Source of the DNA: Styela clava
Taxonomy: Eukaryota > Chordata > Ascidiacea > Stolidobranchia > Styelidae
NCBI RefSeq assembly: GCF_964204865.1
Contig: NC_135251.1
Coordinates: 7,378,001 to 7,442,000, forward strand
Direction of reading: 5' to 3'
DNA length: 64,000 nt
The notes below the pieces were generated by a model. That model searched no databases. It saw nothing but the letters and a program-made list of their open reading frames with translations, and was not told the DNA's origin. Each line of letters begins with the position of its first letter. Position 1 is the stretch's first letter. Both the position numbers and the translations under genes were made by a program. Positions 1 through 64,000 of this stretch are shown in pieces.

Positions 1-175
1 TACGACATAATTCGCCCAAAATCAATAGGCTTCTGGTCCGAGATATGATGAATGCACATGCAAAATCTGCAGCAGATCCAATCTCGCTTTCGTGAGATAT
101 CATGTGCATCTAACAGACAGACAAACAGACAAATACCTATCAACAGACTTACCGATTAAAATCGATAAGTAATAA
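1..175 (-). repeat. Dispersed repeat R1, truncated by window edge
   Basis: Reverse-oriented copy of a repeat also seen at 12165-12455 and as a tandem dimer at 22022-22556. It shares the 'gatagg tatttgtctgtt' start, the 'tgcacgcgatatc' block and the 'attgattttgg' block. It lies in an intron of the CC2D1-like gene and has no coding potential that I can see. Confidence 0.75.
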
Positions 176-191
176 AAACTCTATAACTTAC

Positions 192-354
192 ATTGCTTAG
201 AAGACTTTGGTGCAGGTTTTTTCTTTCCTCCCCCGCCCCCTCCTCCACCTAAGAGTTGATTCAATTCGGCTTCTAAGGCTTTATCATTTCCTCCGCCCCC
301 TAATCCGTCATCTAAGTCCATATCTTCATCTCCGTAAACTGCAAACATTCCCAT
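192..354 (-). CDS. CC2D1: CC2D1-like coding exon 2
   Basis: 54 codons plus one base. It starts right after cttcag and ends at t|gtaagt. It encodes the acidic segment, the ALEAELNQLL helix and a run of eight glycines. The gene continues off the window. Confidence 0.75.
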
Positions 355-2844
355 CTGAAGATAAATCAAATTTTTAGTGGAAATGTCTAAAATTGGGGAC
401 ACGTAACTCCTTATTAAAATGACGTCAAACAAGAATGTGGCATATGATTTCCATTTTTTTTCAAAAATAAGTATGTCTTGCGCAGAATAAGATTCTAGAC
501 AGATGCATTTAGTTAGGATAGGATTTACATATTTATTCCGACGGAGAGGAAAGCCAATAAGATGGTTTAACCATATGGCGAACCAAGGCCTCTCATCCGA
601 TTACCAGTCCATGTCGGGTATGGGATTAGTTAATTACTTGTTTTCGGAAGCATGGACATGATGGCGGAGGAAGCCGTAACCATCGAACGTTACGTGAACC
701 ATCCTTTGAAAACGAGGAGTCAAGCAATCCTCTCGCACATACCCATCCCTGCATGGGATTCGATAGTGTTCAGCACAAGACAGACTTATATTTAAAATTT
801 AGGCTGTAGTTTCACATTCTGACATTAAATTTTTGTTTTGCGCTATTCAAGTCATTAATTAATTGTGCAATTCGCTAGACCACAAAATGGAAATCAATGA
901 TTGAATATGTTTGAAATTCAGAAATTGGTAATATTCGATACGTGTAGGGTGGTGTAGCCAGTCTGCGGACAATTTCATTCAAACTGCTATAAAACAAAAA
1001 CCAATATTTCTAACCCGTTAATTTTTTCACCGTAGGTGCATTGGCATTTATTCTACACGCTAAACCCCAATTTAACTTTCTACGACCAGGGGTTAAAGTT
1101 ATACAAACCTCAAAAGTACGACACTCTGAAGACGTATTTGCGAACGAACGACCAGTGTGTGACCACGGCTTTCAAGCCTTGAACATCGTTTCTGCTGCGT
1201 CGAGACTAGGGCATACGCAGCCATGCGTGAAAAAAATGGGGTTCTAATTGCATTTCTGACCGTCGTATATTTTAAGAACACGGTTATTTCGAACAAAATT
1301 CTTCAAATTATAAACAAAGCACCGCATCACAGCAATCAAACAGACAAAAACACGGTGGTCGCAAATTAGTTGATAAAGCTATTATTGACGTATTGGAAAT
1401 GTGCACCCCCCTATTCCCCCTCCTTCAAATGTAGAAACGCGAAACTTTCAAATATGGTTAAAAGAAACACAAATCTACCCACCTGCCAAGTTTCATCTTT
1501 TTATCTCTCATATTTGTATGGATTTTCAAACTTTTTTAAAGGAACAATGGGTAGTTGGCGACATGGTAAAATGGTCCCTTTTTTTTCTTCGGTCAGGTTT
1601 TCGGCCGTAACTTTTTTATTTGTGGCCGTATTTTAGTGTAATTTCGCAGAGCTACGAGGGATAAGTGCACGATAATGCGTGAGAAATATCGTCGCGGTTC
1701 GTTAATTTTTTCGGCATTAATTTAATCGATAAAGTTGATGGTCGCAGATAGGTCATGGCCGCAAAGTGGGTAAGCCTATAGCAACTAACCCCCAAATGTA
1801 CCCCATTTCATGTTGAAATCATCATGACAAAGTTAATTTTTCCCAAAATTCGAACAAAGACTTTCGTAGGAATCAAATTACACCAGTTTTAAGAACATAA
1901 CAGGTTCCATCCATTCATTATCAAATTAAAATTTATATTCTCAAGACCTTTGGCACTGATTGAAATAATTATCTCTAAGTTCCCATCCGTACGATGTAAA
2001 TAATTACCCTTATTGAGATAATAGGAGTTTCTGTTTATAACGTGAATCACGAGCTCACGTTTACAGCATTTAATTGGATTTATGGTCAACGTATAAATAC
2101 GACTCCGATATCTTTCGATAGGACAGAGAAGACGATGTAAACCATTCTAAGCTAGTCTGGATTAATGTTATAAGATTTATATTCTGTGTGTTGTGGAAAT
2201 TTACGAATAAAAACATATAGAGATTTTTAACGCATCTTCATTCACGTGGGCGTTGAAGCTGAAGGGTGAACGGGTGACTTGCAAGTCAGAGACAATCTAC
2301 GAAATAGCAATATACGGTAACATCCCATTCATCTACCAATATATATGTTATAAATTACATTCATTTACAAATAATACATGCTATAAGCCACCCTAGTCTA
2401 TTTGTTTATTTTTTTTTGTTTACTCTATCTGTCTATAGTATACCCTAAATTTATCGCGTTTTATTCTTACTTAAATAACTTCTCAGTGGTTGTGTGTGTG
2501 GCTGGTGGATGTATGTGAGCGTGTGTGAAATAACTTGTGAGTAAACACGTAGTCTACCAGTTCCTCTTGCTGTCTTGGCAAAACCTTCCATCTTATATTT
2601 TGTACGTTATAAACCTTATCTAAGGTTTTGTTTGTCCCCTGATTTCATAATCAGTTTTTATTTATTTGTTTTTATCTGTCAAATGTATTGTTATGCTGAT
2701 TATGGAGTCGAATATAATAATATTATTATTATAACTCTCAGACTGTAATACAGTAATAACAAGACTTACCGGCGCTCGATTTCTCCTCGGTTCTGCGCCC
2801 CCATCTCCAGCTTTGGGAGCTGATTTCTTTTTAGAACGAAACAT
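192..2844 (-). CDS. CC2D1: CC2D1/Lgd-like protein, first two coding exons (partial)
   Basis: The two exons join in phase 0 to give the N-terminus of a protein starting MFRSKKKSAPKAGDG, followed by MGMFAVYGDEDMDLDD, an ALEAELNQLL acidic-hydrophobic helix and a glycine run before a KKKPAPKSS basic stretch. This order (basic start, a (Q/M)G(L/M)F segment, a D/E-rich linker, an LEAEL helix, then a lysine/proline stretch) is the known N-terminus of CC2D1A, CC2D1B and Drosophila Lgd. Those are ESCRT-III (CHMP4/Shrub) binding proteins of the endosome that affect Notch receptor trafficking. The DM14 repeats and C2 domain would lie beyond the left edge. Splice sites are canonical: donor ccg|gtaagt, acceptor cttcag|atg, donor caat|gtaagt. 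The glycine-rich run is unusual. The call rests on a short low-complexity N-terminus, so the family is likely but not certain. Confidence 0.72.
514..765 (-). mobile_element. tRNA-derived SINE, 5'-truncated copy
   Basis: Reverse copy of the window's main SINE. It has the tail block 'aggataggatttacatat', the 'cctctcatccgattaccag' block and the middle block ending at 'ccctgcatgggattcga'. The tRNA-like head is missing. Confidence 0.8.
766..2769. other. CC2D1-like intron 1, no gene seen
   Basis: AT-rich sequence with only short chance reading frames. I see no domain, RNA gene or complete mobile element in it. Confidence 0.5.
2770..2844 (-). CDS. CC2D1: CC2D1-like coding exon 1
   Basis: 25 codons from the initiator ATG to a phase-0 donor (g|gtaagt). 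It encodes a lysine-rich start (MFRSKKKSAPK) and an arginine-rich end (EPRRNRAP). No in-frame ATG further upstream is supported. Confidence 0.7.
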
Positions 2845-3225
2845 CAGAACTCCTTCTCTTAGTTTATGCAGATATAATTATATCCAGGACTAGATACTTG
2901 AAAAATATCGAGCCATAAACTGCGACAGATCACCAAACAGCAGAAACGTCACATGAGAGTGAGTGTATAGTGAGTGGTGATTAGAGTCTAATATACCGTT
3001 TAAGAATGTTCGGATATCTGATTTTTTGCAGCAACATATCGCATCGAAATGACCGATTATCGCTTGTGTGAATCCGAATACACGTAAGGGAAACGCAATT
3101 TACAATTTTGCAGATATATGATGGAACTGCTTCAATTTTTTTTATCCTTGTGCATAATTCGCCTCTTCAGTTTTTCACGATTCAAGTCTCTAGTAATTCA
3201 GTTGTCACCCGTATAGGAAAAGATG
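2845..3225. other. Upstream region of the CC2D1-like gene
   Basis: About 380 bases between the inferred start codon and a SINE. It should hold the promoter and 5' UTR, but I recognise no defined element. Confidence 0.35.
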
Positions 3226-3560
3226 GGATAGGATTTACATATTTATCCCGGGGAAAGGAAAGCCGATGAGACGGCTTAATCATATGGCGAACCACGGCCT
3301 CTCGTCCGGTTACCAGTCCAGGTCGGGTATGGTATTAGTTAGCCAGTTATTTGTTTTCGGAAGCACTTGATTGTGGAGGAAGCCGTAACCGACCAACGGT
3401 TACAACTACGTGAACCACCCTACGGCGGCGAGGAGTCTAGCAATCCCCACGCACATGATAATCCCCGGGATTCGAACCTGCGATCCCACGAAGAGTAATC
3501 AGAGATGCGGTGGCGAGCGTATTCCTAACGCTTAGCACGATGCGACACACCACCGAGCCA
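3226..3560 (-). mobile_element. tRNA-derived SINE, near full length
   Basis: One of the most complete copies. It has the tail 'ggataggatttacatattta', the body, then the inverted tRNA-like head with a B-box-like ggattcgaacc and an A-box-like region (gcttagcacgatgcg on this strand). Head to tail is about 335 bases. Confidence 0.88.
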
Positions 3561-4607
3561 AGTAAGCTTGATCTTTCTTGGAGTTAACTAAATAAAAATA
3601 AAGCATACTTCGAGGAAAATTTGAGATTTAAAGAAGGTAAATAAAACCATATGCAGCGCTCTACAGCTTCTTTCATCTCCACATGAACTGGTAACCGGGC
3701 TAGAGACCATGGTACGCAATATCATTAAGCCATCCTATCTTATGGGAAATTGCGTCTCGCATTCTGAATCGGGCGTAAATGTATAACCAATCACGCCAAA
3801 ACAATTGGATGGAACTGTATTCTCTAGCTAAGACACTTGAGAGAAACACAGATAAACTAGGAAAATTGCTATCTTCTAATTAATTGCTTTTTGATCTGTT
3901 ATCAGGGGCATGTGATTCATCTCACTATACTGCCTGGAATGAGGACGATGTGCAATAAACAACGAGGAAATCAGCTTCACTCCAGTGCACCGAGCGTTGA
4001 TACTCCGACATATGATTTTGCCTAACGGACCAGAAGTAACATCTAAATTTCAATTTTTTTTTACAAATTTTGTTTGCAATGGTTAACAAGAACAAGAATA
4101 AGTATTATATTGCACAACAATTTTATTTGTATATGTTCGTTATTTAATAAATATTGTCGTACAACGCAGCAGTCGTATATATGCCCTTTTTATTAATGTA
4201 ATATTGGGAAATGCTGCACAATGGACTTTTCCCCGACTTTCGGCCCCCGAAAAATTCTTACTACAGTATACTTTACCATTGCAAAATTTACGGGGCTATT
4301 TTAAGAGTGCTTTTGCGAGAATAGAGTTCAAAACGCGGAAACGAGGTAATGTTTACGACCACGCCTGAAAATCTGTAGGGAAAAGTGTCTGAGCGGATGC
4401 GAAAAGAGAGCATTGTTTCGTCACTTTTTGCATCTTGCTGATTGGCCAATGTTAAGAAGTAAACAAGGAAGTCGATGCTCGGGGAAAGATCCATAGCATG
4501 GTTTTGCACAAGTATCCAATTTCTGTATTATCGTGTTTTTCTACATGCATATATACTTTTAATGTTCGAAGCAACTAAACACGCATTCACACATACATAC
4601 GTTATAC
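3561..4607. other. Intergenic, no gene seen
   Basis: AT-rich sequence with no coding region, RNA gene or clear transposon end that I recognise. Confidence 0.4.
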
Positions 4608-5261
4608 GGCTCGGCGGTGTGGCGCAACATGCTAAGCGTTAGGAATACTTTTGTCCAGTGGCGGCGCGTCAATAGGGCCAACCGGGGCAACGCCCCGGTT
4701 GTTTTTTCGGTATAATAAAAAATATTCGAAAAATACCTCAATATCGGTTGCACAGACTGTCTACACTAGCCATATTCTCCCGACATGGTTCATTTTTCGC
4801 TCGCAAAGCCTTCGCCGAACGTCGACGGGGCGACGCCGATTTTGCCCCGGTTGCTCATTGTATATCGTATTCTCCCTTTTATCTTCCACTCGCCGCGTTT
4901 GTCTCGTTTGTTTTCTGTTTCTTTCACTAAATCATCGGGGCTAGCCCCGAAATTATGACGACACAATGCCGACGTTTCTTACAACAACGTGTTGACATAT
5001 TCACGCATTCCTGCTCGTTCGTTGGTTGCTTGAAGAGTTGATAGTTTCCTCGCCTTCGTTTTTGTCGCTTGTTTCGCTATTTGAATCAGTTAGAGACCTT
5101 TAGTCCATTTGCTTTCGATTTTCCACATTCCTTTTGAGCTCCTCACTTCTTTCCGGCTTCGCATTTCTTAGCCTTAGACCTCATAATGAATAAGGTTGAT
5201 GCACTACTTCGCACTCCGTTTTCGCAGCTGCCGCTGGAACAAAAATTAGAGGTACAACGTC

Positions 5262-7348
5262 TTGGCCTTAGACCTCATATTTGAAGGCCCGAAGAGGCCT
5301 TATCAACCAAAAAATTGTTCACTGGAACAATCCCATGACGGAGGAAAGCGTCGGCGTACATTCTGCGCAGAAACTTGGTATAAAAAACACGAATGGTTGT
5401 GTTACAGCGAGGACAAAAATGCACTTTTTTGTTTTTATTGCCTACTTTTTGCTACCGCCCGTGACTCACGTTGGTGTAAATTTGGTTTTAGAGATCTTAA
5501 ACATCTTTCCGAGCGTGCCAGGGATCATCAATTCTTCTATGGAGCATCTGGACAATGCAGTAAAATACCGAACATTCGGAAATGTTAATATTGCAGCACA
5601 GTTGGATGAAGGACGCGCGGTTTCTATTCGTCGGCACAACCAAAACGTCGAGAAAAACCGCCATGTTCTCGGTCGATTGATAGATGTTTTGAAGTTCATT
5701 GGTTGTCACGAGCTGTCCCTCCGTGGGCACGATGAACGGGCTGGCTCTTCTAATAGAGGGGTATTTTTGGATATGGTGGAATACACCGCATCCCTAGATA
5801 CAGTATTGAGAGATCATCTTGATGCCGCAACTGTTTCGAAAGGGACATCTAAGAATATCCAAAATTATTTGCTCGACTCAATGTATAAAATTTATTTACA
5901 ACATTTGGCTCTGGAAATTGAGAATTGCCAGTTCCTTTCGATTCAGTCTGACGAGACAACTGACATCACGTGCGTTTCCCAACTGGCTGTGATTTTTCGG
6001 TTTGTGAAAGATGGTAAACCTACCGAGAGATTTCACAGCTTTGTACCAATCGTTGATCGCACGGCTTGCGGGATATCGGCTGCACTGAAAGAAGTGTTAC
6101 AGCCTTACAACGCGAAGTCAAAATTGATAGCTCAAACTTATGACGGCGCGGCAGTCATGAGTGGGTCGAAATATGGTGTTCAAGTTTATATAAAAGAAGA
6201 TTTCCTCATGCGCATTTTTTATATTGTTATGCACACCAATTTAACCTCGTTATTAAAAATATGTGTCTTGATACCCCTCTCGTCCGTATATTTTTTGCAA
6301 ATGTTTCGGGGTTTTCTTCATTTTTTTCCGTTTCGCCGAAGCGCTCTGACCTCCTTCGCCAGATATGTAGCCGCCGTCTCCCAGCTTGTGCACCAACAAG
6401 TTGGAACTTCCAATCACGCGTGGTGCAGGGCGTGTCCGAAATTATGTCTGAGCTCATTGAGTGTTTCAATGGCATTCAGAGCTCTCCGGTTTGGGACGAA
6501 CGCTCTGTGAGGGAGGCGGCAGGTCTAAAGCATCTGCTAGAAGATGATGAGTTTTCATTTTTTCTCGCTTTTTTCTCCACAATATGGATGGAGCGTCTGT
6601 GCAGTCGTGTATTTCAGACTTCTGCGATGCTGTATCTCGTATCCGCGAAACAATAAAATACGACGACACATGGAGTGCTTCTTTACGCCGCGGGCAAACA
6701 ACGCAGCGTTTGATTTTGTCTGCAAAGGAATGCTGTGACATTCTGGTGAATCAAATAGGCGATCGTCTGCGCACCTTGCCGCGTTCTCTTTGATGAACCC
6801 CAAAAAATTTTCAAAATTTGCACGTCAATTTCCCATCCATTTGTCCATCCAATAGGCGATCGTCTGCGCACCTTGCCGCGTTCTCTTTGATGAACCCCAA
6901 AAAATTTTCAAAATTTGCACGTCAATTTCCCATCCATTTGTTGGCTACTGTCTCCAAATTTTACCCCATGATAAACGTGGGTAAATTGGAAAATGAATTG
7001 CGATGTATATACACCAATCAAACTTTTTTGAACATCACATCAACTTGCGCGCTCTATGGGTTCCTCATAGATAACACTCTAATAACTACCTTTGCGGCGT
7101 CTGCAAAATTTCTGGACATCATTTTGACGACGCCTATTTCTTCCGCCGACGCAGAGCGAACATTCAGCACGCTGAAGCGTATTAAAACGTATCTCAGAAA
7201 CACAAAGAAGCAAGATAGATTAAATTCTTTGGCTGTTTTATCCATTCACAGAGACGTTATTTCTGGGATGCATGACTTTAATCAGCGCGTTATTGAGCAT
7301 TTTGCTTCCAAGAAACCGCGGCGTGTTGCATATATGTTTAAGCAGTAG
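5262..7348 (+). pseudogene. hAT transposase, frameshifted (ZMYM/TTF-type zinc finger class)
   Basis: Pieces of one hAT transposase lie in order in different frames. A TTF-type zinc finger is at 5340-5530 (RTFCAETWYKKHEW, then CFYCLLF). The RNase-H-like core is at 5580-6190 (LSIQSDETTDITCVSQLAVI, then YDGAAVMSG). A CYAH motif region after about 6195 is in another frame. The C-terminal hATC dimerisation segment is at 7030-7320 (SADAERTFSTLKRIKTYLRN). At least three frame changes separate them, so it cannot give a full protein. Similar proteins are annotated as ZMYM- or ZBED-like in animals. Here the terminal repeats and target duplication show that it is a transposon gene, not a domesticated host gene. 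Confidence 0.9.
6754..6940 (+). repeat. Tandem duplication inside the hAT1 transposase
   Basis: A 90-bp segment starting aataggcgatcgtctgcgca occurs twice with no difference that I can see, at a 97-bp period, joined by tccatcc. The sequence identity implies a recent event in this copy. Confidence 0.95.
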
Positions 7349-7896
7349 AAGTCTAGCAGCATATATATCTATGAGTGAGCGACGCATGTCCTTATCTTTG
7401 CATTACCTTTCCTTTCTTCATAGTAACGTTTTAAACCTTATTTTAGGTTTTGTCTGCTTTCCCGAAGTTTCTGTTAATATGTCATTGTATTTATCTGGGT
7501 AAATATTGCCTTTCCTTTTGAAAGAGGTTTCAAAATAAACTGTGTCTATATTTATTAATCCCTTGACTTGTACCGGTTTTGAAGACACTTTCTTATCGTT
7601 AAAAATTGTCGTTTTTGCCGATTGGTTGTTACCGATGGAATGGTTTTTATACTCATAAAATGATGGGAGAACTTACAGCGCTCATCCCGTCCCCGTAGAT
7701 GGGGGTGACTTGGTCCCGCAGTAGCTTGCCCCGGTTGTCAAAATGACCACGCGCCGCCACTGCTTTTGTCCCATCCCCTCTGCTTGGGTTCGCTGGTCTC
7801 GTGAGGAATAATTATTATGTGCGAGAGGATCGCTGGATTCCTTGCCGCCGTAGGATGGTTTACGTAACAGCTTGTCGGTTATGGCTTCCTCTATCA

Positions 7897-8561
7897 CAGT
7901 GGTTCTCAACCTTTTATGGCTCGTGGCCCCCTTCCGGAGGCTTTTTGCACTCGTGGCATCCCTGTTCACCATTCTAAAAAAATTGACGTGTTGGATTGTA
8001 TCATGTATTTACGACCTTTTATAGAATGCAAAAACAAACTACAGGCAAAAAAGTCAAGCTTTTTAGTAAATAATCAATGGGAATCTTGCGCTCGGTTCTG
8101 TCTAACTAGGTTCATTTATATTAGGCACCGTCTTTCATATAGTCAGGCAATTGTCACTGTCAACATCCGGACGGTTACTATAGATTTTGCTTTGTTTGTA
8201 AAAAGATCAGAAAAAAAATAGATTGGCACAGATAGGTTGTGGCAAATTGAACTAGCAATGAAGAAGCTTTCTTACTAAGTATTAGGTGAGAACCGCAAAG
8301 AGATAACCAGAAACTAGAAAAGTCTTCTTTGCTCGATTTCAAAGCAAACTTGTTAGCACACATAAGCAGCTATGTCACCAATGAAGCCAGCGTAACTGTG
8401 GTAAAGTGTGGTTCATTTTCGTATTATGGGCATTGGGAATTTACATATAGGCTTCAAGGTATGCAAATGAAGTCGCTTCACAATCAATTTTTAGTCTTGT
8501 GTCGTGGCCCCCCTTGAACTGCTTCGTGGCCCCCTTGGGGGCCCCCGGTTGAGAACCACTG
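7897..8561. mobile_element. hAT-type MITE with cagtggttctcaacc ends
   Basis: 665 bp with inverted termini cagtggttctcaacc and ggttgagaaccactg and an exact 8-bp target duplication ctctatca (7889-7896, 8562-8569). No transposase is inside. It is inserted in the SINE body that hAT1 also disrupts. Confidence 0.93.
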
Positions 8562-8600
8562 CTCTATCATCAAGTCACCATCAGTCTATTTGTCATGCCC

Positions 8601-11600
8601 CGGTAACGCCCCATGGATCTACGAGTCATAAAAAGAATTACCGTACCAGTTAAACCGCAAGACTGAAGATGTCGAAAAATATAGAACTTTGAATGGTTTG
8701 GGATTTCATTGAAAACTAATTTATACTTGTATTATAACATGTCATATCAATAGCAATGTGTTATCAACGACGCACACAGAACCTCAAATTATATTTAACA
8801 TTGCGTCATGAACATGATGCAATTTGAGCAAATAGAACGTGGTCTCCTATTTCGTCATCATTTTGATCGGCAAATTTGATTGCTATGTATTGCAAAGTTA
8901 ACGAACAGACTTGAGTTTGGACTAGAGTTCATTCACCCGCTTCTCTGCCAATGCTATAGCCGCGATGGAATGACTAGGACGTTACTCAGGATAAAATGAT
9001 AAGCTGTTGAAATAAATGCATCGAGGAAGGATTGGTAGACTAGTTAGTCCGGTGTCACCTCTACTGATTTGTATGTTAAAATAAAGTTACCATCACTTTC
9101 ACTGAGCTCGCTACCACGATAAATAGAACTATTCATTATAACAACAGGGACGTGATAGTTTTTCTTGAGGAATTTCTGGGAGCAAGTTCAAGAGTGCTCA
9201 CTCTCAAGTACATGAGACGCATCTCGTACTTACCTGTGTTGCTTGATCCAAAGTTTTAACCAATAAGTGAAGCGAATTTTCAATTTTATACAATTTTCAC
9301 GCTGTAAAATTTAAATAATGTTACTTAATTTATTGGTTTAGCACGATGCTAGACGTTTGCGCCTACCTCGAGCATAGGTAAAGCAGCACGTACTGGTCTG
9401 CTCAAGATTGGCTAATCACGTGTGTTTCTTTCACGCTCTGAGCATGCGCATACCACGCTCACAGCTCGTGTTCTCAGCCACCTAGACTCAATGCCACACA
9501 GACTATACCACTCGTAAAACAAAAATGTTTGCATTGCTAATACAACTATTCGTATCAAAATAGAATATATTTCCGTATTTATACCAGACTGGCGGAAATC
9601 CAATTGTGCGGCGCACAATGCAGCATCTCGATGGGTTACCGATTTGACAACGGTATGGGAATAGATAAAAAGTTTAACGGTCAACCGTGCATAAACGTAG
9701 GTGAATACCAGCGATTACGTGACCCACGTCGCAGCGCGAACATCGCCGATATTCTCTTATCCCATATGAAAGTTGCAATGACAGGCTTTTGTTAAGGCTC
9801 TTGCTAAAGTGAGCGGTCGACATTGTACAGCATTTCTTTTTTAATTTCCAATAATCGGGCAAGGATTACCCGGGCACTGCGCAGCGGTGATGTGGTTTAC
9901 CTTCATTATGACCTAATAAATATATTATGACGAAACAATATTCTCTGGACAGTTGAAATGCGAATGCAGATCAGCGACTGGTGCCGCGTTTGTCAGATAT
10001 TTGTTTTAGTCTACTTATTTTGATAAATTTAGGTATTTCAATGGCTGTGCCAGATTAAAAGAGAGCGCATTTCATTTTATACTTTACGTTTTCAGAGCTA
10101 GACGATATTATAATCCTACAGGTTATACTGCTGACTTGATTATCTTGGATAAAATTACTCAAGTTTCGAAGAAAAGATCTCGAGAAGATGCTTCGTACGT
10201 TCATCACAAACTCCTCCGTGAATATCTTATCTATGACTTGGTAACTATAGGGTTGAGTGCTTCCGATTTTGTAATTAAGATATCCCAAAATACCATCCAT
10301 CTCCATTTTACCGGTACCATGATTCTTTTCAATTTGTTTTGTATACCTCATGACAAGCTTAGCCTACCTTCTGCGAATTTTTAAGATATTTTTCCTTCGT
10401 TCAACCAAAACATGAACCAAAAGAAGTCTGCGTGCAATCATTGAAGTGCTAAAAGTAACGATATGTTAACATCTTTGACATAGTGACGTTCCCGGAATCT
10501 AAGTTATTTTTTAAAGCTGTCGCTCGGCTCCAACACTGTGGAAAGTAGCTTTAAAAAAATTCCAAGTGCGATAATACCGCAAGAAAGTGGTTTTGGCCGC
10601 CTCATGGATTTCTAGCGGGACAGGGAGGGGTAAAAGTCAGCTGGCCCCGCAACTCATTGTGCGCGTAGGTCTATGAGTGTAATCGAGAGTCGCTCCCTTA
10701 TATCTGAGAATCCGACCAACGCAAACTATTAATAGTATTTCTATCCGCAGTCATATAAAAACACCCTTCATTTGAATGGCAAAATGCACGAGTTTAACCC
10801 AAGATTGCAAATGCCGCGCTTCTGTTTGCAAACTTCATTTAACCAATGCAGTTACAAAAAAAAAACACAAACTGGAAACTGTAACTTGCACAACAGGCAG
10901 TGGTCCGCTAAATAAATAGTCAGAGCGTTATTAATATTATTAGGAAAGTTTCTAAGTAGTTCGCGTTATAGATAAAACAAAGTCAACGAATAAATTTGCA
11001 AATAAAAACTACGTAAATATAATAATCTATTATACGTTGCAATTAATAAAGGCATTTTATATGTATTTAAGTGTTTTTGAATCCTCATTAGAACTTTAGT
11101 TCCCGTTAACCTTACTTAGTGAACTGGGGTTAAATTCGAATTTTTGGTCATTCAGTAACGGGACAAATTGTCGTTAAATGCCAGAAATGATCGTCCGTGA
11201 CGATATCACAATAATTCACAACTTTTTCAAACGTGGGTTATTTGAGAAACAAATCCTGGTCAGCGTAATCTTTCCCATCTATTTGGGGGCGCTGTTTCGT
11301 GACTTGATCCAACCTACCGGACGATCATAATCGACAAAAATATAAAACAATATATCAACTATAAATTCCCCTTTTTTCTCAAAGAAAATTGTTTATTTTT
11401 TCCATGTGGCTTGTTTTTGCTAGAAGTTTTAAAAATTGTTGACACTTGGCAGACATTAAATCGGATGATGCCCAACTATCAGCAGGTGCCCAAAAGGCAG
11501 CGTCAAAATTTGGCCGATCCAGTGGTAAAATTAAAAATGTTTGTCAACCGGTTCTATCACAAAAGTCATATTTTTCGGCCGGTTCTGTTACATGTTTTTT

Positions 11601-11699
11601 TTGTAATGCTATACGTTGATCTCATAAAATTCCGTGAGACGGTTTTATAGAACCGGCTGAATCCCACTACTGACTCCATCTCATCCAACTCTATAGTAC
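8601..11699. other. Intergenic, no gene seen
   Basis: 3.1 kb without a convincing coding region, RNA gene or complete transposon. The missing first exon of GATM could lie here or in the next 3 kb. One ATG-to-donor candidate at 10188 was rejected because its splice phase does not fit. Confidence 0.35.
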
Positions 11700-11957
11700 T
11701 ACCGTGTTTCCCCGAAATTAGACATAGACTTAGTTCAATTTTCTTTTGAAAAATACCACTAGGGCTTATTTTGGGGGATGTCTTTTGTTTTCATGCATCA
11801 AAAACAAAATTACAAAGTAGAGAATAATGAGATTTTCAAATACACAAAATATGAAAACCGATATTCATTTACTGCTAAGTCTTATTTTTTGAGGAAGGGC
11901 TTATATTAAAATCATTCTTGAAATTTAGGCTATGTCTTATTTTCGGTAAACACGGTA
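11700..11957. mobile_element. MITE with taccgtgtttcccc ends
   Basis: 258 bp bounded by taccgtgtttccccgaaa and ttttcggtaaacacggta. The inside is non-coding and contains repeated 'gtcttatttt' blocks. A second member lies at 31251-31629. Confidence 0.8.
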
Positions 11958-12164
11958 TTTTATCTGAACGTAAAAATCCCCAGCGTCGACTTTATTTTGC
12001 CTATTTTTCTTTTACACGTCCGAAATACACGAAAAGAGGGTTTTGCACCGAGGATACGCTCGTCTAATCAGCCAGCAGTCGAAGAGAAGCCAACAAACGG
12101 CTGCTGCTCCAATCGAGGTTAGAACACTTATTTTTATTATGAAAGGCGTAAAAGTTTGACACAA

Positions 12165-12455
12165 TTGTTACTTATCGATTTTAATCGGTAAGTATGTTGA
12201 TAGGTATTTGTCTGTTAGATGCACGCGATATCTTATGAAGACAAGATTGAATCTGCTCCAGATTTTGCATGTGCATTCATCATATGTCGTACCAGAATCC
12301 TATTGATTTTGGATGAATCATGTCGTATAATTAGCGAGTTATTATTTAATTAGTGATGGGACAAAAGGTGTCACTATAGAGTAAGAGCGCTGTTTTGGGA
12401 TCCCCTAACTTTCGATCGATAAGTCTTCGGTCTCTGACCGATATTCTCGTTTGGT
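12165..12455 (+). repeat. Dispersed repeat R1
   Basis: Starts at ttatcgattttaatcggta and ends near gaccgatattctcgttt. It matches the two tandem units at 22022-22556 over most of its length. The family is unknown to me. Confidence 0.8.
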
Positions 12456-12590
12456 GGTTGGTCATTGTTATATCTATCTATGACTGGGGCATGTAGGTGG
12501 TCCATAACTTTACCATTTCGATTTTGTTATGAAGTCAGTTCTCAATATATCTTAACCCGATTTGTTGTTTATTAATCAGTACAGTAATTA

Positions 12591-13113
12591 GGCTTCCCGC
12601 TGCTTGTCAGCAGGGAACCTATTGTATTCCTGTGTTTTATTATTATTATTTATTATTATTATTTTTTTTTTTTTTTCAAATTGGTCCTACAAACTTGAAA
12701 TTCACCTCAAATGTGCAGAAGTTCTCAGCTAGCAATAAAATGCAAATTTTATGCATGACTGACCACGCTTTCACGCTCCAGTGAGCAAAACGCGTCTTCA
12801 GTTTTTTTGCAATTTCTCAAAATTGATACATGGTATTGGGTTGAAATTCATAACAATGATTAATGGACATGTTCCGGATACGATATGTCAAGGATACGCA
12901 TGAGTGACCTCGGCGATACGCTCCAGTGAGCAATATAGGATTTTACATTTTCATCTTCTTCTCGAGAACGACACTACTTAGAGACTTGAAATTTACATCA
13001 CATGCAGATAATAAGTCCCCCATCATAAATTGCAAATTTTATGCATGACTGACCACGCTTTCACGCTCCAGTGAGCAAAACGCGTCTTCAGTTTTTTTTT
13101 TACGCGGGAAGCC
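12591..13113. mobile_element. Element with ggcttcccgc ends and internal repeats
   Basis: Flanked by ggcttcccgc and gcgggaagcc. The interior has an ATT microsatellite, T-runs and two near-identical blocks of about 65 bp (12730-12800 and 13030-13097; both carry tgcatgactgaccacgcttt). A diverged third block near 12900 has gctccagtgagcaa. Confidence 0.65.
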
Positions 13114-13602
13114 TGTTAAAGCTGCACGCAGCTCTAGTTGTAATTGGTTTCGTCGTACATGTTAAAGAACTTAAGCTACTACAGTAAGTATTGTTACTTC
13201 ATTTAATGCATCTGTTAGGACCAAGGCCAAAACAATATATGGCGATAAATTACCTTTGAAATTTTGAAATTTTTTAAGACTTTATGGACACCCTATGTCC
13301 TGAAATGATAATAAATAAGTGACCAATATTATAGTAAACAAAAGCTAATACAAAGTAATATTTCTGTATTTCTCTCCCGAAAGCAACAAAATTCCCCTAC
13401 ATTTCTGTATTTTCGGCAGCTACTTTAATTAATACTAGATTGACTATGATTTGTCTATTTCTTTGACTGTAATGCATAAATCCTTCAAAATCGCTTGTCA
13501 GATTTTTAGTAATAAACGCGAATAAGATAAACATAAAATAAAATGCCTAACAGATAACCTAAATATTTTTATGAAAGAGCAGAGCGCAACGAAGGCTTAG
13601 AG

Positions 13603-13690
13603 CAGGCCTGCCCAACGTTTTTCGTCTCGCGGAGCACTTTCAAGTTACGAAATTCGTTGCGGGCCGCAAACGTTTGTATCAATCATTAAT
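13603..13690. repeat. hAT-type terminal fragment
   Basis: Begins caggcctgcccaacg and contains gcgggccgc, the pattern of many hAT-type MITE ends in this window. No matching right end was found. Confidence 0.5.
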
Positions 13691-13936
13691 ACCAGCTAAG
13701 CCCTGATTTCGGTGTAGGTAATTTACATAATGCATGAAAGGCAATTTTATTAACATCAAATCAATCAATTTAATAATTGCTTTCTGGTTACTGAGTAGGG
13801 CTGGCAAATTATTCGAATTTCAAGTCTAATATTAGAATAGCAGTTTACTATTCGAATATCTGGTAACACAAGGCTTGGACATGACACTTGTGGTTCTTTG
13901 ACGACCACACGAGAACACACACATCACGTCGAAGTT

Positions 13937-14440
13937 AAGTGTTATATTTGCATTATATAGTGTTTTTATTCATTCATTTTCAGTAGCTATAATACTGTCT
14001 CAATGTTTAAATGAGCACAAATGTCGCGGGAATATCAAGTTTAAATTGGCGGTTTCGTAAAATTTGACACCAATACAAATATTTAATAAAGTAATATATA
14101 TTACGAAGATTTCTGGACAAATACCCTACATATACTGATTCGTGACCAATATGCAGCAATTCAATTTCATCAGAATTATTGACGGATACGCAGTGACGAC
14201 ATTTCCGAAATCTAATTTAACCAAACATTTGATAAAAAAAAACATAAAAGGACGAGTCCCGGGACCAGTATCAAAGATATTGTTGACTTTTTATTTTACG
14301 TTGGCGATAAAGACGGTCAAAGCAGACACGTAAGCAACAATCAGAATGAAATTAATTCGCAAATTTAGGCTCCAAATTCATTCCTATAATTGCGCTCAGC
14401 GTTCGTCCTCAATGATCACACAATATCTTTCGAGTTCGCC
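13937..14440 (+). repeat. Dispersed repeat R2, copy A
   Basis: Matches 56049-57030 over about 500 bp. Shared blocks include ggatacgcagtgacgacatt, ccaaagatatt/tcaaagatatt and 'attcattcctataatt'. This copy lacks the 454-bp MITE present in copy B and so is the empty site. It lies just upstream of GATM exon 2. Confidence 0.82.
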
Positions 14441-14638
14441 TGACAGAACGCTCAGTTATGAAGGCACTGGACAAACGGCGAAAAGTGTTGACGACATGGA
14501 CTACACTAGATTGCTTGACGGGCCGTCTGTTGTACACTCCTGGCTCAGAGTCTTTGTAAAGAGCTGTGGACCACGAGACCCACTTCCCTAGTTCAGTGTG
14601 CCAAGGGCTCCATGTTTTTAAACCTTAATCTCATTCAG

Positions 14639-14755
14639 AAATCAGCCGAAGACACTTGTCCCGTATCTTCATACAATGAATGGGATCCTCTTGAAGAAGT
14701 TATTGTTGGAAGACCCGAAGGCGCCTGTATTCCCAGTTTTACTGTTGAAGTCAAG
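14639..14755 (+). CDS. GATM: GATM exon 2
   Basis: 39 codons, phase 0 at both ends, between tcattcag and ggtaaatt. Encodes [20 protein letters not shown]. An acceptor further upstream is possible because the residues before the conserved core are not conserved. Confidence 0.93.
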
Positions 14756-17700
14756 GTAAATTAACATATATTTTTGTAGGATACTTTCAGGTATACACTC
14801 CGAGCGAGGCTATATGTATGCGGCTACTGTGAGTAGCTATTTTCGGATTGCTATTGCCTTTGATTTTTACGCACTCGAGCAGTGATCCCCAACTAATGGG
14901 TCGCCAAAATTTTTTTCTGGATTGCTTGTTTTTGGGTCGCTTGAATAAAAGGTTGGGGACCACTGCCAATTTTGCCTACCTACACCTGCGAACCCCGTCG
15001 TGAAAAGTTACATTTTATGAACAATATTCACAGTGTTACAAAAGCAAAAGTGGAAACAATAAGTCTCGCGCCTTATCTAAATTTAATCACAATTCTAACG
15101 AATTACTTGAGCTATTATTTTCAGGTAAAACATCAAACTTTGGTTTAAGTTTGGTTGGGGTAGCATCAGGCGACCAGATTGGATTACCTAACAGGTCGGA
15201 ATTGGCTCGTCGGCCGTGGTTTGCCCATGTCATAGTTATTAACGAATACTCTGGTTAACGTAAAAATGTTTCGAGTCAAATCCCAGCCCTGAATATTAAG
15301 AATTTTAAAATTCTGTCCAACATAGATTGTGGGCGCTCAAGAAGTATGTGTACCAATATGGAGGTTACTAATTTTGTTCGTCTACTTTACATCTAGTTGT
15401 GTAAAGGGACTTAAACCTATGGACAAGGGGATATTCACTTTGCAAACACAGACAATCCCCGAACTCGTAGTATGACTAAAATAAGGAAAATTGGAATAAA
15501 ATTATGGCCTAACCTGGTACACATACTATGGGAGTACCGAATGTGTCTATTTATAGGCAAATACAAACCAAGCTTACTGGAATTTCTACGAGAAACATGG
15601 CGGGCAACTATTCCCGGAGAAGCATCTTGAACTCGCAGTGAAAGAAGTCGAAGAGTTTTGCAATATTCTTCGACACGAAGGAGTCACCGTAAGAAGACCG
15701 GATATTGTTGATTGGGCGAAGGAATATGAGACTCCGGATTTCAAAGCTAAAGGTTCGTTTAGAGCGGGGGTCGGCAACCTTTCGTCGCTCGCGGGCCAAA
15801 GTTAAGGTTGCAAGTCATTGGCAGGCCGCACATATTTTTAGTAAGTTGAAAAACCGAATGGATGGTACTTTTTACAATAAAAATCAAGCAGTGATACATC
15901 TATCGAATAAAATATAGATTTATTTCCTCATTGCATCTCATAAAATTCCATTTAAATATTTTCAGCGCCATTGAACCCTTTGCTCTTATAGCATCAACTT
16001 TTCTGCGTTTTGTTGCCATTTGCTTAATTATAATTAAATTATATGCTTATTAAACGAGTAATTGTGAAATATATAATTGTTAGGTTATAATATAATTTAG
16101 TCTAAAGAATATATTCGTCAAAACGAATGTTTTGTTACTATAATGTATTGAAGCGTCGCGGGCCGGATTATAGTGCCCCGCGGGCATCATACAGTTTTTA
16201 TATTTATCCCGGTTGTCAGGAAAACCGATAAGACAGCTTAATTATATGGCAAACCACGGCCTCTCGTCCGGTTACCAGTCCATGTCGGAAATCGGATTAG
16301 TTAGACAGTTATTTGTTTTCAGATGCATGAACTTAATTTCTAGTAATGGGCCTGCGATCACATTAACCACCTTACCGCAACTAGGAGTCGAGCAATCCTC
16401 TCGCACATAACTGTCCCCATAGATTTCGAACCTGCCAACCCACCCACACAGCTTCCCACATATCGTTAGATGCCAGTGAAACCATGCGCAGAGCTTTGTT
16501 CGTAGCTAAAGACTTATAAATATGTCGTATAAAATATAAAGCAACGGTAAAAGAGATATCGGCTTACGTGTGAAGAATAGCAGTTGGGCATTTGCACATG
16601 CAGCAAGAGGACGTAGCCTTTGTTGGGGGTTTTGAAATGTTAGAAAAAAGCATTTTTCCATATCATACATGGTATTTTCATAGCTTGAAACGTTTTTTAG
16701 AACCTCAAGAGTCAAGACTCTTGTGACAACCCACCGACCGGCTAACTGATACGGTCTACCCGTTTTAAAATATCTCAAAATCAAATTACTAACATTTTTA
16801 CATAATTTCAGGTTTGTATTCCGCCATGCCTCGCGACATTCTGATCGTCATAGGAGAAGAAATAATCGAGGCTCCAATGGCTTGGCGATCCAGATTCTTT
16901 GAGTATCGTGCTTATCGCTCGATAGTCAAAGATTATTTCAGAAGGGGAGCAAAGTGGACGACAGCTCCTAAGCCAGAGATGAAAGACGATCTTTATGACT
17001 GCGTGAGTTTCTTGTATTCCGTGACTAGCACCGTTCTTCGATGGCGTATGACGTCAAAAAAAGTTTTCCATATAAAGTTAATAATAAAAAATATCTTCAA
17101 TACCTAATTCCGTCATCGACTATGACGTCATAAAAATGTCTTCGAGTTAAGTAAATGAATAAAAACTAGTTTCAATATTCAATTACGTCATCAAACATGA
17201 CGTCATACTATATTTTTCGTGTCACGTAAATAAATAAAAACTATCTTTAATTTCCAATTTCGTCATCAGGTATGGCATCATAAATTTCCATATCTTCTTC
17301 ACGTTAGGAAAATAGATGAATTATATGAAGTATACGTGATGAGCTCTATTTCTGGTTTGAGTCGTCGATGTGATGATCGCTATTAAAAAACATTGGGCAC
17401 CGGACCAGACACATTTAGCTGTTGTAATCGTCTGTAAGTGAGTGGGTCGGTGGTCTAGTCGATGAATGTATTCCAGTCTGGGATTCTAAGAGATTCTCCA
17501 GAGATCATTTGTTTGAGATGCGAGTCCTTCTTAGTGTATTCCTTGTTTCGATTTTGTTTCAAGCGAGTATTAATGTTCATGTTGGCGGGGTAGATAGCGC
17601 CAATTTTGCTAACTTTTAACAAATGTGCACGACAATCAGAAAGCGAAAAAGCAATTAAAACATCCCAGTTTTTTGAAAGGAAAAAAAAATCGTTTGAATT

Positions 17701-20700
17701 CTAGAATTACCATTACACAGGATTATCCAATGAGCAACGTTCAAGATCGTCACATTCTTGCGTCACAAGGGAAATTCGTAACAACGGAATTTGAACCATG
17801 CTTCGACGCTGCCGACTTCATTCGCGCGGGAAAAGACATATTTGCACAAAGAAGCCAGGTATTAAAAAAAATTCTTTTCTTTTATAATATCTTTAAGATT
17901 TGGCAAGCGATATTTTATTATTGTGTGGAACAAAGCTTCAAGAGAGGACATGTCTTTTTATTTGACACCGTCTTTCAAAAAAAATTTCGGTTCCGGATCG
18001 AATCGGTTCCCGACTCGGATTCCGGATCGGTTCCCGACTCCAACTCTAAAAAACCTAAAAGTCAATCATGAAATTTTGTCCGCCATTACATTAAAAATTT
18101 CATCTTTGAATTGTGTGTTTTTCGTATTCCAAAAAATTTGGAATCGGGGTAAGATAAAGTGTGCCGACTCGATTTTGATTCGGCATTTCAGAAAAACGAT
18201 TCGTTGGGGTCTGGAAAACTTTGAATTGGGGTAAACCAGAAAACAACCACAAAAACTATGTCTTCCCTTATATGAATTTTTTTTCTATTCAAAGCTTGAG
18301 TTTTTGTTATTGTGAAACATTTGATATCAGATATTGACAACTCTCAATCCTGGGCAACGCTTTAGGATTCGTTATTTTTTCTAACTTTTATGTTACAATT
18401 GAAATTTGAAGTTAGCCTACTGTTTGTTTTAGTTAAAATTTTGGGTGCTTCCGTAGTATTCGTATGAAGATGGCGCACAACATGAACTGATGTGTAACAG
18501 ATTAAGGTTAGCAGGTCGTGCGCCATTTTGATACGAATACTACGGAGGGGCCAAATTTTGAGCCCCAGTTTTCATAAAAACAACTCCGATTTCCGACTGC
18601 TTGTTCACAAAAATTTCGACTAGGACTCTACGCCCAAAGCTATATGCGACTCCGACACTGTCAAACCGCAAGAAATGATAGTTTTTAAAAGGAGGTAGAT
18701 ATTTTTTTTTTCATATTTTAATTTAAAATAGGATGGGGGGGGGGGTTATTCCCGACTCAAATTACTTCAAATCCCGGATATAATTCAATCAGCTGTATTC
18801 CAAAATTCATTTTACCAAACCGGTTTTACGTCAGACTGACAATTTTGAACAGCTGTTTGGACTTTGCTCGTGGTGGCGCGATGACATATTGTCTTAACTT
18901 GTGTGTTAATACACTGAGAAGCTGTGTGTTTAGTATTTATGGTAACATTCTAACTAAACATTGAAGTATACTGTTAACACAACGGGCAAATTAACTTTGT
19001 ATTTCAGCATAAACAGCCAGAATCGAATAATTTTAAAAATATGTTTTAAATAATATTTTCAAGTGGAATTATCCTTTATCGGGTATCCGCTCTAAGAGAC
19101 CCGTATTCTCGGTCGCTCTGTCTGTTCGTACGTTTAGCTCAGTGGTTCCCGAACTAGGGTCCCTGAAGCACTTTCGGAGAGTCCGCGAAACAAATCTGTA
19201 ATATGGCTAATAGCTTGATAATACAAATTAGGTCCTTAAATTCGCAAATTCACATTTGTCACCTTTTGCTGCTTTGCAATCAGCGTTAAACTGATTCTTC
19301 ACTTTTTGTTTCGGTCACGCTGCCTCTTTGTGATGTCACATAGCTGTGGGATCACAGAGAGAGTTTAATTCATGTCACCACAAGTTTACTTCAGAGCTAC
19401 AGCTAAGGCTTCCCCCTTTGCACGTTTATCTAATATCGAAACAGGCTCGAAGTCACACATGTCATTTGGTGTTGCGTTTTATATTCTTTTGTTCGTTTTA
19501 CTATACGGCGGACTGATTTTTTGTTGTGATCTTTTACCGTTTTGATTTAATGCACAAGGCCGAGAATCAATAAAAAAATTGCTAGGTGTCCGTCATAGAA
19601 TTTTTTTCAAAAAGTTTGGGAACCACTGGTTAGCTGCTGTATCGTCTAAACTGCTAGGCCGGAAAACGCTGGTTTTCAGGATTCTTGAGGGTGTAAAAAG
19701 TGTCTCAAGATACGAAAAATTATTATGTATGATACAGAAAAATGCTCTTTTTTACATTTCAAAAGGGACGATGGCCATATTTTTTCAAAATGTTTTTGAA
19801 ATAGCAAAATATAAGGTTTTGGACATCCCTGGTTTTGAACTGTTTTTTCGGATGACGGAGGCGAAATTTTATTATGACGCACATCATCCCAAAAATGGCG
19901 CTTCAGAAGTATGACGGGTAGAGGCGATATTCACTTGACTAACACAGACAGTCCCCAAACTCGTAATGGAACTAAAATAAGGAAAATCGGAATAAAAATG
20001 ATGGCCTAACCCTAGCATGGTACGCATAATACGGGAGTACCTAATAAAGCCAGGTTAAAACCTAAAAGCCCGTATCCAAAGTACGTTGCACTTCAAAAAA
20101 AAGGAAAGCTGTAAGATAATGTCAAAGAGGTCCATCGTTATCTAGCACGTCATCAGATCGAGTTGTGTATTTTTGGCTTATCCGTAGCTAAAACAAATCG
20201 AGTTTTTCAAATTAGCAATGTTTATTTTGTCTATGGCAGATAACACATTGTTTGAGTTGCGTGTAAGATCAAAGTTTGCCCGTTTTAGCAAACGCAAAGT
20301 ATTTCGAAACAGTACTACGTTTTACAGTAAATAATGTATGCATATATTATATCAGGGGGATCCAAGGTTGCGAGATGGAAGGGCCGCAACCGTTTTTGAG
20401 GAAGTCTCGCGGGCCGCAGTTGGAAGCAAAACCCAAAAAAGGAAAAGGATATTACGATTTTACTTACTTTAAATATATTAAATAATGGGAGTTTACTGAT
20501 ATAATCATCCTATTGCTATGTTGCAAGAATGGCATTTTTTTATATTAAGGATATAAATCGTTCTGCGGGCCGAACAGGGCCCGCGGGCCTGGGTTTAGAC
20601 CACTTGGTATTATACGCATTACAATAATACTATGGAAGTAAAAAATATCATTAATACTATACGCAAATACAAAAACGATGTAGAATCTGAGCACATTCTT

Positions 20701-23700
20701 AAAGTAAGCATATATAAAATTAGATTGTTGCTCTCTCGGAAGATTTTTTTCGCAAAGACACGCAAAAGAATCATGCTGTGTAATGTCAAACGAGGCCAGG
20801 CACTTGAACTTTAGTCAAAACTTTAAACGTGTGGTATTTATTAATGTTAATATACTTTCGTAATTGTTTGACGTCATCTGCTGCTGAAATAATGAATTCG
20901 CTGACCCGACGATTTGGATAGTGTTTTCGCGACAAAAATAAATATCCGGACCACAATTTGATGGGCCAACAGATAAAGGTGACTGCTTAATAAAATCCTT
21001 CAAATGTATCAACACATTATTTGAGTTGCGCTAAGTTTAAAGTTCGTCGGTTTTAGCACACGTGCTCAAAGTTAGCATGTATTAAATGAGACTGCTCGTC
21101 CTATCCGGAGATTTTGTCACAAAGACACACGCAAGAACCATGGTACGTAATGTCAAACGGGTACACCTCAATTTGATAGGTCAATAAATAAAATTGACTT
21201 TTGACTGCTTGAATCAAAGCCTCCAAAAGTATTAAACACCTATTAAGAAAATCTGGCTGCCATCGTAATCTATGACTAGACCAGTTGCTCCCAACATTTT
21301 TATCAACCTACCCACATTTGAAGAAAATATATTTTGTAAAATATAGCGACCCAAGGAATACGTTCAAATACTAAACATTCTATATAACAGCGTATTTGCT
21401 ATCAACGAGTTTTTGAAATCGACGCGTGGCTTTACTTTAAATAAGGAAATTAAATGCTGTCAAGTTTTTACGCAGACCCACGTATGCAATACCCAGTTTT
21501 GGGTCGCAACTCGTGACTCCTAGGTTGATAAACACTGTCTAGACTTCAACAGTGCGGTTTTTGACTGATTCGGATCTAAAAGAAACCCAATTCATTGTCA
21601 ACATAGCAAAGTTTATTTTGTCTGCGGCAGATAACACATTGCCGGCGTTGCGTAAAGTCTGAAGTTCGCCGGTTTTAGCAAACGCAAACCCCCCAATAAG
21701 TGTTTCGAAACATTACTATTTTCATTTGAGTTGCGTAAGGTACGAAGTTCGTTCGACTTTTAATTAAGTGATCGTGACTTTGGTCACGTTATACTTATAA
21801 AAAAAGGTTAAAATTTCACTATTATTTGGCCATTAAAAGCCAAGGCCATCATGTCAAGTTAGGGTTGAGGATTCAGAGAATGTTTCGTTCCCTCCCGAAT
21901 ATTTCGTAACATCACAAAGTTTTTATCACTGTCTATAGACTCTATATCATGACCATACGTATATGAAACGTGTGTAAAAAAATGCTAGGCTGGGCCAGAG
22001 AAGGATGGTATACACTCATTACTCATCGATATTAAGATCGGTAAGTATGTTGATAGGTATTTGTCTGTTTGTTTGTTTGTCAGTCTGTTAGATGCACGCG
22101 ATATCTGAATCTGCTCCAGATTTTGCATGTCCATTCATCATATCTCGGACCAGAAGCCTATTGATTTTGGATGAATTATGTCGTATAATTAGCGAGTTAT
22201 TAATTAATTAGGGATTGGACACATGGTGTCACTATGGAGTAAAAGCGCTGTTTTGGGGGATCCCCTAACTTTCAATCGATAAGTCTTCGGTCTCCGACCG
22301 ATGTTCTCGTTTGTTTGTTTGTTTGTCTTTTAAATACACGCGATATCTCACGAAAGCAAGGTTGAATCTGCTCCAAATTTTGCATATGCATTTACCATAG
22401 CTCGGACCAGGAGTCTATGAATTATGTCGTATAATTAGCGAGTTATAAATTAATTAGTGATGGGACACACGGTGTCACTATGGAGTAAGAGCACTGTTTT
22501 GGGGGATTCCCTAACTTTCGATCGATAAGTCTTCGGTCCCCGATCGATATTCTCGTTTAATCATTGCCCACGTATTATTGGCTTTTACTGTTTACCAGGG
22601 GTGTGCAAATTACGGCCCGCGGGCCGGATCCGATCTACCGAAATGTTTCATCCGGCCCACTTGCGTCTGCTAAAATTACGACAATAGTTTTTGTGGATAT
22701 AAATTTCTGTTGAAAATATCGATGAAAAAAAATCTCATAATGACCACGATTGTTACATCGGTTCACAATTATTGAATAAACGTTAGCCTAGCTGTTGTAA
22801 CTAAACTGTCGAGCCTCCGACCTAGTGACCCTGTGTTGTCTATAACTGTCCACCACTCAGAAATGTAATTGGTCAGCCATGTTGTATACCTTTAAAGTAA
22901 TATTTTATTACTATGAAATGTTAGTTAATTTTTCAAGTTATTACATTTCCAATATCGCGTCGCACTTGTAAAAAAAATAAGTAAATTTTACTATCAATAG
23001 GATGTTAATAGATAGTTTGATCTCGGGCGAAAGAAGAATATAATAGGGTAGCAGTGGTTGCCAAAGTTGACTGAGAGCTAAATGTAGAAGCGGAATGATA
23101 TTCGCGGGCAGGGAGAGGAGAGCGCCGCAAGGGGCCGGTATTGGGACAAAATTTAACGGTAATCGTACATTTGAACCCATGCCTATATCCGCGGGTTTAA
23201 TCTATATGCGGGTGCTAAAACCCATGGGTTAGGGTTAGTATGGGTTCAAACATCCGTAAAACAAAAAACGTTTGTTCAAATGTAATGGAACCATATTTAA
23301 GATACCAGTATAATTGAATTGTAACGAATATGCACATGCTTGAACTTTGATAATGACGACTTAAATGGCGGTATTTAGGAAGCAAAAATAAAAAAAAACA
23401 TAAAGTGTTAAACTATATCACTCAGGTTCGATGGGCAATAATAAATCGTTACAAGGGTTGTAATTAAACCGCGGGCCGCGGTTTGGGAACTTCTGACGTA
23501 TAGGAGTTACAAATTACAATGTCCCATCCATCGATGTCTTATTCATTTTGTTGAAGCTCAGTAACTTCACAAGGCCACATTTTTTTATTGCTCACAGGTT
23601 TCACATATAATGACGTAACATATTCATAGAATATAATCACATTGTCCCCTTATCCGATGAGCTAGACTCTATTTTTAAAGTCATAAAGTCGTTCTGCCAT

Positions 23701-26700
23701 TTAAAATTGGCATCAATAAGCTACGACAGAATGTGGCGCTCCAGAAGTGTGTGTACCAATATGGAGGTAACTAATTTTGTTCGCCTACTTTACATCAAAG
23801 TTATGAAACTCATGGCCAGAGGTATGTATATTTACTTGGCTAACACAGAGGGTCCCGACTCATATTACAACTAAAATAGGGAAAATCCGAATAAAATTAT
23901 GGCCTAACCCAGGGGTGGGCAACTTCTCTAGTCGGCGGGCCAGATGTTGGAAAATGAAGTTCTCGGCGGGCCGGATTATAACATGAATAGTATTCAATAT
24001 CTTAATCACATATTAAGAAAGAAAATTATAAATCGCGTTTAAAGTAAAGTTTGAACTACAAAAAATAGAGACCAAAAACACATAATGAATTTATCATAAT
24101 GTACTGAAAGTGTAATAATGTAATATCATAATGTACTGATGTACAGTCAGCGGGCTGGTCAAAATCACGTCGCGGCCCGGACTTGTAAACACACTACGGG
24201 AGTACCCAATATGTTATGGTAGCGGTTCTCAACCTTTTTTCCCATCGCCTATTTTGGAAACCCTATTCACTATGCATAAAAACTACTTTATTTGTTCAGT
24301 CCTCAATGGGTCCTTGACTAGTATAATGCACAAGTCGCACTCAAGCTTTTGTACAGTTTATGTGCGCATAAATGAGCATTATAGTCGTCGTAAATACATC
24401 GTAGAACCCCCCCCCCCCCCCCCCAACTCCCTCTTAAATAGGGAACATTTTCATTATTCTATCAATTTATTTCTTTTTCATAGGTTACCAACTATATGGG
24501 AATAGAATGGATGCGTCGCCATCTTGAGCCAGAGTTCAAAGTTCACGAGATCTCATTCCAAGACCCGAACCCGATGCATATCGACGCCACGTTCAACATA
24601 ATAGGACCTGGCTTGGTTCTCTCTAACCCAGATCGACCTTGCAATCAGGTAAGGATGCTCCCGTTGTATGTGTACCAGGTTAGAATTCGGGCATAATTTT
24701 ATTTAGTATTATTAAATTTTAGTATTAATGAGTTAGTTAACTTGTTGCCACAGTTAGACGCCACCGTTATCAAATTTTATTTAAAAAAGGCTTCTTCGGG
24801 CAGTTTCACTTTTGATTGAAAACACAATTATTGAAACGATTACAAAACATAAAACTCACGATTTCGGGATAATCAGAGAAGCGGCACGCTTACATAAAAA
24901 TGCCGACTTGACACGGGTCGCGGAAAATTTTAATATATTTGAAGGGGTCGCGAGCTTAATAGTGTTCATCACATGTGTTTCATAAATGCTGAACGATAAA
25001 GTGAACTTATTGACAGTTATATGCAGGCATGGATACAACGAATATAAATGTATATGTACCTCCGCTTACTTCGATGTTATTGGACACGTTTAGTGGACAT
25101 AACGATCGTTCTTGTTGTTCTTTGACACGTTTTGAAGAAATCGCTTTTCTCTTTGATTACTGGACCAATTGCCTTGAAATTTTCAGTGGTTAAAGATAAA
25201 AATTTTCTTCAGAAGGCTATTACTTTTTTGTTGTTGCTATGACGTCATCAAAATTATTGATATTAGGTGGCGCTACGTGTCCATATATTTGAGCATAGCT
25301 CTCTTGTATATTCATAAACGATCGTACGGATCTTTTGTATAAAGCCCCGCCAAAAAAAAACACTTAAAAAAAAATTGTTCAGTTAGGGTGAGGGCTAGGA
25401 AAGCAGATTCCGCTGAAAGATCATTTTTATTCCTAACCTAATGACGATCACTAATTTGCTATTTTAAAACGCGGGGGGTGGTGTTTTTCTAAAATCTCAC
25501 ATTTTCGCTTAAGTGTTGGAGCTTTCTACAAAAGATCCAATTGTAATTTGTTATGAGAGTTAATTTCAGTTGTGCAGTGTTCTACACTCTGGGCTCCGTT
25601 GTTTATATCCCGTGATTATTACATTATTGTATTGTAATCACTGATTATCATTGTCAACCAACAACGGACTGCATCCGTCCTACTGCATCAGTTACGAGTT
25701 GTTACGAGTATCAAACGGTGATTAAATTTAGCTATATTTAGTGACTTAATGAAATTATGTTCTTATGTTTGAGTTAAGATGTGTTTTTAGTTTCTGAAAG
25801 CCATGATTTTAGTTGTAATAAATAAACTGTCACAACATACTCATAAAACTATTCGTCTTTCTTCAGATTGAAATGTTCAAAAAAGCCGGATGGAAAATTG
25901 TCACAGCTGCAAAACCTGTAATTCCCGACTGTAAGTAAATGCAAATATTACCGAGCCAGCAGTGTTCCCTCTAAGGTGTGCGCGCGCACACAGCTTTCAG
26001 AGGCTGCGCACACGCATAGATTTACTGCGCACAGACCTATTTCGATGTAATGTAACAATGTGCTCGGTTGGCAGGTTGAGAAAGTTTGTTGTTGGCCCAC
26101 TTATTACCCGGTTAGAACACCAAAATTTCTGCGCACACATACTACAAAAAATTAGAGGGAACATACCGAGCCAGCTATGCTCAAATGTATGGACACGAAC
26201 ACCAAAGCGACGTAGTAGTCTGCCCTACCTATACCTGCGGTTACCAACGTTTTATGACTCGTGACTCACCCAGTGACGTATCTACATAAAATGGCGCCAA
26301 TGGCAAGGTTAAAAATGCGCTCCCTTGACCATTTCCCGACAATGTTTATCGACTGCAGTTGAATTAAGATACGTGTATGTTATTTTTGGACACGTTTAGT
26401 GGCCATAATGATCGTTTCAAAATTTTGTTGTTATTGTTATTTTCTTTCGTCATTATCATTGAAAAATCGCTTTTCTCTTCGAATACTGGACCAATTGCTT
26501 TGAAATTTTCAGTGGTGAAAGATAAAATTTTTCTCCAAAAGGCTATTACTTTTTTTTTCGCTATGACGTCATCAAAATTATTGCCATTGGCTGGCGTTAC
26601 GTATCCATATATTTGAGCATAGCTCTCTTGTTTAAGTAATATTATGAGTTTAAATGATTTCCAATTTGAAACTATTTTATTGAAATATTCTACAATTAAA

Positions 26701-29029
26701 ACTTTTTGCTGATTTTGCGCATCTATCCAAACGGCGCACATGGCATGAGCCACACCCTAGAAACGCCACTGGGCCCACTCCGGAGGTTTTCAGCACTTAT
26801 GACGCTCCTGTTCATCATTCCCGCGGAATTTGTAGTGTTATTTTGATTGATAGAATCCAAATCCCATTATGTTCAAGGTGTGGCTTTGGAATTAAGTTAG
26901 CGTGATGTCATTTCGTTTGAGTGAGAACAGAGTTATGCGCGAATAAGCTGCCTTTTAGTTTGGAAACTTTTTTTTTTAGTTTTAAACTCGGATTATATGC
27001 GAGGATATACGATAGTTACACCACAAGACTAACCATCTTTCTTTCATACAGCCCATCCACTATGGATGTCGTCAAAATGGCTTTCTATGAACGTTCTGAT
27101 GTTGGATGAGAAACGAGTTGTCTGTGATGCGAATGAGATTCCTACTATTAAAATGTTTGAAAGGCTGGGTAAGAGATTGTGATTCATTTGTAACTTACGA
27201 TAGGATATATTTTTATGCTCATCCCAGGGGTGAGAAGAACCGATAAGACAAACATAGTATAGGCTAGGGCTGGGCATTTTCGAATACCTGATGATTTCAG
27301 AATCGAATCGAATATTTTTTTCGAATCGAATCTCGAATACTTGGGAGATATATAATTGTATGTGACTTTCTTTTTGTATTGAGTCCTCCAGACACATAAA
27401 TTACTAGAAACGTAAAATACATCACTCAGACAGATTGCTGAGCGTTCACACACAATAAAAAACACGTTTTCATCAATACCTCACTACAAAAAATAGTCAT
27501 ACGTCAGAATTGCCTTGAAAAATTATGGCTTCAATAAAAAAAATTGAGAAATTTTCCTCGACAATTGGCGGAAAGGAAAAAAACAAGATGGCGGCGATTC
27601 GAAATTTCGTTCTGAACCGATTCGAATAATTTACTATTCGATTCGAATATTCGATTCGAAATGCCCAGCCCTAAGTATAGCCAGCCACGTCCTCTCACCA
27701 GTACATGTCAGGTATTGGATTAGTTAGCCAGTTATTTGTTTCAGATGCATGGACTTGATGATGAAAGAAGTCGTAACCGACAAGCGATTACGCACTTACA
27801 CTACGACGGCGAGGAGTCCAGCAATCCTCTTGCACATAACTATCCCTGCATGCGATTCAAACTTGCGAACTTGCGAAGAGTAATCAGGGGGGCGGTGGCG
27901 AGCGTATTTCAAACGCTAAGCACGATGCGCCACATCGCCGAGCCGATAAGACAATTTAAACATATGGCGTACCACGGCCTCTCGTCCGGTTACCAGTTCT
28001 TGTTGGGTATGTGACCAGTTAGCAAGTTACCAGTATTTGTTTCTGATGCATGGACTTGATGGTGGAGAAAGCCATAACCGACCAGCGGTTACGTGCAACA
28101 CCCTACGGCGGCGAGACGTCAAGCAATCCTCTCGCAGATAATCGAAAACACGAATCCTCTATGAGTAATCAGAAGTGCAATTAACGATTAGCACGATGCG
28201 CCGAGCTAATATTTTCAACTGACATTATGAGTCTAACCCTGACATGGGCAAACTGAAGCCCACGGGCCAAATCTGACCCGTTGGTTGATTCAATCTGGTC
28301 CGCCTGATGCTTCCACAAAAAAACTATGACGTTTTGATAACAAATATCCCACGGATTTTGTTGAGATTGCGATTATATTTAGTTTTGACACGAGGCTTAT
28401 TGTTTTCCACTTTTGCTCTTGTAGCACTGTAAATATTGTTCATAAAGTGTAACATTTTATGTGGATAGGATAGGATTTACATATTTATCCCGGGGGAGAG
28501 GAAAGCCGATAAGACGGCTTAACCTTATGGCGAACCCCGGCCTCTCGTCCGGTGACCAGTCCAGGTCGGGTATGGGATTAGTTAGTTATTTGTTTCGGAT
28601 GCATGGATTGATGGTGGAGGAAGCCGTAACCGACCAGCGGTTACGTGCAGCACCCTACGGCGGCGAGGAGTCCAGCAATCCTCTCGCACATGATCATCCC
28701 CGCATGGGATTCGAACCTGCGATCCCACGAAGGGTAATCAGAGATGCGGTGGCGTGCGTATTCCTAACGCTTAGCACGTTGCGCCACATCCCCGAGCCTG
28801 TCACACTTACATGGCCCGCTAGTCTGGGTGGGCAAAATTTTTGGCCCTTGGTCTGAAACCGTGCCCACCCCTGGTCCAATCTATATTTTGTTCCTTACGA
28901 AATTATTTCTTACATTAAGGTATTCAACCTATCAAAGTCAGTCTACGATATGCGAATTCCCTTGGCGGCGGTTTCCATTGCTGGACAACTGATGTTAGAC
29001 GAAGGGGAACACTGGAATCGTATTTTTGA
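14639..29029 (+). CDS. GATM: Glycine amidinotransferase (AGAT), exons 2-9; first exon missing
   Basis: AGAT transfers the amidino group of arginine to glycine, giving guanidinoacetate and ornithine; this is the first step of creatine synthesis, normally in the mitochondrial intermembrane space. The eight exons recognised here splice in consistent phase with AG acceptors and GT donors and give 365 residues, from [19 protein letters not shown] to [12 protein letters not shown] and stop. This covers nearly all of the mature enzyme (human precursor 423). The catalytic triad region is intact: Asp in EPCFDAADF (codon 17805), His in NPMHIDATF (codon 24577) and Cys in GGGFHCWT (codon 28979). The transit-peptide exon was not recognised upstream. 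Introns carry many transposon remnants but no disruption of the frame, so the gene appears functional. Confidence 0.97.
14880..14965. mobile_element. Very short hAT-like MITE in GATM intron 2
   Basis: 86 bp with inverted ends cagtgatccccaac and gttggggaccactg. No target duplication was found. Confidence 0.6.
15328..15538. mobile_element. Fold-back family derivative, next to an exon
   Basis: Contains aagaagtatgtgtaccaata, the central gacaatccccgaactcgta block and ends 'catactatgggagtacc'. The left arm is altered. It ends 18 bp before the first base of GATM exon 3. Confidence 0.75.
15557..15752 (+). CDS. GATM: GATM exon 3
   Basis: 65 codons plus one base, between tttatag and gttcgt. Encodes [19 protein letters not shown] to VRRPDIVDW and TPDFKAK, as in known AGATs. 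Confidence 0.97.
15764..16195. mobile_element. hAT-type MITE (ggggtcggcaacc end)
   Basis: Left end gcgggggtcggcaacct; the right part has gcgggccggattatag. The interior (tcgaataaaatatagattta, tttcctcattgcatctca) matches, inverted, the MITE at 32664-33013. Confidence 0.75.
16197..16440 (-). mobile_element. tRNA-derived SINE, diverged
   Basis: Carries the tail 'atatttatcccgg', 'ggcctctcgtccggttacca' and the degraded B-box region (gatttcgaacct). It lies in GATM intron 3. Confidence 0.8.
16812..17002 (+). CDS. GATM: GATM exon 4
   Basis: Starts in a split Gly codon and ends in phase 0 at gactgc|gtgagt. Encodes [32 protein letters not shown] and [12 protein letters not shown], highly conserved in AGAT. 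Confidence 0.97.
17040..17290. repeat. Tandem repeat, 74-75 bp unit with tgacgtca
   Basis: Four units, each with the palindrome tgacgtca or its decayed form tggcatca, at 17049, 17123, 17198 and 17273. Other shared parts are 'aaataaaaact' and 'ttccgtcatc'. Intronic. Confidence 0.88.
17721..17858 (+). CDS. GATM: GATM exon 5
   Basis: 46 codons in phase 0 between ttacacag and gtatta. Encodes [19 protein letters not shown] and the catalytic-Asp segment [13 protein letters not shown] to FAQRSQ. Confidence 0.97.
17980..18670. repeat. Low-complexity ggttcc/cgactc repeat, with a nested fold-back element
   Basis: Contains repeated ggatcg, ggttcccgactc and cgactccgac blocks near both ends, suggesting a decayed MITE. 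It is interrupted by the fold-back copy at 18447-18550. Ends are uncertain. Confidence 0.4.
18447..18550. mobile_element. Short fold-back element
   Basis: About 104 bp: left arm gcttccgtagtattcgta and tggcgcaca, right arm tgcgccattttgatacg and aatactacggagg. It is a near-palindrome with little loop. Confidence 0.75.
19140..19628. mobile_element. hAT-type MITE with cagtggttcccgaac ends
   Basis: 489 bp with ends cagtggttcccgaac and gtttgggaaccactg, flanked by gtttagct on the left and gttagct on the right, a slightly decayed 8-bp duplication. It lies in GATM intron 5. Confidence 0.85.
19898..20041. mobile_element. Fold-back family derivative
   Basis: Shares 'gcgcttcagaagtatg', the central agacagtccccaaactcgta block and the end 'aatacgggagtacc' with other members. 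The left arm is deleted. Confidence 0.7.
20202..21790. repeat. Degenerate local duplications in GATM intron 5
   Basis: At least three diverged copies of a block with agataacacattg, 'gagttgcg' and cgttttagcaaacgcaaa (about 20235, 21010, 21630). A block with aagacac and taatgtcaaacg occurs twice (20755, 21120). A hAT fragment is nested inside. Confidence 0.65.
20353..20606. mobile_element. hAT-type MITE fragment
   Basis: Left end cagggggatccaaggtt; right end with gggcccgcgggcctggg and tagaccacttg. Typical of hAT-type non-autonomous ends, though no exact duplication is seen. Confidence 0.6.
22022..22556 (+). repeat. Dispersed repeat R1, tandem dimer
   Basis: Two head-to-tail units (about 22022-22308 and 22309-22556). 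Each has ttagatgcacgcgatatc (or its variant), ccag..cctattgattttgg, 'gtgtcactatggagtaa' and 'cgataagtcttcggtc'. A short tttg run lies near each start. Confidence 0.82.
22596..23495. mobile_element. hAT-type MITE region
   Basis: Left end caggggtgtgcaaattacgg with gcgggccggatcc; right end with ccgcgggccgcggtttggga. No target duplication matches, so these may be two overlapping fragments. Confidence 0.5.
23735..24206. mobile_element. Fold-back element split by a MITE
   Basis: The left part (gcgctccagaagtgtgtgta to ggcctaaccc) and the right part (acactacgggagtacc) belong to the fold-back family. A hAT-type MITE starting caggggtgggcaac separates them. Confidence 0.78.
23910..24184. mobile_element. 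hAT-type MITE nested in a fold-back element
   Basis: Starts caggggtgggcaacttc, contains gcgggccggattata, and ends about gtcgcggcccggact. Boundaries come from the break in the surrounding fold-back copy. Confidence 0.7.
24405..24426. repeat. Poly-C tract upstream of GATM exon 6
   Basis: A cytosine run of about 18 bases, some 60 bases before the exon 6 acceptor. It is a likely site of length variation or assembly error. Confidence 0.9.
24484..24648 (+). CDS. GATM: GATM exon 6
   Basis: 55 codons in phase 0 between ttcatag and gtaagg. Encodes [35 protein letters not shown] (catalytic His) and [10 protein letters not shown]. Confidence 0.98.
25078..25307 (+). mobile_element. MITE family M copy
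   Basis: About 230 bp sharing ttggacacgtttagtgg, 'tggaccaattgc', 'attttcagtggt', 'gctatgacgtcatcaaaatt' and 'gagcatagctctcttg' with copies at 26381 and 33520. Confidence 0.8.
25867..25930 (+). CDS. GATM: GATM exon 7
   Basis: 21 codons plus one base between cttcag and gtaagt. Encodes [20 protein letters not shown] and D. Confidence 0.96.
25960..26166 (+). mobile_element. hAT-type MITE with cagtgttccctctaa end
   Basis: 207 bp with ends cagtgttccctctaa and ttagagggaacatac and an exact 8-bp duplication cgagccag (25952-25959, 26167-26174). It is the same family, in opposite orientation, as 49988-50254. Confidence 0.88.
26381..26630 (+). mobile_element. MITE family M copy
   Basis: 250 bp, closely similar to 25078-25307. 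It starts at ttggacacgtttagtgg and ends at gagcatagctctcttg. Confidence 0.8.
27052..27168 (+). CDS. GATM: GATM exon 8
   Basis: Completes a split Ser codon after tacag and ends in a split Gly codon at g|gtaaga. Encodes [20 protein letters not shown] and [16 protein letters not shown]. Confidence 0.97.
27220..27944 (-). mobile_element. tRNA-derived SINE split by a MITE
   Basis: The SINE tail side (gagaagaaccgataagacaa) and the remainder (ctctcaccagtacatgtcag to the head ending gccgag) are separated by the MITE at 27263-27672. Confidence 0.8.
27263..27672. mobile_element. hAT-type MITE, ttcgaat-rich, nested in a SINE
   Basis: Ends tagggctgggcattttcga and tcgaaatgcccagcccta; many gattcgaat motifs lie near both ends. 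Flanks tagtatag (27255-27262) and aagtatag (27673-27680) fit an 8-bp duplication with one change. Confidence 0.85.
27945..28208 (-). mobile_element. tRNA-derived SINE
   Basis: Begins gataagacaatttaaaca, includes cacggcctctcgtccggtta and the 'accagcggttacgtg' block, and ends in a degraded head. It directly follows another SINE. Confidence 0.8.
28238..28873. mobile_element. hAT-type MITE split by a SINE
   Basis: Left end cctgacatgggcaaactgaa; right end ccgtgcccacccctg. The break lies at the SINE 28466-28798. The left interior (tttgttgagattgcgattat) matches sequence at 33800-33900. It ends 46 bases before GATM exon 9. Confidence 0.72.
28466..28798 (-). mobile_element. tRNA-derived SINE, near full length
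   Basis: Complete order: ggataggatttacatattta tail, body, ggattcgaacctg B-box and 'gcttagcacgttgcgcca' head. Only a few differences from the copy at 3226 are visible. Confidence 0.9.
28920..29029 (+). CDS. GATM: GATM exon 9 (last)
   Basis: Completes the split Gly codon after attaag. Encodes [20 protein letters not shown] with the catalytic Cys, then [12 protein letters not shown] and a TGA stop. Confidence 0.97.
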
Positions 29030-29395
29030 AGTAAACACTGTATTTCCGTGTGTGGAATGGACTTTGAACACTTGCCGCTTTTCGTTACGATGTGAACACT
29101 GATTATTGTTGAATGGGAAATTTAGCAAATACATTTCTTTCTTCAAAGCCGGGCAATTCCGGTTAAAAAAACGACCTTTTTTTGTTTTTAGGGGGTGATG
29201 TTGGATTACAAGAAAATTCTCCAATTTAAAATTTATCAAAGATCGGCCGATAGGGGTGTGGCAGAGGCGTACACGGGAATTCGTTGGGGGGGAGTTAAAA
29301 AGTTGTTAACGTCATGATATTACGTGATTTTTTGTGTTTTACGCAACGGTAACATATATACTGTGACGTCATATTAAAACGCATTTTGAAGTCCC

Positions 29396-29401
29396 AATAA
29401 A
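29396..29401 (+). promoter_or_regulatory. Possible GATM polyadenylation signal
   Basis: AATAAA about 370 bases after the GATM stop. It is one of several A-rich candidates; no transcript evidence is available. Confidence 0.35.
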
Positions 29402-30567
29402 TTTTCCGTATTTTGGAATAAATGAAATATTTTTAAAATCTGCGTAAACTACAAAATTAATCACAACCGCGTATATTTGTTAACAAATATCTTTAATTTG
29501 AAAACAACCGATAAGCTCGAAGCTTTAATAAAACGTAATTAAAAATTAACTTCCATTTTACATTGCAAAACATTAAGATCAAAATTATCGATCATTTTTT
29601 AAAAATAAACGAATCTGTGATGAAAGAGATTCGAAAATTGTAAAATATATAACAATTATTAGAGTATTAGGACACAAACTTTAAATAATATAAATTAGTA
29701 TATTTTGTTTTAAAGTTGAGGGAGTATGGTTTTTAGACTTGGGAAAATCATTTTTTTTAATGTTTTCAACCTTTCAAACGCATAAAATTTAGGACAAAAA
29801 TTATTACCCTAATGAAGAAAATTTGAAAACAACTTAAAAATGAACAACAGAGAGTTACTCGAATATATGGACACGAAAGTCAAAACAAAGTAGGGTAGTG
29901 CAGGAGTCGGCAACCTGCGGGCCGGATGTATAATACAGACAAAAATTGTTTTTTTTTTATATCTCAAAAGGGGTCCGACCCGCAATTTTCCCTAATAAAT
30001 TCTCGTTAAGTGCAAAATAACGATTAAATGAGCTTACTCTGCGAGCGCGTAGCGTGGTCATTCAGTATATACATGCCCAGGCTTTCCATGGGACATATTA
30101 TGCTGTCCCATCCCACCTCCTGGGATTCCCATTGGAATAAAATTCAATAAAAATTATTAAATCCAGGTTTAGCGTCTACTAAATAAGACTACATGTACGA
30201 AGAGACATGCAAAACAACAAACTTTATATTTATAAATAAATAATATACATGTGTCCATCAGCCCCTTCACGAAGTCTATTGTTAATGCTGAATATATTTT
30301 GCTCTTTATTACTTACAATAAAGCTATGCTGAAATATATGGACACAAAATCCATAACGAAATGTTTCACCATCATTTCCCCCAAAATCATACGGTTTTCG
30401 GTCCCACGTGTCCCATGGGAAATACAAATGTGTCCCATCCCATGGGACGTTTCCCATGGACAAGCCTGTATATATCATCTAAATTGTACAGTATTTTTGT
30501 TTGATAAACTCAATAATTTGCCCTAAAATTATCACGAGGTCCACAGCGGCTGCAAAGATGCGATGAC
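29402..30567. other. Intergenic between convergent GATM and the CUB-like receptor
   Basis: AT-rich. It contains a hAT-type fragment with gtcggcaacctgcgggccgg (about 29903-30000) and a MITE (30077-30467). No gene is seen. Confidence 0.5.
30077..30467. mobile_element. MITE with caggctttccatggga ends
   Basis: 391 bp. Left caggctttccatgggacat with tcccatccca; right tcccatgggacgtttcccat with ggacaagcctg. It is rich in tcccatggga palindromes. No target duplication is resolved. Confidence 0.65.
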
Positions 30568-30817
30568 TTAGAGTCGGCGCTGGGGCAGAGTTTCGGGCAG
30601 GATGTAATGTGGCTCTGACGACGAAGAACAAGCAACGTATTCTCCTTCATTATGACGTAACACCGGGTTCATTGTAGTGTATTCAGTCTCACTCGTGACA
30701 GCTGCCGGATTATATTCACCAATTTCCTCGTAAATAACAGTGGATGCGTTAGCTGGTTGCGGGGTACCTAATTCTTGAATTGGAATCCCATGGTCTTCTT
30801 GTCGATGTACAAGTTTC
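30568..30817 (-). CDS. CUB-like receptor exon 5: cytoplasmic tail
   Basis: Begins after tatag with one base that completes Arg347. Encodes 82 residues to TAA, with five tyrosines in short motifs: VIYEEI, GEYNPA, TEYTTM, GEYVAC and PHYILP. The open frame and matching splice phase support the assignment. Confidence 0.78.
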
Positions 30818-33800
30818 CTATAAAATTATATAGTAGGTATAATATGATTAAAGTATTTACTTTTTAGCAGGTGCTTATTAAGCCTTTTTACCTTTAGGGC
30901 ACCTATTCACTCCTTTTACGTTCCGAAAAAGGCACGGCACGAGATTCAATGATTTATAACGATATGTAAGCTACACCCTGGGTGAACAGTGGGCATGGGA
31001 CACGAACTCAAGATGTGTTAAACTGCGATGTCAATACAGTTAAGAAAACGTTCCAACCTAAGGTCATCGCCTAATTTTATAAAGTTACGATATTTGTTAA
31101 CATATATAATGGCGTCAATGAAATCCGAAAAGTAGATCATCGGCATAAGAGACGATTTCCCGACTCAGCAAGATATTATAGCTGTCTTCACAAGTGAAAT
31201 TTTGCACTCGGTGCTATAAGCTACGGAAACCACGAAGGTTTTGGAATGAGTACCGCGTTTCCCCAAAAATAGGACTTGGTCTTCTTTCAATTTTCTTTCG
31301 AAAAATAACACTAAGGACTATTTTTGTGGGAGATGTCTTTTATATTTTGTTATCAAAGCAGAGAATTAAGAAATTTTCAAACATACAAAACATGGAAACA
31401 GATATCCATTTACTTATAAATAACACGTTTTTATTCATAATAACTGCTAAACATAGGTTATTATTCATTTAAAACGTGTAGGAGAGATTTCTTGCTATTG
31501 ACTAGGTCAAAATAAATTTCGCGCTATCGACTAGGTCTTATTTTGAAGGGAGGGCTTGTTTAATTATCATTTTAAAAAAAGAGTTTTTTTATTTTTCAGA
31601 CAAGCTCTTATTTTTGGGGTAACACGGTATGTCATTGTCTAGATTAGGTGTTTTTGAAACCGACTACCTAGGTAGGCGGAAGGAACGTAGTACCAGGTTA
31701 GAGTTTGGCCATAATTTCAGGTACAAATACTACGTGAGTCTCTCGGCTAATCCCCGAACTTGTAATAGAACTAAAATAAGTAATATTGAAAAAAAAAATT
31801 ATGGCCTTACTCTAACCTGGTACACATACTACGTTCCGGTGTCTGCCATCTTGGTTCACACACTACGGGAGTACTAAAATATTAACTTGATACCATACAC
31901 GAGGATAACGTTACTTATAGTGAATTAACTGCGATTTCAAATACGCAACTCTAAATTTATTCTCCAAATAGGGTGAGTCTACTCTCAACGCTGCGATGAA
32001 ATGTTGTAGAAGTTACAATGCGATAGTGAATTACCTTTTCTTCCAATGAATATAGACTCCGACCACCACGATTTGCAATATGAATGCGAACACAATTGAG
32101 CCGACAATAATCCCGATGGTCAGGTAAGGTATGGCCGCAGGATCATCTTCCGATTGGTCGGTAGAAACCAGATCATTTACTGATTGGTCAGTAGGTTTGA
32201 GAGAATTTTGTGATTGGTTAGTTGGTTTGAGAGAATTTTGTGATTGGTTAGTTGATTTCAGAGAATTTTGTGATTGATTAGTTGGTTTGAGAGAAGTTTG
32301 TGATTGGTCAGTAGGTTTGAGAGAACTTTGTAATTGGTTAGTTGGTTTGGGAGAAGTTTGTGATTGGTCAGTAGGTTTGAGAGAACTTTGTAATTGGTTA
32401 GTTGGTTTGAGAGAAGTTTGTGATTGGTCAGTAGGTTTGAGAGAACTTTGTAATTGGTTAGTTGGTTTGAGAGAAGTTTGTGATTGGGCAGTAGGTTCGA
32501 GACGAAATTTTCTTCGAATCGTAGTTGTGGGTAAGGTGGTTGTTGTCGAGGTCGACGTGGTCGTTGGTGATTTCAATGGTTTACCTGAAAGTTTAGATTA
32601 ATATAAAATTATCGTATGTTATGGACCGTATGTATGGATCAGGTAGTGTTTTATGCTCTATTGCAGGGGTCGGCAACCTGCGGGCCGGATTCGGCATAAA
32701 TGGCAACAAAACACAGAAAAGTTGATGCTAAGTGCAAAGGGTTCAATAGCGTAAAAAATATTCAAATGGGATTAATATTTTGAGATGCAATGCAATGAGG
32801 AAATAAATCTATATTTTATTCGAGAGATGTATCACTGCTTGATTTTATCATAAAATGGACCTCCTGAAGTATGCGCACCAATTTGTTGCACAACCTGAAA
32901 TCAGGTTGTGTACCAAGTTAGGGTTCAGGTTATGCGATATCTTGGACTTCAGGAGTACCATAAAAGTATCATCCGTTCGGTTTACAACTTTCTAAAAATA
33001 TGTGCGACCCCTGCTTTGTCGCATACAATCAATAACGGTACTCCTGAAGTATGTGCACAAAGATGTCGCACAACCTGAACCCTAACCTGGTACACAACCT
33101 GAGTTCAGGTTGTGCGCCATCTTGGTGCGCATACTTCAGGAGGTCCCTTAAAACCAGTACCGGTATTTGCGTCTTATGGTCCGAGGTGTTTTCGTATGAA
33201 TAAAAACCCAATCGAAATTTATTGACCGTTGGTCTCTTAATACAGTGCGCAGTCCGCGCTCTGAATTTCGTACAGTTTGTGTCCATATAACTGTATCGCA
33301 ATAACACCCAAAGGATGTTAGTAAAATCACACCAAATACGAATAAATCTTAACATGTCCAGTGGTGGTAAATTTGCTCAGACGTGATTTTAATTCTGAGT
33401 GAATGCGCGTGGCCTTACTTGAAGCAAATTCGTATAATAAAGTAGGATATAGACTCAGCTGACATGAGCAAACCACAGTAATTTGATCTGGCCCGCTTGA
33501 TTCTACCACAACCAAACTAACAAGAGAGCTATGCTAAAATATATGGACACGTAGAGTCACATAATTTTGATGACGTCATAGCGAAAAAAAAAGTAATAGC
33601 CTTCTGGAGAAAAATTTTATCTTCAACCACTGAAAATTTCAAAGCAATTGGTCCAGTATTCGAAGAGAAAAGCGACTTTTTAAAAACGTGTCAAAGAACA
33701 ACAACAACAACAACAACATAATATTGAAACGATCGTTATGTTCACTACGTGTTCAAAAACAAATTTTGATGTTTTAGCTAAAGAAATAGCCCAAGGAATT

Positions 33801-36800
33801 TGTTGAGATTGCGATTAAATTTAGTTTGGACACGAAGCGTATTGCTTTCCACTCTTGCTTATGTAACACTGTGAATATTGTTAGCAAAATGTAACTTTTT
33901 ACGTCACATTTAAATGGCCGCCAATCTAGTTGAGCAAAATTGCTTTTGGTCCAAAAACCTTGCACACCTCTGCTATAGAGCGCGGACGGAATTCCATAAA
34001 ATTATTTTACCTGTTACACAATCAATATATTCGTAGGACATCTCAAACTGCATTGCAGTGGGTTGACAGTGGTACCGAATGCTCGTATCAATTTTATTAA
34101 ACGCCCAACCATTGGTTTGGCAATTCATTCTTAAAATTTGATCCAAGCAGAGATTAGAATTGTACGAAACCCAACATTCCTGATCATTTGTCGAGTTGAA
34201 GTTGATGTAGTCGCTCCGCATGCAGCCTGAGTTTAATGAAAATATTTTTATTACTGTCGCGAGGGGGGGGGGGGGGGGGGGGCATAAGACGGCTAAATCA
34301 TATCGCAAACGTCCGGTTATCAATTCACGTGGGGTATGAGGAGATTAGTGAGACAGTTCTTTGGGTACTCCTGAAGTATGCGTACCAAGATGGCGGACAC
34401 CGGAACGTAGTATGTATACCAGATTAGGGTTAGGCTATAATTTTAGGTACAAATACTACGGAAGTCACTTGCCTAGTCCCCAAACTCGTAATATAACTAA
34501 AATATAGAAAATTGGAATAAAATTATGGACTAAAACTAACACATACTACGTTCCGGTGCCGCCATCTTGGTTGGCATACAACAGGAGTACCAATATTTTC
34601 AATACTGTTATAGGATAGCGTATATATACAAATTATCTCCGGGGGGTGGCAATTTGATAAGATGGCTGAGTCACATAGTAAACCCCGGCCGCTTTTCCGC
34701 TTACCGATTCACGTCGCCAATTCAGTTTGCCAGTTATTTGTTACCGGGAGCATGGACTTGGTGGGGACCAAAATTTAAAACGGTAGGATATTAGCGGATC
34801 CGGAGACGGAGCGCGCGCAAGAGGCCAATACCGGTACGTATTATCGAGATACCAGCATGGTTAATTAAAATAACAATCCTTCCTCAATGCCTTTGCGCTA
34901 GTGGACCCGTATGCGTATATTGCAAGGATGCTGTAGCAGAAATGAAAACACCATAATATGCAATTCAATTGCAATGCAATTGTTGTAAACTGCTGAGTTC
35001 GCAGGTTCGAATCCCATGCAGGGATGGTTATGTGCGAGAGGATTGCTGGCAGTGGCGTAGCCAGCCCAAAATTTTGGGGGGGGCCAAATTTGAAAATTTT
35101 AGAAATTATATTGGGTTTAAAACACCGTTCTTCAAGCGCAAAACAACAACAGTTGGTCACCAAGCAAACTGATTCAATTACTCAGCTGGATTTTTGTGAA
35201 TACAAAATCCATTAATAAACAATTTTTTATTTGAAACAACAAATATTAACAACGCAATTTGAATAAGTAAAATACATCGCCCCAATTAAAAGTCCATCCT
35301 TCGCTTCCCGCCAACTATGCTCGACACAACTCGATTAATTTTCTCCTCGGTGACCATTTCACGGTGACAGTGAAGCACACACAAATCAGAAAGGCGATTG
35401 GACGTCATTGATGAGCGCAGCCATGTCTTTACCCGTTTCATGCATGAGAAAGACCGCTCAACCTCAACGGCGGTTGCTAGTAGCGTCATAACGATCTGTA
35501 TTGCGGTGTACACGCTTGGATAATCTCGAGCGCTCAGAAGAAGCCCCTCCAAACATTCGTCGTTAACGTTGGAACTTAAAGAAGTTCTCCACAGTCTCAC
35601 TTCATTCTGGAGGTTATCCAATAAATACAGACGCTCTACCTCATCCACGTGAACTGGTTTGTTCGGTGGAAGAATTAATAGCAATGAAAAAAATGATGGG
35701 TTGTCAATGAAGCGTTCCCGAATAGAGCAGCTCAAGCCGTCGACGTATGGGAGATATACGGAACGTTTAAAATACTGGGATGCTGAATCAGCACAGACAT
35801 TGTCGCGATAAACTCGTACTTCGACTACTCTTTCAAGCCAGCTATTTCACAAGCTTCTTTGTAAATATTCAATGCGATTTCAGAGTCATTGCGTTCTTCA
35901 GCGATAACGCTCTGAAGAGAGGATGTGAGGTTCTTTACTGACAGCACACTGACTCCGACCGCCTGAAGTGCGCGCGCTAGTGGCTCCATTAGTGCCGAAT
36001 ATCGACCAATCATACATACGGCGTAGATAACTGACGACTTTTCTAGAGCAGATTTCAGAGAAAAAGCCTTCGCCCGCGTCTCACTGTTAGCATCTCTCGC
36101 CAAAGAATCAAGAGCCTCAAGTACTCGTTTGAAGTTGCATTTGAAGATTCGGATGCTCTTGTACTTCTCAGACCATCTGGTGGGGTAGAACAAAGGGATG
36201 TTAATTCCTAAACCTGCGAGCCTTTTAGGGCTCTTCCTGAAAAATCGAATAGCCTCACGAATGATATCACAGGTGCTTCTGATGATTGCAACTTTACTTT
36301 GGTCATTTATGACCAAATTCAAACAATGAGAAGCGCAGTGCACAAATATTGCGCGCGGGTATTCATCACGAATGCGTTTTTGCACACCGCTGACGGGACC
36401 TGCCATTGTCGTTGCACCATTATAGCCTTGCCCCACAAGTTTTTGCAAATCCACTCCTATACCAGAGAGGTGGGTCAAAATATTTGAGGAAATTGATTCG
36501 GCAGAAACAGAATCCATTTCCACTAATCCTGTGAAGCGCTCGCACACTTCACCACCTTTCACATACCTCAAAACGATGCTTAGTTGTTCTTTCCCAGAAA
36601 TATCACATGATTCGTCGGCTATTACGGACACAAACGATTTATTAGCCTCCATAACGATATCTTGCACTATCATGTTGCTTGCTACCTTGAGAATTTCATT
36701 TTGTATCATCGGGCTTGTATACTTAGCGTTTCCGGCCATTCGAGCGAAATGCCTTTTCAAATCTTCATCCCCTGCGTCGATACGAAATAGAAGAAGGTTC

Positions 36801-37755
36801 ACAAAATTTCCACTATCCCCGGAATGTCCGCGCAAGGGTATGTTACCCGAAGCACAGAACATGACAGTCTTGACAATGGAAGTCATTATTCGTCTGTTTT
36901 CTTTTGTTTGCGTAGCATATTGGGCCTCCATGTTTGCACGCACATTTTGACCAGTTTCCATGCTTTTGACAAAATTTTTCGCAGCTATATTTGATTCTCG
37001 GTGGTAATTTGTGTCTCGGTGTGCTACAGCCTTCTCCATAAATGTTTTGTAGTCAATGCATGGTCTTGTAACAAAGGCAGTGTCCCTGAGAGTTCCATGC
37101 TTCAGACGTGCTTGCATGACTATGCATATCTTACACAAACCACCCCCATCAGAGAGTTGGGTGTAAACTAACCAACTGCAAAATCTGTTATCGTCAAGCC
37201 ATCTTTTGAGAAATTTACGACGACTTTGTCTAACAGTATCCAGAATCGTCACGTTTTTCGGACCATCCGAAGTTAGAAGCCTGTATCTCTCCGCATCGGT
37301 AAGCTGTGTATGTTTCTTAAGAATAAATCCAAGATCGTTTGTTTTCCCTTCGTTGATTATTAGTTCATCTTCGGGAATAGAAGTGATAGACGTAACTGAC
37401 GTAAGTTAACCAGTGCATCCACAGCCTGAGAAGCGCTTATTGATGTATTTGAGGAAAGCGAGTCTTTATTTCGCTGAAAAAAACTATCGAATTTCGCCTG
37501 TTTAAATTTAGCCATCGAAGTAATTTGGTCATCAAAATCCAAGCGTTTCGAATAAAAATACGGCGAGAACAAATCAAGACCGAGTAACTGACCGAAAGCT
37601 TGCGAAACACTTTTTCCCATACTGCTCGTAAGAGTGAACGGTCAAGTCTTTGTGACGTAACAATGACAATCAGCAAGCGTGACGAGACAAGATGCCACAA
37701 AACTGGTGGATTAGGAATGGAATTCTTGAAAATTTTGGGGGGGGCCATGGCCCCT

Positions 37756-37787
<32 letters not shown>

Positions 37788-39357
37788 GGCTACGCCTATG
37801 ATTGCTGGACTCCTCGCCGTCGTTGAATGGTCCACGTAACCGCTGGTCGGTTACGGCTTCCTCCACCACCAAGTCCATGCTTCCGAAAACAAACAATATA
37901 ACTAATCCCATACTCGACTTGGAATGGTAACCGGACGAGAGGCCGTGGTTCGCCATATGGATATGCCGTCTTATCGGCTTTCCTCTCCCCGGGATAAATA
38001 TGTAAAATCCTATCCTAATGAAATCTGATTTTGACGGTCGTCGGACGATTTGTGTTAGTGTGTAGCAGGACTCTTGAATTGCATATTAGACATAATAAAG
38101 TTAGGACATAATAGTAACTCAATTTAATCCTGAAAAAATATATTTTAGTAAAACTTACATCCGCCACCTAGTCGTATCAGGTTTCTTTCTTTCGGGATAA
38201 ATTTTGTAGAAAAGTTGATTCGGAGCATTGAGTTAACTTTTTTAACTGGGTGTTTGAAATCCCATGCACAATTTTCAGTAGAACTTTGCCTACAACCATC
38301 TGCCGACACTGGACTTCGAATGGTTCCCTTCATACCGTATACATTTCTAATAGTGGGGCAGTCGCCGTTACAAGTGCTGAACACTGCAAAATATGTGAAA
38401 AGAATTTTATTACCTTATTGAAAAAGTGTCTCTAAGATTTCGATGCGACACATAAATAAAAGGATCATATTTTGTTACCTCATTATCTTATTAAGTTTTT
38501 TTTTTTCAATTTTTAAAGGATGAGGAATTTAAAAAAATGGGGACATCAGATCAAGTGATGTCATCTTTTATGACGTCACTAATTTATTAGGAAAATGTCC
38601 CAAAATATTTGAGGCATATTTAAAAAGTGGTGACGTCATATTTTGTGACGACATTAGAGTATTGAGAAAGTATTTCAAGTTTATTTCGACTTCTTGACAT
38701 CACATCAGAAAATGCTTCAAGAATATTTGAAGGGGGTGGGTGGGTTTGAGTATAAAATTCGATCTTCAAGTCATCATTGCGACGATCGATTTTCAATAAT
38801 TCAAAAAATAATAGTTAGGAAACCTAGTTCATGCACTTTAGGAATCTATACATATATAAGGGATCACTGACTTATGATGACCATTTCTGGTCCTTCATGA
38901 CTTCCTGTCAATTGCAATGAAATCCGTTACTGTAATGCATAATTTTTTATCTGTTGTGAATTTTCGTTGCTATTTCTTGCACGACGAAATAAACGTATTG
39001 TCTATTGTCTATAAAGCTTTTTCTCCACTCGGGTGGTTTATATACTAAATGGGACGAAATTAGCGCATTAAAAAGAAAATTTTTAAAAATTATCTTAAAG
39101 TGTTTTCAAACGATGTAATTGAAAATCATGAATAATTTTGTCTAAATTGGGTAGCTAATTACGTAATCGTTTTAATAACTTAGAAGAATACATTTGAAAA
39201 ATATTGATAAATATTCTCCTCGGGTGACTTTCGGGGTAAATGGGACGAATTAGTGCAAAAAAAAAACTTTCGTTAATATAAAGAACAGATAAATATTGAA
39301 AAACTTACCCGTCATGAAAAACAGAATAATTCCGATTCCCCTGATTATCACGGTCAT
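30568..39357 (-). CDS. CUB-like, repeat-stalked receptor with ITIM-like tail
   Basis: Five exons joined by canonical splice sites, with phases that all fit (1,1,1,2), give 429 residues. Residues 1-20 are a hydrophobic signal peptide (MTVIIRGIGIILFFMTVFST). Residues 21-163 are a cysteine-rich ectodomain with a CUB-like start: CPTIRNVYGMKGTIRSP, then CAWDF and RINFSTKF. N-glycosylation sequons are at N73 and N102. Residues 165-194 are Thr-rich. Residues 195-314 are twelve decapeptides of the form T(D/N)Q(S/L)Q(T/S/N)SLKP. Residues 316-342 are the membrane span, followed by HWKKRK. The tail 348-429 has VIYEEI (Tyr376, ITIM pattern), EYTTM (Tyr393, YxxM), Tyr382, Tyr407 and Tyr418. This layout fits a cell-surface signalling receptor, perhaps immune or recognition-related; that role is inference. 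I do not recognise an orthologue. Confidence 0.78.
31251..31629. mobile_element. MITE with taccgcgtttcccc end
   Basis: 379 bp with ends taccgcgtttccccaaaaat and ttatttttggggtaacacgg, same family as 11700-11957. It contains 'gactaggtc' repeats. Confidence 0.78.
31650..31874. mobile_element. Fold-back family copy
   Basis: Contains ggaacgtagtaccaggttag, 'aatccccgaacttgtaat' and the right arm acgttccggtgtctgccat, ending actacgggagtac. The left end is diverged. Confidence 0.75.
32035..32584 (-). CDS. CUB-like receptor exon 4: stalk and membrane span
   Basis: Completes a split Gly codon after actttcag and ends at aaaag|gtaatt. Encodes a Thr-rich stretch, twelve decapeptide repeats and the hydrophobic segment YLTIGIIVGSIVFAFILQIV plus VVGVYIHWKK. 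Confidence 0.85.
32133..32492 (-). repeat. In-frame 30-bp coding minisatellite, 12 units
   Basis: Twelve 30-bp units with no frame change, arranged partly as 60-bp pairs (TNQLQSSLKP alternating with TDQSQTSLKP). Units nearest the membrane are most diverged; the central ones are nearly identical. Confidence 0.95.
32664..33013. mobile_element. hAT-type MITE with an inner fold-back insertion
   Basis: Left caggggtcggcaacctgcgg, right ttctaaaaatatgtgcgacccctg. The interior matches 15764-16195 inverted, except for an inserted fold-back element. Confidence 0.8.
32865..32957. mobile_element. Fold-back element nested in a MITE
   Basis: Left arm ctcctgaagtatgcgcacca, right arm atatcttggacttcaggagt. 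It interrupts the match between two MITE copies. Confidence 0.75.
33038..33147. mobile_element. Short fold-back element
   Basis: Left ggtactcctgaagtatgtgc, right gcgcatacttcaggaggtcc; the inner arms share cgcacaacctgaa and ttcaggttgtgcg. Almost wholly palindromic. Confidence 0.85.
33520..33757 (-). mobile_element. MITE family M copy
   Basis: Reverse of the copies at 25078 and 26381. It begins caagagagctatgctaaaat and includes 'gatgacgtcatagcg' and 'gcaattggtccagtattcg'. It interrupts sequence resembling the MITE at 28238. Confidence 0.8.
34011..34226 (-). CDS. CUB-like receptor exon 3: ectodomain
   Basis: Phase 1-1 exon between actcag and gtaaaa. 71 full codons with six cysteines in CMRSDYINFNST, ECWVSYNSNLCLDQ, RMNCQTNGWAF, YHCQPTAMQFEM and YIDC (the Cys92 codon is split with exon 2). 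It may complete the CUB-like fold or be a separate small domain. Confidence 0.78.
34262..34281. repeat. Poly-G tract
   Basis: About 20 consecutive G, followed by a SINE fragment. Prone to length error in assembly. Confidence 0.9.
34282..34360 (-). mobile_element. SINE fragment
   Basis: Contains cataagacggctaaatcata and gtccggttatcaattcacgt, the SINE 3' part. The rest is replaced by a fold-back element. Confidence 0.65.
34364..34592. mobile_element. Fold-back element, near full length
   Basis: Left ggtactcctgaagtatgcgt and accaagatggcggacaccgg; right tccggtgccgccatcttggt and caggagtacc. The central 'cctagtccccaaactcgta' is present. Confidence 0.88.
34640..34764 (-). mobile_element. SINE fragment
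   Basis: Degraded 3' part: gataagatggctgagtcaca, 'accccggccgcttttccgct' and 'gcatggacttggtgg'. Confidence 0.6.
35286..37620 (-). pseudogene. hAT transposase (TTF-type), two frame breaks
   Basis: Three overlapping open stretches together cover a whole hAT transposase. The N-terminal part is at 37620-37360. The main 475-codon part is at 37252-35825 (open from further upstream), with FCSWLVYTQLSDGGGLCKIC, VIADESCDISGKEQLSIVL (catalytic Asp region), QGYNGATTMAGPVSGVQ and HCASHCLNLVIN. The C-terminal hATC part is at 35735-35286 with VEVERSFSCMKRVKTWLRSS. The three lie in different frames, so one indel near 37400 and at least one between 35735 and 35830 are needed; small introns are an alternative. 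Coding quality is much better than in hAT1, suggesting a younger insertion. Confidence 0.92.
37758..37786. repeat. Poly-C tract in hAT2 right end
   Basis: A cytosine run of about 28 bases, shortly before the terminal ctggctacgcctatg. Likely unstable. Confidence 0.9.
38159..38383 (-). CDS. CUB-like receptor exon 2: ectodomain
   Basis: Phase 1-1 exon between ttgcag and gtaagt. Encodes TCNGDCPTIRNVYGMKGTIR, then SP, CRQSSTENCAWDF and LRINFSTKFIP. The GTIxSP plus CxW spacing is what suggests a CUB domain. Confidence 0.78.
38384..39308. other. Receptor intron 1
   Basis: AT-rich, with several gacgtcat motifs (38540-38650) spaced loosely. A tail-like attgtctattgtctat repeat near 39000 follows an aaataaa and may mark a LINE 3' end. 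No gene. Confidence 0.4.
39309..39357 (-). CDS. CUB-like receptor exon 1: signal peptide
   Basis: ATG plus 15 codons and one base before g|gtaagt. Encodes MTVIIRGIGIILFFMT, a hydrophobic leader. It is the only nearby start that joins exon 2 in phase. Confidence 0.7.
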
Positions 39358-40534
39358 CTTGTCAAACAATATATTTCAGAACAAAACCTGGAAGATATGC
39401 GAGAAATGGTACTTGTGCTACGTGACTGGTTATTAGATCATACGCACTTGTGACATTCATTCAGAAACTTTTTAAAATGATATAAAATTCGCAAAATCTG
39501 TGGCATTTCATAGTTACTAAGTTGACTAATATTTGTTCAGAAAAAGCATCAACAAAATTGGTTCAATGATAATTACTGGTTTCATCGCATTGCCTTCACT
39601 AGCCATGCTTGCCCTGTATTCCTACTAGTACTACTACTAGTAGTTTAAACTTAAATTCTGAAATGGTCAGCAAAGTATAGTAACCACTGTGATAAATATC
39701 TGCAGTAAAGTTAACAAGAAATTTTGATTTTGCGAGAACGATTATAGCGCGAACGCGTGTTTGCTAATAAGATTTATGTGATATAATTTCGCCGGAATGG
39801 ATATTTATTTATACGTTTTAATAGCTACTTCATTCCTACGTTTCCAGCATTACTTTAAGATACAAAAATGCCAGATAGATTACTGCCTATTTTTAACAGT
39901 GTATAACCGTCATTTCCTGGTGTTATAGGATAATTGTTCAAGTTTTGCAAGTCAAGAAGGGAATTTTTATTACTTAGATTCCGAAACTACTGTATTTTCG
40001 ACCTTTGACTGTGCATTGTTTCTTATATACTATATTCGCGGAATGACGTCTTTATTACTCACAAAAGACAGCGCTCCAGAAGTGTGTGTTCTAATATGAA
40101 GAATATGAAGGTAACTAATTTTGTTCGGATGGTGTCTCTTCATTGTCGGCCATAATAGATATTCAAATTTTCAGCCATAAATGCTGTTTAGTATATGAGC
40201 ATATTCTTGGGTGAAAATTTCACAACACTTGGTTTAAAAAAATAACCAACTTCTAACATCCAGCTGTACCACATAAAAATTAGTTTTTCCATGTACACAA
40301 CGATGTGTCGAACTGTGGCGATAGCGGACAAATACCGTGAGGGAAAGTTTAAAAGCTCGTTGAAGAGAGAGTTCAAGAGTAGCCTACGTGAAACCGTTGA
40401 CGCGTTTTTAATCTCCATCTCCACCCAATCGTCAGTTCACAAAAATAGTTTATCCTGCAAGCAAGTCACAAAAAAATTCCAAATGCTTATGCAGATTCGA
40501 GGCCTGAAACGGACTCAATAATCCTAGGCAAGGG
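39358..40534. other. Upstream of the receptor, no gene seen
   Basis: Expected promoter region. It contains a fold-back remnant (gcgctccagaagtgtgtg, about 40070-40130). No further feature is recognised. Confidence 0.4.
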
Positions 40535-40807
40535 AGACACTCCAGCATATCGCTCTATTACCAGTGCTTGTCGGGTATAGGATTAGTTAGCCAGGTCTTT
40601 GTTTCAGATGCATGAACTTGATGTTGGAGGAATCCGCAACAGACGCGGTTACGTGAATCACCACGGTAACGACGAGTCCAGTAATCATATGGATTATAAT
40701 TATCTCAAAATGGGATTCGAACATGTGAACCCATGCATGGTAATAAGAGGTGTGGTGACTAGCGTATTCCTAACGCTTAGCCCAATGCGTCAAACCGCCG
40801 AGCTCTG
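40535..40807 (-). mobile_element. tRNA-derived SINE, old copy
   Basis: Diverged; recognised by 'gtcgggtataggattagtta', 'gttacgtgaa' and the head 'cctaacgcttagcccaatgc'. Confidence 0.75.
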
Positions 40808-41291
40808 AGTACGGGGCCGTTCAGAAAATTGAAGCATCAGAAAACCAAAATTTGACGGAGTGACGAGTATTTCAATACAGTAATCAGTATTGTATTTTTC
40901 CACCATCATGTAGGCTAAATACATTTTGCACAAACAAAATAAAAAAAAAACGTAAAAATGGTGTTACAGGCTGAAGGGGACGCGAAAACCCAATACTGGT
41001 TATCAAGCAGCGACAGCTGTGGTTAAGTATAATAGTATTCAGGAGTCATACATTGAAAATTTAAAAACAGGTTCACCCAGCAACAACAAGGGAAAAAAAG
41101 TCCGCAACAGGTCCTCCAGATGCCGTTCACATAATTGTCTAAGCAGTCACACCGGTCTCACTTATAGTATAAGAATACTTTCTACAGCCAGCCACAAAAA
41201 AACGCTTTTTGATTCCTTTCCCACTTTCCTCTCAACTCGAAGACGGAAACCCTTTCTTTCTTCGAGTGTTGATGGATGCCTGTTGTTGAAA
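40808..41291. other. Intergenic, no gene seen
   Basis: Short open frames only, with no recognised domain. Confidence 0.4.
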
Positions 41292-41674
41292 TCGGCGGTG
41301 TGGCGCATCGTGCTAAGCGTTAGGAATACGCTCGCTACCGCATCTCTGATTATCCTCCGTGGGTTCGCAGGTTCGAATCCCATGCGGGGATGATCATGTG
41401 CGAGAGGATTGCTGGACTCCTCGCCGCCGTAGGTGGTTCACGACGTTCACGTAACCGCTGGTCGGTTACGGCTTCCTCTACCATCAAGTCTATGCTTCCG
41501 AAAACAAATAACTGACTAACTAATCCCATATCAGACCTGGACTGGTAACCGCATGAGAGGCCGTGGTTCGCCATATGATTAAGCCGTCTTATAGGCTTTC
41601 CTCTTCTCCGGAATAAATATGTAAATCACTGAGCTGTTAATACACCTCAATGATGTAAATCCTATCCTATCCTA
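41292..41674 (+). mobile_element. tRNA-derived SINE, full length
   Basis: Forward copy showing the family order: head ggcggtgtggcgcatcgtgc (A-box-like), 'gcaggttcgaatccc' (B-box), body, and tail with repeated 'cctatcctat'. A short insertion in the tail (cactgagctgttaatacacc) lengthens it. Confidence 0.92.
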
Positions 41675-43330
41675 AATCAATATATCCGGTATTGATAATT
41701 TTGACTCTTTGCTAACCGGATTAGTCATCAATATTCTAAACGCGATTATGGTTTCGTGGAATTTTGGAAAGTTCGCCAGTGGCGTTTTGTGTATTACCGT
41801 ACCGTACAGTATTATGTGTATGATTTTAAAATGTTTTGTTTACATGCCTGTATGCCTAATCTATAAACTAAAATAAATCTAATCTTTAAATGGTATTCTA
41901 CAAATTACAACATGGAAAATCGAAATGGACAATTTGACTGGAAATTTCAAAATTGAACTGGAATATCAAAATCAATCAATCAATTCGACTAATGATGTAA
42001 AATGGGGATTGGGTTATATGTTTTCGTTTGTATACTTTTTGTTATTCTTATTGCGGATTTATAAAATTGTGTTTTCCTGTTTTTTCTATGCAAATGTTTA
42101 TTTTCTTGAAATGGGATCTAATCAAATTTTAATTCGATCAATTAGAAAAAAAAGGTGGCGTTTTGTTTGATTACGGTTATTAATTTTTGTGTGAGGATCG
42201 AGTGGTACCGGTATAGCCTAGTTCTCCATATTTCAGTATTTTTCAAGAGTTATTCAATCATTTGATAAAGTCCTATCCTAATGATATCTTATCCTAGAGT
42301 GCTTTTCGAATTTTTGAGAAAAAAAATAAACTTTGTAAATTATGAAATTCAGTGTTTTGATCACTTTTGGCAGTTTGGTACAGCTGCCAATGAATATTTG
42401 AAGAAATATATTATTATTATTATTTGAAGAAATGTTTATTTGTGATATTTAGCATTCGAAATAAACTAGACCTATTTATTTCTGATTGACGTTGAAAATA
42501 ATCAAATTACAATTTATTAATTATCTCTTATACAATTCTCAACTGTTCTTAATTCGTAATTTTAGATTTATGCATGTTCTGTGTTCTGGTATTTAACATG
42601 ACCTAATTCAGCAATTTCAGAATTAGAGTTTATTCTGTTATTCAATGACTGAATGAATAATTCAGAATTGTAAATTATTCGAATCTGCTGATTCAATGTT
42701 GTGCGGCTAATCATGTTCAAATTATCTTCAGCATCTATCTTCTCCCCTGGGATAAACTTGTAAAACTGATCCTACTGTCCTATTCTAGTATTTCCCCTCC
42801 TCCTAAAAATATCACTCTGCTAGCTATTGTGGTTACTCTGTCTCATCAATCAATCATTTATTTCGGTACTCTGACAAATAAACAAAAAAGTAGACGAACA
42901 AACAAAATCCAGAGATACCTGGAAGGCGAGCATAACCTAAAATGAAGTTAAAAAACGTAAAAGTACGCGCCCGCCCACCAAAAAAATAATAATACAATAA
43001 TACAAAAAAACACGATTCAGAATCGGGCAATGCTTTAAGGGATCTGTGAACAACTTAGACAAAATATAACAAAATTTAGGGAGATAAATTAAATGTAATT
43101 ATTGTGTAATTGTTATTATGTAATAAATTATTTGTTATATTATTGTCGCTTTTTCCTGTTTTGCTGTGTTTGTTATGTCTGTATGTAAAGATAGAGCAAT
43201 CAGACTAAATTTATTTATTTAACAAGCATTTTCTATTCTATATAGTCGCAGTTGTATTTTATTAAAGTTTTAAATAAGTTTATTTTATCCTGTTGCATCT
43301 GTGTGAGTTGCGCTGAAATCTTTAGAAAAA
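41675..43330. other. Upstream of ABCB8, no gene seen
   Basis: Very AT-rich, with ATT repeats near 42412. No complete mobile element is recognised. It presumably includes the ABCB8 promoter. Confidence 0.45.
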
Positions 43331-45433
43331 ATGAATTTTTTATTACGAAATGTTTGCCAGCATCGTCATGGAGTGAATCTACAAACTTTAAACCGAGCAT
43401 TTTTTCAACAAAATGTAAAATTTGGTACTAAGGATCAAAAACTGTTAATGAGAAATGTCGCCAGATTTTTAAAAAGAAGGAAGATATCAATAAATGGTGA
43501 AAGATTTAGAAAATATAAACAACTCAGCAAAAAGCTATTAGCTTGTGGGACAAGTCTGGCAACTATAAATCTACTAAATCTGTCAAAGAATTTGAAAGTT
43601 TTTTGTGCAGAACCTGAATATGTTGCACAAAGTGAAATTAACGAAAAAACAGAACAAGAAACTACTTCATATAAGCAATGGTATGACTTTTTCATCAAGT
43701 ATATTTTGCCTCAGATTTTTCCTCTGTTGTTAGCAATCGCAAGTGCTTTTGGGGCATCTTTTATCAACATTCAAATTCCACAATTATTGGGAGAATTAGT
43801 GAATCTGCTTTCAAGACAGATAAACTCGAATCTATCGTTCGCAGATTATGTGAATATATTTCAAGACTCATCCTCAAAGCTACTTTTATATTATCTATGT
43901 CAAGGTGCTCTCACTTTTATCTGTATCTCTCTATTAAGTAATGTTGGCGAGCGCATCGCTTGTGAAATGCGGAAAGATCTGTTTTTAAGTCTTTTAAAGC
44001 AAGATATAGCATTTTATGATGTCCACAAAACTGGGGAACTTATTGACCGCCTAACCTCAGATGTGCAAGATTTTAAAAGTTCTTTTAAAGTTTGTGTTTC
44101 ACAAGGATTAAGAAGTTCATCACAGACTATCGGATGTATTTTTTCTTTGTATAAAATATCATCAAAGTTGACGATGCTGATGGCTATTGTGATACCAGCA
44201 CTTGTTATAATCGGTGCACTTATGGGGGCATATTTGCGACATTATTCACGCAAAGCGCAAGACCAGATGGCATATGCAACGTCCTTCGCAAATGAAGCAA
44301 TTGGAAATGTTCGTACGGTTCGGGCTTTTGCGATGGAGACAACCGAACTTGAAGCATATTCTGCGGAGATTGAAAAAGCAAAAGATTATAATCAAGCCCT
44401 TGGAATTGGTATTGGTGCTTTTCAAGGGATGACAAATATCGCTCTAAATGGGATCGTATTAGGAATGATATACTGTGGAGGTTTTCTTGTGTCTTCATAC
44501 GGAATGCAGCCTGGAGAATTGATGTCATTTTTAGTCGCATCGCAGATGATACAACGCTCGCTTGCGTCTCTTTCTGTACTTTTCGGATCCGCAATACGCG
44601 GCGCTGAAGCAGCTTCAAGAGTTATGGAATATATTGAACTAAAACCAGAAATGAGTTTAACCGGTGGTTGGAAAATTCCACATTACTCTTTAATAGGAGA
44701 AGTGGAGTTCCATAATGTTCGTTTTTCATACCCTTCTCGGCCAGATTGTTTAGTTTTGAAGGATATATCTTTAAAACTACCACCGTGTAAAGTAATAGCT
44801 CTCTGTGGACTTTCTGGAGGCGGCAAATCGACTGTTGCCAGTTTAATAGAAAGATTTTATGATCCTACTGCTGGAAAAATCACCCTCGATGGAAAAGATT
44901 TAAAGAAACTTGACCCTTCCTGGTTACGAGAAAAGGTCATCGGCTATATAAGCCAAGAACCTGTTTTATTTAATACAACGATAGCTGAGAATATACGGTA
45001 TGGAAAACCGGACGCCACGGACGCAGAGATTATGGAAGCAGCAAAACTTGCAAACGCCGAGCAATTTATATCAAATTTCCCGAACGGGTACGATACAATT
45101 GTCGGAGAGCGGGGGTTATCTCTTTCCGGAGGGCAAAAACAACGAATCGCAATTGCTCGGGCGTTAATTAAAAACCCAGCGATTTTAATTCTCGATGAAG
45201 CTACAAGCGCTCTAGATGCTGAGTCAGAACGTTTAGTACAAGAAGCGCTTGATCATGTCATGGTTGGACGAACAGTCCTTGTAATCGCACACAGACTGAG
45301 CACAATACAAAATGCAGATATAATTGCTGTCGTTTCAAACGGCCAGATTGCAGAAATAGGCTCACATTTTGAACTTCTGAGATCGGGCCAGATTTACAGG
45401 GAATTAATAAGAAGACAGGCTATGCTGAAGTGA
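43331..45433 (+). CDS. ABCB8: ABCB8-like mitochondrial half-ABC transporter, single coding exon
   Basis: 700 residues (human ABCB8 about 735). The N-terminus is rich in Arg/Lys and poor in acidic residues, as in a mitochondrial presequence. A transmembrane domain (about 120-430) is followed by a nucleotide-binding domain with all motifs: A-loop Tyr467 ([10 protein letters not shown]), Walker [10 protein letters not shown] (493-501), Q-loop SQEP (541-544), signature LSGGQ (598-602), Walker [13 protein letters not shown] and H-loop His654. ABCB8 works as a dimer in the mitochondrial inner membrane and has been linked to iron export and an ATP-sensitive potassium channel complex. The [19 protein letters not shown] and [12 protein letters not shown] segments favour ABCB8 over ABCB10 or TAP. 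The absence of introns is odd compared with the vertebrate gene. The start is the first ATG after an in-frame break. Confidence 0.92.
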
Positions 45434-45703
45434 TCAAATTGATACATGATTCAGTAATTCTAAGTGATTCAAGAGTCTTGCTGCGCATTAACATGAAGCT
45501 ACAGGCTACTGCTTCATTTTTTCCCCATAGATGGACTTGGGATGGTTTAGACCTACTAATTCCCAATTAATATGGTAAACTTGGCAACTTAAAGATCAAA
45601 AACGCTTTGGCTTCGTGGTTCCGGCTTTGTTAATTATTCGATTTTAATATTTGTTACTCTTTAAATATTAATTTCGTTCATGCTTTCCCCTCTCTACCCA
45701 TAT

Positions 45704-45918
45704 ACAGGGTGTCCAAGAAGTTCCTCCCTATTTTAAAGTAATAACCATAAAAATTTATTTGTTTTTTAATAGTTCTTATTGTGTTTGTAGTTCTCATTTA
45801 TCGTACAATAGAATTTATTTAAACTTACAATTGTTATTACCATAAAATCAAGCAAAATTTTGAATTTTTATTACCGTACTTTAAAATTCGGCGAAATTTT
45901 TTGGACACGCTTTATATT
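45704..45918. mobile_element. Mariner-like MITE
   Basis: Left tacagggtgtccaagaagtt, right aaattttttggacacgctt followed by ta. The ends are imperfect inverted repeats with flanking TA, as in Tc1/mariner-type elements. Confidence 0.6.
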
Positions 45919-46406
45919 CTGTATGTTCCATATCCTGGAAAAACGCTTACTGATATAATAGCGCATATTTTATTGCAAGCTATCATTGATTTTTTTACAG
46001 TCTAATAAAAACGAATGAAAAGATCATACTTGATAGTGCCTATTTGCCTACAAGAATCTTTGCTACCTGAGTAATACATACTTAATAAGGTTTTAATTTT
46101 CACAATTGCTTGCCCTCTCCATCTAATTTTGGTACATGAACTACCAGTTAATGGTTCAAAATATAGATTGTTTTTATTGATAATTTAAATTGTGTGTGTT
46201 TTAGTGTGATTTTATGCATGTTACAGTGTTTCCTCTTTTTAAAATAATAATTTTGTGTTCCTTTTACAATTTTGTGCATGATTTTAACAAACTTTTCAAA
46301 GTAAGACTAAAAATATGTTTTAATTCAGATTGTAGTTAACTATAAGTAACAAAAACTGTCTTGTTGTTGATTAAATATAAAAATAAACTGAGCAGAAAAA
46401 TTCAAG
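45919..46406. other. ABCB8-ZNF706 intergenic
   Basis: AT-rich. An AATAAA at 46004-46009 could serve ABCB8. No other feature is recognised. Confidence 0.35.
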
Positions 46407-46541
46407 ATGGCGCGTGGTCATCAAAAGATTCAGTCTCAACAAAAAAATCAGCAAAAGAAGGATAAAATGGCGAAAGGGAAAGGTTGCAGCCAGAAAGCTG
46501 CTGCAAAGGCTGCACTTATTCATCAATGTCCTGTTTGTAAG
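46407..46541 (+). CDS. ZNF706: ZNF706 exon 1
   Basis: 45 codons from ATG to CPVCK, ending at the phase-0 donor gtaaga. Confidence 0.97.
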
Positions 46542-47482
46542 GTAAGATATAATTCAAATCTGTAATGATTGAGATGTTCATATTTCTTCCGGAGGATCCG
46601 CAGTTGCCATGGTTACTCCGGCCTGTCGCATCTGGATGAGTCTTCTTCAGTTAACTAGAGTGACACCAGGATATCGGGTTGCTTAAATGTGTCTCAAAGT
46701 CCGGCTTTTGTTAGTTTTTATGCTTGACTTGTCTTCTCAGCATGATTTAATGTTTGACTCACTCCCTCATAGGCGACACTGCTCGATAACCATGACTGGT
46801 TTATCGCTTCTTCTGGTTTATCGCTCCTTTTCCGAATATTGGACATGAAGTGGACCTAAGCATCATTTTGTTATGATGATGTTGTTGTTATTACTTCTCT
46901 TATCGTTATGAAAATATTGCTTTTCCCAATTTTCTTTGAACTTGCTATGAAATTTTCAGTGGGTTAAGATTGTTTTTTCTGCTATAATAGGCTATTTCGT
47001 TTTAAGTTGGTGCTTTTTATAATTATATTGCAAACCACTGTCTCTTTTTTTATAAAATGTGTTTTCACAGCTTTCAAACAATTCCCCTCATCTTTGGGTA
47101 CGGAATGTTGAAACGGAAAGGTCTCGGTTCTTACACTTTACCAGTCAGTGGCTGCTTGTATAGTGCCTTGTTCTGAGAGAAAGGCAGAAATACAAGCTTA
47201 ATTATAAATATCTATTTTTCCACAGTTACAAACCATGTAGTCTGGCCTGCCCCGATCCGATTGTTGGGCACGAAGATGTTATTATGTTGTTGTTGTTATT
47301 CTTCTTATTATTACTTTAGGAAAAAATCGTTTTTCTCAGGAACCACAGGAATAAGTGCTGTATTAAATTCAAAAATATCTATTTTTTTACAGTCACAGAT
47401 GCCAGATCCGAAGACATTTAAGCAACATTTTGAATCGAAACATCCAAAGAGTCCCCTACCTGAAGAATTGAAGGATATTTAA
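46407..47482 (+). CDS. ZNF706: ZNF706 (small C2H2 zinc-finger protein)
   Basis: Two exons give 74 residues: MARGHQKIQSQQKNQQKKDK, a KAAAKAALIHQCPVCK junction segment, then QMPDPKTFKQHFESKHPKSP and LPEELKDI. Human ZNF706 (76 residues) has the same start, the same AAAKAALI block and an identical QMPDPKTFKQHFESKHPK. There is a single C2H2 finger (CPVC with a later HFESKH). The family (with SERF-like 4F5 N-termini) is small and very conserved; in mouse stem cells it was reported to repress Klf4, and otherwise its function is poorly known. Splice phase is 0, with donor g|gtaaga and acceptor tttacag. The intron holds diverged copies of a MITE. Confidence 0.97.
46840..47030 (+). mobile_element. MITE family M, diverged copy
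   Basis: Shares 'tattggaca', 'tgttgttgttatta', 'attttcagtggg' and 'aataggctatt' with family M, with many changes. A shorter remnant lies at 47270-47390. Confidence 0.5.
47393..47482 (+). CDS. ZNF706: ZNF706 exon 2
   Basis: 29 codons plus TAA after the tttttttacag acceptor. It carries the second half of the zinc finger. Confidence 0.97.
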   Translation, partial: SQMPDPKTFKQHFESKHPKSPLPEELKDI

Positions 47483-47516
47483 AATGAAGCGACCAAATTT
47501 GAAGCCGTTTGTACAT

Positions 47517-48720
47517 AAATAAAAACCATTGAACATGTTTTAAAAACTCGTAGCCGAGAACAGATTTGAATTTTTTATAGCACAATTGTGTTTATTAATA
47601 ATCCTCTCTGGTTTGTTGTAGGAGAATTCATCGACATTTTTCTTAGAAATATGGCAAGGGAGATTAATGATGTACCATTGGACTTTGATATCTTTTGGAA
47701 TAGTACTGCTACAAAACCATAACGACATGCTAATCAAAAATCGTTTCTCTTTTCAGTTGTTATTTTATCCTTTATTTGTTTCACCGTGTTGATGACCTAT
47801 CTTTGTTTGCAGATTCTCGCATACTGTACATTTTCTTAGTTTCAGTGAAAGTCTTATTACTATCTGACATGAGTTTTAATTTGGACTCCTAGTTCATTTC
47901 TTCAACTATAAAATTGGTTAAAATTCGTAGCCGAACGCTGAACTTAATTTTCGATTGCGTAATTATATTATGTTTTTCTGTGCATAGATGAAAACTATTG
48001 AACACGTTTTAAAAACTCGTAGATGAGCATAGATTTGAATTTTTCATGGCACATTTATATGTAAACATTTTTGGACATTTTATGGATTTACTCAGAATTA
48101 TGACAAGGGAGATTGAATATGCAATATTGGACAATATATAGAATTCATAGCTTTCGGAAAAGTACTGCAACAAAATCAATTACTACATGTTAATCAAAAA
48201 TCGTTTTTTTTTTTTTCGCCTATATTTGCAGATGCTCGCATGCTGTAGCCTGTAACTACTTCTTATTTCAGTAAAAATCTTATTATTATCTGCTATGGGT
48301 TTTAATTTTGACTCCTTGTTCAGTTATGGAAATTTCTACAGAGTTATGATAAAGGAGTTCAAATAAGCACTATCAGACGTATCATTTTATATCATTAAGA
48401 AGAATACTGTTCCTGATGAACATGGTTTAAAATACTGACGAACACTGATTTGAATTTTTCATAGCACAAATATATTTGATGTTCTTCTGGGGTTTCATCA
48501 TGGGTATCCACAGAATTATGTAGAGGAAGTTTCAAAATATTTTATTGCACCATGATTTTGATATCGCGGGAAAAGTCACCATTAGCCATGGGATAGAAAA
48601 ATGTGATAATAAATTATTGTTTTTTCCTCTTTTAAGAGGCTGATGGTTCCCATTATCTATTGCAAATGCTCACATACTCTACATTCCCCTAATTTCCTTT
48701 ATTTTTCTTTAGGGAGCTTC
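47517..48720 (+). repeat. Degenerate large tandem repeat after ZNF706
   Basis: Three diverged units of about 470, 425 and at least 300 bp. Shared blocks in order are ttttaaaaactcgtag, gatttgaatttttcat, 'aatcaaaaatcgtttt', 'gctcgcatactgta' and 'gggttttaatttt'. Non-coding. Confidence 0.82.
47518..47523 (+). promoter_or_regulatory. Likely ZNF706 polyadenylation signal
   Basis: AATAAA 36 bases after the stop. It is also the start of the degenerate tandem array, so later units carry decayed versions. Confidence 0.5.
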
Positions 48721-49468
48721 GATGTAATTTTTATGCCAATAGCGTTTTCTGACCCCAAAATAACAAAACTGGAAGTCAATTTCTTACGAACTTTTCTCAA
48801 TTTACTTATAACTTATTGTAACAAATAGATCTAGAATTCATCTGACAGATATGACTTGAATGCTCCCAGTTCAGTGGTTAAATACATTTTTCTTAAATCT
48901 CATTCAAAACGATACATTTATATCTGGTTTTTACTTGCAACTCAACGGTAGAAATTCACTTCTTAGGATGGCTGCTCTGAGTGAATAAATAAAAAGATAT
49001 CTCCTATTATGTGATTTAAATTAATTAGGCTGTATATTTCACCTATTTCATTTGCTTAACCAAGATAAAACATGTCGAAGATAAATAAAGCACAACCAGT
49101 GTATACTAAAACGATATAATTTGCTGACATTTTGAATTTCTATTCAGAAAAACTTCATCAGAGCATGACATGATTATACCTGGTAGCAAACATATTGTAT
49201 GCAAAAGAAGTGAGATTTCTAATTGTGATGATAGAGTAATTCATTCACCATATAAATAAACAAAATACATTAGTAATTGTCATAATATTCATACTCTGCC
49301 ATTTTACAACTCCTTCTGATATTGTGACGCGTTTTTATTGTGTTCGTGAATTATAAAAAAAAAAGGATTTTATTACAATGTTTGACTTGTCATTTCCTTT
49401 CTCAAGTTATTCTCGTTTTTTCTTGGCTAATCTGTTAACCTTAATATACCCGACCTGTGTGTCCTGGG
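48721..49468. other. Intergenic, no gene seen
   Basis: AT-rich, with no recognised feature. Confidence 0.4.
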
Positions 49469-49853
49469 ACTTAGGCGTAGCCAGGAGGGCTTAGCCCCCC
49501 CTTCATAAAAATTTGAACATTTTTTTCAAAGCTATTTTGCGGCATTTGCAGGAAGACATAAATTCCTACAATATTTTCCATCACCATTTTGCTCTATTTT
49601 TGAACGATTCACTGAAAACTGGACAATTCCTGGTTTGCTATTAATAATCCTTTCACCAAATGAATCGAGATAGATGAAAATGTACGCTAATATGCCTTGG
49701 ATAACTTCAACAGCGGAGTATGTCTGTAAAGTGATTCTTCAATAGATATCAGTGGCTACATTTATCTGGCTTTGTTCGGAACAAAAGGCAGCCGTGAGTG
49801 TCATTATGCAAAATAAAAAATTTGCTCTCAAATTTTGGGCTGGCTGTGCTCTT
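49469..49853. mobile_element. Non-autonomous hAT2 relative
   Basis: 385 bp flanked by gtcctggg and gtcctagg (8-bp duplication, one change). Ends carry taggcgtagccagg and aaattttgggctggct, the latter matching the hAT2 left end inverted. No transposase. Confidence 0.85.
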
Positions 49854-49987
49854 GTCCTAGGATACCTTTTTTGTAAGAGCAATTATACATGAAAATCCCA
49901 TGTTACAATCTCAATTCTGATTCAAATGTTTAATTTTATTTGTAGATCAAAAAAGTTATGGATATTCTAGTTTTGCACATTCTGGAT

Positions 49988-50254
49988 CAATGTTACCTTT
50001 ATTTTTCGTAGTATGTGTGCGCAGAAATTTTGGTGTGTGCGCACTTTTTTGGAAATGACTAATATTTGTGCAAAAACCAATGAAGAAATTTTGGCGTTCT
50101 AACCGGGTAATAAGTGGGCCAACAACAAACTTTCTCAACCTGCTAACCGAGCACATTGTTACATTGCATCGAAATACGTCTGTGCGCAGTAAATCTATGC
50201 GTGTGCGCAGCCTCTGAAAGTTGTGTGCGCGTGCACACCTTAGAGGGAACACTG
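49988..50254 (-). mobile_element. hAT-type MITE with cagtgttccctctaa end
   Basis: 267 bp with an exact 8-bp duplication ttctggat (49980-49987, 50255-50262). It is rich in gtgtgcgc. Longer relative of the copy at 25960-26166. Confidence 0.93.
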
Positions 50255-50728
50255 TTCTGGATACATCTGTTGTTTTTCCTATAAATAGGGTTATATTTAT
50301 ATCGGAAATTCTTGCATGGTTACTAAAGTAAAGCATCTGTTTCCATTTTTGGCCCCTGTTGTGTTGTGGCTACTGAGAAAACGTACTTGACACTAACTTC
50401 TAATGGACTTCTTTAAATACTTCTTCTCTTTTAAATATAAATGGGGCTTTCACTTAGTCTAGTTTCTGCTGATTCAGCACTATTGGGTTTTAACGATGAT
50501 AAACAATTTCGAAAATGCAGTTGTGGTGTTGGTGGGAGAACAATTTATTTATGAAACAATAAAGAAAATGTTTAAATAGTGTTTGTATGTGGCACTGTTT
50601 GGGAACTTTGCTTCGTCATTGAATTGACTCCAGTCACAAATTTAGCGAAGAATACCCAAAATTGAAAACTCTGTCATTGAATTGACTCCAGTCGCAATTT
50701 AGCGAAGAATACTCAAAATTGAAAACTC

Positions 50729-50832
50729 TGATTACTCTGCATGGGTTCGCAGGTTCGAATCCTGTGGAGGATAATTATGTGCGAGAAGATCACTGGACTT
50801 CGCGTACGGTGGTTGACGCAGCCGCCGCTGGT
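50729..50832 (+). mobile_element. SINE fragment
   Basis: Contains 'catgggttcgcaggttcgaa', 'atgtgcgaga' and part of the body. It abuts an inverted SINE, giving an inverted pair. Confidence 0.75.
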
Positions 50833-50835
50833 CAA

Positions 50836-51168
50836 GTAGGATAGGATTTTACATATTTATTCCGGGGGAGAGGAAAGCCGATAAGACGGCTTATCCATAT
50901 GGCGAACCACGGCCTCTCGTCCGGTTACCATTCCAAGTCGGGTATGGGATTAGTTTTACTGTATTGTTTGTTTTCATAAGCATGGACTTGGTGGTGGAGG
51001 AAGCCGTAACCGACCAGCGGTTACGTGAACCACCAAACGACGGCGAGGAGTCCAGCAATCCTCTCGCACATAACCATCCTTGCATGGGATGCGAACCCAC
51101 GCAGAGTAATTAGAGGTGCGGTGGAGAGCGTATTCCTAACGCTTAGCCCGTTGAGCCACACCGCCGGG
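50836..51168 (-). mobile_element. tRNA-derived SINE, near full length
   Basis: Tail ggataggattttacatattt to head 'gcttagcccgttgagccaca' with 'ccgccgggcc'. Diverges slightly in the B-box. Confidence 0.88.
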
Positions 51169-51297
51169 CCGTACATGTAAATAAAACTCATTGACAAATC
51201 TAACTAGACTAGCGTTATTTTGGAATTATAGCGAGGATACAATTATCGTCCCTATTTTGTGTGCGGGGCGCATACAATATTAGGAATTGCTTTAAGT

Positions 51298-51964
51298 AGG
51301 CTTACCATACGTCCCGTTTTAGACGGGACAGTCCCATTTTATAACGTCCTGTCCCGGCCGGTCAGCAAAAAGTCCCGCTTTGGCGTTCAGCCAGCATAAT
51401 ACAGGAACATTACCAATTAGCACAACCGTTACTGTGTAGCGTACTGGTCGCCTACTTACTGAAGGAGAATGCGTGATATTGTTTGTTTTGTTGTTTTCGG
51501 CAAACATTGTTAGAATTTGTTATGTGTAAGATCTGTACGTCAAGAGGGTTGTTGGTCAGCAGACAGGGAAAGCTATTATCACATGTAAATACTGATTTGT
51601 CCTGCTCTGATTTTTATATTGAATAACGTCTTTTTGAAGGAGGTGTTATCTACAGAAAAGTGTGATTGGGCTAATAAGTAAATTTTCAATTCTTGAAAAC
51701 GGCCGGATATTTTAATATTCTTTCATCCTTTTGCTGTAATATAAAAAAAATCTAAATTCGAATTATTTTGATTCGTCAACGTCAATTCCTTTCTATTTTT
51801 CAAACTGAAACCGATATTTAGATAGAGAATATGCGCATGACTCTCGATGACAATATGGTCAATGAATCCAGATGGCTCTAAATGTAGGCCTATGTTGTAA
51901 AATCGGAAAATCTTGGCCTTTAGAGGCGTCCCGCTTTGAAGTCACAAAAATATGGTAACCCTAG
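51298..51964. mobile_element. MITE with ggcttaccatac / tatggtaaccctag ends
   Basis: 667 bp. Inner ends also mirror each other through gtcccg and cgtcccgctttg blocks. Probably hAT-type; no clear target duplication. Confidence 0.65.
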
Positions 51965-52062
51965 CGTTAAGGCACAAAGCATTCCAAACCCGATCTCTCC
52001 GTAAAATTAGCGCTGTTTAACGTTGTGCATCTCATTGTATCGTGCGTATTAGATCCAATCAC

Positions 52063-52676
52063 CAGGGCCGGGAATTTCAGGAGAAACACTTTAACCCTTA
52101 ACCGGGTAAAATTAACCGGTTAACCGCCGCGTGACGTTTCACGTAATAATTTATAATATCAGCTTGTTACGTCACAATGCTTATAAAGCAATTTCGCGTG
52201 TTCTTATCCCGGTATCGCTTATTAAAATTATTCACGAATCGAGATAGTTTCATGATTGCTCTGCTGCAATAGATAGGCAACGTGGTTCGGGCGTGTGGAA
52301 GTATTTTAGAAAACCTGATTCCGTTGTTAAACATCATTTAGGTGGCAAATTATCAGTGTTCGATGTGCAAATTTTACTTCGAGATATATATCATATAAAT
52401 AAAAACGGCATCAACTGCGCACTTGTTTTATGACATTGAATGTCCGATTTTGCAATGAAATCGTGAACAATATATTTCGGGATCGACCGAAATCTGATTC
52501 TGAATTCATCATTGTCAAATTTCCATAATCAGCAATCTTGGTACTTCCATTATTTTTCACAATTATTGAGTATTGTCCTGTATGAAGATGATTTGTACCT
52601 GATATGTCAGTTAACGGTTAAAATAAATCGTAACCGTTAATCATCTGAAACCGGTTAACCATTCCCAACCCTACTG
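52063..52676. mobile_element. MITE with cagggccgggaatt / attcccaaccctactg ends
   Basis: 614 bp. Inner blocks ttaaccggttaac and gaaaccggttaac mirror each other. No exact target duplication, so family placement is open. Confidence 0.65.
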
Positions 52677-54026
52677 ATCACATATTTCACCTATCCGCAC
52701 GATGCACCAATTCAATTATTGTAGGCATTTGCTTTTTTTTGGTACTCATCGCTCGGGGGATTCGGGCTTAAGGGTGAAGATGGTGTTCTCATTAATTAGA
52801 AATTGCTATAGGCATTTGAAACTTTTCAAGTCGCGCCCACTTTTTAGAATTCGTCAAATCTCGCCCCCCCCCCCCTCCTCAAAAATAACTAGCTAACAAT
52901 AGGCTACAAATAACCTATAGTTAGGCAAAAATATGTTTTATTCAAAAAACACGTTGAAAATACGTGGATGGACGTAAATAATGAAAACTTCTAAAAACAA
53001 ATAAGGCGGGCAAGATCAAATCTAACAAAGATTATTTTATTTATAATTAGCTTCACGCCCCTTAGAAAAATTGTGCGGGCACTTGTTTCAGAACCGATGT
53101 TCCAGAACGTTAGCACTATTCAACGTTGCATATAGATAGATGAAAATAAAAATTTAAAAAACTACCATAGATAGTCGATCACACTAAAATCATTTGTACG
53201 AACAGCGCCTCTCGTGTGGTGCCTATTATAGTGTTCAGCTTAACCTACCTGCACAGTTCGAGGCTTATATAGATTCTTAATCGCGTATTTTTTCGCCTGC
53301 ACAATGTTCTAATCCTAACCCAGCCTTTGCCTCCCTAATGACCCACTTGGTGCCATCGCTTCATATTTCCATATCTCGAAACTCGCCTCGCCCTTTATAC
53401 TTTCTCCTATTTGAATCCCGTGTCACCCGGTGTCCTACTCTTTGCCTCAACCACTTTGCCACAAAATTTAATGTTAATTCTTTGCTCAGTCGTCATTCTT
53501 TAATTGAACCCCATATCGCCAAAAAACTCAATCAGACCTCGCACAGCAAGAAATTTATCACATTCACTTATGGATCCTGAAAAGCAAAAATAGTTGCGAT
53601 ATTGTGTCAAAACAGCTGTTAAACAAAGAACACATATTACGCCACACTGCAAAAGTGTTGATTATCGATGGTTAATCGTGTTGCGCAATCTGTGACGTCA
53701 GTCCCGTTACATTTTAGCCGCACCTCGTATTTTCACTAAAATGCTTTAGAAAACGTTTGTCAAGTGTCCCACTGTACCCCACTTGTGGGGCACATACAGA
53801 AAGGCCCTGGGCACATTCAAAAAGAAAGTGTACTTTTTAAAATAAAACCAGCGTTTATATATTTAACAAGTAAAATTCCTAATTCCGGTCAATGGCAAAT
53901 TATTTAATTTTCGAATCTGTATCTGAAAAATATTTTTGAATCTAAAATAAACTTCATATTGATGACTTCATGGGCCAAAAGGTACCTTAATATTACCTAA
54001 AAATAACGCATCTCTAGGCGTCCAAG
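52677..54026. other. Intergenic, no gene seen
   Basis: Short open frames (for example near 53338) show no domain. A C-run occurs at 52864-52875. Nothing else recognised. Confidence 0.4.
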
Positions 54027-55979
54027 CACTTACCGTATTTGCTCGTTTTGTAGCCCGGGCCCATATTTTTTTCAACCAACTCACTAACCGGGCCCTCATT
54101 CAAACCGGCCCTTATTCAAGCACGGGCTCTTGTTATTTTCGATCGTTACAATACTTAATATATTGTTATTTCCAGTTTTAAGTATGATTTAAACGAGAAT
54201 AACGAAAATTTTGACTTTTTCTACGCACCGCAGGTACAAATCCGCAAAAGAAGAAAAGTTTTGCAACGCCAGTTTGAGAACCATGGTGTTACGTAATCAA
54301 AATTTAAAAATCGTAACGTGTGTAACAGTCACGGCGATTACGTGCTCGTTAAAAGAGCCGCCTTTTCAGCGTATAATGGTTTTTCTGTTGCTTAAATTAT
54401 TCAATCCATGACAACTATGAAATCCTAAAATGTCCTTATATATTAATTTAATTGTGTCCAACGTAACTAGCGGTTGCGACTTCTTACGTCAAAATAAAAA
54501 CATTATTTCTCTAAAATACCACGGCGATCTGTGGATATAAATATATGAGATAAGCTGCCTGATGTATTTAATTTTGATACGTATTTTTGCAATCTTGCGA
54601 ACTTGTTATAGCCGATAGAAAAATCTTAATATCTGTTTAAAATCCGTATAGTACAATTTTACTTTATACAATGGAAATACATATAAAGAAGGTTGTATCA
54701 GTAAATAAAAATACATATTCACCCGCCTTCACCGCCTCGAAATCCACGTCAAACAGTTGCCGCGGTAACACCACTTGTTAAAAGAGCCGACTTCTCAACG
54801 AAAAATGAATTTTCTGTTGTGCATAGTAATCAATTCATGACCGGTACGGGCATATTTAAAATGTTTTGCTTCATTAATTTAATTGTCATCAATTTAAACT
54901 GTGGTTGGGTCGACAAAACGAGAGCCACTCTAAAAGACCACGGCATTCCGCGGACATAAAAATGTGTGGTAAACTGCCGATTATATATTGTTTTGATCCG
55001 TATTTTTTCTTTTTTGCAAATTCCACAAATTTGAGATGTACTTATAACACTGACTCGTTTCAATCGCAATGCTGCCACTCCGATTATTTTTAAGGATAAA
55101 ACGTTCCGAAAAATCCGTAATTCTGCTTTAAAATCTCACGGATAAATTTTATTTTAGTACAATAAATTTTGTTCGAATGTACTTTATAGATTAATTATCT
55201 TATACATCATCACAAACCGGCAAAAGTCGCGTTCTCAACCTTGTTTAATGTTAACACGAACATTTTCGACGGCAATTCCAGTAAAAGTAATGGATAACAA
55301 GGTAAATCCCGCTCACAATTCACCGTGTTTCGATTCTAGTGACGATAAGTTCTAACTAAACGCGGAGCGAACATAATGTGTGCCGTACGCAGAAGAAATT
55401 TTGCGATTTTCAATGCCTAGAAAAGCGTTTTTAGACTGTCGCGGGCCTCAACAACACTTGTTTACGGTTTTATTTTCTGTATTTTATACTGCCGCTTTTC
55501 AATCGAACAATTTAGGTCGTGCATTTATTCATTAATTTGTCTTTAGAATCTCGCCGCCGATGAACGTATAATAAGTCTCATCGGATGCACAATTCCGTAC
55601 GAGTAACAAAATAAAATAATTGTCATCGTTATCGTGGTACAAATTTGTGAATCAGAGACAATAAACGTCAACTTAAAGGCGATTACGGCCCAAATAACAC
55701 ATCACATCGATGAAAACATTCGGCAATTTTTGCAAAAGGCAATCGTACGCGTTATCGGCTACTTTTTCAATTTTCAAAAAAAAATTAAAAATTCAACAGG
55801 GCTGTGACAAAAGCGCTCCTTATTTCCTATGGTTCTCTACCACTGAAAAATCAGCTGTTACGTCGGGCGGGTATTCAAGCACCGGCCCTTATTTATTTTT
55901 ATGTTCTGTTCACACGGGCGGCTATTCAAACGGGCTCTTAATCAATATCGGGCGGTAAAACGAGCATTTACGGTAAGTG
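54027..55979. mobile_element. 2-kb non-coding element with 22-bp inverted ends
   Basis: Ends cacttaccgtatttgctcgt and aaaacgagcatttacggtaa plus gtg mirror each other. Inner blocks also mirror: cgggccctcattcaaaccgg on the left, 'attcaaacgggctctta' on the right. No transposase frame. A block of about 250 bp is repeated inside (54345-54600 and 54778-55020, both with aaaagagccg and taccacgg/gaccacgg). Confidence 0.75.
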
Positions 55980-56048
55980 GTCTTATCGCCCTTTGGATAA
56001 ATAAGTAAATCATATCTATATACACACCATTCGTTAACAGACAAAGTC

Positions 56049-57030
56049 AAAATATAGTGTTATATTTTTTTATGGTGTCCTATTTATTTATAGTAGCTAT
56101 GCTGTTGTTGTAATTTTTATTAAATGAGCATCATGTGCGCCAATGTCGCGTAATTTTCGACAACGTTTCAGTGGGCCGTTTTGTAAATTTCAAAACATCA
56201 ATATAAGTACTTCATGAAGTAACATTTTCCATGATTTCCGAACGGAAAAATTTATTTATATATTTAGAAATGCAATTAAGTCAATTTTATCAGAACGGAT
56301 ACGCAGTGACGACATTTCAGAAGCCCTATTTCACGCAAAAATAACATAGACATGATAGAAAGATACAAACCGAGACAACGAATCCCGGTGCCGGTACCAA
56401 AGATATTACTCACTTTTTATATTACAGCAGTGATAGGAACGATCAAAGCCGACACTAAAGATAATATAGAGCAGCGTTTCCCAAACTGTGTTCCGAGCGT
56501 CTTACGAGTGTTCTCTGGAAAAGATATCAACATTACGACTAAATTGGTCGCCAGCAAATAAATAAACTGCAACTCGCGAAATTGCAGCAACTATCTCTAT
56601 GTCCATTGTTACGTAACATTAGCGGCAAATACTACATCATAGTAAGTTAACGACATAGAAAGGTAAATGTATGTATTGATTCCTACACACAGCATTTATG
56701 AAACTATTTTAATAAATGCAATATGTAAAATATTCAATCATATTTTAGTTATCTAAAGCAATTCTGTTAGTTTCCAAGGTGAATTTGGCAACTCGCCACG
56801 ACGCATCATTTGGGAACCGCTGCACCATTTTTCTTTATCAGTTTTACACTTTTATTTTTTGGTGTTCCGCGAGGCGAGATAAAAAGCGTAAGTGTTCCAT
56901 GGCCAAAAAAGTTTGGGAAATGCTGATATAGAGAATTGAATTAATTCGGAAATTTCGGTTGCGAATTCATTCCTATAATTTTCTTAGGCCATCGCACAGA
57001 TCTTTCGAGTTTGTCGAACAAAATGTGCAG
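56049..57030 (+). repeat. Dispersed repeat R2, copy B, split by a MITE
   Basis: Matches 13937-14440 on both sides of the nested MITE: ggatacgcagtgacgacatt before it, and 'attcattcctataatt' with 'atctttcgagtt' after it. Confidence 0.82.
56472..56925. mobile_element. hAT-type MITE with cagcgtttcccaaac ends
   Basis: 454 bp with ends cagcgtttcccaaact and gtttgggaaatgctg and an exact 8-bp duplication atatagag (56464-56471, 56926-56933). Confidence 0.93.
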
Positions 57031-57135
57031 TTGTGCGATAAATAAATAAACTAAACATTGGTCAAAGCTCAATACTTGATACAGGCGTGATAATGAGAAC
57101 CGAAAATTAGAAGCAGATAGCCGGATCGAACGATG

Positions 57136-57282
57136 GAGCTCGGCGGTATGGCGCGTCGTGCTAAGCGTTAGGAATACGCTCGCCACCGCATCTCTGATTA
57201 CCCTTCGTGGGATCGCAAGTTGGAATCCCATGCGGGGATGATCATTTGCGAGAGGATTGCTGGATTCCTCGCCGCCTTCATT
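57136..57282 (+). mobile_element. SINE, head half
   Basis: Head gctcggcggtatggcgcgtc through 'gatcgcaagttggaatccca' and 'gaggattgctgga'. The 3' half is missing. Confidence 0.82.
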
Positions 57283-57378
57283 TCGTAAAGCCTGCTCACA
57301 AACTTATTTATAGCGTGGAACACAGAGTAAACAACCTGTCGGGCGTCGGGTGTGGCAGTCTTGATATAGAGATAATTG

Positions 57379-57488
57379 GGTGCTCCTGTAGAATGTGTAC
57401 CAAGATGGCGCACAATCTGAAAATGATATGTGTACCTATTGGTTATCAGGTTGTGCGCCATCTTGGTACACATACTTACGGGAGCGCC
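57379..57488. mobile_element. Short fold-back element
   Basis: Left ggtgctcctgtagaatgtgt and accaagatggcgcacaa; right ttgtgcgccatcttggtaca and cttacgggagcgcc. Nearly a perfect hairpin with a short centre. Confidence 0.85.
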
Positions 57489-58335
57489 GATAAATGTTAT
57501 GAACTAATTTTTAACTACCATAAACGGTAGATTGACGTATTCTAAAACCCATTCCGCGGTTGTCGCGAGTCGGTATGAACTATACTGTTTCACATATTAA
57601 AATGTGCTTAATTAACAGAATGATTCAAGTACTCAGTTCACTAATTCAATAACTCAAAAGATGACATCTGGTTATTCAGCTCGACATAAAATCAGAGAAT
57701 GATTTTCTTCTAAGTTACCAACATGAGCCCAACTTTGCGTAAAGTAAGCGTATTTTTTCCACAACTGGATTTCTAGAGAAATAAGTTTTTTAGTCAGTTG
57801 CGCATCGCATGTTTGTGTATAGACTGCTATGAAACATTCAATCTATTTACAAAGCTTGTTTTTTAGTAACATTTTTTGTCACTATATTATTTTTGCAATA
57901 AAAATTGAACTACAGCATCACCATTTTACGTCAACGAGTGTTTTTTATTCCATATTTTTGTGGGAAAGCACTGTTGTGATACACATACCATAGCCAGCAT
58001 TCTATCATATCAAAGGGTATTTATTAATTTGCACCCACCGAGTGTTTATGTTACACAAGTTTGACGTCCGAACGATACTCGTTCGTGTCTTTGTCTTTTT
58101 TATTTTGAATATATGTTTGTGTGTTGAATGTGGGTAAACTGGCGCATGTATAATTAGATGTATTAAACCTTTTTAAAGGTTTTGCCAGTTTATCCGATTT
58201 CCCCAATCTTCTGTGTGTTCATTGTTTGTGTTTTGTGTATGATTATTTTGCGGGAAAATCAAAATATAATTATACTTATTATACTAGATATATATTACTC
58301 GAATGTATCGTGTATTCTATACTCTTTTATTTACT
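57489..58335. other. Intergenic, no gene seen
   Basis: AT-rich, with no recognised feature. Confidence 0.4.
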
Positions 58336-58636
58336 TATTCGATAAGACGGCTTATTCTTATGGCAAACCACGGCCTCTCGTCCGGCTCATCGTCTCATCC
58401 ATGCCGGGTATTGGGTTAGTTAGTTATTTGTTTCCGGAAGCATGGACTTGATGGTGGAGGAAGCTGTAACCGACCAGCGGTTACGTGAACCACCCTATGA
58501 GGGCGAAGAGTTCTGCAATCCTCCTGCACATAACTATCACCGCATGGGATTCGAACCTTCGAACCCACGCAGAGTAATAAAAGGGTGTGGTGGCAAGCGT
58601 ATTCCCAACGTTTAGCACGATGGGCCACACCGTGTC
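58336..58636 (-). mobile_element. tRNA-derived SINE
   Basis: Starts tattcgataagacggcttat, includes 'accacggcctctcgtccgg' and 'gggattcgaacc', and ends in the head 'gtttagcacgatgggccaca'. Confidence 0.85.
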
Positions 58637-59640
58637 CTTGTTGCGACAGCTCACTAAATGAAAATAAAAAAGGGAGAACGAAAATGTATGACAAAGTCAT
58701 TGGTAAAATTATAAAATGACTTTATACTACACGCATCGGCGCGTCGTTTATTTGCTGCATATTTTCGGATAACAGAGCGAGAAAATTTTCAACTACCATA
58801 AACATTAGGTTTCATTGGCAAATTGGAATACGGTCGGCAAGGCTGATGGTTTTTGTCTGTGGGAAAAAGTAAGACCCATTTTCGGCCTGAGTTATTGTTG
58901 AAAAAGTCAGTTTTCGGCGAGGGTCGTTCTCCCTGCAGGGGCACTCAATCCCCTTATCGTAGCTCCAAAGGTTACCCTTGCGACGTTCACCAAAGTTTAT
59001 CAAACCGTTGGGAATTCGATTTCCTATTAGCGTTGCGCCAACCACCGAGTGCGAACATAAAAATACAAGAACCACTTGACAGCGCCACGTGATGAGCAGG
59101 TCAGTAGATGAACTTGGGAGCAAGAAAGATTTATTTTTTCGTTACCCAAAATAAAATAACAGTCACCGTGATAATTAAAAATAATAACAAGTAAAAAATT
59201 AGTTTTGTATAGACGGGAGGCAGTGATACGACCAGGCGGTCATCAAAGTCCACAACCCCCTTCAAGTTATTATGTTCAAGATTCACAATTTCGTATTGCA
59301 GTATTGAGGTAGAACATTCTAGAATTTACAATGATATTCACAAAATGAAAGAATAAAATTAGGTAGAGGAATGTTAAAGTAAATCATTTTTATTTGTGTA
59401 TGTGACTTTGGTTTTCGAAATTCCAAGAGATTCCAAGAGGGTTTCCACATTGAGGCAGCTGGACTGGGATTCACAGATAATTCTGTAATTACACTGAACG
59501 AATTCAAATAATTTATATCGCGTACGGTACCGGTATGTTATTACACATTGCAGATATAAATAACTCAATTTACTTTGGGGAAGTGAAAGTACGGTACCGT
59601 ATACAGTACCGATAGTGGTATTCCTGAGACAGGAAGCAGA
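58637..59640. other. Intergenic, no gene seen
   Basis: No recognised coding region or complete repeat. Confidence 0.35.
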
Positions 59641-59644
59641 TACT

Positions 59645-59700
59645 ATGATAAGACAGCTTAATCGTTTGGCGGACCATGGTGTCCCGTCCGATCACCGAAC
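59645..59700 (-). mobile_element. SINE fragment
   Basis: Short 3' piece: gataagacagcttaatcgtt with 'gtcccgtccgatcacc'. Confidence 0.55.
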
Positions 59701-59821
59701 AGGATTAGGATAACGTACTCGTACGGTACCGGTAGGCCTACCTGTACCAATTCAGGTTGATTGCATAGTGATTGTTATGGTTATTCTGTTATTTGCCGTT
59801 AGTGTTTTGTAATTCCAAAAT

Positions 59822-59917
59822 CGGCTCGGCGGTGTGGCGCATCGTGCTAAGCATTAGGAATACGCTCGCCACTGCATCTATGATTACCCTTCGTTGGTTC
59901 GCAGGTTCGAATCCGAA
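59822..59917 (+). mobile_element. SINE tRNA-like head only
   Basis: ggctcggcggtgtggcgcat to 'gcaggttcgaatcc'. It has A- and B-box-like motifs but no tRNA-like 3' arm, so it is read as a SINE fragment and not a tRNA gene. Confidence 0.78.
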
Positions 59918-60252
59918 GAAATATTATATCAGAATTAATTTTGAACTTTTCTTGGTATTCTGTCTTTTTTGTTGTTTTATTATATTAGCTATTTGCCTGT
60001 CACATTCAGATAATCATGGCTGCATGGTGAGTTGGCTTCGATGACGGTCTGGTCGTATCACTCCCTCCTGTCTATACCGAACTAATTTATTACTTGTTAT
60101 TATTTTTATTATTACGATGACTGTTATTTTATTTCGGTTGACGAAAAAATAAATCACTCTTTCTCCATTATTGTACAATTTACGATAATCAGATATAGGA
60201 ATCAACACATCTTTTAATTCCTGAAACAGAAAGGGGATTGTTGTATTGAGCA

Positions 60253-60720
60253 ATGCTGCTGAGAAAGATTGATAAACTGTTGTTTCGTAGCTTAACTAGA
60301 ATTACAAGAGGCATTACAAGCCCAAGTTTATCAGAAACGTCAAATATTGATGATGATGACCATTTTGCAGATCCGGGAGCCCCCAGAGTCGCAATAACAA
60401 AAGACAGAAACACTATAGTACTTTATCACCCACAAGAAAAAGTAAAGTATGAAGACACTATCCCAATACCAAGAGATGATCCAAAATATTCTGCTCACGA
60501 AAATTTAGAATCTTTAGTGCGTGAAAAGTTGGACAATCTTGATATTGCAGATAAAGCACTGGATAAACCGAATATTCAAAATCCTTGGCCGATGCGTAAT
60601 AAGGAGACAATTCCTGTTATGATGCATCTTTCTAATCTATTTTACACTTCTAAACATTTATGGTGGCCGAAAAGAAAAGACTCAAGGCCACCTATTGAGC
60701 CAGACAGGCCAAGAGAATAA
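60253..60720 (+). CDS. MRPL42: Mitochondrial ribosomal protein mL42
   Basis: 155 residues in one exon (human 142). The N-terminus (MLLRKIDKLLFRSLTRITRG) is basic and hydroxyl-rich, as in a mitochondrial presequence. The conserved core is present: RNTIVLYHPQEKVKYEDTIP with IPRDDP corresponds to human [20 protein letters not shown] with PRPDP. The C-terminal LSNLFYTSKHLWWPKRKDSR corresponds to human [20 protein letters not shown]. mL42 is a component of the mitoribosome large subunit. MTF1 lies 963 bases downstream on the same strand. No intron was found. Confidence 0.88.
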   Translation: MLLRKIDKLLFRSLTRITRGITSPSLSETSNIDDDDHFADPGAPRVAITKDRNTIVLYHPQEKVKYEDTIPIPRDDPKYSAHENLESLVREKLDNLDIADKALDKPNIQNPWPMRNKETIPVMMHLSNLFYTSKHLWWPKRKDSRPPIEPDRPRE

Positions 60721-60789
60721 ACTTGAGCCTGATCTTTGAGCTTGTGGTATGAGCTGCAATGATAAAATGTTGCTCTATGCTCATTGAAT

Positions 60790-61165
60790 AACAGATATCG
60801 TAATGAACGATGTAATTCTAACTTTCCGAACTTGTCCCTCGAAAAGTTTTTGGTTGTTAAACTCGGTTGGCAGTAAGTCTGCACCTGTTTATTGTCAGTG
60901 TACTTACGTGTCTATGTTCATTTGACAGATATCGTGGTTTGTAATAAACGTTCGGAATTTGTTCTTCAAAATAAGTTTCCGTTTGTCAAACGTGGTTGGC
61001 TGTAAGCTCGCACCTGTTTATTGTCAATGTACCTACGTCTATATTTGACAGATTGCGTAATTTGTAATGAACCGTGTCATTCTGAACTTTTACCTGAAAA
61101 AAGTTTATGGTTGTCAATTTCGTTTGACTCTATCCTGTTTATTGTCAGTGTACCTGCCAGACCAT
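60790..61165 (+). repeat. Degenerate tandem repeat between MRPL42 and MTF1
   Basis: Three diverged units of about 120-128 bp. Each has 'tgtttattgtca(g/a)tgtac' (60890, 61018, 61138), a 'tttgtaat(a)a' block and 'gttgtcaa' or a similar block. The first unit's AATAAA (60943-60948) may act as the MRPL42 polyadenylation signal. Confidence 0.75.
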
Positions 61166-61683
61166 GTTATGCCCAAAGTGTTTTTTCCAAGGACTTTAGT
61201 TTCCTGGAATGTACTGTCTTATACTGATATTCTGATTGTATTGACAAGTCAAATTTTGAATATTTTTACATTTTCTCTGTGTTTATTAGATATGGAAGGA
61301 TGATACCATGCTGCTTGTTTCATGTTAATTTATTCTTAAAATCAACAAACTTGCAATGTTTATATCTGAATAGCCAAAAATAATGCCTATGCCAAATTAT
61401 TCTCTGAAAAGTTTAAAATAAATCATAAGGGTAAATGAAAAAAAGGAAAAAATGTTCACATTCAAACAATAATTGTGATTTTCTGAATCCTGAACGGTCA
61501 TTTTTTCTAAAGAACATTTTCGTTCTATGAAATTTTATTCATACACACACATTTTTTCTTGTTTTATGGAACGTATCCTAAGACATTTGAACATTATCTT
61601 GTATTTCTGCAAAAATGTGAATTTTTCATTCAGATGTAAATTAATTAATTATTAGCAAATTATTTAGTCTATTTGCTCATCGA

Positions 61684-63309
61684 ATGAAGATGGAAAAACA
61701 TTTTATGAACAGCAACCAATCTACTAGAACAACGAAAAAGAATTTTCAATGCCAATATCCACAATGTGATCGGACCTATTCAACAGCTGGAAATTTAAAA
61801 ACTCATCAAAAAACGCACAAAGGGGAGTACCAGTTCACATGTACAGTTGAAGGATGCGGAAAAGCGTTTTTAACAAGTTACAGTTTAAAGGTTCACGTTC
61901 GTGTACACACTCGCGAAAGACCTTACGAATGTAATACTAGTGAATGTAGAAAATCGTTTAACACTTTATATAGACTTAAAGCTCATATGAGAGTCCATAG
62001 CGGTGAAACATTTAATTGCGAATCCAATGGGTGCGTTAAAAACTTCACAACTTTAAGTGATTTACGAAAACATTTTCGCACGCATACTGGAGAAAGACCA
62101 TTCCATTGCACAATAAAAGATTGTAAAAAGGCTTTTACCGCGAGCCATCACTTAAAATCCCATGTTTTAACCCACACAGGAGAACGCCCGTACTCTTGTC
62201 AAAAAGACGGTTGTAATAAAGCATACACAAGAAAAGACACTTTACGAAACCATATAAGCAAAGGCCATGAAAACTCGAAAGGTGATTCGGTGGTGGTTGA
62301 CCCAAACAGCGGTCTTTCTGTTCTTTTAAATTCTTTAGACTCGATATGTGAACAAATTGATATATCTGAGTGCTTTGATACTGATACAAATGAAAGCACC
62401 GTGGACCAATCAGATTTGCCTATGTGTTCTACGAACCGAGATAACAATTCAATTGGCAAAATTTCCAGCAAAACAAACCAATTTGCACAATCTTCAATCG
62501 ATGATCCAAAATACAGAGCTCAAAATGAATTCACGAATCAACAACAAAATGATCCACATGGTGGCGTTGTGAATGAATTTACTGATCATCCACAAAGAGT
62601 TGAAGATATCCCGCTATTACAACATTCTTGCCCTGATGTTCACTGCAATGAAACATCTTTCCAAAATCCTCAATCTCAAATAGGAACAAGTTCTTTTCAA
62701 AATAACATCCCACAGTTGCCAGATAAAAATAGCATGTACAATAGAGGAGAACCCCAGTTTGAAACAAATTTTCCTCTTATCCCAGACCAATCTGGCAACC
62801 TTAGTGGGATTCCTGAATATCCCGTTGCTATGCCAACAAGCTCTCAAATTCTCATGGACACGGAGAGCCATGGTGACGTTATGGGTACGCCACAAATCGC
62901 TGTGAAGACCATTCCTCAATTTTCTATTGAAAACTTACCAAATATTGCCATGGAAACAAACCATGGTGTCGGTATGGAAACCGATACTTCCATGATCACA
63001 GAGCCTAACGTTTCCATGACAACAGGGCACTCAGTTTTTATGGAACCGCAAGTTACAGCAACGCACACAGTCTCACAAGAACCACTTGAAGATGAGGAAG
63101 AAATCAAAACTATCGCAAAAGCTGCGATGCAAGCGCTTAAAGAAACTACCGTGCAAGGAGTTCCGATAATCATTATTAAAAAAGAGAGTAAAGAATCCTG
63201 CGGGTGTAAATGTGCACACTCTGACACAACTAACAATACCGATCCTACTTCGAATACTATAAATGCGAAGGTTGTAGTTTTGACTCAACCAAATGATCAG
63301 GAATCATGA
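61684..63309 (+). CDS. MTF1: MTF-1, metal-responsive transcription factor
   Basis: 541 residues in one exon (human 753). Six C2H2 fingers sit at residues 23-45, 53-75, 83-105, 112-134, 142-164 and 172-195, with MTF-1-specific sequence: [76 protein letters not shown] and [23 protein letters not shown]-1 binds metal response elements under zinc or cadmium load and activates metallothionein and zinc-exporter genes. The middle is Gln/Asn/Pro-rich and low in conservation, followed by an acidic patch ([20 protein letters not shown]) and a cysteine cluster CGCKC (residues 506-510), which matches the vertebrate CQCQC type needed for metal-induced activation. Finger 6 has an H-x4-H spacing. No introns, unlike vertebrate MTF1. 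Confidence 0.95.
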
Positions 63310-63451
63310 CAGATGGACATTCTGAATTTTTCATCATCAGATCGTTAAAAGGAAAAAACCAAATAATTAGTGCAAATGATCATTCCTGAAGTTATCAACT
63401 GCTCAAAAACATTTGAATTTGTTATACTGCGGGACTAACTACTTATTCTTC
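63310..63451. other. MTF1 downstream region
   Basis: Short 3' region. No AATAAA is seen before the fold-back element. Confidence 0.4.
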
Positions 63452-63686
63452 GGTACTCCCGAAGTATGTGAACCAAGATGGCGGACACCGGAACGTAGTA
63501 TGTGTACCAGGTTGGGGTTAGGCCATAATTTTATTCCAATTTTCCGTATTTTAGTTCTATTATGAGTTCGGGGACTAGCCAAGTGACTTCCGTAGTATTT
63601 CTACCTGAAATTATGGCCTAACCCCAACCTGGTACACATACTATGTTCCGGTGTCGCCATCTTGGTTCACATACTCCGGGAGTACC
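63452..63686. mobile_element. Fold-back element, best-preserved copy
   Basis: 235 bp. The left arm starts ggtactcccgaagtatgtga, includes accaagatggcggacaccgg and reaches ggccataattt. The right arm mirrors it over about 80 bases and ends atactccgggagtacc. The loop holds 'gagttcggggactagcc'. No coding capacity. Confidence 0.93.
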
Positions 63687-64000
63687 TATTCTACTTCTAG
63701 ATGCTTTTTTGCCGGAGGATCATATAATGCAAGGTTGCTGTAGCAAGAGTGAAAATAACTATTCTAAGTGTTTCAATACTCTTGCTGCATACTAGCTAAC
63801 GTTTTGTATGTTTAAGTTCTTTCCAAGGTGACTTCCTCAGGCATAGAATATTCAAGATACATATTATAATTCAGTCAGTTTATTTTTTCACATGCCGAAA
63901 ATACACATTGTACAAACATAATTAAGAAAAATGTAAAAAGGGATTTCAGTGTAAATGGAGACTTGATAAACCAGTGATGGTTATCGAGAAGCATCACCAT
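63687..64000. other. Right edge, no gene seen
   Basis: AT-rich sequence without a recognised feature. Confidence 0.4.

Follow-up and report, generated by a model that had tools for sequence, protein, structure and literature searches.

An expanded family of putative single-pass surface receptors with a conserved YEE[I/V] tail site in Styela clava

The receptor gene and its neighborhood

The window analyzed here is a stretch of 64,000 nucleotides from Styela clava (contig C2, positions 7378001-7442000, of a 376.6-Mb assembly in 379 contigs). Its plus strand encodes an ABC transporter in one frame (43307-45430), an MRP-S32-type protein (60250-60717) and a C2H2 zinc-finger protein (61645-63306); an Rfam scan of the window returned no matches. 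On another contig of the assembly (C9) there is a match to the GH6 domain (E 1.5e-6, 35.4 bits, above the Pfam cut-off), which belongs to an apparently multi-exon gene preceded by a hydrophobic frame. Of the animals, tunicates are known to have cellulose synthases fused to GH6, so the match points to a tunicate host; a search for COX1, intended to reveal the mitochondrial code, gave no match.

The gene of interest lies on the minus strand of the window, and its five exons with GT-AG introns are exactly those described in the initial annotation. The exon phases given there (1, 1, 1, 2; cumulatively 1, 1, 1, 2, 0) are likewise borne out, as is the total of 1290 nt or 430 codons, which includes the stop and hence specifies a protein of 429 amino acids. 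Exon 1 (39309..39357, 49 nt) encodes the start and most of the predicted signal peptide: it has the ATG and the hydrophobic stretch MTVIIRGIGIILFFMT, with the donor GGTAAGT in phase 1, and hydropathy windows locate the hydrophobic start at residues 1-19. Exon 2 (38159..38383, 225 nt) encodes the N-half of a Cys-rich head and exon 3 (34011..34226, 216 nt) its C-half, which terminates in EYIDC.TG. A Thr-rich segment, the repeat stalk and the membrane span are encoded by exon 4 (32035..32584, 550 nt), in which an 11-copy, 30-bp tandem repeat (32181..32510, minus strand) yields the 11 ten-residue units, of the SLKPTNQSQN type, in the stalk. The one membrane span is confirmed by hydropathy of the spliced protein (windows from residue 311 to 346), with a core at about residues 315-340; hydropathy and the aligned spans of relatives place the span at 32064..32132 (minus strand), about residues 315-337.

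Exon 5 (30568..30817, 250 nt) is the cytoplasmic tail, comprising 82 residues plus the stop and featuring five tyrosines, and all of the tyrosine motifs claimed for it are present. VIYEEI (residues 374-379; 30721..30738, minus strand) contains a YEE[I/V] site that is conserved among relatives and that we read, as a sequence motif, as a putative ligand of Src-family SH2 domains; YTTM (residues 393-396; 30670..30681, minus strand) is a YxxM motif that occurs at this place in the window gene only; and the further tyrosines are residues 382, 407 and 418. Near the C-terminus, YILPET (30589..30606, minus strand) is the counterpart of the DYI[T/V/Y]PE found in relatives.

Intron 2 contains in its entirety a hAT-type transposon on the minus strand (35042..37808 including the flanking duplications), identified by matches to DUF4371 and Dimer_Tnp_hAT. 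The body of the element (35050-37800) is flanked by 8-bp duplications, ATTGCTGG, and is not part of the receptor. That the transposon breaks the gene was considered and rejected, since the element sits wholly within intron sequence and leaves an open spliced frame.

Relatives in the same genome

A search for paralogues, which the initial annotation had suggested, recovered relatives of the window gene. The 165-residue head used as a query against the genome matched at least 37 places at E <= 10 and at least 31 at E <= 1.9e-4, two of the 37 being the window gene itself. At least 19 of these places form a cluster within 0.3 Mb of the same contig (8.99-9.29 Mb), about 1.6 Mb away from the window gene; at least 10 others on contig C2 lie near 0.77-0.78, 5.69, 10.02 and 29.56 Mb, and at least six are found on contigs C3, C18, C4, C1 and C9, those on C1 and C9 being weak. 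Copies A-D are those of the cluster, and the dispersed copies are designated E (10.02 Mb), F (29.56 Mb), G (0.77 Mb), H (5.69 Mb), I and J (contig C3) and K (contig C18). The tail as a query matched 13 places; apart from the gene itself these all proved to be membrane-span exons, most with E between 5e-4 and 0.01, and the tail exons of the relatives were located by tblastn in the DNA retrieved for them. A search of viral contigs for family relatives gave 43 pattern matches, none of which was confirmed.

The relatives were modelled from genomic DNA, with exon ends chosen among AG/GT sites under the phases of the window gene and, for some exons, with the second-scoring splice site taken by homology, so that their identical phases are partly imposed. 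The homologous places do offer open frames and AG/GT sites, though a phase match was required. In nine relatives (B1, C2, C4, C5, D1, F1, F2, G1 and I1) all exons after the signal exon are open, and these share one order of parts: a two-exon Cys-rich head, a Thr/Ser-rich stalk, one membrane span and one tail exon. A scan of 10 genes outside the window found a 43-nt, phase-1 signal-peptide exon (MNRI...) upstream in five of them (B1, C2, C4, C5 and D1). Exon 2 is 30-36% identical between the window gene and its clustered and dispersed relatives, in which a GxIxSP and CxW pattern recurs, and exon 3 is 32-56% identical. Because this arrangement recurs in divergent relatives elsewhere in the genome, the gene is more than a chance array of open frames; the single-pass surface receptor with Cys-rich head, repeat stalk and tyrosine-bearing tail proposed at the outset is supported by this common layout, and the window gene is real and an apparently intact member of an expanded surface-receptor family.

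Other copies are damaged. Stops occur in E1 and early in the tail of D3. The donor of exon 3 lacks its GT in B2, and exon 3 is truncated in C1; in C3 both exon 2 and the tail are truncated, and in D2 the frame of exon 2 is broken. D1 is open but without one conserved cysteine. For A1, H1, J1 and K1 only part of the exons was found in the DNA examined. At 0.77-0.78 Mb two successive pairs of exons 2 and 3 are followed by stalk and tail, an order that may reflect a two-headed gene. When 11 heads are placed in a tree, those of G and I group together, as do the two of F, and the window gene joins the cluster with support of 93/90 on a long branch.

The Cys-rich head

Two exons encode the head, a module bounded by phase 1 on both sides. 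The head of the window gene shares 26-46% identity with ten others; seven cysteines are invariant in all 11 heads and an eighth is present in 10 of the 11. The ectodomain had been described as Cys-rich and CUB-like; the former is upheld by the conserved cysteines, and the latter is not confirmed. Neither the window protein nor any of the 11 heads matches Pfam CUB (PF00431) at E <= 10, PDB sequence searches with the head found no CUB (the PDB match in one search had E 0.98), and no family locus is among the 150 scored of 350 candidate CUB places in the genome. Alignment of the head with eight PDB CUB sequences by hhalign gave a score of 23.1 (E 0.0033, probability 9.7%) over 34 columns of the N-half, which was reached by 0 of 100 column shuffles (maximum 17.7; reversed control 13.0); in global mode the alignment was poor (probability 0.5%). 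The N-half of the head reads GxI/VxSP...CxW, as CUB does, and many CUB pieces in this genome cover about positions 1-62 or 58-110 of the profile, indicating that CUB is often split mid-domain there too. The head is possibly a very divergent CUB domain. Its likeness to CUB-domain receptors such as neuropilin and cubilin lies in the GxIxSP...CxW pattern of the N-half and in the distribution of the module over two exons; the difference is that the family head has no significant CUB match with any profile used.

Substitution rates, in a comparison that leaves out G2, suggest that heads evolve faster in some pairs only. For G1 and I1, dN is 0.430 and dS 0.347 in the head (dN>dS in 788 of 1000 bootstraps) against 0.167 and 0.429 in the tail (0 of 1000), which points to a tail under constraint and a head that is not. 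The C2 and C5 heads differ by 10 non-synonymous and two synonymous changes (dN>dS in 697 of 1000 bootstraps), and the F1 and F2 heads by five non-synonymous changes and no synonymous one. The picture is mixed in other pairs: the head dN/dS ratio is 0.13 for B1/C4 and 0.38 for B1/C2 (dN>dS in 0 of 1000 bootstraps), and for B1/D1 it is 0.63 in the head and 0.92 in the tail.

The window copy itself could be a decaying outlier, open in structure and either not expressed or not functional. Such a fate would agree with its distance from the cluster, the transposon in its intron and the breakage of several other copies (B2, C1, C3, D2, D3 and E1). We regard it as very unlikely, however: the 1290-nt spliced frame is open with usable splice sites, all eight aligned head cysteines are kept, and between the heads of the window gene and C2 dN (0.483) is below a dS that is nearly saturated (1.719).

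Tail motifs, proposed signalling and known systems

Of 18 tail exons, 16 contain the YEE[I/V] site; those without it are C3, in which the tail exon is cut before the site, and E1, the copy with stops, which has YEKV. Many of these tails stem from recent duplication within the cluster, which leaves about four independent groups (the window gene, the cluster, the F pair and G/H/I/J). The residue at pY-2 of the 16 sites is V in the window gene, L in D1, S in D3, R in G1, H in I1 and J1 and P in ten copies; it is therefore compatible with an ITIM at three sites and is P, R or H at 13. YxxM is found in six of the 18 tails (the window gene, B1, C1, C4, D1 and, beyond its stops, E1), at two different places. 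The ITIM and YxxM reported for the tail are thus both present in the window gene, and the pair was rejected as a family signature. Among 2000 shuffles of the window tail an ITIM arose in 407, YxxM in 119, YxxP in 734 and YEE[IV] in 17, the last being a motif that was picked after the relatives had been seen.

Further motifs vary among the copies. RPLPDPP or RPLPTPP stands just before YEE[I/V] in five tails (B1, C1, C4, D3 and F2), and the tail of the window gene is without RPLPxPP and has one YxxP. YxxP occurs in 11 of 18 tails with 0 to 6 per tail; the six of G1 were reached by seven of 2000 shuffles, and the count in most single tails is not above that of shuffles. The H1 tail features four IYDDTG repeats and one IYADTG. 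[DH]YIxPE is present in nine of 18 tails, including that of the window gene, and B1, C1, C4 and D1 end in EYIPMKSVQFRSAF instead.

It is proposed, with a probability that we put at roughly 55%, that the window gene encodes a single-pass receptor of an expanded family, the tail of which serves as a Src-docking scaffold with a likely activating or cytoskeletal output. The Cys-rich head, carried on a probably glycosylated stalk, should bind a putative ligand, and clustering of the receptor by this ligand would lead a Src-family kinase to phosphorylate the tail. To judge from the motifs, YEE[I/V] would then dock the kinase via its SH2 domain, assisted in some relatives by SH3 binding to the RPLPxPP that precedes the site, and the docked kinase may phosphorylate more tail tyrosines and thereby recruit adaptors: YxxP would plausibly attract those of the Crk/Nck type, and YxxM, in the copies that have it, those of the PI3-kinase type. 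Such signalling would probably be activating or cytoskeletal, for example in adhesion or uptake by blood cells, and copies would differ in ligand and adaptor. pYEEI is described as the classic Src SH2 ligand, and the N-SH2 domain of SHP2 is described as needing a hydrophobic pY-2 (PMC7337045). As YEE[I/V] is kept and pY-2 is mostly not hydrophobic, the family keeps Src-type and not SHP-type features. The conserved head cysteines and the constraint on the G1/I1 tail also speak for the proposal; YEE[I/V] itself fits further SH2 domains besides that of Src.

The main rival is an ITIM-type inhibitory receptor, in which phosphorylated VIYEEI would recruit SHP or SHIP and YTTM the p85 subunit of PI3-kinase. 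The window gene complies with both formulas, the pY-2 residue of the cluster copies D1 and D3 suits an ITIM too, and YIPM stands at the end of four open copies. Also in its favor, an amphioxus receptor with the ITIM-like motifs DDYATV and HDYSEV, which are without a hydrophobic pY-2, is reported to be inhibitory and to have bound SHIP1, and SHP1/2 less (PMC8211107); ITIMs are also reported in ascidian allorecognition co-receptors (PMC12065747). We nevertheless consider an inhibitory receptor unlikely, as P, R or H occupies pY-2 at 13 of 16 sites with EE kept, and an ITIM arises readily by chance in the window tail, as the shuffles indicate. A second rival takes the protein as mainly an adhesion or mucin-like molecule, with tail tyrosines for trafficking or cytoskeletal anchoring and no dedicated signalling. 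The stalks are long and Thr/Ser-rich in all groups, with repeats, and vary in length and sequence, in keeping with such a role; what the family conserves, however, is the tail site and not the stalk sequence, and we hold this reading to be quite improbable.

For the Src-docking receptor, a role in immunity or self-recognition may be envisaged, with which the clustering and the broken copies fit and for which the dN/dS values are only suggestive. A bolder and rather doubtful proposal is that the cluster at 8.99-9.29 Mb of contig C2 and dispersed members such as the window gene constitute a tunicate-restricted receptor complex, with diversifying Cys-rich heads on alternative tails built around a Src-docking core. 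Such a complex would join fuhc/fester and Themis as one more germline recognition system. If so, the heads would be of a fold not yet recognized, and the swap of the C-terminal module (DYITPETLP versus EYIPMKSVQFRSAF) would give rise to activating and modulatory versions. Tunicates are the closest invertebrate relatives of vertebrates. Ascidian allorecognition receptors are described as reusing vertebrate-type tyrosine signalling with unrelated heads (PMC12065747), and a further expanded family, having a head of its own and a conserved core for kinase docking, would add an independent case and offer concrete candidates for how tunicate blood cells distinguish self, non-self or microbes.

The receptor family is unrecognized by the libraries used, and its sequences suggest that it works like known expanded phosphotyrosine receptor families. 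A full-text literature search, which covered titles and the openings of abstracts and had most subscription journals outside its reach, found no description of this layout, and novelty is not proven. The ITAM-containing haemocyte glycoprotein of Halocynthia roretzi is known as A74. Like the putative receptors of the present family, it is an ascidian membrane protein with tyrosine motifs; in blood cells it is reported to signal through these motifs and PI3K in aggregation and phagocytosis. Compared by description only, it differs in having two ITAMs (PMC5465252). In mechanism, and not in family, a parallel is provided by p130Cas, described as carrying the Src SH3 ligand RPLPSPP in its Src-binding domain (PMC2956669) and YxxP sites for Crk/Nck (PMC2956669, PMC2689226); p130Cas is, however, a cytoplasmic scaffold described with 15 YxxP, whereas the family has a transmembrane receptor's tail with 0 to 6. 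Another likeness is to the Fester co-receptors (FcoR) of Botryllus schlosseri, described as a large germline family of ascidian type I receptors that maps as a cluster to a single region and has tails with alternative tyrosine motifs (PMC12065747). FcoR is set apart, by that description, through its IgV, sushi and IgC2 heads (PMC12065747), for which neither the window protein nor the 11 heads gave an Ig or sushi match in Pfam; the two families would thus resemble each other in germline expansion and in alternative tails and differ in their heads.

Heads and tails among the relatives

The family member at L040/L041 (C2:772083-781370, on the same contig as the window) carries two sets of head exons ahead of a single stalk and tail, an exon order suggesting that this gene may encode two tandem heads; its tail also contains repeated EPDYAPPENI-type motifs. 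The tail of the relative at L042 (C2:5687544-5688285) features four NxIYDDTGTAPP repeats plus a fifth copy, IYADTG. Elsewhere in the Styela clava genome (G000), dense arrays made up of ordinary CUB domains, or of pieces of CUB exons, lie at C19:9355475-9389392 and C3:8181604-8222605.

Predicted effect of retaining the last intron

Because the exon 4 donor is a phase-2 AG|GTRA, retention of the last intron introduces a stop immediately after KKR or KNR, at window position 32035 as well as at the corresponding donors of the relatives. Such retention would be predicted to yield a tail-less receptor from the window gene and its relatives.

Transposons and the neighbouring gene

Intron 2 of the receptor gene harbors a hAT-type element (35050-37800; 35042-37808 including duplications), which is flanked by perfect 8-bp duplications (ATTGCTGG), has two overlapping, out-of-phase transposase frames, and is inserted in another dispersed repeat. 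A second DUF4371-type (hAT) transposase stretch, split among several frames, is located at 5250-7348. The receptor gene and an ABC transporter gene (43307-45430) are arranged head to head; the transporter occupies one single open frame and resembles mitochondrial ABCB10.
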